Under the pieces are notes generated by a model that was given only the letters and a program-made list of their open reading frames with translations, did no database searches and was not told the origin of the DNA. A DNA stretch of 39,658 nucleotides from Thermoplasmata archaeon (GTDB lineage: Archaea; Thermoplasmatota; Thermoplasmata; Thermoplasmatales; Thermoplasmataceae): the NCBI GenBank assembly GCA_021818675.1, contig JAKATR010000055.1, forward strand, positions 1 to 39,658. Direction: 5' to 3'. Position numbers and translations under genes: made by a program. This document shows, in pieces, positions 1-39,658 of this stretch (positions are counted from its first letter, which is position 1; every line of letters begins with the position of its first letter).

Positions 1-94
1 TGTAATTGTGGGATATTCCGACTTCAAAATTATGAAAATCCGCTCCTCATAATGATAGCGAAAAACGTTAAATCTTTGATTTACTACTTGTTTA

Positions 95-1825
95 TTGGCA
101 GAACGACGAAAAAGGACATTTGCAGACTTGGGTAAATACATCAAAAAATCTCCGAACCCCGCATGGATTATGCTTGCAGTTGCCCTTGGGTTTCTTGGCG
201 TTTATATCTATACGATGAATATTTACCTTGCAACGCTCATAGTAATCGTTCCATACTCTCTCAATCTGGCTCTTGACCAGCTAACTTTTAAATCTACAAA
301 GACCATTTTTCCCCTAAGGAGAAACATCACATCGGTTGCCATCACATTGTGGTTTTACATCTTATTCTCAGGGATTCTTATCATCATTTTCCCGTGGCTA
401 AAGTTTCAGGCAATTCCTCTTGGAATTAGCTTTACGGCCTTTTTCAGATATCTTGTTTTATACATCTATTTTTCAAAAAAGCCTTATGTTAATGTGTTTG
501 CATCGCTCTATTTTTCCTTATGTCTTATTCCAACATTCATCTATCTTGGTCTTTTCGGCCCCATTCTTGAAATAGTATTTTTCTCCTTGTTTTCTGCAAT
601 TCTGGCAGCATTCTTTGTGGAAAAATCAACAAAAAAATTCAAGGAACGTTATGGGGAGGAACCTACAGATCTGGTAAAATTCTTTCTTCTTCACGGTTTT
701 GACCGAAGGTACAATGAGATTGGTGAACGATTTTTCAAGAGGATGTATAATCAGAACCGAATCGTACCGGTTAAAACCATAACTTTACGTGAAAGATCGG
801 GTAGTCTGAAGACGGTCATGGTCTTCCCCTATATTCACCCGGGACCATTTGGAACCGTGGGATCAAGTGATCTGCCAATCAGACTTCAGAAGCGTTTGTA
901 TGAACTGAAATGCGATCTTATGGTATTTCACACCACAACCACAAATGATAACAACTGCTCAGGTGAGGAAGATATCGCGGCAATAGCTGAAGGTATCAAA
1001 AGAGCAATGTCGTCAGGGGAAAAGGCTGAATTTATGTCCAGAGTAAAGAGGGTAAATGCGTCCAAATACGCCATTTCCATATTTAGATTCGGTGATTTCG
1101 GGTTTGGGGCTATTCTTCCTGAGCGTGATCCCTTTGATGATGTTTCGCTTCCGGAAGGGAAGAGGATAATTGAAGCAGTCAAAGATTCTGGGGCCAGTGA
1201 TTTTGCAGTAATAGATGCCCAGAGCAATTATACACGGGGAGTTCTGGAGCTGATGGATTGTTCACCATTGATCAGACCATTTCAGAGAGAATTTCATCGA
1301 ATGGAGTCCAAATATCCAATTATGGCTGGTTATGCAAGGGGTAGTTACAATATAAAATCACTTGGAGAAATGGGTATTCAGATCCTGACATTCAACATTG
1401 ATTCTTCAATAAGCGCAATAATTCTCACGGATTCAAATAACATCACATCCGATCTGATGATGAAGATCAGGGAAAATTTGAAAGATATGTGCAAAATCGT
1501 TGAAATTTACACAACAGATAACCATGTTGTCAACGGTAGCACACTTGATATGAACCCGCTTGGAGAAAAGGATGATCACATGAAACTGGTTGACAAAATC
1601 AGAAATATAACCGAGCTGAGCATTGCTTCCATTACCGAATGCACTTCAGAAATGGGGAGCGCAGATGTAAACGTTAAAATGGGCTCAGAGGAGAGTTATC
1701 AGGAGCTTCTGGATACAGTTTTCTCATCTGTGAAAGTTTCAAAAAGACTTGCAGGAGTTATTATTCCTGCTGCATTTTTCATTCCACTCATAGTAACTTA
1801 TCTCATTTACCTTATTTTCCTCTAA
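95..1825 (+). CDS. DUF2070 family membrane protein (COG3356 type)
   Basis: An archaeal polytopic membrane protein of 576 residues. About five or six hydrophobic segments fill residues 25-175. A large soluble part follows (about 180-545), and one last membrane segment sits at the extreme C-terminus. The soluble part has a conserved-looking HPGPFG motif near residue 248 and a Thr/Asn/Asp-rich stretch (TTTNDNN) about 40 residues later. These fit the DUF2070 family, which has been described as possible membrane lipid hydrolases of the neutral ceramidase superfamily; that function is prediction only. The start is TTG, with an AT-rich promoter-like stretch about 20-27 nt upstream and no Shine-Dalgarno motif, so it is probably leaderless. 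Its 3' end overlaps the convergent aroC by 14 nt. Confidence 0.85.
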   Translation: MAERRKRTFADLGKYIKKSPNPAWIMLAVALGFLGVYIYTMNIYLATLIVIVPYSLNLALDQLTFKSTKTIFPLRRNITSVAITLWFYILFSGILIIIFPWLKFQAIPLGISFTAFFRYLVLYIYFSKKPYVNVFASLYFSLCLIPTFIYLGLFGPILEIVFFSLFSAILAAFFVEKSTKKFKERYGEEPTDLVKFFLLHGFDRRYNEIGERFFKRMYNQNRIVPVKTITLRERSGSLKTVMVFPYIHPGPFGTVGSSDLPIRLQKRLYELKCDLMVFHTTTTNDNNCSGEEDIAAIAEGIKRAMSSGEKAEFMSRVKRVNASKYAISIFRFGDFGFGAILPERDPFDDVSLPEGKRIIEAVKDSGASDFAVIDAQSNYTRGVLELMDCSPLIRPFQREFHRMESKYPIMAGYARGSYNIKSLGEMGIQILTFNIDSSISAIILTDSNNITSDLMMKIRENLKDMCKIVEIYTTDNHVVNGSTLDMNPLGEKDDHMKLVDKIRNITELSIASITECTSEMGSADVNVKMGSEESYQELLDTVFSSVKVSKRLAGVIIPAAFFIPLIVTYLIYLIFL

Positions 1826-2900
1826 AATTTGCAGTCCCGGATCTAAGGATCAAATCGTACACGGCTATGGCAGAAACACATGTGATCACGGGTACAGCCC
1901 GAATAGCTATGCAGGGATCGTGCCTTCCCTTGACATTAATCTGATCATTTTCCATGGTTTCCAGGTTTACGGTATTCTGGGTTGCCCTGATCGATGAGGT
2001 TGGCTTCATGGCTACACGAAATTCAATGGGCATCCCGCTGCTTATACCTCCGAGAATTCCGCCATTATGATTTTCCATTGTTCTTATCTTCCCTTCATCA
2101 ATATAAAATTCATCACGGGCTTGCATTCCTGTAAGCCTGGTGAATCCAAAACCCGAACCAAATTCTATCCCCTTCAATCCTGGAATAGAAAACATAAGGT
2201 GCGAGATAACACTTTCAAATGAATCAAAGAAAGGTTCTCCCAGTCCCGGCGGGCAGTTTTTTATGATGGTTTTTATTGAGGCTCCAGTGCTATCACCATT
2301 TTTTATGAGATCCATGATCAGGGAAGATGCCTTATTATGTGCTTCTAAATCTGGCATTCTCGTCTCATGTGAATAAATATCCATTTCTGTGAACTTCCTG
2401 TCATCCTGTATGGAAATTTCTCCCATGCTGTCAATGTATGACAGGATATCAATTCCTCTCATTCTCAGAGCACTGAGAATAATCGAACCAGCCCCTACCA
2501 GACATGCTGTCATTCTTCCGGATAAAAATCCTCCACCCTGAAAATTTCTGAATCTTCCATATTTATAGTAAAGTGAAATATCTCCATGACCTGGTCTTGG
2601 ACGATCTTTCAATTCAGAATACGTTTTTGAAACAACATCCATATTTCTAATAATGCCCGTAATTGCTCCACCATCGCTAAACCCATCATTAATACCACTT
2701 ATGAGTTCAACCTGATCGGACTCCTTTCTCTGTGTAGTCAGGATATTTTTCCCGGGAGCCCTCCGCGACATCCAGAGATCGATCTCTTCCGAATCGATTT
2801 TAAGTCCTGCTGGAATCCCTGATAAAGTAAATCCGACGTAAGGGCCATGTGATGAACCAAAAATTGAAAGCGATAACGCATCCTTGAATGTGAAGCTCAT
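1812..2900 (-). CDS. aroC: Chorismate synthase
   Basis: Makes chorismate from 5-enolpyruvylshikimate-3-phosphate using reduced FMN, the last step of the shikimate pathway. The 362 residues match the family length. Visible signatures are the N-terminal FGSSHGPYVG, RPGHGD followed by KYG and a GGG loop, NGGILGGISSG in the second half, KPTSSI, and GRHDPCIAIRAVPV near the C-terminus. The loop reads GGGFLSGRMTA rather than the commoner GGGRSSARETA. That resembles, from memory, the variant seen in some anaerobic Firmicutes. The gene stands alone: no other shikimate genes are in the window. It converges on the DUF2070 gene with a 14-nt overlap. Confidence 0.95.
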   Translation of the reverse strand: MSFTFKDALSLSIFGSSHGPYVGFTLSGIPAGLKIDSEEIDLWMSRRAPGKNILTTQRKESDQVELISGINDGFSDGGAITGIIRNMDVVSKTYSELKDRPRPGHGDISLYYKYGRFRNFQGGGFLSGRMTACLVGAGSIILSALRMRGIDILSYIDSMGEISIQDDRKFTEMDIYSHETRMPDLEAHNKASSLIMDLIKNGDSTGASIKTIIKNCPPGLGEPFFDSFESVISHLMFSIPGLKGIEFGSGFGFTRLTGMQARDEFYIDEGKIRTMENHNGGILGGISSGMPIEFRVAMKPTSSIRATQNTVNLETMENDQINVKGRHDPCIAIRAVPVITCVSAIAVYDLILRSGTANFRGK

Positions 2901-3014
2901 GATTTATGATATCGCCGTAGAAAATAGATTTTTTCATAAAAATGATCGAATTTATGTAAAACAAAAAGAACATTGAAGCCTGATTGATTTTGGAGCATAT
3001 GCGGCTAAGTCATC

Positions 3015-3024
3015 TTTATATAAT
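3015..3024 (+). promoter_or_regulatory. TATA box of the hsp20 gene
   Basis: TTTATATAAT lies 19-28 nt before the ATG at 3043. This spacing puts the transcript start at or next to the start codon, so the mRNA is probably leaderless; no Shine-Dalgarno motif is present. Confidence 0.65.
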
Positions 3025-3042
3025 CTGATAAAATATTAAAAT

Positions 3043-3432
3043 ATGGCATCGTTGTATGGACCAGTAAAATACTTTACAGACGAAATGATGAAAAATGCGA
3101 ATGAACGGGCAAAAGAAATACTTACATTTCTCTATCCTGCAATAACAATGTATGAAGAAGAGGGAGAGATAGTTATAGAGGCAGACCTCCCCGGATTCGA
3201 CAAGAAAGATATAAAAGTATCAGCTCACAAACACTCAGTGGAAATCAGCGCCACAAGGAAAATGGTGGAACATGACCATGTGTTACTGGATCAGAGACCT
3301 CAGAAGATCCTCAAGCACGTTCATATACCCACTGAAATCGATGAAACCTCACAGCTTTCAGCCAAATACCAGAACGGGGTTCTCGTGGTAAGAGTCCCTG
3401 CAAAGGGAATAAAATCAATCAAAATAGAGTAA
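3043..3432 (+). CDS. hsp20: Small heat-shock protein, Hsp20/alpha-crystallin family
   Basis: A small ATP-independent holdase chaperone of 129 residues. The alpha-crystallin domain fills about residues 35-129, beginning at the strand IVIEADLPGFDKKDIKV. The characteristic closing strand is YQNGVLVVRVPAK, followed by a short IKSIKIE tail. The N-terminal arm is short (about 35 residues). The strong TATA box and leaderless start fit a single, strongly transcribed stress gene. It converges on the UbiB-like kinase gene with only 2 nt between them. Confidence 0.93.
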   Translation: MASLYGPVKYFTDEMMKNANERAKEILTFLYPAITMYEEEGEIVIEADLPGFDKKDIKVSAHKHSVEISATRKMVEHDHVLLDQRPQKILKHVHIPTEIDETSQLSAKYQNGVLVVRVPAKGIKSIKIE

Positions 3433-3434
3433 TC

Positions 3435-4997
3435 TTATTTTTTATTTCGAAGACCTGCTCCAAAGAGGATCAGAGATAACACAATGGCTACCAAGCCATA
3501 AAATTCATTTTTTTCAAGAAGGTAAATACCTCCAATAAAGAGGAATCCTGAAAATACTGACAGAGGTATTGATCTGTCCTTTCTTTCTCTTGTCTCCACA
3601 TCTTCTGCCTCAAGTTTCCTCTTCAGCAATGGCAGAACTTCAAGCCCATTTTCAAGATTCACAATCGCTTTTTTAAAGAAATCGTCTATCTGCCCTTTAT
3701 ACAGCTCATTCAACAGTCCCTCATCGATGAACAGCTTCCGGAGAACCTTTACAAACTTAAATTCCGGGTCAAGGGTAAGACATATGCCTTCAAGAAGGGA
3801 TGACATCCTCATGTAAAGAACGAGTGATCTTGGCAACCTGAAAGGAAATTCAAAGACAACTCCATTTGCAATTTCCAGAAGTTCTCTGATCTCGCTTTCC
3901 TCTGCCGATTTTCCGGAGAGGCCGCTCATGGCAATTTCTATACTTCTCCTTATTACTCCACGGTTTGCAGCAGGTGACAATGCCTTAAGAGACAAAAGCG
4001 AATCTATGATCTGATCTATATCTGATCTGGTGAGACCATCATATAAAGAGAGCAGGGAAAATCTGGTCTGTGTATCAAGACTCCCTACCATTCCAAAATC
4101 GTACATGATGAGGGTCCCATCATCCAGTACCGACAGATTTCCCGGATGAGGATCAGCATGGAAAATATCATCTCTGAGAAGCATCCTGAGAAAGGTTATG
4201 TCCAGGCGGAAAGCAAGCTCCTTAAGATCGATTCCCTTTTCTCTCAAGGTCTTTATGTCAGTTATCTTTGTTCCCTGAACAAATTCCATGACCATGACTT
4301 CTTTTCCGGAGAGCTCGCCAATTATTTCAGGTATGAGCAATTTCTCTCTGCCGGATACATTAACTCGAATCCGCTCTGCATTTGCAGCCTCTTTTCTATA
4401 ATCCATTTCATCAAAAACCCTCCTTCTGAAATCTTTAAGAACGTTGCTGATCCCAGAGTACAGGAAGAATTCAACCCTTCCCTTAACGAATCTCAGTAAT
4501 CTTTCAAGGATAATTATATCTCTTTTCAGGATCACTTCCACATTTGGTCTGTTGACCTTTACCGCGACCTTTTTTCCTTTATAATAAGCAGTGTAAACCT
4601 GACCTAGGGATGCACCTGATACTGCATCTTTGTCGAAAGAATCGAAAACCTCTTCAATGTTTCCAAGGTTCCTTTCAATAATAATCTTAGCAAGATTAAA
4701 TGGTGCAGGTGGAACATCATCCTGCAATCTCTCGAAAGATCTGATATACTCCTTGGGTAAAAGATCTGATCTTGCTGAGAGAACCTGACCCAGTTTAACA
4801 AAAGTGGGGCCAAGGCTTATGAAAGCTTCCACAGCTCTGATACCGTTCCTTTCCCTGATATAGCTCCAACTCTTTTCTTCATCACGCCTGGCGGATTTTC
4901 TATCCTTCAGGTATTTTCTGAAAACAGGGAATAATAGAAAGAAAATTCTGATCTCTCTTGATCTGATACCCTTTAAAGGATCATTGCTCTCACTCAA
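3435..4997 (-). CDS. ABC1/UbiB/AarF-type atypical protein kinase-like protein
   Basis: Member of the UbiB/ABC1 atypical kinase family, known as ATPases linked to isoprenoid-quinone lipid metabolism; the substrate here is unknown. The KxGQ motif (KLGQ, residues 68-71) is followed by the ARSDLLP segment. Further on are the ATP-binding lysine region KVAVKV, EMDYRKEAANAERIR (ExD motif), HADPHPGN (catalytic loop) and YDFGMVG (DFG-type motif). Two hydrophobic segments at residues about 470-515 form a C-terminal membrane hairpin, typical of the family. The start is TTG; a TATA-like TTATTATTTT about 20-28 nt upstream supports it and suggests a leaderless message. Length of 520 is normal. Confidence 0.9.
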   Translation of the reverse strand: MSESNDPLKGIRSREIRIFFLLFPVFRKYLKDRKSARRDEEKSWSYIRERNGIRAVEAFISLGPTFVKLGQVLSARSDLLPKEYIRSFERLQDDVPPAPFNLAKIIIERNLGNIEEVFDSFDKDAVSGASLGQVYTAYYKGKKVAVKVNRPNVEVILKRDIIILERLLRFVKGRVEFFLYSGISNVLKDFRRRVFDEMDYRKEAANAERIRVNVSGREKLLIPEIIGELSGKEVMVMEFVQGTKITDIKTLREKGIDLKELAFRLDITFLRMLLRDDIFHADPHPGNLSVLDDGTLIMYDFGMVGSLDTQTRFSLLSLYDGLTRSDIDQIIDSLLSLKALSPAANRGVIRRSIEIAMSGLSGKSAEESEIRELLEIANGVVFEFPFRLPRSLVLYMRMSSLLEGICLTLDPEFKFVKVLRKLFIDEGLLNELYKGQIDDFFKKAIVNLENGLEVLPLLKRKLEAEDVETRERKDRSIPLSVFSGFLFIGGIYLLEKNEFYGLVAIVLSLILFGAGLRNKK

Positions 4998-5113
4998 CGC
5001 AAGGCTATTTTCTGAAAAATAATAACGCTTTTGTTTTTAAAACAATAATTCAAACTTGAAAAATAGTAAAAAATAAAATTGGTGAAGGTTGTCAATATAC
5101 CTTCATGAAAATC

Positions 5114-5689
5114 TCAATTTTTGCTTCCTGATAGAATATTAAACCCGGCAGCCAAAAATTCTGTAACCACCGCGGCTATTGCCAGATAAGCACCAATTGC
5201 CAATGATATCGTTGTCGTTAGAATTGATGAGTACGGGGAGGCTGAAGTGCCAGCATTGACAACGGCTACCGCTCCTTCATAATACAGAACGATAGTTACT
5301 ATTATCAATATGGCTGAAACTATTGGGGCGATGAAAGACATACTTTTCAATATCTTTGGAGAGTTCCCGAATAATGCCACTAGACCTATAATTGCAAAGA
5401 TGAGGGCAAGTATCATTGTTCCAATTGACGCATATATCATATCTATACCCGTGTTAGCTTTACTTAAGGTTGATCCTGTCATTCCATTGGTAGCGTTGCT
5501 CCACGAGTTAAAATGTCCACCGGATGTTGCGCCGAAATAGGTTGTGTTTGTTGTGACCGAAATTGTATATCCAAGGTAGCTACCCTTTAACGTTACCTCT
5601 CCAAGGTTTACAAAAAACGTTATCGCTATCAGAATAATGGTTACTATTCCAAAAACAATACCTAAAATCTTTCCAAGTTGCTTTTCCAT
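5114..5689 (-). CDS. Orphan tetraspan membrane protein
   Basis: Not a family I recognise. It has four hydrophobic segments: one at the N-terminus, then a roughly 60-residue Ser/Thr/Asn/Gly-rich extracellular-type loop, then a pair, then a last one with a short LSGSKN tail. The overall shape recalls claudin-like tetraspans by topology only. The frame stays open to 5767, but I chose the internal ATG at 5689 (MEKQLGKILG, 191 residues). The extra 26 residues end in an Ile/Leu/Tyr stretch encoded by the promoter-like DNA, and a TATA element (5709-5721) sits about 20-32 nt upstream of this ATG. It looks monocistronic. Confidence 0.7.
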   Translation of the reverse strand: MEKQLGKILGIVFGIVTIILIAITFFVNLGEVTLKGSYLGYTISVTTNTTYFGATSGGHFNSWSNATNGMTGSTLSKANTGIDMIYASIGTMILALIFAIIGLVALFGNSPKILKSMSFIAPIVSAILIIVTIVLYYEGAVAVVNAGTSASPYSSILTTTISLAIGAYLAIAAVVTEFLAAGFNILSGSKN

Positions 5690-5708
5690 GAAAAGATATA
5701 AGCTTAGA

Positions 5709-5721
5709 TATATTAATATAT
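5709..5721 (-). promoter_or_regulatory. TATA box of the tetraspan gene
   Basis: On the minus strand ATATATTAATATA lies about 20-32 nt upstream of the ATG at 5689. It supports the shorter start and a leaderless message. Confidence 0.5.
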
Positions 5722-5887
5722 TTCTATTTTTTAAAATTGATTTGGTTGCATTTACTGATTCTTCCAATTCCTTGATTTTAGGAACTGACTGTCCTCGTTC
5801 TCATGTTGAAAAAAAAAGTTTTCCTAAATACATATATAACACGGATTCATGTCAGGTAGATTCAGAACTGATATCATGGTGTAAGAA

Positions 5888-6055
5888 ATGAGTGGAAAAG
5901 AGACATGTAGCTCCTGCGGAATTGGTCTTGTAGGGGAAGGATATGCCATATTTGATTGCCCGGAATGCGGCGAAAGCCTCATCGGAAGATGCAAGGATTG
6001 CAGAGAGCATTCAACTTTATATAAATGCGAAAAATGCGGGTTTCAGGGACCGTGA
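5888..6055 (+). CDS. Small Zn-ribbon RNA-binding protein (COG2888 type)
   Basis: A 55-residue protein with four CxxC pairs at residues 7-10, 24-27, 35-38 and 47-50, enough for two zinc ribbons. This matches the archaeal COG2888 family, predicted RNA-binding with a role in translation, which is often encoded just upstream of EF-1 beta, as here (4-nt gap). A TATA-like element (ACATATATAAC, about 5830-5840) lies about 50 nt upstream. GGTG at 5879-5882 is 5 nt before the ATG, so this message probably has a short leader and a Shine-Dalgarno site. The gene is easily missed because the EF-1 beta frame stays open across it. Confidence 0.88.
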   Translation: MSGKETCSSCGIGLVGEGYAIFDCPECGESLIGRCKDCREHSTLYKCEKCGFQGP

Positions 6056-6059
6056 TCCA

Positions 6060-6326
6060 ATGGGCGAAGTAATCGTTACAATTAAAGTTCTTCCTGAGGA
6101 TTCAGCTATTAATATAGAGAAATTAAAGGAAAGAGTAAAAGTCAATCTTGACAAAATTTGCAAAGTTGCAAATATGGAAGTTCAGGAAATAGCCTTTGGG
6201 CTCAAGGCCGTTAAAGTTCAGGTAATAATTCCAGACGCAGATGGCCAAATAGACAAGGTTGAATCGTCGATTACAGGCATTGAAGGTGTAGGACAGGTCG
6301 ACACTGAAGACATGAGCCTTCTCTAA
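6060..6326 (+). CDS. ef1B: Translation elongation factor 1 subunit beta (aEF-1B)
   Basis: Guanine-nucleotide exchange factor for EF-1 alpha (aEF1A). The 88 residues from MGEVIVTIKVLPEDS match the compact archaeal family length of about 90. The C-terminal EIAFGLKAVKVQVIIPD and the closing GVGQVDTEDMSLL are typical. The frame stays open upstream to 5943, but that extension lies inside the Zn-ribbon gene in another frame and adds 39 unrelated residues, so the ATG at 6060 is the real start. It is co-transcribed with the Zn-ribbon gene and probably with the glycosyltransferase 7 nt downstream. Confidence 0.93.
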   Translation: MGEVIVTIKVLPEDSAINIEKLKERVKVNLDKICKVANMEVQEIAFGLKAVKVQVIIPDADGQIDKVESSITGIEGVGQVDTEDMSLL

Positions 6327-6333
6327 ATGTCAT

Positions 6334-7413
6334 ATGAGCATTTTTTATCTCATTTCTCTTTATATTCTTCTGACTTTTACCATATTGTTATTTATTTTCC
6401 AGCTTTTTCTTAATCTGCCAAAGAAGAAAATTGAAAAAAAATACCCGGAATATACGGGTAAAGTCCTTGTAATGGTTCCATGCAAGAATATTGATTTTAC
6501 CTTGAAAGAGAACCTCTCATCATTAAAATATCAGGATTATACCAACTATGATCTCATAGCAATTATTGACAGCAAGGATGATCCAGCTTTCAAGGCCGTC
6601 AATGAACTTGGAATTAGATACATTTTGACAAATTATGAATGCCAGGGGTGCAGTGGAAAAGTGAGGGCGCTGTCAACGGCAATGACCAAATTCACAGGTT
6701 ATTCGGTGTTCGTCATTGCAGATTCAGATATCATGGCCAAAAAAGACTGGCTTTCAAAGCTCGTTTCTCCATTTGTTATTCCATCCACGGGTATAACCAC
6801 CACTTTTCCATATTTCAAGCCAATGGCCGGTATCTGGTCAAAGGTGAAAACGTTATGGGGATTTGTTGGACAGGGCATGATGGAATCTGACATTACTAGG
6901 TTTGGATGGGGCGGTTCTCTGGCTTTCAGAAAGGAACTGATAAATGATGCGTCAATGAAATATTTCTCATCAAGGGTTTCAGATGACACAGCACTCACAA
7001 AAATATGTAAAGACTCAGGTTATAATATTGAATATGTGGCAGGCGCCCAACCCATTATAAATTCACCGGATGATTTCAAGACGTTTCATGAGTGGTCTGT
7101 CAGGCAGACTGCGCTGTCAATATCTTCAGATTCCAGAATTCTCTATCTAGGAATTGCAGTTTACTTTACTCAAATTTGGGTATTCATCATGGCATTTATC
7201 CTGATCCCATTTTTCAGTTTGTATTCATTAATATTCCTAATTCCAACTTTATTAGGCGAGATCAGGATGAATGAACGACTGAAAGAAACCTATTTTTCCT
7301 ATTATGTCATATTTCTCCTGCTTCCGTTCTTTTATCTTTACAATTTATTGGCGGCATCGTTCAAGGATGAAATATCATGGCGCGGTAACACATATCAACT
7401 GATTCGCAATTGA
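6334..7413 (+). CDS. Membrane glycosyltransferase, GT2/GT21-like
   Basis: An N-terminal membrane anchor (residues 1-25) precedes a GT-A type domain, and two or three C-terminal membrane segments follow (about 270-345). The first motif is in VLVMVPCKN and IIDSKDD. The metal-binding motif is DSD in FVIADSDIM. GWGGSLAFRKE and the catalytic-type SDDTALT come next. This order is like the ceramide glucosyltransferase group (GT21/HpnI-like) of inverting transferases. The usual final (Q/R)xxRW is replaced by EWSVRQ. In an archaeon the acceptor is more likely a membrane isoprenoid lipid than ceramide; that is inference. It starts 7 nt after EF-1 beta. Confidence 0.85.
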   Translation: MSIFYLISLYILLTFTILLFIFQLFLNLPKKKIEKKYPEYTGKVLVMVPCKNIDFTLKENLSSLKYQDYTNYDLIAIIDSKDDPAFKAVNELGIRYILTNYECQGCSGKVRALSTAMTKFTGYSVFVIADSDIMAKKDWLSKLVSPFVIPSTGITTTFPYFKPMAGIWSKVKTLWGFVGQGMMESDITRFGWGGSLAFRKELINDASMKYFSSRVSDDTALTKICKDSGYNIEYVAGAQPIINSPDDFKTFHEWSVRQTALSISSDSRILYLGIAVYFTQIWVFIMAFILIPFFSLYSLIFLIPTLLGEIRMNERLKETYFSYYVIFLLLPFFYLYNLLAASFKDEISWRGNTYQLIRN

Positions 7414-7424
7414 TTCACAACAAT

Positions 7425-7434
7425 TATTATAATA
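7425..7434 (+). promoter_or_regulatory. TATA box of the phosphohexomutase gene
   Basis: TATTATAATA lies 20-29 nt before the ATG at 7454, in the 40-nt gap after the glycosyltransferase stop. It implies a separate, leaderless transcript. Confidence 0.55.
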
Positions 7435-7453
7435 CGAGAAAATCACAAGATCG

Positions 7454-8800
7454 ATGACTGAAGAAACCATACCAAGGCTTTTTGGGACCAATGGAATACG
7501 AGGAGTTCCAAACGAGGATCTGACACCTGAATTTGCAATGGAAATTGGAATGGCCATTGGAACCTTTGTGAAGGATAAGGTAGCCATTTCAATGGATAAT
7601 CGTTTATCGGGGCCAATGCTGTTAAACGCCGTTAAATCAGGAATACTGGCAACGGGTTGCGATGTGATCAATATCGGTGTTCTTCCAACACCAGGGGCAC
7701 AATATTATTGCAAATCAATGGGTATATTTGGGGTTATGATAACCGCTTCACATAATCCTCCAAGGTTCAATGGAATTAAATGTATTGATCCCGATGGAAC
7801 CGAACTGCCCAGACGAAAAGAAATCGAGATTGAAAAGATTCACTTCAGCAGAGACTTTCATGTTTCATCCTGGGAATTTATAGGCCGTGAAACCTTTGAT
7901 AATTCTGCATTTGAACTTTACACAAACGCGATTTTATCCAGAGTCGACAGGATCAAAATTCAGGATAAAAAATTCAGGGTGGCATTTGATGCTGGGAATG
8001 GAGCCGCATATCTTACCACCCCGGAAATTCTTACAAGGCTTAAGTGTACCCTTACAACTCTGAATGCCAATCCCGACGGACTTTTCACGTCAAGACCGTC
8101 AGAACCTAAGCCTGAGAATTTAAAAAAACTGGTTACGCTGATGAAAACAGGAGATTTTGACATAGGTATTGCCCACGACGGAGACGCAGACAGGGTAGTT
8201 TTCATAGATGAAACGGGCAATTTCATTGACGGTGACACAACACTTACGCTATTTTCCAAGGTTTTCTTGAAGCGAGGTGATGTGGTTGTCACCCCCGTAA
8301 GCAGTTCAAACGCCATAGATATTGTTGCCAAGGCAAATGGAGCAAAGGTTATACGGACAAAGGTTGGAGCACCAATTGTTTCCAGAGCCATGATTGAAAA
8401 CAGCGCCTTCATTGGTGGGGAGGAGAATGGAGGATTCATATATGGCAAACATCAATACTGCCGCGATGGAGCAATGGCAGTTGCCTTAATGCTTGAACTC
8501 ATGGCAAGGGAAGAAAAACCGGTAAGTGAAATAATAGCTTCAGTTCCAAGATTCTATATAATCAGGGAAAGTGTGAAATATAATGGAAACTGGAATGAAG
8601 TGATGGATCAAATCAAAAACAAATTAAAAAACTGGACATTTGATTTTACTGACGGTATAAAGGCAATCCGTGGTGAAGACTGGGTTTTGGTAAGGCCCTC
8701 TGGGACTGAGCCAATCATCAGGATATTTGGGCAATCGGAGAGTATGGAAAGAGCTTTTGAACTGGCAGATGACATCAAAAGTCTGATTCAGTCAGAGTAA
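7454..8800 (+). CDS. glmM: Phosphoglucosamine/phosphomannomutase family phosphohexomutase
   Basis: Alpha-D-phosphohexomutase that moves phosphate between C1 and C6 of hexose phosphates. The 448 residues show the full family signature. FGTNGIRGVPNEDL is at the N-terminus and the active-site phosphoserine loop is TASHNPPRFNGIK. The Mg2+ loop reads HDGDADRVVFID, the sugar-binding loop is GGEENGG, and the C-terminal phosphate-binding loop is RPSGTEPIIRIF. Archaeal members act as GlmM, ManB or phosphopentomutase and cannot be separated by motif alone, so the gene symbol is tentative. Its place just after a glycosyltransferase fits supply of nucleotide-sugar precursors. It converges on the phosphatidyltransferase gene with a 3-nt gap. 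Confidence 0.92.
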   Translation: MTEETIPRLFGTNGIRGVPNEDLTPEFAMEIGMAIGTFVKDKVAISMDNRLSGPMLLNAVKSGILATGCDVINIGVLPTPGAQYYCKSMGIFGVMITASHNPPRFNGIKCIDPDGTELPRRKEIEIEKIHFSRDFHVSSWEFIGRETFDNSAFELYTNAILSRVDRIKIQDKKFRVAFDAGNGAAYLTTPEILTRLKCTLTTLNANPDGLFTSRPSEPKPENLKKLVTLMKTGDFDIGIAHDGDADRVVFIDETGNFIDGDTTLTLFSKVFLKRGDVVVTPVSSSNAIDIVAKANGAKVIRTKVGAPIVSRAMIENSAFIGGEENGGFIYGKHQYCRDGAMAVALMLELMAREEKPVSEIIASVPRFYIIRESVKYNGNWNEVMDQIKNKLKNWTFDFTDGIKAIRGEDWVLVRPSGTEPIIRIFGQSESMERAFELADDIKSLIQSE

Positions 8801-8803
8801 GCA

Positions 8804-9415
8804 TCATTTTTTTGAAAGCTCTCGAAAAGAGCTAACAAATCTTGATGCCATTGTAATATAACCTGCAACCGCAAACCAGAGAAGCAGGGTTGTAAATGGC
8901 GTAAAAGTTAGGAAATATGAAAAGGAATAAGGATAGAAGATCTGAATAAGGAGGAAGATCATTATGTAGAGGAGCCTGTCAGCTCTTCCCAGGATGCCTC
9001 TGTAATTTCTTTTGAGACCAACCGACTGAGCCTGTGTACCCATATAACTTGTCATGAGCACCCCGGTTACTGCGAAGAACCCCAGAAAAATCGAACCTGT
9101 GGCTGAAAAAGCCAGTCCTGCCAGAATAGCAATATCAGAAAGCCTGTCAAAGGTATGATCCAGAAGATCACCAGCCATTGAAGCTTTTCCAATCTTCCTG
9201 GCAACAAAGCCATCCATGGCATCAAACAGTGAGGAAAGAAGTATGAAGATGAATGCAAATATAATATAGAAGCTACCTTCATATATGAAAAATCCAGTCA
9301 TTAATGCAAAGATAAAAGACATTATGGAAATTATGTTTGGTGGAATTTTAAGAAACGGTTTCCCAATAATTTCTAAAAATCTATTTGCTCTTGGCCTCAA
9401 ACTGTCAAGTGCCAT
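8804..9415 (-). CDS. CDP-alcohol phosphatidyltransferase (archaetidylinositol-phosphate synthase-like)
   Basis: Integral membrane enzyme that displaces CMP from a CDP-activated lipid with an alcohol headgroup. The complete family motif is visible: D-x2-D-G-x2-A-R-x8-G-x3-D-x3-D (from DAMDG through HTFD, residues about 65-90). Five or six hydrophobic segments span the 203 residues. In archaea the donor is CDP-archaeol, and this subgroup often makes archaetidylinositol phosphate; that headgroup is inferred from family knowledge only. It is the last gene of the six-gene minus-strand operon, starting 2 nt after the AK6-like gene stop. Confidence 0.88.
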   Translation of the reverse strand: MALDSLRPRANRFLEIIGKPFLKIPPNIISIMSFIFALMTGFFIYEGSFYIIFAFIFILLSSLFDAMDGFVARKIGKASMAGDLLDHTFDRLSDIAILAGLAFSATGSIFLGFFAVTGVLMTSYMGTQAQSVGLKRNYRGILGRADRLLYIMIFLLIQIFYPYSFSYFLTFTPFTTLLLWFAVAGYITMASRFVSSFRELSKK

Positions 9416-9417
9416 GG

Positions 9418-9870
9418 CTATCCTATGGTAAATCTCTTAATAAATTCTGATATCTTTTGAAATTCTTCTGCACTCAAGCCATTTGTGGTATTTACAATCA
9501 TGATCCTGTTTCCTGGCACCCGGTCCAAAGATTCATAGAATATAGAATCTGACAGCAGAGCATCAATATTTTCCTCTATTTTTAAATTTGAATATCCTCT
9601 TTCATTGAGCCTCTTTCTGAGAACCTCCTCAGAGGCGGTCATTATGATAATGGCATCACCTGTGAGCAAATGAGAATAGTGCGCCTCACCTATCTTTGGG
9701 TTTATTGACGATATAACACTTCTCATGCATTGAATATCCACTGCGTCATCAACAAGGCATCCATGAACCCTTGCAATTTCATTGAGATCAGAAACCTGAA
9801 AGCCCCTTTCTCTTAACATTGAAGAAAGGTGTGTTTTACCAGATCCTGGAACACCCGTGATGGATATCAT
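9418..9870 (-). CDS. Adenylate kinase AK6/Fap7 homolog
   Basis: Small P-loop nucleotide kinase of the archaeal COG1936/Fap7 group. The P-loop is GVPGSGKT (residues 6-13). VSDLNEIA follows, and the lid-region signature LRKRLNERGYSNLKIEENIDA is typical. Its 150 residues are in the usual range, slightly short. Eukaryotic Fap7/AK6 works in small ribosomal subunit maturation, and archaeal homologs bind the uS11 protein; the same role is likely but inferred. Its ATGA start overlaps the tiaS stop by 4 nt, so translation is coupled. Confidence 0.88.
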   Translation of the reverse strand: MISITGVPGSGKTHLSSMLRERGFQVSDLNEIARVHGCLVDDAVDIQCMRSVISSINPKIGEAHYSHLLTGDAIIIMTASEEVLRKRLNERGYSNLKIEENIDALLSDSIFYESLDRVPGNRIMIVNTTNGLSAEEFQKISEFIKRFTIG

Positions 9871-11165
9871 CTTACCTCATCTATTTGATCTTTTATCTCC
9901 CATGGCATTGACAGATGCCTTCTTGCAGAAACCGGTGGCTGGAAGCTCCCCTCGCTCACTTTACGGGGTATTAAGGAATATTCCGGCAGGATTGAAATGC
10001 CACAGGAAGGGCATACATAATTGCCAGATCCCCTGTTTTTACCCTTAACATCGCACAACTGACACACCGGTACAACCCGTTTGAAAGGTTTTGATAGGGA
10101 TAGAACTTCAAGCTTCTCAACTTTCACAACCCCCCTTGAAATTGAACCAAAAAGGTTAACTTTGTCACCATCCCACAAATTTTCAAAGATGTTCCTGAAT
10201 TTTTTAGAAGGCTCAAACACGATGAACTTTATTTGATCTCTTCCGCACATTATATTTCCTTTTAAATGCCCACCACGGGATCTTTCAGTTTTTCCATCAA
10301 TTCTTCCAACTATTTTAACGCCCATACCTTCACTGATTGTTCCATTTGAAAATCTTATGTGATCATCTGTACCCTGATTGGTCTCATAGATCAGAAAGTC
10401 TTCGGGTATACCGGAAAATTTAGTTTTAATTTCCTCAAAGAGTTTCATAAGAATAAGGGGATTTATTGCCCTGATTCCAAAAAATACGGGGGTCCTCTCT
10501 TTGGGGAATATGCTTGGTGTCCCATTTTCTTCATCCATATTGTTGAATGTACCTTTCCAGGTATCACATAATCTTGCTATGGATATCTTCTGTTCTTTTG
10601 AGAGCTTAATTTTCTTCTCTCCCTGATAGCATATAAGCTCGAATGTGTGGAAACCCGGTCTCCATGCTATTGAGGCAGTTGCACCGATTATACCTCTTCC
10701 ATTATTGATTTCCACTCGTTCTCCTTCATAATCATCTATGAGCTCCCTTGCTGAATCAATTGGAACATCCTCACACAGGCAGCGTTTATAGAAGTCGAAA
10801 TCGGGCTTACTCTTCATGAATACAATTCCAGGATTTGTATTGGGGTTATTGTGCACATATAATTGATTTACTATTGATATAATGGATTTCTTCATTTCCT
10901 CTTCCAGAGGTGATTCAACCCCTTTATCATATGAAATGATATCATTTCCGCCGAAATGGCCTATGACCATACCTTTCCCATTTGCTTCCCCCAAATTCAT
11001 GCAAACGGCCCCATTTCCCCTTGTTTTGTATGGAATGTTGGGGTTTAATCTCACAAGTCTTGGATAGCCCAGAATTTGTTTCTTTGTTGAGGCGGCTATT
11101 CTCAATCCTATGTAAGTTGTGCACATTTCGTCACGGGAATCAGTATCATCAACGCCTACCCACAT
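9867..11165 (-). CDS. tiaS: tRNA(Ile2) 2-agmatinylcytidine synthetase TiaS
   Basis: Joins agmatine to C34 of the CAU-anticodon tRNA(Ile2) with ATP hydrolysis, so that it decodes AUA instead of AUG. The N-terminus MWVGVDDTDSRDEMCTTYIG is the family hallmark. A catalytic kinase-like domain is followed by an OB-fold (about 285-370) and a C-terminal zinc ribbon with CQLC and CPSC pairs (about 372-395). At 432 residues it is of full length. The start abuts the uppS stop directly, and the 3' end overlaps the AK6-like gene. AUA codons are frequent in this AT-rich genome, so the enzyme should be essential. Confidence 0.95.
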   Translation of the reverse strand: MWVGVDDTDSRDEMCTTYIGLRIAASTKKQILGYPRLVRLNPNIPYKTRGNGAVCMNLGEANGKGMVIGHFGGNDIISYDKGVESPLEEEMKKSIISIVNQLYVHNNPNTNPGIVFMKSKPDFDFYKRCLCEDVPIDSARELIDDYEGERVEINNGRGIIGATASIAWRPGFHTFELICYQGEKKIKLSKEQKISIARLCDTWKGTFNNMDEENGTPSIFPKERTPVFFGIRAINPLILMKLFEEIKTKFSGIPEDFLIYETNQGTDDHIRFSNGTISEGMGVKIVGRIDGKTERSRGGHLKGNIMCGRDQIKFIVFEPSKKFRNIFENLWDGDKVNLFGSISRGVVKVEKLEVLSLSKPFKRVVPVCQLCDVKGKNRGSGNYVCPSCGISILPEYSLIPRKVSEGSFQPPVSARRHLSMPWEIKDQIDEVR

Positions 11166-11945
11166 CTAAGTCCCGAACCTTCGTTTCCTTCCCTGATATG
11201 TATATACTGCTCTGAGGAAATCAATCTTCCTTAAATCAGGCCAGTTGATATCTGAAAAGTAAAGTTCTGAATATGCCCCCTGCCACAGAAGAAAATTAGA
11301 AATCCGTTCCTCTCCGCTTGTTCTGAAAATAAGGTCGGGGTCAGGCACAGATGAATCATATAAGTAGCTATGGAAAAGATCCTCATTGATATCATCGATG
11401 GATATTCTTCCCATTTTTACTTCATCTGCGATCTTCTTTACCGCATTGATTATCTCTTCTCTTCCTCCATATCCAATGGCCAGATTCAGCTTAAAATCGC
11501 CATAGGCTTCGGTTCCTCTCTGAACCCTGTCTATGGTATTTCTGAGAAAGTCAGGAAGAAGCTTCAGTTCGCCTATTACTTTGACTCTTATCCTGTTCTT
11601 CGAAACCCTTTCATCCTTCATCAGGGCATTCAGTGAATCATCTATGAGGTGTAGAAGAAATTCCACTTCCTCAGGGTTTCTCATAAAATTTTCTGTTGAA
11701 AACCCATATATGGTAACTGCCGAAGTTCCTATCTCCATGCACCATTCAAGAACCTCTTCAAGTTTTTCCTTTCCCTTCACATGACCTTCATTTGGAGATA
11801 TGCCTCTTTCCCTTGCATAACGGCGGTTTCCATCAGTTATTATCCCTATATGCGATGGCACTGCCCCTGATTTTCGGATCTGGTTCAGCAGAACCTTCTC
11901 ATAAACTTCTTCTGTGACATCTCCGATCTTTCTGGATATACTCAC
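11166..11945 (-). CDS. uppS: cis-Polyprenyl diphosphate synthase (UppS family)
   Basis: Cis-prenyltransferase that builds long polyprenyl diphosphates, the precursors of the dolichol-type carriers used in archaeal N-glycosylation. The 259 residues carry HIGIITDGNRRYARERG (substrate-binding Asp/Asn/Arg), YGFSTENFMRNPEEV, YGGREEI, RTSGEERISNF and the closing FSDINWPDL, all typical of the family. The start is GTG and overlaps the last base of the trm5 TAG stop (TAGTG), so translation is probably coupled. It sits third in the operon. Confidence 0.93.
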   Translation of the reverse strand: MSISRKIGDVTEEVYEKVLLNQIRKSGAVPSHIGIITDGNRRYARERGISPNEGHVKGKEKLEEVLEWCMEIGTSAVTIYGFSTENFMRNPEEVEFLLHLIDDSLNALMKDERVSKNRIRVKVIGELKLLPDFLRNTIDRVQRGTEAYGDFKLNLAIGYGGREEIINAVKKIADEVKMGRISIDDINEDLFHSYLYDSSVPDPDLIFRTSGEERISNFLLWQGAYSELYFSDINWPDLRKIDFLRAVYTYQGRKRRFGT

Positions 11946-12817
11946 TACTTTGCCCTCCTGAACTCCATTGAAACCATGGAAGATGTTTTGGAATAACCAT
12001 GAACTATTCTCTTGTCAACAGGCATGAAACCTTCTCTCCTGAAAGATTCCATTCTTTCAGCAATCCCCTCAGTGGAATTTATCTCATAAAAGTTTACTGT
12101 ACCATTTATTTTAAGTGAATTTCTGATCAATTCAAAATCAACTTTTCGTGACGTGGGATTATTCATTAGGATTCGGTCCATATTGCGAATATTCTCAATC
12201 TCCGTCCATGAGTCGCAAACCTTTGTTTTCAGATTTCCCTTAATTTTGTTCAGGGAATAATTCTTTTCCAAAGCCTGTATAGCGTCGGGGTTTTTATCCA
12301 GGGCCAACACGCTAACATTGTGGGTCTTCATTATGGTTATGGTAAACGGACCGACTCCACAGAACATGTCAAGAATGTTCTCTTTCTCTCTAACCTTTCC
12401 GGCAATAATCATTCTTTCTGTTGCAAGCCTGGGTGAAAAATAAACGCTCTTTACATTGAGCCAGAGCATAATGCCATTTTCGCGATGAATAGTTTCAGGA
12501 TTGTCTTCTCCATGGACAAATTCAAGATTTCTCAAACGAAATTCGCCCTCGACACCATGATCAATGTATATTGCTCTGATATTCTTTCTAGTATTTTTAA
12601 TAAATTCGACAATCTTGGACATATTCCCGTCTCTTCTCTCCCTGATTATTGCAATATCTCCAATAACATCAAAAGCTCCGGAATGCCCTCTTGGGGTTGG
12701 TTTTCTCTCATTTTTCTCAGGAATAAGTGAGACGGTCTCTTCCTCAACTTCAATACCTTCCAGAAGTGGAAAATAAACATAATCACCCTTATGAATAATT
12801 TTGTAATTGTTATCCAT
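11945..12817 (-). CDS. trm5: tRNA (guanine-37-N1)-methyltransferase, Trm5/TYW2 family
   Basis: Class I SAM-dependent methyltransferase that makes m1G37 next to the anticodon. The SAM-binding motif is ILDMFCGVGPFTI. LALDKNPDAIQALEKNY and the motif DRILMNNPTS, in place of the common NLP, follow. From the first ATG (12817) the protein is 290 residues, shorter than typical Trm5 (about 330). The same frame stays open for 29 codons upstream and reads like the missing N-terminus (FAKVKKSKAQEFIKSI), but without any ATG, GTG or TTG. The true start may be a non-canonical codon such as CTG at 12898. A TATA-like TTTATAAA lies about 23-30 nt before the ATG, an argument for the short form. TYW2-type aminocarboxypropyl transferase is the alternative. 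Confidence 0.85.
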   Translation of the reverse strand: MDNNYKIIHKGDYVYFPLLEGIEVEEETVSLIPEKNERKPTPRGHSGAFDVIGDIAIIRERRDGNMSKIVEFIKNTRKNIRAIYIDHGVEGEFRLRNLEFVHGEDNPETIHRENGIMLWLNVKSVYFSPRLATERMIIAGKVREKENILDMFCGVGPFTITIMKTHNVSVLALDKNPDAIQALEKNYSLNKIKGNLKTKVCDSWTEIENIRNMDRILMNNPTSRKVDFELIRNSLKINGTVNFYEINSTEGIAERMESFRREGFMPVDKRIVHGYSKTSSMVSMEFRRAK

Positions 12818-12884
12818 AAGGTTTTTGCCGTTTATGGACTTTATAAATTCCTGGGCTTTGGATTTTTTTACCTTTGCAAAGGTT

Positions 12885-14933
12885 CTAGGCGAGTCCAGAT
12901 TTAATCAGCCTCCTTGCCCCACTGATCGTGGTCTCTGCTAATTTTGTTGAAAATCCTGGAATGGATGATATTCTGGAAACACTGGTCTCAGAAATCTGGG
13001 AAAGGCTTTTTAGACCGCTGTTATAGAGTCTTCTGGCCCTGACCCTTCCTATGCCAGGGATTGCGGCCAGCGGAATAATCTCTGAACCTATACCCTCCTT
13101 TATGCGAAGATTCAGGATCTCGAAATCGTGCATTTTATCCCGCTTGAATCTTTGAGAAAGTCTCGAAAGGGCAAATGAAAGCCAGTCTGCAGAGGAAACC
13201 TTCCCTTCAAGATCACCTGCGCCAATATCATATTTCTGACTGATCTCCATTATGGGTATTTCATTGACCCAGTCAATGAGGATCATTGCAGTTTTTGCAG
13301 CCTTCAAAGTATCATCATCGTATTGATGCACATCCATGGCATCGAGAAAGGCAGAAACTTCGATTATATCGTTCTGGGATACATAGAATCCTGTCATGTC
13401 CGGGGTCATGCAAATATTGAATATGGCCTTCTCCACCGAAAAATCGCCTTCAAGGAGTTCTTTCAAAATAATCGCGCTTTCCGGATCTATATAGAGATTG
13501 CACACAAGCTGTCCGAACGAGCTTGGTGAGTATTTTCCAGAGGATTCGGCAATAAATCCGTTATCCCCGAGAAATTCTATGACATTTGTCACAGATTCTT
13601 CAATATCAAGATTCATATTCTGTCTTCCAAATAAAGTTGAATCCAGAAACTTTATGACGCTCTTTAAATCGTTGGCTAATCTTGTTGTTATCAATGCCAG
13701 AATATTGAACCTCATGAGCTTTTCCTGTCCCATGGAAGATTTAATGGGTTCAAGCTCGCCTCTGAAGTATTCGTGCCCTTTTTCGAAGGCGGTTTTTGTG
13801 GAACAGTAAATATAGGCAAAACCTTCTTTATCGTATTTCGGTCTTCCGGCTCTCCCCATCATCTGTTCCACCTCCATAGTGGATATATATGAAGAATACC
13901 CGTCAGAAAATCTTGTGAGATCTCTCACAATAACAGTTCTTGCAGGAAGATTGATCCCTGCTGCGAGTGTTGGTGTTGCAGTGATCAATTTAATCTTTCC
14001 CTCCTTGAACGATGATTCAACTATTTCCCTCAATCTGTAAGATAGTCCGGCATGGTGAAATGCAACGCCATGTTTCATAGTGATCTTTAGTTTTTCGTAG
14101 TATCTGTCTGAATCATTATCTCCAAGATCGATCTGAGGTAATGGAAGATAATCGGCAAGGTTCTCCGATAACTCTTCGGCGAATTTTTCTGCCCTCTTTC
14201 TGGTGTTGAAGAAAAGAAGAACCTGCCCTCCTGATTTTATGCTTTCAAGGATCACATCTGCCATTTCTCCGTCTCTTGGCTCTTCCTGTTCATCCTCAGG
14301 GAATATTCTCCCTTTATGCATAATGTATTTTTTTAAAGGAACCGGTCTGAACCGGCTATATACTACTCTGGCACCCATCCATTCTCCCAGTTCCTCGTAA
14401 TTGCTCACAGTAGCTGAAAGTGCAACTATCTGTACACTTGGATTTACAGTTCTTGCAGCGGTGATTATCATCTCAAGGGTAGGGCCTCTGGTGGGGTCAC
14501 CAATGTTATGAACCTCGTCTATGACCATTGTACCTATATCCATTAAAAAGTCCGGATCATGATGGACAAATGAATCTGCTTTTTCAGATGTACATACTAT
14601 AATATCATATCCTCTGATTATTTCAGGCCCGGAATCATAATCTCCAAGGGATAGTCCGATCCTGAATTCCCTGCCAAAAAGTTCCCTCATCTCATCATAT
14701 TTTTCCTTTGCCAGTGCTTTCAACGGAGCTATATAGATGGCCTTTGAACCTCTTTTTATAGTTCGATAAATGGAATAGTATGCAATAAGTGATTTACCTG
14801 AAGCAGTTGGAACAGAGACCATCACACTAGACCCGCTCTCCACAATTCGGATTGCTTCTTCCTGATGAGGATAGAGTTCAAAATCCCTGAAATCAGGAAC
14901 ACCGTCAAATATGGAAATTTCGCTGGCCTTCAT
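12885..14933 (-). CDS. hel308: Hel308-type DNA helicase
   Basis: Superfamily 2, Ski2-like 3'-5' DNA helicase acting on stalled forks. Motif I is PTASGKS (residues 42-48) and motif II is DEVH near residue 140. Motif III is LSATVSN. The second RecA domain has HHAGLSYRLRE, ATPTLAAGINLPARTV and motif VI QMMGRAGRP. A winged-helix and ratchet region follow, then a C-terminal helix-hairpin-helix (IPGIGRVRARRLY and SIPGFSTKLAE). The 682 residues are near the family length. It is the promoter-proximal gene of the minus operon. AT-rich promoter-like stretches lie about 27-50 nt upstream (GTTTATAAAC and ATTTTTAAC). Confidence 0.95.
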   Translation of the reverse strand: MKASEISIFDGVPDFRDFELYPHQEEAIRIVESGSSVMVSVPTASGKSLIAYYSIYRTIKRGSKAIYIAPLKALAKEKYDEMRELFGREFRIGLSLGDYDSGPEIIRGYDIIVCTSEKADSFVHHDPDFLMDIGTMVIDEVHNIGDPTRGPTLEMIITAARTVNPSVQIVALSATVSNYEELGEWMGARVVYSRFRPVPLKKYIMHKGRIFPEDEQEEPRDGEMADVILESIKSGGQVLLFFNTRKRAEKFAEELSENLADYLPLPQIDLGDNDSDRYYEKLKITMKHGVAFHHAGLSYRLREIVESSFKEGKIKLITATPTLAAGINLPARTVIVRDLTRFSDGYSSYISTMEVEQMMGRAGRPKYDKEGFAYIYCSTKTAFEKGHEYFRGELEPIKSSMGQEKLMRFNILALITTRLANDLKSVIKFLDSTLFGRQNMNLDIEESVTNVIEFLGDNGFIAESSGKYSPSSFGQLVCNLYIDPESAIILKELLEGDFSVEKAIFNICMTPDMTGFYVSQNDIIEVSAFLDAMDVHQYDDDTLKAAKTAMILIDWVNEIPIMEISQKYDIGAGDLEGKVSSADWLSFALSRLSQRFKRDKMHDFEILNLRIKEGIGSEIIPLAAIPGIGRVRARRLYNSGLKSLSQISETSVSRISSIPGFSTKLAETTISGARRLIKSGLA

Positions 14934-15031
14934 TTATCATTTTGAATCATGAATCCATAGTTAAAAATTTGCTGTTTATAAACCATACAGATCTTATAAA
15001 CCTGCAAAATAATTTTATTATTACATCGTTC

Positions 15032-15092
15032 TTTCTACCTCAACACAATGCGAAGAAAGTACCAATATTCAAATTATGTGAAACGGTAGAAA
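15032..15092 (+). promoter_or_regulatory. Inverted repeat in the control region of the ribD-like/ahcY/apgM operon
   Basis: TTTCTACC (15032-15039) is the exact reverse complement of GGTAGAAA (15085-15092). CTTTCT (15031-15036), overlapping the first arm, can instead pair with AGAAAG (15054-15059). A TATA-like TTTTATTA lies at about 15013-15020. A start about 25 nt downstream would leave a leader of some 90 nt and place the left arm at or just before the transcript start. It could be a DNA operator or an RNA switch, or chance in AT-rich DNA. Confidence 0.3.
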
Positions 15093-15131
15093 TAGGAAAA
15101 AACAATAAGGCGAATTAAATGGAATATACGT

Positions 15132-15746
15132 ATGGAACAGCCAACAATAATTATCAATGTTGCCCAGAGCCTTGACGGATATATTTCAGGGCATAATGGT
15201 AAAAGGATTCAAATATCCTGCAGTGAGGACATGAAGCGGGTTGCCCAGTTGAGGATGCAATGTGATGGAGTAATGGTGGGTAAAAACACAGCACTCTTCG
15301 ACAACCCGAATCTGAAGAGCGAATCTTCCGATGAAAGAAAATTCAGAATAATTATAGACAGAGAGCTTGGAATCCCTCTCACTCATAACATTTACGATGG
15401 CAGTTATCCCACCGTAATAGTCACCTCTAGAACTGATGGCAGGAAGATAAAAAAGCTGTACTATGTTAATCCAACCGAGTTCAACATGCCATCAATAATG
15501 CAGGCTCTTTATGATTTTGGTATAAGAAAACTGCTGGTTGAAGGCGGCGCCATGACCATAATGTCAATTCTCCGATCGTGCAGGGTGGATCAATTCTTTA
15601 TTTACGTTGGTCCGGTCATAATGGGAAGCGGAGGTGTGAGGCTATTCTCATTACATGGAGAAAGGGAGATTAAGTTTCATCAGATCAAGTTAATAGGCAA
15701 TGGTGCTCTTTTCCAGATAGACATTTCCAGTTTGGAGGGTTTATAA
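15132..15746 (+). CDS. 2,5-diamino-6-ribosylamino-pyrimidinone 5'-phosphate reductase (RibD C-terminal/RIB7 type)
   Basis: Archaeal and fungal type riboflavin-pathway reductase, which reduces the ribose of the GTP-derived pyrimidine to a ribityl chain with NADPH before deamination. The 204 residues form the RibD C-terminal fold without a deaminase domain. VAQSLDGYISG is at the N-terminus and DGVMVGKNTALFDNPNL is in the middle. LLVEGGAMTIMSILR and YVGPVIMGSGG are nearer the C-terminus. No good Shine-Dalgarno motif is seen before the ATG. It is the first gene of a three-gene run and its TAA is followed directly by the ahcY ATG. Confidence 0.88.
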   Translation: MEQPTIIINVAQSLDGYISGHNGKRIQISCSEDMKRVAQLRMQCDGVMVGKNTALFDNPNLKSESSDERKFRIIIDRELGIPLTHNIYDGSYPTVIVTSRTDGRKIKKLYYVNPTEFNMPSIMQALYDFGIRKLLVEGGAMTIMSILRSCRVDQFFIYVGPVIMGSGGVRLFSLHGEREIKFHQIKLIGNGALFQIDISSLEGL

Positions 15747-16976
15747 ATGACAGACTCAGGAAGAATGAAGATTGAATGGGCTCGTACACATATGCTTGTT
15801 TCTGCAGAAATCAGGAAGAAATTCCTGAAGGAAAAACCGTTGAAGGGATTCAGGATAGGAATGGCCCTTCACGTTGAGGCAAAGACAGGAGTATTTTCCA
15901 TACTTCTAAAGGAAGGGGGAGCACAGGTAAGGATGTCTTCATGCAATCCGCTGAGTTCTGACGACGACGTTGTTGATTCTCTGAAAAAGGATCATGGCAT
16001 GGACGTGTATGCACGAAAGGGCGAATCGAACCAGGAATATTATGAATATCTGAACAAGGTACTGGATATGAAACCGAACATTATCATAGATGATGGGGGA
16101 GACCTTGTAAGAATTGTTCATACAGAGAGGAGAGACCTTCTTTCTGAAATTATTGGCGGAAATGAGGAAACAACCACTGGGGTAAACCGGCTCAGGGCCA
16201 TGGAAAAGCAGGGAAAACTTGAGTTTCCTATGTTTGATGTAAATGATGCTGATATGAAACACCTTTTTGACAACCGATATGGTACAGGTCAGAGCACGCT
16301 TGATGGAATAATGCATGCGACGAACATTCTCATAGGTGGAAAAACGGTCACCGTAGGTGGATACGGTTTTTGCGGAAAAGGAATTGCAATGAGGATGAAG
16401 GGTATGGGTGCCAATGTCATTGTCACGGAAGTTGATCCAGTAAAAGCTGTTGAAGCATATATGGACGGCTTCAGAGTTATGCCAATGAGAGAAGCACTCA
16501 AGGTGTCAGACATGGCTGTGACTGCAACAGGGATGAAGAATGTGATTTCATATGAGGATATGAAATCTGCAAAAAATGGCATTATTCTTTCCAACTCAGG
16601 TCATTTTAACAATGAGATTGAGACATCTGCTCTTTCTGAAAAAGCCGTAGAAAAACATATGGCAAGAGATAATGTAATGTCATATCGATTATCAGGGGGA
16701 AATGAAATATTTCTCATATCGGAAGGCAGACTCGTAAATCTGGCTTCAGGTCAGGGACATCCCGTAGAAATAATGGATATGAGCTTTGCAATTCAAGCAC
16801 TTACAGCAGAGTACCTGGCTAAAAATCACAGCAAACTTCAGAAGAAGGTATACAAAGTCCCGGATCAGATAGACAGGGAAGTTGCAGTGCTTGAGTTACA
16901 GGGATTGGGTATATCTATCGATTCCCTTTCAAAAGAGCAGATTGATTATTCAGATGACTGGCAGGAAGGAACATAA
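15747..16976 (+). CDS. ahcY: S-adenosylhomocysteinase
   Basis: NAD-dependent hydrolysis of S-adenosylhomocysteine (or a related inosyl form in some archaea) to homocysteine and the nucleoside, which removes the product inhibitor of methyltransferases. The 409 residues match archaeal enzymes. Visible signatures are MALHVEAKTGVF, DDGGDLV, GVNRLRAMEKQGKL, FDNRYGTGQSTLDGI and the Rossmann motif GGYGFCGKGIAMRMKGMGA. ILSNSGHFNNEI and LASGQGHPVEIMDMSF follow. It starts directly after the upstream stop codon, so the two genes are one transcript. SAH recycling serves methyltransferases such as Trm5. Confidence 0.96.
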   Translation: MTDSGRMKIEWARTHMLVSAEIRKKFLKEKPLKGFRIGMALHVEAKTGVFSILLKEGGAQVRMSSCNPLSSDDDVVDSLKKDHGMDVYARKGESNQEYYEYLNKVLDMKPNIIIDDGGDLVRIVHTERRDLLSEIIGGNEETTTGVNRLRAMEKQGKLEFPMFDVNDADMKHLFDNRYGTGQSTLDGIMHATNILIGGKTVTVGGYGFCGKGIAMRMKGMGANVIVTEVDPVKAVEAYMDGFRVMPMREALKVSDMAVTATGMKNVISYEDMKSAKNGIILSNSGHFNNEIETSALSEKAVEKHMARDNVMSYRLSGGNEIFLISEGRLVNLASGQGHPVEIMDMSFAIQALTAEYLAKNHSKLQKKVYKVPDQIDREVAVLELQGLGISIDSLSKEQIDYSDDWQEGT

Positions 16977-17009
16977 TCAATTGATCTGCAAGGAAGAAGG
17001 TGTGTGGCA

Positions 17010-18224
17010 ATGAAAAAGATAATGTTGATAATTATGGACGGGCTTGGAGACAGACCAAACGATAAGCTTGGCGGAAAAACGCCTCTCGAATCAGCATATA
17101 TTCCAAATATGAACAGGCTGGTTGAGAATGGTATCGGGGGAATGATGTATTCTGTTGATCAGGGAACAGTTTGTGGGTCAGACACTTCACATCTATCCAT
17201 TCTTGGCTATGACCCTGTTAAATATTATACAGGACGAGGACCATTCGAAGCCATGGGGCTGGGAATTATGGTTAGACCAAGTGATATTTCATTCAGGGCC
17301 AATTTCGCAACAAGAAATGAGCACAATATTATCATAGATAGAAGAGCAGGCAGACTGGATGAGGATCCCAGTGATCTATGCAAGGCGCTCTCCATGGAGA
17401 TCGACGGTATTGAATTTATAGTGAAAAGTGGTGTTGAGCACAGGGCTGCACTTGTAATGAGAGGAAACAAACTAAGCGATAAAATTTCTGATTCGGATCC
17501 ACATTCTGTAGGGAAGGCTCCCGGAACTATAGTTCCTGCCGCTCCTGAAGGTAAGTTTACAGCAGAAGTCCTTAACAAATTCCTTGTAAAATCAAGAGAT
17601 ATACTTGACAATCACCCCTTCAACAAGAAGAGGATTTCGCAGGGAAAACTTCCTGCTAATGAACTTCTTTTAAGGGGAGCAGGAATCACACCTGATATCA
17701 ATTCATTTCAAAGTATGTTTGGCATGTCCGGCGGATATGCAGTTGGAATACCCATGATCAGGGGATTAGCAAATCTAATTGGATTGGAGGAGATCAAAGT
17801 ACAGGGTATGACCGGGAGCGTAGACACAAACTATAAAGGGAAAATAAAGGGTGCTGTTGAAGGTCTGGCAAAGAGGGATTTTGTCCTTGTAAATGTAAAG
17901 GCTCCAGACGTTGCAGCTCATGATAAGAACCCGCTTCTTAAAAGAGAAGTGCTTGAACGAGTTGATGAGGCAATGTCTCCTCTTCTGGATATTCTTGAAG
18001 ATACGGTGATTGTTATCACAGGAGATCACAGCACATCTTCAGAGAGTGGTGAACACACGGGCGATCCGGTTCCGATTGCCATAGCAAGTAATGGAATCAG
18101 AACAAATGGTTGCACAAGGTTTGATGAAAAAAACTCAGGAATAAGCTCATTCAGAATATACAGTAAAAATGTAATGCAGTACGCAATGCAGCTTTCTGAC
18201 AGGGCAGAAAAATATGGGGCATGA
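17010..18224 (+). CDS. apgM: 2,3-bisphosphoglycerate-independent phosphoglycerate mutase, archaeal type
   Basis: Interconverts 3- and 2-phosphoglycerate in glycolysis and gluconeogenesis; a metalloenzyme of the alkaline phosphatase superfamily. Signatures are IIMDGLGDRPNDKLGGKTPLE at the N-terminus (metal Asp), GSDTSHLSILGYDP with the nucleophile Ser, and GYAVGIPMIRG. The last part has NVKAPDVAAHDKN and ITGDHSTSSESGEHTGDPVP (metal-binding Asp/His). A GTG at 17004 is in frame, but AAGGTG (16997-17002) is 7 nt before the ATG at 17010 and only 1 nt before the GTG, so I chose the ATG (404 residues). It is third in the ribD-like/ahcY run. Confidence 0.94.
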   Translation: MKKIMLIIMDGLGDRPNDKLGGKTPLESAYIPNMNRLVENGIGGMMYSVDQGTVCGSDTSHLSILGYDPVKYYTGRGPFEAMGLGIMVRPSDISFRANFATRNEHNIIIDRRAGRLDEDPSDLCKALSMEIDGIEFIVKSGVEHRAALVMRGNKLSDKISDSDPHSVGKAPGTIVPAAPEGKFTAEVLNKFLVKSRDILDNHPFNKKRISQGKLPANELLLRGAGITPDINSFQSMFGMSGGYAVGIPMIRGLANLIGLEEIKVQGMTGSVDTNYKGKIKGAVEGLAKRDFVLVNVKAPDVAAHDKNPLLKREVLERVDEAMSPLLDILEDTVIVITGDHSTSSESGEHTGDPVPIAIASNGIRTNGCTRFDEKNSGISSFRIYSKNVMQYAMQLSDRAEKYGA

Positions 18225-18399
18225 CCTGTCAGACATTTGGATCATCATCAAATTACAATAAATCAAACTATTAAGGTATCATCAGAATTTTTCATAGAAG
18301 TACCTTCACAATTTTATATGCAATTTTAAAGAATTTTCATGTAGTTATGAAATAAGCAAATGTTTTTATACGATTTACGTTTAGTATGTCTGACGTTGT

Positions 18400-19146
18400 A
18401 TGTCATATCAAAGATCCATGTTTGAAGATAGGCGAAAGAAATTCAGTGGATGGAAGATGGAAAGAAGTATATCCAACAGCTCTGGCGCAGTTGGTCCTCA
18501 CTATTCTCCAAATCTCGCTATTGGATATTGCATTTTATTATCCATGATGCTCTGGTGGATACCCATTTTGGGCCCGGCGACGGCCGGATATCTCTCCGGG
18601 AGAAAAAGTGGATCAACAGGAGATGCAATAAAAGCATCGCTGATTACGTCCGCGGTAATAGTTCTCCTGTCAATGTATCTCATATCATTCGTAGCAACCG
18701 CTCCAAATTTGTTTGGATATTATCTTAAGCAGGGAATTTTCGCCTTTTCAAATTCACCTTTATCCGCAGCAACAAACCTCGTTTTCTATACGCAAAGCAC
18801 CTTTGGTCTGATTGAAACCTTTGCGGTCATCCTTCCAAGCTCGCTCATTATTATGAACTTCTTCAGCTATGCAGGCGGTTTCCAGAGCAGTTTAATAAAG
18901 AATGAAAGAGGGTATTCCCCAATTTATGATCTACCATCAGCCAGACAGAGGGATCAGGAAATGTACAGGATGGAACCGGACAAAAGGACGATTCCAATCT
19001 TTCAGGATCTGGAATATGAAAGGAGCCCACTGATTGGACAAATGGGTGGTTCCAGAGGAAGAATGTCGGGTTCAAGACCAAGGTATGATACCAGGTATGA
19101 AGAAGATTATGACAACAGGGATCAGGGATGGTCTTACATTGAATAA
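18400..19146 (+). CDS. Orphan membrane protein with long polar C-terminal tail
   Basis: I do not recognise a family. After a polar N-terminus of about 38 residues there are three or four hydrophobic segments (about 39-65, 74-100, 110-160). A glycine-rich stretch (GPATAGYLSGRKSGSTGDA) links the first two; it resembles the DUF5518-like small archaeal membrane proteins in feel only. From about residue 165 to 248 the tail is hydrophilic, rich in Arg, Asp, Glu, Tyr, Met and Gly, and probably disordered. It ends in DNRDQGWSYIE. A TATA-like TTTTTATAC lies about 27-37 nt before the ATG. It appears monocistronic. Confidence 0.7.
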   Translation: MSYQRSMFEDRRKKFSGWKMERSISNSSGAVGPHYSPNLAIGYCILLSMMLWWIPILGPATAGYLSGRKSGSTGDAIKASLITSAVIVLLSMYLISFVATAPNLFGYYLKQGIFAFSNSPLSAATNLVFYTQSTFGLIETFAVILPSSLIIMNFFSYAGGFQSSLIKNERGYSPIYDLPSARQRDQEMYRMEPDKRTIPIFQDLEYERSPLIGQMGGSRGRMSGSRPRYDTRYEEDYDNRDQGWSYIE

Positions 19147-19245
19147 TTTATAACACCATCAGTCAATTTTTAAAGAAAGCATCACACTTCAAGAGTTATT
19201 CACGAGATTTAATAGAGGAAAAGCCCCGATGACAAATGTTAAAAA

Positions 19246-19253
19246 TTTTTAAG
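19246..19253 (+). promoter_or_regulatory. TATA-like element of serS
   Basis: TTTTTAAG lies 21-28 nt upstream of the serS ATG with no Shine-Dalgarno motif between, which suggests a leaderless transcript. Confidence 0.4.
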
Positions 19254-19273
19254 CAGCTATATTATGACGTGTC

Positions 19274-20605
19274 ATGATTGACATCAAACTTCTTCGTGAA
19301 AAACCAGAGATATTCTATGAAGATATGAAACGGAGAAGTCGCGGCGACTCATTAATTAGAGATTTTTTTGATATAGATAATCAATGGAAGAGCAATGTAA
19401 GAAAGGAAAATGATCTGAGAAAGGAAAAGAACACTCTGAGCATAGAAATTTCTAAACTTATGAAGCAGGGTCTTGACACAACCCATAATAAGGATAGGGT
19501 CAGGGAAATCAATGAGGAATTGAAAAAGATCGATCTGGAACAGGTAAAAATCGAGGAAGCGCGGTTATCCATAGTCAGCAGGATACCAAATATCCTTCAT
19601 CCATCTGTCCCTTCAGGTGTATCTGATGAGGAAAACAAATTCATAAAATTTGCAGGAAAGGCAAAAGTCTCGGCTACAAACATAGCAGAGTTCAGGAAAG
19701 CAACCGAAAACCGGGGGATATTTGTAGATGATGATGTGGAAAGAATATCTCATGTAGATTTAATGGAAATGCTTAATATTGCTGATATAGCAAGGGCGGG
19801 AAAAATATCCGGTGCAAGGTTTTATTTTCTGAAGGAGAGGCTGTTCAAGTTAGAAATGGCTCTGGTAAATTATGCCATTGATTTCCTCTCACAGAGGCAA
19901 TTCACGGTAATGGAACCGCCACCCATGATAAACAAAAGGGCCATCTGGGGGGCAACAGATATGGAAACATTCAACGAAGCGGTATACAAGATCGAAGACG
20001 AAGATCTATATCTCATATCAACATCGGAACATCCTGTTGCAGCTATGTTTATGGATGAAATTATTGAATCCGATGAACTTCCAATGAGAATCGCCGGATA
20101 TTCAGCCTGCTTCAGAAAAGAGGCAGGTGCCCATGGAAAGGACAGCAAGGGAATCTTCAGGGTTCATAATTTTAAGAAAGTGGAACAGTTTATTTTTTCC
20201 AGGGAAGAAGATTCATGGGATTTTCATGAAGAGCTTCTAAAAAACACTGAGGATCTAATAGGAAGCCTTGAAATTCCATATCGGGTAATCAATGTATGTA
20301 CCGGCGATATAGGGTCACTTGCAGCCAAAAAATATGATATTGAAGGATGGTTTCCTGTTCAGGGAAAATTCAGGGAACTGGCATCAATTTCCAACGACAC
20401 CGATTATCAGGCAAGATCATTGAACATCAGGTACAGGGAGAAAGGAGAATTGAAATTTGCGCACACTTTAAACGGTACGGCTGTTGCATCAACAAGAACG
20501 CTGGTGGCAATAATGGAGAATTTCCAGAATAAGGGAATTATTGAAATACCAAAGGTTCTTATTCCATATACGGGTTTTGATCACATTGAACTGAATCAGG
20601 ATTAG
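19274..20605 (+). CDS. serS: Seryl-tRNA synthetase
   Basis: Class II synthetase charging tRNA(Ser). The N-terminal helical arm (about 28-100, Lys/Glu-rich coiled coil) grips the long variable arm of tRNA(Ser). The catalytic domain has the TSEHPVAAMF segment and motif 2 in CFRKEAGAHGKDSKGIFRVHNF, then KVEQF. Motif 3 is in NGTAVASTRTLVAIMENFQ. At 443 residues it is the common bacterial/archaeal type, not the rare methanogen type. It stands alone and converges on the GltD-like gene across 36 nt of T-rich DNA. Confidence 0.96.
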   Translation: MIDIKLLREKPEIFYEDMKRRSRGDSLIRDFFDIDNQWKSNVRKENDLRKEKNTLSIEISKLMKQGLDTTHNKDRVREINEELKKIDLEQVKIEEARLSIVSRIPNILHPSVPSGVSDEENKFIKFAGKAKVSATNIAEFRKATENRGIFVDDDVERISHVDLMEMLNIADIARAGKISGARFYFLKERLFKLEMALVNYAIDFLSQRQFTVMEPPPMINKRAIWGATDMETFNEAVYKIEDEDLYLISTSEHPVAAMFMDEIIESDELPMRIAGYSACFRKEAGAHGKDSKGIFRVHNFKKVEQFIFSREEDSWDFHEELLKNTEDLIGSLEIPYRVINVCTGDIGSLAAKKYDIEGWFPVQGKFRELASISNDTDYQARSLNIRYREKGELKFAHTLNGTAVASTRTLVAIMENFQNKGIIEIPKVLIPYTGFDHIELNQD

Positions 20606-20641
20606 TTATTCACGCATAATTTACAAAATTGTTTTTTAAGT
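20606..20641. terminator. T-rich convergent intergenic stretch
   Basis: The gap between the convergent serS and GltD-like genes holds ATTGTTTTTTAAG, a T-run of the kind that ends archaeal transcripts on the plus strand. No hairpin is needed or clearly seen. Confidence 0.3.
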
Positions 20642-22096
20642 TTATTTCTGCCTTTCAGCATATGCCATTTTTGCAGACATCGGAGAGAATTTTTTCCATC
20701 TGTCAAGGAATGGGAGAACCTCTTCATTCACCTGATCCATAACATTAAGGTATCTTAAAATTCCAAGTACAGCTGTGTCAGCATCTCTAACGGCAGATAT
20801 GAGATCACGGGAAAAATTAGTTGAATCTCCTCCAGAAAAAACTCCGGGTATTGAAGTCATTCCGTTCTGGTCAGTAATCGTTTGTCCCTGTGGTGTGAGT
20901 TTAAGCATCCTCATGTACTGGTCGCCAAGGAAAGAATAATCGGATTCCTGACCTGTGGCCTCTATGACAAAATCGACATTTATACCCAAAACTTTATCTT
21001 TCTTTGGAACGGGCTTTGCTCTTCCCCTACCCTCTGGAACCATATCGTTTTGCCAGTACTTTACCTCAACTATGCGATCCCCTTCCTTTGCATATTCAAA
21101 CGGAGTTACTTCCCAGACGTATGTAACTTTCTCTTCCATGGTTTCTTCCATCTCTTCATCTGCATTCATTGAGGGATAACCAGGTCTGTCAACATCTCTT
21201 CTTCTGTACATAATATAGACATTTTCAGCTCCAAGTCTGATGGATGTTCTTGAAGCATCATTTGCAGTGAAACCGCCGCCAATGACAACCACGTTTTTCC
21301 CAACGTTTATTTTTTCTCCCAGAGAAGTTCTTCTAAGAAACTCTGTAGCGTGCATAATATTACTTGCATCACTTCCCGGGGTTCCTGTCATCCTTGGCAT
21401 ATGGTTTCCAATGCCAAGGTATACGGCATCATATGATTTCAGCAACTCTTCAAATTGAATATCATGACCTATCTTGGTGTTTAGATATACATCAACGCCC
21501 TGCGAGGTTATAAAACCAACTTCCTTCTCAACGACATCATGGGGTAACCGGTACTTTGGAATGCCAACTCTCATAAAACCCCCCAGAACCGGAAGCGATT
21601 CGTAAAGAGTAACCTTTACGCCCTGAATTGACAAATAATATGCAGCGCTCAACCCGGAAGGTCCACCGCCTATGATGGCAACAGTCTTTCCAATAAATTT
21701 CTTCTTGGGAAGGTTTATTACTTCCCCATAATCCTGAAATTTATCTGCTGCGTATCGCTTAATGTGTCTGATTGCTATTGGACCCCCAGTATCATAGAGA
21801 ACGCATATATCCTCACATAGATGGGTACAAACTCTTCCTATTATTGCTGGAAAGGGCAAATTTTCAAAAACTATTTTTACAGTTTGAGCTGGATCATGAA
21901 CGGCTGTGCTGTTAACATATCCTCCTATATCAAGGGAAGCAGGGCAGGCCTGTGTGCATATATTGCACCCAATGCATCTGGAAGCTTCAGCATAAGCTTC
22001 ATTATCTGTGTAACCTACGACAGGCTCCACATCGAAAGTCTTAACTCTATCCTCCGGGTCTTCTGATTTTATCTTAACCCTTTCAAATTTGAGCAT
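20642..22096 (-). CDS. GltD-like FAD/NAD(P)-dependent oxidoreductase with Fe-S N-terminus
   Basis: Resembles the small subunit of NADPH-glutamate synthase and its relatives (NfnB, sulfide dehydrogenase, dihydropyrimidine dehydrogenase N-terminus). A ferredoxin-like cluster motif CxxCxxCxxxCP lies at about residues 41-52, with a second cysteine group in RVCTHLCEDIC. The FAD motif is AIIGGGPSGLSAAYYLS, and GGFMRVGIPKYRLP is typical of the family. The NAD(P) motif is VVIGGGFTANDASR, and IPGVFSGGD closes the FAD site. No GltB partner is in the window, so the electron acceptor is unknown. GGTGA lies 6 nt before the ATG at 22096 but touches the ATG at 22102, so I prefer 22096 (484 residues). Confidence 0.88.
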   Translation of the reverse strand: MLKFERVKIKSEDPEDRVKTFDVEPVVGYTDNEAYAEASRCIGCNICTQACPASLDIGGYVNSTAVHDPAQTVKIVFENLPFPAIIGRVCTHLCEDICVLYDTGGPIAIRHIKRYAADKFQDYGEVINLPKKKFIGKTVAIIGGGPSGLSAAYYLSIQGVKVTLYESLPVLGGFMRVGIPKYRLPHDVVEKEVGFITSQGVDVYLNTKIGHDIQFEELLKSYDAVYLGIGNHMPRMTGTPGSDASNIMHATEFLRRTSLGEKINVGKNVVVIGGGFTANDASRTSIRLGAENVYIMYRRRDVDRPGYPSMNADEEMEETMEEKVTYVWEVTPFEYAKEGDRIVEVKYWQNDMVPEGRGRAKPVPKKDKVLGINVDFVIEATGQESDYSFLGDQYMRMLKLTPQGQTITDQNGMTSIPGVFSGGDSTNFSRDLISAVRDADTAVLGILRYLNVMDQVNEEVLPFLDRWKKFSPMSAKMAYAERQK

Positions 22097-22197
22097 GGAC
22101 ATTCACCCTGTAATTTTCGCAAATATTATAACATTTTTGTAACGTTGAAATATAGTTAAAGGGTAACCATTCTCCTATTGGAATTATAAAAAACATC

Positions 22198-22614
22198 TCA
22201 GGATGCTAAATGCAGGTATGGCCCAATATAGAAAATTGCCACAGTAAGATTAATGAGAACTATTGCTGACAACAGAACATATAGATAATTCTTGCTTACC
22301 ACAAAATCAATTACCGCACTGATTAAAACTATAACTGGAGTAAAAATCAGCACCCACAAACCCAGAGAAATGAAATATATCCCATCAAGATCAATTATCC
22401 CGGAAGGCATATTGGAAAGAGGAACGAGATTTGATCTCAATGTGGTTGGGGAAGTTGTGTTATAACTGCTAATTTGCGCAAGCGTATATCCGTCTCCACC
22501 TCCCTTAATCATCATCAGAACTACGCCTGATACTATGAAGAACATGCTAACAACTACTGCCGTTCGCAACGTAATGCTTATAACTTTCGTCAAATCTTCA
22601 TTGTCTTTGTCCAT
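22198..22614 (-). CDS. DUF1634 membrane protein
   Basis: Small membrane protein with three hydrophobic segments (about 18-40, 80-105, 112-132 of 138 residues) and a polar Ser/Thr/Asn loop between the first and second. It fits the DUF1634 family, which is commonly encoded beside TauE/SafE exporters and may be an accessory subunit. The frame extends to a GTG at 22623, but GGTGA lies 5 nt before the ATG at 22614, which decides the start. It overlaps the end of the TauE gene by 17 nt, so the two are coupled. Confidence 0.8.
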   Translation of the reverse strand: MDKDNEDLTKVISITLRTAVVVSMFFIVSGVVLMMIKGGGDGYTLAQISSYNTTSPTTLRSNLVPLSNMPSGIIDLDGIYFISLGLWVLIFTPVIVLISAVIDFVVSKNYLYVLLSAIVLINLTVAIFYIGPYLHLAS

Positions 22615-23578
22615 TTCTCTCACCTATCCTGAAAATTACATACAGGGAAATAATCAAAACTGCAGAAATCGCAATTGCAATGTAAAATCGATCAAGTCCA
22701 GACAAATTTATGAAGGTTCCCTTTCTCAACCCTTCAAGAGCCATCTCAACTCCAAGATAGCTAAGTATTGCAAAAAAAACCCATCTAACATCCTTGTTGG
22801 ATATCTTTAGAAGTATCTTCGATCCTATGATCGCACCTATTAAAACGCCGATTGCCGTTGCAGCAGCGAGGTAAAACTGAATAAAACCGTTATACCAGTA
22901 AATTGAACTGCTGGTTGCAGCAGTGATCCCAATCATAAAATTGCTTGTCGTCGTGGTTACCTTCATTGGCAGATTCATTGCCCAGTCCATACCCAGAACC
23001 TTTAAAGCACCACTTCCTATTCCGAGAAGCCCTGATAGCATACCGGCAAAAAACATAATTATTTCGCCAAGCCACCACCTGATTCCTATGTATTCTACGC
23101 TTTTCTTCTGGTTCTGGTCATAATATTTTCCTTGAAGTTGAAATATTCTGCTGGTGAAATCAGGTTTAACAACCTTGGTTCCCTCATATTTCCCCCTGTT
23201 TATGGTGGGAACTATGGAAGTGAGAATAACGATACCAAACAGAAGGTATAGAACCCATTCCAGGCTATATTTATAAACAACTGTCACAGTAAGAGAACCA
23301 ACTATGGCACCCAGCGTAGTGGCAACCTCGAGCCCCACTCCTATCTTCACGTTGGCTATCTTCTTTTTCGTATAGGTGCCTGCTGAACCTGCCGAGGTTG
23401 CGATGGTTGAAATCAAACTTGCACCAGTTGCAAAAATAATAGGAACCCCATAAAATAGAGTTAGTATTGGAACCAGAACCGACCCTCCGCCAAGGCCGGT
23501 AACAGAACCTATGATACCTGCAATTATGCCTCCTGCAACTATTTCTATGAACTTCAGGAGGGTCATTACCTCAGTCAT
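22598..23578 (-). CDS. TauE/SafE family membrane exporter
   Basis: Predicted permease of the sulfite/organosulfonate exporter family. The 326 residues hold about eight membrane segments in two related halves. The first half has GIIGSVTGLGGGSVLVPILTLF and the second GMLSGLLGIGSGALKVLGM, the paired glycine-rich signature of the family. The substrate is not shown by sequence; export of sulfite or sulfonates, or other anions, is possible. A TATA-like AATAAATAA lies about 20-28 nt before the ATG. Transcribed with the DUF1634 gene, which it overlaps. Confidence 0.9.
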   Translation of the reverse strand: MTEVMTLLKFIEIVAGGIIAGIIGSVTGLGGGSVLVPILTLFYGVPIIFATGASLISTIATSAGSAGTYTKKKIANVKIGVGLEVATTLGAIVGSLTVTVVYKYSLEWVLYLLFGIVILTSIVPTINRGKYEGTKVVKPDFTSRIFQLQGKYYDQNQKKSVEYIGIRWWLGEIIMFFAGMLSGLLGIGSGALKVLGMDWAMNLPMKVTTTTSNFMIGITAATSSSIYWYNGFIQFYLAAATAIGVLIGAIIGSKILLKISNKDVRWVFFAILSYLGVEMALEGLRKGTFINLSGLDRFYIAIAISAVLIISLYVIFRIGERNGQRQ

Positions 23579-23635
23579 GGGACGTTATTACAGGATGTTA
23601 TTTATTGATTTTTAGTAGATTAGGATATTGAATTT

Positions 23636-24043
23636 TTATTTTCTTTTCTTAATAATTTCAGAAAGAACAGTTTTATCGAGATCTGTTTTAAATTTAATTT
23701 TCTTCCCCTTGAGAACCTTGGCAATTTTGTCAGTAATTTCTCCTATATCTTCCGAGGGGTAGTTTCTCAATATTATCATTTCTTTTCTTCCAATTGGGAA
23801 AATAAGCTTAAGTCTTGAATTTTCAGAATTGTAACCAAGTGGTTTTTTTCCCTGCCTTATCTCACGCATATTCAGTTCTAATCTTACCTGATCATGCTGC
23901 AGTTCTTCCTGCGTTTGCTTACCCTTTTCCGCGATTTCATCAAATATTAAGGGGAAGACCTTTTCCAGGGATTTCCAGTCAAAGGATTCTTCAAAAAAAA
24001 TGTGTCCACTTAAGTTCTTCACAGCATGGTATATATTTCTCAT
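23636..24043 (-). CDS. Hypothetical protein, 135 residues
   Basis: Not recognised. It is soluble, charged and Lys/Glu-rich, with no membrane segment. The first 75 residues look mainly helical, including the run EIAEKGKQTQEELQHDQ. From about 78 on there is an alpha/beta pattern (LKLIFPIGRKEMIILRNYPSEDIGE), ending in a basic IIKKRK. A promoter-like ATTAAATAAAA lies about 15-25 nt before the ATG. It is upstream of the TauE gene on the same strand, separated by 57 nt that hold a separate TATA element, so it is probably independent. Confidence 0.6.
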   Translation of the reverse strand: MRNIYHAVKNLSGHIFFEESFDWKSLEKVFPLIFDEIAEKGKQTQEELQHDQVRLELNMREIRQGKKPLGYNSENSRLKLIFPIGRKEMIILRNYPSEDIGEITDKIAKVLKGKKIKFKTDLDKTVLSEIIKKRK

Positions 24044-24210
24044 TAATTTAATTTCTTTTTATTTAATGCTCAAACTGAACTTCCAATGAAACGTTATTCT
24101 GTTTTTTGAGGTTGAAAAGGTTTTTTATGTGGGAAAGAGATGAGGGCTCAGTAAAGTCAGAATGATACAGTAGATTATTGTAATCATTTCCCGGCTTTCA
24201 CCATTCATGA

Positions 24211-24220
24211 CTTTAATAAA
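24211..24220 (+). promoter_or_regulatory. TATA box of tRNA-Gln
   Basis: TTTAATAAAG lies 27-36 nt before the 5' end of the tRNA, the usual archaeal position for a tRNA promoter with a short leader. Confidence 0.5.
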
Positions 24221-24246
24221 GTATGGATGGTTGATAAACCAACAAT

Positions 24247-24319
24247 AGCCCTGTGGTGTAGTGGCCAAGCATTGCAGGCTCTGGACCTGTCGACGGCAGT
24301 TCGAATCTGCCCAGGGCTA
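24247..24319 (+). tRNA. tRNA-Gln (anticodon CTG)
   Basis: Full cloverleaf: acceptor AGCCCTG with CAGGGCT, discriminator A, and a D stem GTGT/GCAT with wobble pairs. The anticodon stem is GCAGG/CCTGT with loop CTCTGGA. The T arm is GGCAG-TTCGAAT-CTGCC. Anticodon CTG reads CAG. There is no intron and no encoded CCA. No duplicated 3' end that would mark an integrated element was seen nearby. Confidence 0.95.
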
Positions 24320-24402
24320 TTTTCATTGTTAAAACGTTTGGTGTAAAGGTTTTTGCAATGGAAAACACAAAAATCTTAAGTTCTAAGGCATATTGAAGAC
24401 TC

Positions 24403-24885
24403 GTGGGAGATGATAACGAGACTCAGGATTTGACTATGAGGTATTGTCAGGCATTGGATGCTGATATAGATGCATCACACGATTATTTTCTATATATATC
24501 GGAAATGAAGCTTGCCATAGCCTCTCTGGGAATGGCAGTTGCCTCTGGAATCAGACTTCAGGCAACAAGAGAAATTTTGGATATGGCAGATACACTGTAT
24601 CAAAATATAACGGACCCTGATTCCACACTTCCAGACAACCAACGAAAGCAGTTAAATCATGCTGAGGAGGTCTGGCTTGATATGAAAGATAAAATGAGCA
24701 AAGGGGACCAGAGAGCCTCAAGTCTGCTTAGTGCTCACGCATTTATGGAAAAGGCTGTTGTGCACCTTATTGCATGCAAAAAGGACGAAATGTTCAAAGA
24801 TATAATAACTGATTATTTGATCAATTATCTTGAAAAGTTAAGCGTTTTCATCTATAGGGAAGCAATAGGACATGTAATGCTATGA
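24403..24885 (+). CDS. Hypothetical helical protein, 160 residues
   Basis: Not recognised. It starts with GTG and is acidic at the N-terminus (MGDDNETQDL). The rest reads as an all-helical bundle of about five helices with heptad-like Ala/Leu/Met spacing, for instance EMKLAIASLGMAVASG and HAFMEKAVVHLIA. There are no metal motifs and no membrane segment. A TATA-like AAATCTTAAG lies 25-34 nt upstream and no Shine-Dalgarno motif is seen, so a leaderless GTG start fits. It is monocistronic, between tRNA-Gln and a hairpin-plus-T terminator. Confidence 0.65.
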   Translation: MGDDNETQDLTMRYCQALDADIDASHDYFLYISEMKLAIASLGMAVASGIRLQATREILDMADTLYQNITDPDSTLPDNQRKQLNHAEEVWLDMKDKMSKGDQRASSLLSAHAFMEKAVVHLIACKKDEMFKDIITDYLINYLEKLSVFIYREAIGHVML

Positions 24886-24889
24886 CAAT

Positions 24890-24911
24890 GCACCATCCAA
24901 AGTGGTGTTTT
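24890..24911 (+). terminator. Hairpin and T-run after the helical protein gene
   Basis: CACCA (24891-24895) pairs with TGGTG (24903-24907) across a 7-nt loop, and TTTT follows at once. It begins 5 nt after the stop codon, so it looks like a terminator of the upstream gene. Confidence 0.45.
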
Positions 24912-25001
24912 AGTGGATCGGTATCTCATAATTTCTACAGTAATCAACGCTGAATTATCAAGGACCAATTAAAATAGATTTCTAAAACAAGTCTAGAATC
25001 C

Positions 25002-25943
25002 TCACTTAGTCAGGGAATCAACGAACTGATTGATCCTGTCAGCAACAATTTTAGGAAATTCAATCATTGGAACGTGACCCGCATCTTTTATTACTACAAA
25101 ATTTGCATTTTTAACGCCGCTAAAATATTTCTGGCCTTCCGATATACTGAGAACCTTATCCTTTTCACCCCAAATAACAATTTTGGGAATTTGAGATTTT
25201 GAGAATTGTTCACGAATTTTATCAAGATTTTTCTTTCTTAAACCAAATATACTTACCGCATATTTTACAAGATCAAAATATGATTCCCAGTTTTGTCTGT
25301 CACTGTAATATTCCAGGGACTTTTGAATTAACCATTCAGGCGGATTGGAAGCGCTGAAAGAGTTTTTCCATCCTGCTAATATAGTTTCCATAGTGGGAGT
25401 CTTCCTCCTATAATACCAATTAATGGGCCTGGCTGACATTAATCGATACATAACACCAATACTGGTGTTTCCACCAAAGGGATCAATAAGAACGCATCCT
25501 GAAATTCTATTGGCTCTGAATATGGAATATAGCATTGAAATCCCACCTCCCATGGAATTTCCCACAAGAACCGGGTTTGATATTTTTTCCTCTTCAATTA
25601 ACAAATCAATGGCGTTAATAAACGGACCCTTTTCAGAATAGAAATCTTTCATCTCAGTTTTATTGAATTTAGTCTCTCCGTGTCCTGGAAGATCTATGGA
25701 AAACATGCTGAATTTCTTTTCATCAAGGGCATTCATTAGGGGATTCCATACCTCTGTGAATGCGCCAAGACCATGAATAAAGATCAGGTTTTTGATACCA
25801 TTGCCTCTCTTCCTATACCTCAGCAATTTGTTATCTGTCCTAATATATAGATTTTCATCATTTTTGTTTTTATTGATCATTTGTCCAACATCCTTTACAA
25901 TCTTCCTGTATGATAGAATTGTCCTCTCTATTAAAAGGTACAA
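25002..25943 (-). CDS. Alpha/beta hydrolase
   Basis: Alpha/beta-fold hydrolase of 313 residues; substrate unknown. The oxyanion region is IFIHGLGAFTEVW and the nucleophile elbow is GNSMGGG. The catalytic Asp is in IWGEKDKVLSISEG and the catalytic His in DAGHVPMIEFP. A cap-like helical insert lies between the nucleophile and the Asp. The start is TTG at 25943. An ATG 21 codons later (MINKNKNDENLY, 25880) is closer to where the conserved fold begins, but a TATA-like stretch about 20-25 nt before the TTG favours the longer form slightly. It is monocistronic. Confidence 0.85.
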   Translation of the reverse strand: MYLLIERTILSYRKIVKDVGQMINKNKNDENLYIRTDNKLLRYRKRGNGIKNLIFIHGLGAFTEVWNPLMNALDEKKFSMFSIDLPGHGETKFNKTEMKDFYSEKGPFINAIDLLIEEEKISNPVLVGNSMGGGISMLYSIFRANRISGCVLIDPFGGNTSIGVMYRLMSARPINWYYRRKTPTMETILAGWKNSFSASNPPEWLIQKSLEYYSDRQNWESYFDLVKYAVSIFGLRKKNLDKIREQFSKSQIPKIVIWGEKDKVLSISEGQKYFSGVKNANFVVIKDAGHVPMIEFPKIVADRINQFVDSLTK

Positions 25944-26015
25944 CGAGTTAAACTATAAACTAATAAGCCATTCATCTTATTCTTCGGGCTAATTATATTT
26001 ATTTAAGTACCCGAT

Positions 26016-26702
26016 CTATTTAGATTCTTTATTGGATAGTTTCATTACTAGATCCGGCCTATCTGTTCCTATGGAATCAACTCCTGCATTGATACAATTT
26101 ATAATTTCCTCCTCACTATTTGGAGTCCACACACTTACATTGATTCCTCCCTTGTGGCATAAATCTACATAATCCTTGTTGATACCCTCAAAATACAGAG
26201 AAAGAATATTGCTTTTACAGCTTTTTGCCACCGTAACGGGATCAACCGGGAACCCTGCAAGAAGCGCACCTGTTTCCAGAGCTGGAATATATTTTTTTAT
26301 TTCAAGGAGAATTTCATGGTAAAATGATATTACAATTGTTCTTTTTATGATGTCAGGTCTATCACTGAGAAGTTTTATCATTGCCTTAACAGTGTTTACG
26401 TCCTTAAGTTCAACAATTAGAGGTATACTTATACTATTATAAACATCTTCAAGAGTGGGTATTTTATCACCGCTTTTCAGTTTTATTGCCAAGATTTCCT
26501 GAAGATTCATCTCTGATATCTTTTTATTTATCCCCGCAACTCTATTCAGATCAGCATCGTGATTGACAATCAAACTTCCATCCTTGCTCAGGTGAACATC
26601 ACATTCAATGGCATTACACCCAATTTTCTCTGCACCCATAAACGCTTTAAGCGTATTCTCTGGAAAGAGATCACCGCCTCCTCTATGTGCAATAACAAAC
26701 AT
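26016..26702 (-). CDS. Glycerophosphodiester phosphodiesterase
   Basis: Hydrolyses glycerophosphodiesters to an alcohol and glycerol phosphate; in this setting it probably recycles lipid headgroups. The family signature is intact. AHRGGGDLFPENTLKAF (catalytic His and Arg) is at the N-terminus. IECDVHLSKDG (metal-binding Glu and Asp) and NHDADLNR (second catalytic His) follow. The barrel continues through LIVELKD to VSVWTPN and GTDRPDLV. There is no signal peptide, so it acts in the cytoplasm. CAATTATAC on the plus strand (26725-26733) is a TATA element about 23-31 nt before the ATG, so it is likely leaderless. Confidence 0.93.
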   Translation of the reverse strand: MFVIAHRGGGDLFPENTLKAFMGAEKIGCNAIECDVHLSKDGSLIVNHDADLNRVAGINKKISEMNLQEILAIKLKSGDKIPTLEDVYNSISIPLIVELKDVNTVKAMIKLLSDRPDIIKRTIVISFYHEILLEIKKYIPALETGALLAGFPVDPVTVAKSCKSNILSLYFEGINKDYVDLCHKGGINVSVWTPNSEEEIINCINAGVDSIGTDRPDLVMKLSNKESK

Positions 26703-26835
26703 TTTCTTCAGTTTAACAATTTAACAATTATACTTAAAGATTTAACCTGAAGAACTGAAATTCATCAAATCCTGGTCAAAATCCGAGTCTTTCTCTTAAA
26801 TTTGAGCGCCAAATTAGAATTATTAATAAAAAATA

Positions 26836-28209
26836 ATGAATAAAGGGATATATAGAATATATCTGGAAACTATAAATATGATTTATAATATATCAACTAT
26901 GTTTAAAGCAATGGATGACAGCAAAATCAGAAGAATCCATATGAAAATAACGACCCTTTCTTCTGCTGGTAGTTTTCTGGATGGGTTCGACATCTCAATA
27001 ATCTCGGTTGCCATACTGACCCTTACTTCCCTCTATTCTCTAACAACAACAGAACAGACGCTCCTCCTTGGCTCCACACTTCTGGGAATGGTTTTTGGTG
27101 GAGTAAGTATAGGCTATTTAACTGACATTAAGGGTAGGAGGTTTGTGTTTCTTTGGGATATGGTTATTTTCATTTTGTTTACATTTCTGACAGCTATTTC
27201 ACTGAATTATACACAGTTATTAATCTTCAGGCTTCTGCTTGGGGTAGCCATAGGCGCAGATTATGCAATTACACCCACAATAATCGCAGAGTTCGCCCCT
27301 GCCAAGCATAGGGGGAAATTACTTAGTTTTTCTGGGGGAGCATGGTTTATTGGTGCTTTTGCTGCTTATGGGGTTGGCTATCTGATGCCTCTGTTTTTTC
27401 CCGTGGCTGAAGCTTGGAGAATAATGTTCGGTATAGGCATTATACCTGCGATTATCGTTTTATTTTTAAGAAGGGATATCCCTGAATCGCCCAGATGGTT
27501 AGTGGCTCAGGGAGAATACACAAGAGCAGAAAAGTCAATGAGAGTGATTAGCAAGGATGCAGAAATCTCATTACATACAAAAAGGAAGAAAACAAGAATA
27601 AGTGTCCTATTCAGCAAAAAATATATTGCTGCAACTATTTTTATTTCCATATTTTGGTTTGTACTTGATGCGGTTACTTATGTAATAGCTCTTAACGGGC
27701 CATCTATTTTAGCATCTAATTTCAGCTTGACATCAGATGTTGCATCAGGATATGCTGCAATCATAGCTGCTTTTGCGATCATTGGAGCTGTTGTTGCTAT
27801 CATTTTTATTGATAGAACCGGCAGAAAGAATTTAACCCTTGCAGGGTTTGTTGGAATGGTTATACCATTATTTGTGGCAGCTTTGGTATTTGAATTTTAT
27901 CCAAATCTAATATTTATAATAATTCTGTTTGTAATATTCGAAATCAGCCAGGAGGTTGGACCTGGAATTACAAATTCCGTATACCCACAGGAATTATATC
28001 CTACTGAAATTAGATCAACTGCTCAGGGTTTTGGAACAACTATCAGCAGAATAGGCGCTTTATTTGGAATATTCACATTTGCTATCTTCTCAACAATCAC
28101 TATTGGATTAGAGTATCTTGCAGTATTATCTTTAATTGGGTTGATTGCTACGATCATATTTGGAGTGGAAACAAAGGGAAAATCGTTGGAGGTACTTTCC
28201 GGCGAGTAA
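26836..28209 (+). CDS. MFS transporter, sugar/organic-acid porter type
   Basis: A 12-segment major facilitator permease (up to 457 residues). The N-terminal half has the signature GYLTDIKGRRFVF and, after segment four, an R-rich link. PESPRWLVAQGEYTRAEKS is the sugar-porter motif before the central loop. The second half has FIDRTGRKNL and the ELYPTEIRSTAQGFG motif. A conserved-looking DGFD opens segment one. The substrate is not shown. The start is uncertain: ATGs at 26836, 26878 and 26899 are in frame, and TATAAATA 20-30 nt before 26899 could mean a leaderless start there. The next stretch (28210-28260) is T-rich. Confidence 0.9.
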   Translation: MNKGIYRIYLETINMIYNISTMFKAMDDSKIRRIHMKITTLSSAGSFLDGFDISIISVAILTLTSLYSLTTTEQTLLLGSTLLGMVFGGVSIGYLTDIKGRRFVFLWDMVIFILFTFLTAISLNYTQLLIFRLLLGVAIGADYAITPTIIAEFAPAKHRGKLLSFSGGAWFIGAFAAYGVGYLMPLFFPVAEAWRIMFGIGIIPAIIVLFLRRDIPESPRWLVAQGEYTRAEKSMRVISKDAEISLHTKRKKTRISVLFSKKYIAATIFISIFWFVLDAVTYVIALNGPSILASNFSLTSDVASGYAAIIAAFAIIGAVVAIIFIDRTGRKNLTLAGFVGMVIPLFVAALVFEFYPNLIFIIILFVIFEISQEVGPGITNSVYPQELYPTEIRSTAQGFGTTISRIGALFGIFTFAIFSTITIGLEYLAVLSLIGLIATIIFGVETKGKSLEVLSGE

Positions 28210-28379
28210 CTTTTTCCATTTTTGTTAATCAATGCAGATAGCGGTTTTTAATTATTTTAAAAAGATCAAAGGGCATTTTGCGAAATGAGACGATTGTTAA
28301 ATAAATTTAAAAATGATGAAATTTTTGGAATAATTATGAATAAATGCACTATGCTACAGTGCCTTCTGAAGTCCGATCC

Positions 28380-29219
28380 TTATGGGGAGTATCCTGCACT
28401 AACATAGTTTTCAAATTTTATAGGTTCCTTTACAAACCTCAAAACTGAACTGGTTTCCCTGTAATAGTTCAGGGTTAGTCTGTGTAACATAAGTGGATCC
28501 AGAAAACCGCCTTCAGAGATCTTTTCACCAAGGTTTCTCGAGAAGAATCCAGATTTTGCAGCAACCGATGGCATATTTTCCTTTTTTGCAACTATATTCA
28601 TGCAGTCAACAAAATTGATCATTTCCCTGGAGTTTGCTTCAATGGCTCCCGTGATGGACGAGGCTAATTTTAAAGTTTTTGCAAGATCTTCAACATGAAC
28701 CGGGCATATGGGTCCACCATCGGGGAAACTCCTCACACCTTTCCCTAAAAGATCCTTTATCATTTTTACAAATTTGTCTTCATTCCCGCCAAAGGCAAAA
28801 GACATCCTTACTATTAAGTGGTTTTTTACCAAACTTGCATTATCTTCACCAGTCCTCTTGGTTCTGAAATACTCATTCTGTCCATAATGGACATTTATTG
28901 AGGAAAAGTAGACCAGTCTCTGGTTTTTATCAAGTTTCTTAACAGCGGATGCCACATTTTTTATCCCTTTCACATTCAGGTCAAAGAGTTCTTCATCCTT
29001 CTGTGAATCTGACCCTGCAAGATATAATATCTCATCGAAATCTTTCACAATATCCTGTACATTGTCAATCTTTGTTATATCTCCTTCAATCCAATTAAAC
29101 TTAGAAAAATTTTTGCCATCCATTTTGTTCCTGGAAAGATAAGAAACTTCATCATATCCCATTCTCTGCATTAGCTCTTTTCCAAGATATCCAGAACCTC
29201 CAATAAATAATGCTTTCAC
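28380..29219 (-). CDS. NAD(P)-dependent epimerase/dehydratase family protein (extended SDR)
   Basis: Rossmann-fold protein of 279 residues with the N-terminal nucleotide motif FIGGSGYLGKEL. The segment ILYLAGSDSQ is typical, followed by LVYFSSINVHYGQ. The catalytic YxxxK is YFRTK, and IVRMSFAFG follows. The overall shape matches the atypical extended SDRs (NmrA or NDUFA9-like groups) that bind NAD(P) and act on sugars or as redox sensors; the substrate is not evident. The start is GTG. It lies 30 nt after the 29250-30161 gene on the same strand and may be co-transcribed with it. Confidence 0.85.
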   Translation of the reverse strand: MKALFIGGSGYLGKELMQRMGYDEVSYLSRNKMDGKNFSKFNWIEGDITKIDNVQDIVKDFDEILYLAGSDSQKDEELFDLNVKGIKNVASAVKKLDKNQRLVYFSSINVHYGQNEYFRTKRTGEDNASLVKNHLIVRMSFAFGGNEDKFVKMIKDLLGKGVRSFPDGGPICPVHVEDLAKTLKLASSITGAIEANSREMINFVDCMNIVAKKENMPSVAAKSGFFSRNLGEKISEGGFLDPLMLHRLTLNYYRETSSVLRFVKEPIKFENYVSAGYSP

Positions 29220-29249
29220 AAAGGGTTAACGATTAAAGAATAAAAAAGG

Positions 29250-30161
29250 TTATCCCTCATCTTTTAGCTCTTGTATCTCCGAAATGGATAATTTATTATC
29301 CGGATTTTTCTGAACATAATCTGAAACACGCTTTAAGAATATTTTCTGAGCTGACTTCAGCAAATAGAAATCAATTTCATAATTGCCTTTCTCAAATTTT
29401 ACAACTCTTCTGAAAGTCAGGATATCTTCCACAGTGAGAAATGAAAGAAGCCTGCTCAATTCATCGTCTATTATCTCTCCTGAATAAAAACCCGGTTCTT
29501 TCTTTAATCTATGTATCTTATCTCCTGAAATATCTTCACTAGAATTGTAAACGCAAACGATCTTTTCCTGCTCTTCATACTTTACCTCCATAATATAATC
29601 ATTCAATTTGATATCAGAATTTTTCTGGATTGACAAAGGTGAAAAAGTCAGAGAGACTATTGAGATGGCAGCAAATTTACTTAATCTCCCGATTAAATTT
29701 TCAAATTGTTCTGATTTCCCAAGATATTCTAAAGAAAACCCCGGGATATTTCTGTTTGAAAAAGTTATGATCTTTGTTATCATGCCCTCATCAGACATTA
29801 GATATCTGAGGTAAATTACAACTTTCCCGTTATTGAAGTGAATCGTATCAAGAATTACAGAATATATCCTGAGAGCTTGTCCCAATGCCAGAAGTTCTGA
29901 GAATTCCTTTGAAGAATCTTTGATCACAATAAAATCTCCCAGATCCTTATACTGGACTTTTGTCAGAAAAATGGAATCCTCTCTCTTCATACTTTCGGGC
30001 TTCTCCAGGTACATAATCAATGAAACATTGTCTCCATCGAAAAGAACACCTCCAAAAAGACTCACCTTGAATTTACTCATTGTTTTGAATATTGGATAGT
30101 CTGAGGTGAGGGTAATTATAATCTGTCTCCCTCTTTCGTCAAGTTTTTTAGTATCAATCAT
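29250..30161 (-). CDS. Hypothetical protein divergent from PCNA, 303 residues
   Basis: Not recognised. It is a soluble protein rich in beta-strand patterns (KFKVSLFGGVLFDGDNVSLIMYLE). A middle alpha/beta region has KVVIYLRYLMSDEGMITKIITF and the segment NIPGFSLEYLGKS. The C-terminal part contains LLSFLTVEDILTFRRVV and ends in a charged helix (LSISEIQELKDEG). A frame-extending ATG at 30173 exists, but the TATA element (TTTATAG on plus, 30185-30191) is 24-30 nt before the ATG at 30161, which fits a leaderless start there. It is divergent from pcna with a 154-nt shared control region and may run on into the epimerase gene. Confidence 0.6.
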   Translation of the reverse strand: MIDTKKLDERGRQIIITLTSDYPIFKTMSKFKVSLFGGVLFDGDNVSLIMYLEKPESMKREDSIFLTKVQYKDLGDFIVIKDSSKEFSELLALGQALRIYSVILDTIHFNNGKVVIYLRYLMSDEGMITKIITFSNRNIPGFSLEYLGKSEQFENLIGRLSKFAAISIVSLTFSPLSIQKNSDIKLNDYIMEVKYEEQEKIVCVYNSSEDISGDKIHRLKKEPGFYSGEIIDDELSRLLSFLTVEDILTFRRVVKFEKGNYEIDFYLLKSAQKIFLKRVSDYVQKNPDNKLSISEIQELKDEG

Positions 30162-30184
30162 TAAACAATCCATTGAGACGATTG

Positions 30185-30191
30185 ATTTATA
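30185..30191 (-). promoter_or_regulatory. TATA box of the gene divergent from PCNA
   Basis: CTATAAA on the minus strand lies 24-30 nt before the ATG at 30161 and decides between the two in-frame ATGs. Confidence 0.5.
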
Positions 30192-30278
30192 GCTTATGTT
30201 CTTAAATCACAATTTCGTAATTTGATCAACCCTGATACATAATTATAGATCAAAAAGGAAAAATAATTAATACCCACT

Positions 30279-30311
30279 TGTATAACACACTTATACCAAA
30301 AATAGGAGTGA
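30279..30311 (+). promoter_or_regulatory. PCNA promoter and ribosome binding site
   Basis: TTGTATAAC (30279-30287) is a good TATA element, with a second AT-rich candidate, CTTATACC, at 30290-30297. GGAGTGA at 30305-30311 is 4 nt before the ATG and matches the archaeal anti-Shine-Dalgarno well. Unlike many neighbours, pcna probably has a short leader. Confidence 0.6.
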
Positions 30312-30315
30312 TGAA

Positions 30316-31056
30316 ATGACAAAACTATCCATTTCAATAAAAAATCTCAGAGAAATAATAGATTTGCTAAATACGGTTGTATCAGAAGCCAAGCTTAAAC
30401 TTGATTCCAATGGTCTCAGTGTGAAAGCTGTTGACAGTGCTCATGTTGCAATGATAGATATCCATATGAATAAAGAATCTTTCATTGATTACAACGTTGA
30501 TCAGGAGGATGAACTGGCAGTTGATGTTGACAAGTTAAAAGGAATAATCAAACTGGCAACTTCAAATGATAATATAGTTATGATAAAGGAGAACGAAAGA
30601 CTGAAGTTTAAACTGGGCTCAATAAGCAAGAGCATTCCTCTTCTTGACAATAGCTCTGTCCTCACACCGAAGGTTCCAGCAATTCACAGCGAAAGCTACG
30701 TAGTTCTGAGAAAGGGAGAACTGGAAAGAGGTCTGAAGGCAGCGGAAGATGTATCAGATGCCATAAAGCTTATAATGAAACCGGAAGAATTCAGAGCAAG
30801 GTCCGCATCAGAATCAGAAGACTCCGAGATGGTACTGCAAAAGTCTGACCTCATAGAATTAAACTGCAATGCGGAAGTAAAAAGTTCATATCCGCTCGAC
30901 TATCTTCTGAGACTGGTAAAATCTCTTGGAAATGCAGAAGAATTGAAATTGAGTTTCAAGGATGATTATCCACTGTCAATAGAATTTAAAACGTCCAAGG
31001 ACGCAGTTGAAGGAGTATCAGGTTTTTTCCTCTTAGCTCCAAGAATGGAACATTAA
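30316..31056 (+). CDS. pcn: DNA polymerase sliding clamp (PCNA)
   Basis: The ring-shaped processivity factor for replication and repair. Its 246 residues match the archaeal norm. The N-terminal LREIIDLLNTVVSEAKLKLDSNGLSVKAVDSAHVAMID region carries the family signature (split here by brevity: strand, helix, then DSAHVAM). The centre has YNVDQEDELAVDVDKL, and the interdomain link is acidic, with a run at RSASESEDSEM. The C-terminus SIEFKTSKDAVEGVSGFFLLAPRMEH ends in the typical LAPR motif. A strong Shine-Dalgarno site precedes it. Its stop lies 3 nt from the 3' end of tRNA-Arg on the other strand. Confidence 0.96.
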   Translation: MTKLSISIKNLREIIDLLNTVVSEAKLKLDSNGLSVKAVDSAHVAMIDIHMNKESFIDYNVDQEDELAVDVDKLKGIIKLATSNDNIVMIKENERLKFKLGSISKSIPLLDNSSVLTPKVPAIHSESYVVLRKGELERGLKAAEDVSDAIKLIMKPEEFRARSASESEDSEMVLQKSDLIELNCNAEVKSSYPLDYLLRLVKSLGNAEELKLSFKDDYPLSIEFKTSKDAVEGVSGFFLLAPRMEH

Positions 31057-31059
31057 AAA

Positions 31060-31134
31060 CGGGCGCGGGGGGATTTGGACCCCCGATCTACAGCTTAGGA
31101 GGCTGTTGCCATATCCATGCTTGGCCACGCGCCC
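31060..31134 (-). tRNA. tRNA-Arg (anticodon CCT)
   Basis: On the minus strand the acceptor is GGGCGCG with CGCGCCC and discriminator G. The D stem is GCC/GGC. The anticodon stem is ACAGC/GCTGT with loop CTCCTAA. The T arm is GGGGG-TCCAAAT-CCCCC. Anticodon CCT reads AGG. No intron and no encoded CCA. An AT-rich promoter element (AAAATATG, about 31159-31166 on plus) lies about 25-32 nt before its 5' end. Confidence 0.95.
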
Positions 31135-31334
31135 AGTGTAAACCTGAAATAATTTACGCATATTTTACATTGTCGTTAGGATTTTTAGGAGAAGCTTTAA
31201 AATTTTGATCCACCGGTCAATATGCAGGAACATTCTCTTATTGCAATGCAATTAAGGGTATGCACATCATTGCTCATTTACCTTGAAGCAATACAAATGT
31301 TAAGATTATTGTATAAGCTGATTATTTCAAATGC

Positions 31335-32189
31335 ATGATGAATGGAAAACCTTTCGCAGATAAAATTGTTCTTATATCGGGTGGAGCAACAGGTTTAGGA
31401 CTTGCAATGGCAAAGAAGATTGGCTCTTATGGAGCAACTATGGTGATTCTAAGCAGAAACGAGGAGCGACTCAACGAAGCCGTTGAATCCATGAAGAAGG
31501 AAGGCATAAATGCTCACTACTATGTATGCGACGTAAGGGATCATGAAAAAGTGGAAGAAACCGTTCAGGATATATGGAAGGGTCTTGGACCAATAAATTG
31601 TCTTATAAACAATGCCGCAGGTAATTTCATTAGCAGGACAGAAGACCTCAGCGTAAAGGCGTTTGAAAGCGTTATAGGGATAGTTCTGATGGGAACAATA
31701 CATCTCAGTCTTTCCGTTGGAAAGATGTGGATTAAGGAGAAGATGAAGGGAAACATACTGAACATAACCACTACGTATTCATGGACAGGGTCTGGTTATG
31801 TGACACCTTCAGCTGCAGCGAAGGGGGGTATAACTGCTTTCACAAGATCTTTGGCATCAGAGTGGGGAAGCAAAGGAATTAGAGTAAATGCCATAGCTCC
31901 GGGACCATTTAAAACAGAGGGGGCATGGAAAAGACTTGTTCCTTCAGAGATGGTAGAGAAAGAAATGACAAAAAGAGTTCCGCTGGGGAGGCTTGGTCAA
32001 CCCGAGGAAATCTCAGAACTTGCAGCTTATCTTCTTTCGGATTATTCAGGATATATTAATGGTGATATTGTAACCATAGATGGAGGCGAGTGGATTTATG
32101 GGGGAGGGCAGTTTAACCAGCTGAGCACACTTCCTGATGAATTTTGGGAAAGTTTGAAAGAAAGCAGGAAGAAGATTCGATCCAGTTGA
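31335..32189 (+). CDS. SDR oxidoreductase, 2,4-dienoyl-CoA reductase-like
   Basis: Classical-size SDR of 284 residues. The cofactor motif is SGGATGLGLAMAKKIG, with SRNEER after it, which suggests NADP(H). NNAAGNFISRTEDLS and the segment TTTYSWTGSGYVTPSAAAKGG are those of the peroxisomal-type dienoyl-CoA reductase group, in which the catalytic Tyr and Lys are not in the usual YxxxK spacing. INAIAP-type VNAIAPGPFKTEGAW and the closing DGGEWIYGGGQFN also fit. The reaction would be NADPH reduction of unsaturated acyl-CoA; the true substrate is uncertain in an archaeon. TATAAG about 18-23 nt upstream suggests leaderless; an ATG at 31338 is equally possible. Confidence 0.85.
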   Translation: MMNGKPFADKIVLISGGATGLGLAMAKKIGSYGATMVILSRNEERLNEAVESMKKEGINAHYYVCDVRDHEKVEETVQDIWKGLGPINCLINNAAGNFISRTEDLSVKAFESVIGIVLMGTIHLSLSVGKMWIKEKMKGNILNITTTYSWTGSGYVTPSAAAKGGITAFTRSLASEWGSKGIRVNAIAPGPFKTEGAWKRLVPSEMVEKEMTKRVPLGRLGQPEEISELAAYLLSDYSGYINGDIVTIDGGEWIYGGGQFNQLSTLPDEFWESLKESRKKIRSS

Positions 32190-32280
32190 TTCCGGAATCT
32201 AAACTATAAAAGCCTATCTATATGTGTGAAAATGAGCCCTTACAAAAGACCTTTAATCTATTGTTAAAATGATGTGGTGT

Positions 32281-32628
32281 ATGTCTGAGAAGAATACCGA
32301 AATTGAAAAGTTGGGTGAAATCCAAAAAATCATGAAATATCTCTCCACAGAACATGGCGGGATGGCAGGAGCATATGATTCATTTATTAAGTCAGTGCTG
32401 AAGAATGAAAAATTGTCGCTCAAGGTTAAGGAATTAATCTCAATAGCATTGTCCATAAGCTCTCAATGTGAATGGTGCATAACATACCACGTAAAGATGG
32501 CTCTGGAAGCAGGGGCAACAGAAGAGGAAATTATTGAGGCAGGTATGGTTTCAGTGCTCATGAGCGGTTCTCCTGCACTGATGCATCTAATTCCCGTGAA
32601 GAAAGCTCTTGACGAATTTAAAAAATGA
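32281..32628 (+). CDS. Carboxymuconolactone decarboxylase/AhpD-like protein
   Basis: Small helical protein of the CMD/AhpD family, 115 residues. The signature CEWCITYHVKMALEAGAT holds the redox-type CxxC and the conserved His three residues on, as in AhpD-type peroxidase partners. The later EEIIEAGMVSVLMSGSPALMH completes the family core. It may act in thiol-based peroxide defence; no peroxiredoxin gene is nearby. The frame stays open to an ATG at 32269 (extra MMWC), but a TATA-like TTTAATC (32252-32258) is better spaced for the ATG at 32281. It converges on the DUF302 gene with a 6-nt gap. Confidence 0.85.
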   Translation: MSEKNTEIEKLGEIQKIMKYLSTEHGGMAGAYDSFIKSVLKNEKLSLKVKELISIALSISSQCEWCITYHVKMALEAGATEEEIIEAGMVSVLMSGSPALMHLIPVKKALDEFKK

Positions 32629-32634
32629 AGAAGT

Positions 32635-33012
32635 TTAAAGAAGATTTTCGAGAACTTCTATCATCTCATTTTCGTATTTTACTGCACCACTTTTTATTTT
32701 CAAATATTGTTCAGCCAGTGATGATACCTTTAATAAACTTACATGGGCTCCTTTATCGGTCTTATATATGGTAATCTTGCAGGGAAGGAATAATCCCATG
32801 GATTCATTTTCTGCTATAAGTTCTTTCGCGGCCTGCGGTTTACAAACATTCATTATGTAATAGGTTTTGAACTTTTCCTGGAAATTATTTTCAAGTATCT
32901 GTTTTAGATCGATGTAGGAAAGTGTCACAAAACCCTTGTCTTTCATTTTTTTCATTATAATTCCAAAAAGCTTTTCAGCATCATATTCATAATCTTTTTC
33001 AAAGCTGTACAT
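32635..33012 (-). CDS. DUF302 family protein
   Basis: A 125-residue protein of the DUF302 fold. It opens with a strand and a helix, FEKDYEYDAEKLFGIIMKKMKDKGF, and then the core YYIMNVCKPQAAKELIAENESMGLFLPCKITIY region (read in parts: VCKPQAA, then GLFLPCKI), which is the conserved centre of the family, with two cysteines. The function is unknown; a role in redox or lipid metabolism has been suggested from neighbours in other genomes. It is single, convergent to the AhpD-like gene. Confidence 0.8.
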   Translation of the reverse strand: MYSFEKDYEYDAEKLFGIIMKKMKDKGFVTLSYIDLKQILENNFQEKFKTYYIMNVCKPQAAKELIAENESMGLFLPCKITIYKTDKGAHVSLLKVSSLAEQYLKIKSGAVKYENEMIEVLENLL

Positions 33013-33135
33013 AATTTCATAATGTTAAAACAATTCATTAATTTGTGGATTTCCCATGGAAGGCAATTCAGTCTTGAGGTTTTCCTTCACATTATATAGG
33101 TATGAGTCAGAACCATATTTGTAAACGAATAAGGC

Positions 33136-33148
33136 TTTATTATTTAAG
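33136..33148 (+). promoter_or_regulatory. TATA box of the malate dehydrogenase gene
   Basis: TTTATTATTTAAG ends 13 nt before the ATG at 33162 and starts 26 nt before it. The best TATA register (33136-33143) implies a leaderless transcript. Confidence 0.45.
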
Positions 33149-33161
33149 ACGATAACGTAGA

Positions 33162-34133
33162 ATGAAACCTAAGATTTCAGTTATCGGTGCAGGAAATGTA
33201 GGAGCAAGTTTGGCACAGTTCCTCGTTTTGAAGGAACTGGGGGATGTTTATCTCTTTGATGTTGTTGACGGGGTGCCTGAAGGAAAGGCACTGGACATTG
33301 CAGAGGGTAACCCTCACTGGGGAGTGGATTCAGAGGTAAGAGGATTCACAACAATCGACGAAACTGCATATAAAAATATGGAAAATTCCGACGTCATTAT
33401 TGTAACTGCAGGTCTTGCCAGAAAACCTGGAATGAGCAGGGACGATCTGCTGGAAAAAAATGTGCAGATTATTTCTTCAGTGGCAAGAAACGTAAAAAAA
33501 TATTCTCCAAACTCAAATATTGTAATCGTTTCAAATCCAGCCGACACTATGGCATACGCATTCCAGAAGGTAAGCGGCATTTCACCTTCCAAAATTATTG
33601 GTCTCGGAGGATCTCTTGACAGTTCCAGATTCAGAACATTCCTTTCAATGGAATTGGGAGTTTCTGTAGAAGACATAAATGCATTTGTTATAGGTGGTCA
33701 CGGGGACGATATGGTTCCTTTCATTAGATATTCCAGTGTTTCTGGAATTCCAATTTCAAATCTGCTATCTAAAGAAAAAATCGATGAAATAGTTAAGAGG
33801 ACAAGATTCGGAGGCGGAGAAATAGTCAACTACCTGAAGACCGGTAGTGCATATTATGCCCCAGGCGCATCAATAACTGCCATGGTTGAATCCATAATAA
33901 GGGACAAGAAGAGAGTTATCCCATGCGCTGCATATATAGATGAAAAACTCTCAAAACATTATGACGCAAAGGGTCTTTTCATTGGGGTTCCAATAAAGAT
34001 AGGAAAACACTGTGTTGAAGAGATTTACAAAATTGATTTCACCGCAGAAGAAAGGGAACTATGGATGAAAACCGTTAAATCGGTTTCAGAAAATGCGTCA
34101 AAAGTGGATCAGTTTTTGGCCAAAGGAAATTAA
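33162..34133 (+). CDS. mdh: Malate dehydrogenase (LDH-like type)
   Basis: NAD(P)-dependent oxidation of malate to oxaloacetate in the citric acid cycle. It has 323 residues. The Rossmann motif is VIGAGNVGASLAQF, with the cofactor-selecting Asp in YLFDVVDGVPEGKALD. The substrate loop ARKPGMSRDDLL has Arg at the position that selects malate over lactate. VSNPADTMAY and GLGGSLDSSRF (substrate Arg) follow, then the catalytic His in GGHGDDMVPF. It belongs to the tetrameric LDH-like archaeal and bacterial group. It is monocistronic, with its stop only 2 nt from the end of the convergent queC. Confidence 0.95.
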   Translation: MKPKISVIGAGNVGASLAQFLVLKELGDVYLFDVVDGVPEGKALDIAEGNPHWGVDSEVRGFTTIDETAYKNMENSDVIIVTAGLARKPGMSRDDLLEKNVQIISSVARNVKKYSPNSNIVIVSNPADTMAYAFQKVSGISPSKIIGLGGSLDSSRFRTFLSMELGVSVEDINAFVIGGHGDDMVPFIRYSSVSGIPISNLLSKEKIDEIVKRTRFGGGEIVNYLKTGSAYYAPGASITAMVESIIRDKKRVIPCAAYIDEKLSKHYDAKGLFIGVPIKIGKHCVEEIYKIDFTAEERELWMKTVKSVSENASKVDQFLAKGN

Positions 34134-34135
34134 TT

Positions 34136-34846
34136 TTATCCCCTATCTTTTTTTTTATAAAATTCTGGAAGATAATCATATTCCACAGGGTCTTCAATTC
34201 CCGCTTCCATAAACCCTCTTAACCGCAACAAACAGGAATCACATTTACCGCAAGCTTTCTCTCTGCCAAGATAACAGGAATGGGTCAGTTCATAGGGTAC
34301 TCCAATTGATATTCCAAGTTTTATAATTTCTGATTTTTTGAGATACTGCAGGGGAACTTCAAGTTTGAACCCATTCAATATTCCCAGTTTGGTTCCTTTG
34401 TTAAGGGTATCCCTCATAGCATTGAAAAACTCTGGTCTGCAGTCTGGATAACCAGAATAATCAAGGGCATTTGCCCCTATAAATATTGTTTCAATTCCTC
34501 TTACTTCTGCAATCGACGAGGCTATGGTTATGAATATAATATTTCTTGATGGAACGTAGGTATTTGGTATATAATTGTCATCTCTGTTCAATGAGCCCTG
34601 TTCAACCTCTATATCAGACGTAAGTGAACTTCCTCCTATCTGAGTAAGGTCAATTCTGAATATTTTGTGTTCCAGAGAATAGTGATCAGCTATCTTCTTT
34701 GCCCGTTCAAGTTCAATCCTGTGCCTCTGACCATAGTCAAATGAGAGTGCAAGAAGCTCATATTCTTTATTTAAAGCAATACCTGTTACCGTGGCTGAAT
34801 CAAGGCCCCCGGACAATAGAACAATCCCTTTCTTTTCATCAGACAT
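34136..34846 (-). CDS. queC: 7-cyano-7-deazaguanine synthase QueC
   Basis: Converts 7-carboxy-7-deazaguanine to preQ0 with ATP and ammonia, the precursor that archaea put into tRNA as archaeosine. The PP-loop is LSGGLDSATVTG at the N-terminus. The FDYGQRHRIE motif and the GANALDYSGYPDCRPEF segment are typical. The zinc site is C-x7-C-x2-C-x2-C near residue 205-220 (in CYLGREKACGKCDSC). An in-frame TTG at 34849 exists, but the ATG at 34846 shares its A with the queD TGA (TGATG), a coupled arrangement. It has 236 residues, normal for the family. Confidence 0.94.
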   Translation of the reverse strand: MSDEKKGIVLLSGGLDSATVTGIALNKEYELLALSFDYGQRHRIELERAKKIADHYSLEHKIFRIDLTQIGGSSLTSDIEVEQGSLNRDDNYIPNTYVPSRNIIFITIASSIAEVRGIETIFIGANALDYSGYPDCRPEFFNAMRDTLNKGTKLGILNGFKLEVPLQYLKKSEIIKLGISIGVPYELTHSCYLGREKACGKCDSCLLRLRGFMEAGIEDPVEYDYLPEFYKKKDRG

Positions 34847-35316
34847 CAAAATTTACCTCTCCATTCAGCTCCCTGTCCGGGCCCCTCCTGAACGGACATA
34901 GTTATTTCCTTTAGGTTAGGCTGACCCTTTAATGCAGTTATTAGCTGCCTACCGAGATAACCGGACAATTCTTCGCTGGAGCTCGTATATGTATCAATAA
35001 AGACCACGAACTGCTCTGGTATAACCATCTTAATATCCATGTATGAAATCTGAACATATCCATTATTTATCTCATATTTTGAATATTTTTGAGAAGAGGG
35101 GAGAAGTAACTTATGGTCAAGTGACTCCAGGATTCCCCTAATATTCCTTTTAATCAGACCGAAATCTGCCATGATTCCGTCATCTAAGGTTCCCTCAACT
35201 CCAACCATTATTCCATAATCATGACCATGAAGTCTTGAGCATTTATCATGATCAGGGATGAAATGAGCTGCGGCAAATCTTAGATTTGCTTTCCATCCAT
35301 CTATGTAGATTCTCAT
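34846..35316 (-). CDS. queD: 6-carboxytetrahydropterin synthase QueD (6-PTPS family)
   Basis: Makes 6-carboxytetrahydropterin from dihydroneopterin triphosphate, one step before QueE and QueC in preQ0 synthesis. The 156 residues show FAAAHFIPDHDKCSRLHGHDY, which has the zinc His residues and the catalytic Cys four before HGH. LDHKLL and the closing VQEGPGQGAEWRG follow. The frame extends to a TTG at 35337, but a TATA element (TTATATC on plus, 35341-35347) lies 25-31 nt before the ATG at 35316 and would almost overlap the TTG, so the ATG is the start. It is first in a two-gene unit with queC; queE is not in the window. Confidence 0.9.
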   Translation of the reverse strand: MRIYIDGWKANLRFAAAHFIPDHDKCSRLHGHDYGIMVGVEGTLDDGIMADFGLIKRNIRGILESLDHKLLLPSSQKYSKYEINNGYVQISYMDIKMVIPEQFVVFIDTYTSSSEELSGYLGRQLITALKGQPNLKEITMSVQEGPGQGAEWRGKF

Positions 35317-35443
35317 AATCCAATGATGTGTTATCAATTCTTATATCTATTGAAAAATTTTTTTTAATGTTCAAGAAGAGATCTCATTTATTCACTATAT
35401 ATGATCAATGTCGGAAAACTTCATTAGGAATCCATTCTAACTC

Positions 35444-35890
35444 TCAAGTTTTGTCATCCTTTAGTAAATCGTTCAACTTTGAGCCCTTATCTATTTTAAT
35501 GGAAACCGATCCCACCACTATAATGTATATCCATGCGAGCATTGAGAAGGCTCTTCCGAATGAATAACTGCTGAACTGAATATGGCCGGATAATGCAGAG
35601 GGAGATATGGGTGGCAGCGCAACAAGACCCGACAGAAGATAGACAATCAGGTTAAATAATGTAAATAACACAGAAGGAAGATACCAGATTTTCAGCCCTA
35701 AAAGGAATACTATTCCTATAACTATGAAGGCGGCAACTTCAATCTCCAGCCAGAATGTCACATATGGATATGCAGAAGGAGAAGCATACAGGTGAGCTGC
35801 TGCATCTATGATAGCAAAACTCAAAATCGTAAATCTAAGAAATTTGATTTTCGAATATCCTCCAGTAATACTTTGAAGAAGTTCGTTCAT
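35444..35890 (-). CDS. Orphan four-segment membrane protein
   Basis: No family recognised. The 148 residues hold four hydrophobic segments (about 17-36, 43-65, 68-92 and 112-131), with a short Ser/Pro-rich outer loop (PPISPSALSGH) before the last. The C-terminus is charged (KIDKGSKLNDLLKDDKT). The topology resembles small DoxX- or claudin-like proteins only in size. A TATA-like TATAATTA lies about 20-27 nt before the ATG, so it is likely leaderless. It is divergent from the DUF835/GvpD-like pair across 190 nt. Confidence 0.65.
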   Translation of the reverse strand: MNELLQSITGGYSKIKFLRFTILSFAIIDAAAHLYASPSAYPYVTFWLEIEVAAFIVIGIVFLLGLKIWYLPSVLFTLFNLIVYLLSGLVALPPISPSALSGHIQFSSYSFGRAFSMLAWIYIIVVGSVSIKIDKGSKLNDLLKDDKT

Positions 35891-36048
35891 TAAAATGATT
35901 ATATTTTCATAATTATAATAGTTTGCCTTTGGAAAGCCTTGTTTTATCTATTTATGGAGAGGTTTACTTTAATAGATACATGAAAATAAGTCTAAATACC
36001 GTTAAAAAAATGTACATACGAAGAAAAGATCAAATTCTTTGGAAGAAA

Positions 36049-36059
36049 ATTTAAATAAT
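36049..36059 (+). promoter_or_regulatory. TATA box of the DUF835/GvpD-like operon
   Basis: ATTTAAATAAT lies 22-32 nt before the ATG at 36081 (16-26 nt before the in-frame GTG at 36075). There is no Shine-Dalgarno motif, so a leaderless start at or near the ATG is likely. Confidence 0.45.
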
Positions 36060-36080
36060 AACTTAATACTTTAAGTGAAA

Positions 36081-36947
36081 ATGATAATTCTTTATGATCA
36101 AGACGGGAGCCATGGTACTATTTTAGATGCACTGATGAAACCATTGGGCATTCCATATAAGATCATGAAGGAGTTTGATGAGTCAGCAATTATTGATGGT
36201 AAAGCTACAAGTTTAATTATATATCTCACAAAGCCGGTTGATGATGATCTGAGAGATTTTCTCATTCTTGATCAAAGAAGTTATCATCTCATAATTTTCA
36301 TGGATAAAGAAATTGAACTTGAGGATTATATTAAGTACAGCTCAGAAAATATTGTCCTGAAAACTAAGGATCTTGAAGAGATGAGGACAACACTCAGGCT
36401 TGCTTTGACAGATAGTAATGTAAGAAGACTCCGCGCTATAAACAATACAAGCATATTTCTTGCAAAGAATGGCCTATATCCTGGAGTTATATACAACACG
36501 GAACCAGAAAAGACAAATCTTTTCCTTTCACTATTATTTTCAGAGAACATAAACAAAGAAAAAATTCTGGTTATTTCAAGAAATAATTTTAGAATGGAAA
36601 TTCCGGAAGTCCTAAATATTGAAAATTTTATTTGGGTCACAGATAGTATAGGGGCCGGAAGAAACAGGCCTGCCAATCTTTCTTTTATTACGGAGACAAT
36701 TCAGAAAAAAATAACGGATGATGGAGCGAACATAATATTTATCGATATTTTTGATCTTCTCATGATTTATCATTCATTCTTTGAGGTGGCCAGAACGTTC
36801 GAGCAGTTGAAGAGCTCTATTATAGAAAGGAATCTATATTTGATAATGGTATTGGACAGGGACGCAATGGAAAAGATACAATATGGGATGATTACGAGAT
36901 TCTCCGAAGAATGGAAAATTGACACGGTGAGGGATCTAAACAGATAG
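36081..36947 (+). CDS. DUF835 protein with receiver-like N-terminal domain
   Basis: A 288-residue protein of two parts. Residues 1-120 alternate strands and helices (IILYDQDG, then SLIIYLTKP, then HLIIFMDKE), like a response-regulator receiver fold, but I see no clear phospho-acceptor Asp. From about 140 to 280 it matches DUF835. KILVISRNNF, FIWVTDS, NIIFIDIFDLLMIYHSFFEVA and LYLIMVLDRDAM are the landmarks: strands resembling a RecA or GvpD core without a Walker A motif. DUF835 proteins are archaeal and of unknown role. The next gene starts 7 nt later with a Shine-Dalgarno motif, so the two act together. A GTG at 36075 is an alternative start. Confidence 0.75.
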   Translation: MIILYDQDGSHGTILDALMKPLGIPYKIMKEFDESAIIDGKATSLIIYLTKPVDDDLRDFLILDQRSYHLIIFMDKEIELEDYIKYSSENIVLKTKDLEEMRTTLRLALTDSNVRRLRAINNTSIFLAKNGLYPGVIYNTEPEKTNLFLSLLFSENINKEKILVISRNNFRMEIPEVLNIENFIWVTDSIGAGRNRPANLSFITETIQKKITDDGANIIFIDIFDLLMIYHSFFEVARTFEQLKSSIIERNLYLIMVLDRDAMEKIQYGMITRFSEEWKIDTVRDLNR

Positions 36948-36954
36948 GTGTTTG

Positions 36955-38400
36955 ATGTCAGATAACAAAGTTTTTGGTTTATTTTCTGAATTTTTCAATC
37001 AGAAATACGGAAAATCTCTAGTTGTAAAGGGGAAACCGGGTTCAGGAAAAACAACTTTTGCCCTTGAATTTACAGGAATGGTTTATAAAGAAAACCCAGT
37101 TCATTATCTCTCCTCAAGGTTTAGTGATGATCCTCTTAAGGAAGTTTTCAGTTTTATAGATGAGGTATCGTATCGATCCAATAAGGACTCAATAGAATTC
37201 AGAGAGGATTTTTCCAAAGTCACGACCGATTCCTTAAAAAAACTTGAACTGATGATCGAGGAAAAACGGGTTAAGTCTTCATCAAGTGGGCTGATATTCA
37301 ATATTCAGGAGGTCATTCCGGAAATTAATGCAATTTATTCCTTTGTGGAAGAGAATGCAGGCACCAATCCAATTATAATTCTTGATTCAATCGAAGCCCT
37401 GGCTCAGAAATACGGCATTGATGAGGGCATTTTATTCTCCGTATTGCAGAATGATCTTGTGGAGCACTCAGGAGTAGGTCTTGTTGTCATTTTGGAAAAC
37501 ACTGGAAATGCACAATTGGAATATTACGCAGATGGGGTAATGAGTCTGGACTACAAAATTATGAACGATTATCTGGTGAGAACTATGAGAATTGAGAAAT
37601 TCCGAGGTCTCCCAATAGGTTCCAATCCAACATTTCTTTATTCTCTTAAGGGCGGAAGGTTCAACGTTTTCCCACAGCCTGAATTCGAATATCCAAAGAA
37701 GATGCTGAAAAAACAAGAAGTAAAGCAAATCAAGCAGTATGAAGTACCTTTAGGAAACCAGGAATTCACACCTTTAACAGGGGGAACAGCAGATGAAGTA
37801 CCTCTGGGCACAGTTGTAATATTACATAGAAAAAATATATCGGAGATTATGGATAATGCGGTAAATCTTTTCAAAAATAATCTCATAAAGAAAACGATAT
37901 CGGAAGGACGGGGTGTTATTGATGTTACTTCCAGCAGCTATGAGACGTCCAGAATGCTCGTCTCAGTTGTTGAATCTAATTTATTGAAACATTACATAAC
38001 TGCTGAAAGGACAAAGCGTTCGAATCCATATGTTATTAATCTGGAAGGTAAGAGTATGTTTGCCGATTTCCCAAATGAGGTCATAGATTTTTTCATGTCT
38101 TCATCAGTAAGGCCAAATATATACTTATTTTCCACAGATTTTCTTTCATTTACATACGGACCAAATTTTATAGGGGAGCTTATCAATATAATTAATGAAA
38201 TCAGGATCACCGGCATAGTAGTCATAGTGGCGGATAATGAATATTATGAGAAATTAAGCCATTATTCCGGACTTACCATACACTTTTCTGAAGTATCAGG
38301 TTCCATTCTGGTTTCATCCGGAACAAATAAGATTTTTGTAATGAACATTGAAAAGGACAAAGAAGGTTGGCCGACTATCAAACTGACAGAGATAAATTAA
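36955..38400 (+). CDS. GvpD/RecA-like P-loop ATPase
   Basis: A 481-residue ATPase of the RecA/KaiC/GvpD kind. The Walker A motif is GKPGSGKT (residues 26-33), and the Walker B is PIIILDSIEAL (Asp144). The first domain ends near 245. A Gln/Lys-rich linker (about 245-280) leads to a second domain with alternating strands (TVVILHRKN, RGVIDVTSS, NIYLFSTDFLSF, GIVVIVAD) but no P-loop, like a degenerate RecA copy. This layout recalls haloarchaeal GvpD, a regulator of gas-vesicle genes; Thermoplasmatales homologs have been called HTR-like. No gas-vesicle gene is in the window, so another role is likely. GGTG (36947-36950) precedes the ATG by 4 nt. Confidence 0.8.
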   Translation: MSDNKVFGLFSEFFNQKYGKSLVVKGKPGSGKTTFALEFTGMVYKENPVHYLSSRFSDDPLKEVFSFIDEVSYRSNKDSIEFREDFSKVTTDSLKKLELMIEEKRVKSSSSGLIFNIQEVIPEINAIYSFVEENAGTNPIIILDSIEALAQKYGIDEGILFSVLQNDLVEHSGVGLVVILENTGNAQLEYYADGVMSLDYKIMNDYLVRTMRIEKFRGLPIGSNPTFLYSLKGGRFNVFPQPEFEYPKKMLKKQEVKQIKQYEVPLGNQEFTPLTGGTADEVPLGTVVILHRKNISEIMDNAVNLFKNNLIKKTISEGRGVIDVTSSSYETSRMLVSVVESNLLKHYITAERTKRSNPYVINLEGKSMFADFPNEVIDFFMSSSVRPNIYLFSTDFLSFTYGPNFIGELINIINEIRITGIVVIVADNEYYEKLSHYSGLTIHFSEVSGSILVSSGTNKIFVMNIEKDKEGWPTIKLTEIN

Positions 38401-38411
38401 GCAGTTTTCAT

Positions 38412-38449
38412 AACAGTGAGGTAAACCTTAATTTCCAGCTTTCACTGTT
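38412..38449. promoter_or_regulatory. Inverted repeat around the hemB promoter
   Basis: AACAGTGA (38412-38419) and TCACTGTT (38442-38449) are exact reverse complements. Between them lies CTTAATTT (38427-38434), about 21-28 nt before the hemB ATG, the place for a leaderless TATA box. The repeat would flank TATA and the start site, as an operator could. A nested AGGT/ACCT pair lies at 38419-38428. Confidence 0.4.
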
Positions 38450-38454
38450 CTGTT

Positions 38455-39441
38455 ATGTACCCGAACATGCGGTTGAGACGTTTGCGCTTAAACGAGAATA
38501 TGAGAGAGCTTGTTTCAGAAACTTCCATTGACATCAGCCATATGGTAATGCCAGTATTTATCGATGAATCTTTGAGCGACAAAAGAAAAATTGAATCAAT
38601 ATCTGGTATTTATCAGCATTCATTGAATTCAGCTGAAGCTTATGCAACACGCCTGAAGGAACTTGGAATAAAGTGGGTCCTCCTCTTCGGAATACCTAAG
38701 ATGAAGGATGCCGAGGGAAGTGAAGCATATAATGAGGACGGTATAATTCAGCGAACTGTTCCAATATTCAGGGAAAGAGGAATCAGTGTTATAACCGATC
38801 TGTGCATGTGTGAGTATACGAGTCATGGGCATTGTGGAATACTGAAGGGAAACTATGTTGATAACGACTTCACTATAAACGCATATGGAAGAATAGCGGT
38901 CTCCCAGGCTCAGAGTGGTGCTGATATAATTGCACCATCAGGAATGATGGACGGACAGGTTAAAAAGATACGGGAATATCTTGATAAATCTGGATTTGAA
39001 AACGTACCCATTATGGCGTATAGTGCGAAATACAGTTCAAGCTTATACGGCCCATTCAGGGAAGCAGCAAAATCCGCTCCATCATTTGGTGATAGAAGGA
39101 CATATCAGATGAATCCTGCAAACGGAAGAGAGGCCATGAGGGAAATTGCAATGGATGTGGAAGAGGGCGCAGATATGATAATGGTAAAACCTGCCCTTTT
39201 CTATCTGGATATTATACGGCAAGCAAGAGAAAGGTTTGATCATCCGCTTGTTGCTTACAGTGTTAGTGGAGAATACCAGATGTTGAAGAATGCTATTGAT
39301 AAAAAGTTTCTCAATGAATCTGCCATTGAAGAAAGTACGTTAAGTATATTCAGAGCAGGGGCGGATATAGTAATAAGCTATTTCACAGAGTATCTAGCAG
39401 AGGAAATGAGAAAAAGACAAGGTTCAACAGCTTCAAAATGA
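38455..39441 (+). CDS. hemB: Porphobilinogen synthase (delta-aminolevulinic acid dehydratase)
   Basis: Joins two 5-aminolevulinate molecules to porphobilinogen in tetrapyrrole synthesis. The 328 residues match the family. The zinc-binding cysteines are seen in DLCMCEYTSHGHCG (about residues 116-129), so this is the Zn-dependent type. Both active-site lysines are present: K192 in YSAKYSSS and K245 in MVKPALFYLD, the Schiff-base lysine. QMNPANGREA is a family mark. It stands alone, probably leaderless, with an inverted repeat around its promoter. The C-terminus is complete before the mobile element at the window edge. Confidence 0.96.
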   Translation: MYPNMRLRRLRLNENMRELVSETSIDISHMVMPVFIDESLSDKRKIESISGIYQHSLNSAEAYATRLKELGIKWVLLFGIPKMKDAEGSEAYNEDGIIQRTVPIFRERGISVITDLCMCEYTSHGHCGILKGNYVDNDFTINAYGRIAVSQAQSGADIIAPSGMMDGQVKKIREYLDKSGFENVPIMAYSAKYSSSLYGPFREAAKSAPSFGDRRTYQMNPANGREAMREIAMDVEEGADMIMVKPALFYLDIIRQARERFDHPLVAYSVSGEYQMLKNAIDKKFLNESAIEESTLSIFRAGADIVISYFTEYLAEEMRKRQGSTASK

Positions 39442-39488
39442 ATGGTTCTTAGACAGGCAAGTGATGCAGGAAATTTTAGTGGACATTG

Positions 39489-39658
39489 TCACATTCCGGT
39501 TGATAAATAGTGATGATACCAGAATGATGTACTTAGCAATCCCTCATTTGTCTTGAACCGATGTTTGAATAGCCATGACTGTATTGAGAAATGTTGTTCT
39601 GCTTTGTCTGAGGTCTTTTCCACATTTGGATCCTTAAGATATGGAAACACTTCTTTTC
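39489..39658 (-). mobile_element. 3' end of a transposase gene, cut by the window edge
   Basis: On the minus strand an open frame enters from the right edge and ends at TGA (39489-39491) after about 56 codons. The landmarks are FPYLKDPNVEKTSDKAEQHF, then KHRFKTNEGLL and FWYHHYLSTGM. The pattern of N/D-x-x-E-x-x-F, a basic RFKT segment and an aromatic WYH end is that of the C-terminus of a DDE transposase, with the Glu as the likely last catalytic acid. The IS family cannot be named from this part. The element end should lie in 39442-39488, just after hemB. It overlaps no other gene here. Confidence 0.7.

Follow-up and report, generated by a model that had tools for sequence, protein, structure and literature searches.

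It has been proposed that KaiC-like proteins are the principal native hubs of signalling in archaea; to our knowledge, very few archaeal KaiC-like pathways have known partners. Among the closest described systems is the haloarchaeal repressor GvpD, whose P-loop is required to trigger breakdown of the activator GvpE (PMC4390858). For Thermoplasmata, Galperin et al. 2018 name a "DUF835 (iKaiC)" domain and REC-DUF835 proteins (PMC5847659). In Haloferax, motility is affected by the KaiC-like protein CirA; ArlH is homologous to KaiC (PMC13286277).

Here we analyse a locus in a 39,658-nucleotide stretch of DNA from an acid-loving Thermoplasmata archaeon (GenBank assembly GCA_021818675.1, contig JAKATR010000055.1, forward strand), hereafter the window, in which a DUF835 gene stands directly before a gene for a GvpD-like ATPase. 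The pair offers a fixed and apparently ancient two-gene partnership that is open to purification and testing and whose distribution hints at one output. Comparisons were made chiefly with the window's own family (f1) and with the Aciduliprofundum-like sister family (f2).

Layout of the locus and domains of the two proteins

The features of the pair, in window coordinates, are as follows.

36042..36057, + strand: promoter of the pair, an A-rich BRE-like stretch and TATA box, TTTAAATA
36081..36947, + strand: DUF835 protein gene, 288 aa; alternative start GTG at 36075
36081..36416, + strand: receiver-like domain, about residues 1-112
36543..36899, + strand: DUF835 domain, putative inactivated KaiC-like core (iKaiC)
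36946..36950, + strand: Shine-Dalgarno-like AGGTG for the GvpD-like gene, overlapping the DUF835 stop codon
36955..38400, + strand: gene for a GvpD-family, KaiC-like two-domain ATPase, 481 aa
37030..37056, + strand: Walker A, GKPGSGKTT
37372..37386, + strand: Walker B, IIILD
37597..37605, + strand: K215-x-R217, KaiC-type trans-acting finger motif
37858..38394, + strand: second, P-loop-less RecA-like half (GvpD_bR2)

Between the stop codon of the DUF835 gene (TAG, 36945-36947) and the ATG of the GvpD-like gene at 36955 lie 7 nt, so co-transcription is likely, and AGGTG is a plausible ribosome-binding site for the second gene. Both reading frames, their spacing and this site agree with the earlier note made from the sequence of the window. 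The TATA element at 36050-36057 is situated ~27 nt 5' of the first ATG of the DUF835 gene, which is the spacing expected of a leaderless archaeal transcript, and the transcript of the pair is probably of this kind. TTAAATA, with A-rich sequence before it, is unchanged in 11/11 aligned orthologous regions upstream of the DUF835 start. A perfect inverted repeat (ACTTAA-TACT-TTAAGT, 36061-36076), located downstream of the TATA box and ahead of the start codon, is a possible operator; being AT-rich and seen only within the window's genus, it was set aside as evidence.

Residues 155-273 of the first protein match Pfam PF05763 (DUF835) with 104 bits, above the curated cut-off. A first hhalign-type comparison of the DUF835 and GvpD family alignments gave no match because the alignments were too shallow. 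Wider profiles succeeded: DUF835 aligned with the P-loop half of GvpD-like proteins over 120 columns (96.2%, E 2.6e-9), while the reversed-profile controls all stayed below 2% (0.6% for this match). Kinship with the degenerate C-terminal half of GvpD was weak (61.7%, 51 columns), and kinship with the P-loop half is the stronger. At the level of sequence profiles, the match identifies DUF835 as a KaiC/GvpD-type RecA core without the P-loop. Structure prediction points the same way: the best AlphaFold2 (AF2) model of the whole protein (mean pLDDT 88, pTM 0.83; the other four models reach only 69-73 pLDDT) has a RecA/KaiC-like core, its C-terminus falling on KaiC in a Foldseek search. The earlier note had proposed just such a core, and at the domain level it was right. 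This idea was largely known already, as the iKaiC assignment is published (PMC5847659), so that the note's companion remark that DUF835 has no known role is only partly correct.

The N-terminus of the same protein is a different case. Foldseek places it on the receivers 2a9o, 3nhz and 2pln (TM ~0.6 on target), although only the best of the five AF2 models is confident here; the receiver matches include HP1043, called an orphan response regulator in its PDB entry. Sequence methods did not recover this likeness. No Pfam family, PF00072 included, was matched within the first 120 residues, hhalign against a true receiver returned 0.6%, and a PDB profile search retrieved only designed Rossmann-like folds. 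Sequence evidence for receiver homology was accordingly rejected, and the profile kinship with receivers that the earlier note proposed to look for in these residues was not recovered. The acceptor position that follows the third strand is occupied in the window by Thr50; orthologues have D, N, K, E or P there, with Asp in many relatives within the window's family and Glu or Pro in the sister family; Asp6 is invariant across the window's family. Thus, of the receiver-like N-terminus without an evident phospho-acceptor that had been described for this gene, the fold and the unconserved position stand, but several orthologues do carry the Asp. Since sequence methods miss the receiver and its acceptor is unconserved, "pseudo-receiver" is a statement about fold, and it is in fold only that the N-terminus models as one.

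The second protein matches Pfam PF07088 (GvpD_P-loop, 97.6 bits versus a cut-off of 24), PF20440 (GvpD_bR2, residues 302-480, 50.6 versus 27.9) and PF06745 (KaiC, 41.2 versus 26.6). A PDB profile search returned KaiC (E 1e-10) and the KaiC-like SSO2452. The AF2 model is confident (pLDDT 87; all five models 85-87) and has the two-domain KaiC fold, matching full-length KaiC over both domains in Foldseek (E 3.7e-18) with a different inter-domain orientation (rmsd ~20 A). This protein and its DUF835 neighbour both lack a close solved relative. G26, G29 and K32 of Walker A, Asp144 of Walker B, and Lys215 and Arg217 of the finger motif are invariant in 67/67 GvpD-like rows. In KaiC rings, the KxR motif contacts the nucleotide of the adjacent subunit. 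Together with the GvpD_bR2 match, these motifs confirm the previous description of an ATPase with intact Walker A and B and a P-loop-less second half. The KaiC catalytic Glu after strand 2 is not present in the GvpD-like proteins of either family in the 67-row comparison; an invariant Arg55 takes its place. From these features we infer a ring-forming, ATP-binding switch that may have slow or unusual hydrolysis.

Full-length membership of the GvpD family by Pfam could suggest a leftover regulator of a lost gas-vesicle cluster. The window contains no gas-vesicle genes, as the earlier note observed; class-wide, PF00741 matched 0/300 genomes, but the search control was silent, so that this wider absence is only weakly shown. 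The active-site residues have moreover been conserved for long without gas-vesicle genes, and we regard a leftover as very improbable.

Conservation, ancestry and neighbours of the pair

GvpD_P-loop was matched in 241 and DUF835 in 259 of the 300 genomes searched in this class. With matches to both so frequent, the informative trait is their adjacency. In the window's family, a single-copy DUF835 gene lies directly upstream of the GvpD-like gene at 18/18 loci examined (14 first found and four more), and the loci of ASS_A1 and of E-plasma, with 97% identity to the window's protein in the latter, show the same arrangement. In the sister family, the same order was found with gaps of 1-6 nt at 8/8 loci fetched; several other DUF835 genes are also present in these genomes. 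The co-occurrence in related genomes on which the earlier note had staked its joint module is thus found, and the pairing is not incidental. In families f3, f4 and the others examined, DUF835 and GvpD-like genes are not adjacent.

One of the four added loci, the Thermogymnomonas pair (G303), has broken frames. In the Thermogymnomonas acidicola draft genome (L106 3282-5455; L273 6226-8399), the pair contains several and its neighbours are broken too, for which assembly errors are more likely than decay.

In a tree of DUF835 domains, the paired copies of both families fall in one clade (SH-aLRT 99). In the GvpD-like tree, the window's family joins the paired copies of the sister family, with a support of 85 in a quick tree and 100/98 in a careful tree limited to this order. 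Joined in both trees, the two families support an ancestral pair that would predate their split. DUF835 alone was lost several times (in Thermoplasma, Cuniculiplasma-like genera and others) while the GvpD-like gene was retained, and one could conclude that the GvpD-like protein acts alone, as in Thermoplasma, with DUF835 an accessory or independent regulator adjoining it through shared transcription only. However, no DUF835 gene was found without a GvpD-like ATPase in the window's family, and the paired copies form a single lineage in both trees. The pairing also arose a second time, independently and unrelated to the pair of the two families: in G206 (G206:C58, L280 2961-6086), a KaiC-like gene, a DUF835 gene, a GvpD-like gene and a stand-alone receiver gene (PF00072, 85.6 bits) follow each other in one direction, with a GAF-HisKA-HATPase histidine kinase gene nearby on the opposite strand. 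This recurrence speaks for a functional partnership and for a connection to phospho-signalling, and a GvpD-like protein acting alone appears improbable to us.

Several neighbouring genes were considered as further members. A winged-HTH gene (112-114 aa) begins 1-4 nt after the GvpD-like gene at 8/8 sister-family loci. Its orthologue was not found in the window's family, where three weak matches were the only ones, and it is ruled out as a general third member. In G013 (L279 8896-13393), the pair and its winged-HTH gene are followed by another winged-HTH gene, by one for a 187-aa protein that matches no Pfam family and scores weakly with the DUF835 profile, and by one for a single-domain KaiC; the genes after the pair make up a small KaiC-type signalling island. 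The earlier note also proposed as a possible member the following gene, which we reject:

35444-35890, divergent from the pair: small membrane protein gene, found at this place only in the window's genus

Elsewhere other genes occupy that place while the pair persists. In many relatives a gene of 120-130 aa is convergent with the GvpD-like gene (L029 285-659, L007 297-665, and others) and by eye resembles the KEOPS subunit Pcc1. The window has no such convergent gene; a hemB-like gene comes directly after the GvpD-like gene.

Co-distribution with archaellin and proposed function

We compared the distribution of DUF835 with that of archaellin (PF01917), searched in 61 genomes of the window's family. 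The first six genera with DUF835 all had archaellin, and the other genera then known lacked it, except Thermoplasma. A forecast recorded before the result, that of four further genera two would have DUF835 (g94, g95) and two would lack it (g92, g93), was correct in 4/4. By genus, archaellin is now found in 8/8 cases where DUF835 is present and in 1/11 where it is absent, an agreement of 18/19 (Fisher test, P-value 1.2e-4, which ignores ancestry). An archaellin match below threshold, in a frame of 2106 aa (G312), was left out of this count, and in one genome that is incomplete (G320, 66%) DUF835 occurs but archaellin was not found. The exception is Thermoplasma, which has archaellin and the GvpD-like gene without DUF835. 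Beyond the window's family, archaellin occurs in all sister-family genomes listed and is absent from f3 and f4 among the matches listed. On the GvpD tree, the pattern reduces to 3-4 independent changes, each of them either concordant or neutral; with so few, a sign test can go no lower than P-value = 0.25, and the co-distribution is a functional lead that is suggestive only.

Several observations favour a broader reading, in which the pair is a general KaiC-type hub with an output unrelated to archaella, and DUF835 and archaella disappeared jointly from lineages that were streamlined or changed lifestyle. The GvpD-like gene is kept in the archaellin-free genera g5, g7, g9 and g10, which indicates some other role for it; the pair lies outside the archaellum operon; the archaellin match goes back to few independent changes; and the genes clustered around the sister-family loci are of the winged-HTH and KaiC kinds rather than for motility. 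Yet the match was borne out in four further genera that had played no part in framing the idea, and it extends to the sister family, with archaellin, and, among the matches listed, to f3 and f4, without it. We give a hub of unrelated output somewhat less than even odds.

In one genome (G302:C55, L271 3-7637), an archaellin gene lies ~5 kb from the pair, with a Ta1207-family gene (PF19020) between them. This proximity was unseen in the other genomes checked, and physical linkage of the pair to archaellum genes was set aside.

Overall, we suggest that the locus is a KaiC-type two-gene signalling operon, made of an ATPase switch and a pseudo-receiver adaptor and possibly controlling archaella, and we assign this reading a probability of about 0.5. 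Building on the domain make-up, promoter, operon layout, ancestry and archaellin co-distribution observed here, it could work as follows. The GvpD-like protein, in which an active RecA domain is joined to a degenerate one, would be the ATP-binding switch and would probably assemble as a ring. The DUF835 protein would serve as its dedicated adaptor or input, the receiver-like domain being freed of obligatory phospho-acceptor chemistry, and its inactivated KaiC core would dock on the ATPase. The state of both nucleotide and signal may then be relayed to a downstream regulator, as from haloarchaeal GvpD to GvpE; in the sister family, the target may be the winged-HTH protein encoded directly downstream. 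The output that best fits the distribution would be archaellum expression or activity.

Aplasma and Eplasma have been described as having flagellar genes and no identifiable chemotaxis genes, although the Motility section of the same paper names A- and Gplasma instead (PMC3750248). The pair might provide chemotaxis-independent archaellum control in Thermoplasmatales, replacing or preceding Che-type signalling where che genes are lacking; we consider this extension rather unlikely. If the archaellum link were true, it would explain how archaellated cells without chemotaxis genes could control their archaella.

Comparison with known systems

The stable pairing, its ancestry, the winged-HTH third gene of the sister family and the co-distribution with archaellin were not found in the literature examined, and as the coverage of that literature is incomplete, it is not certain that the pairing as such is new.

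Like haloarchaeal GvpD, the ATPase has P-loop and bR2 domains above the Pfam cut-offs and intact Walker motifs, and its gene is followed directly in the sister family by that of a DNA-binding regulator, as gvpD is by gvpE. In contrast to the haloarchaeal system, a receiver-like DUF835 gene stands in front and no gas-vesicle genes were found in the window. The sister-family regulator is a winged HTH whose kinship to GvpE is not established, and the window's family has no adjacent regulator. With the KaiC clock ATPase and archaeal KaiC-like hubs the protein shares the full-length fold, Walker A and B and the invariant KxR finger; it differs from KaiC in having Arg for the catalytic Glu and a second domain without a P-loop. 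CirA and ArlH likewise belong to the KaiC superfamily and have a proposed link to archaella, but they represent other subfamilies, ArlH belongs to the motor, and the part of the source available to us reports no DUF835 partner for CirA (PMC13286277). The closest relatives of the first protein are the REC-DUF835 (REC-iKaiC) response regulators reported in Thermoplasmata and Methanomicrobia, which likewise combine a receiver-like domain with DUF835; the available portion of that report does not mention a stable GvpD-like ATPase partner (PMC5847659). In the window's protein, by contrast, the receiver part is undetectable by sequence and its acceptor position is unconserved, and the DUF835 gene is followed directly by that of its ATPase.
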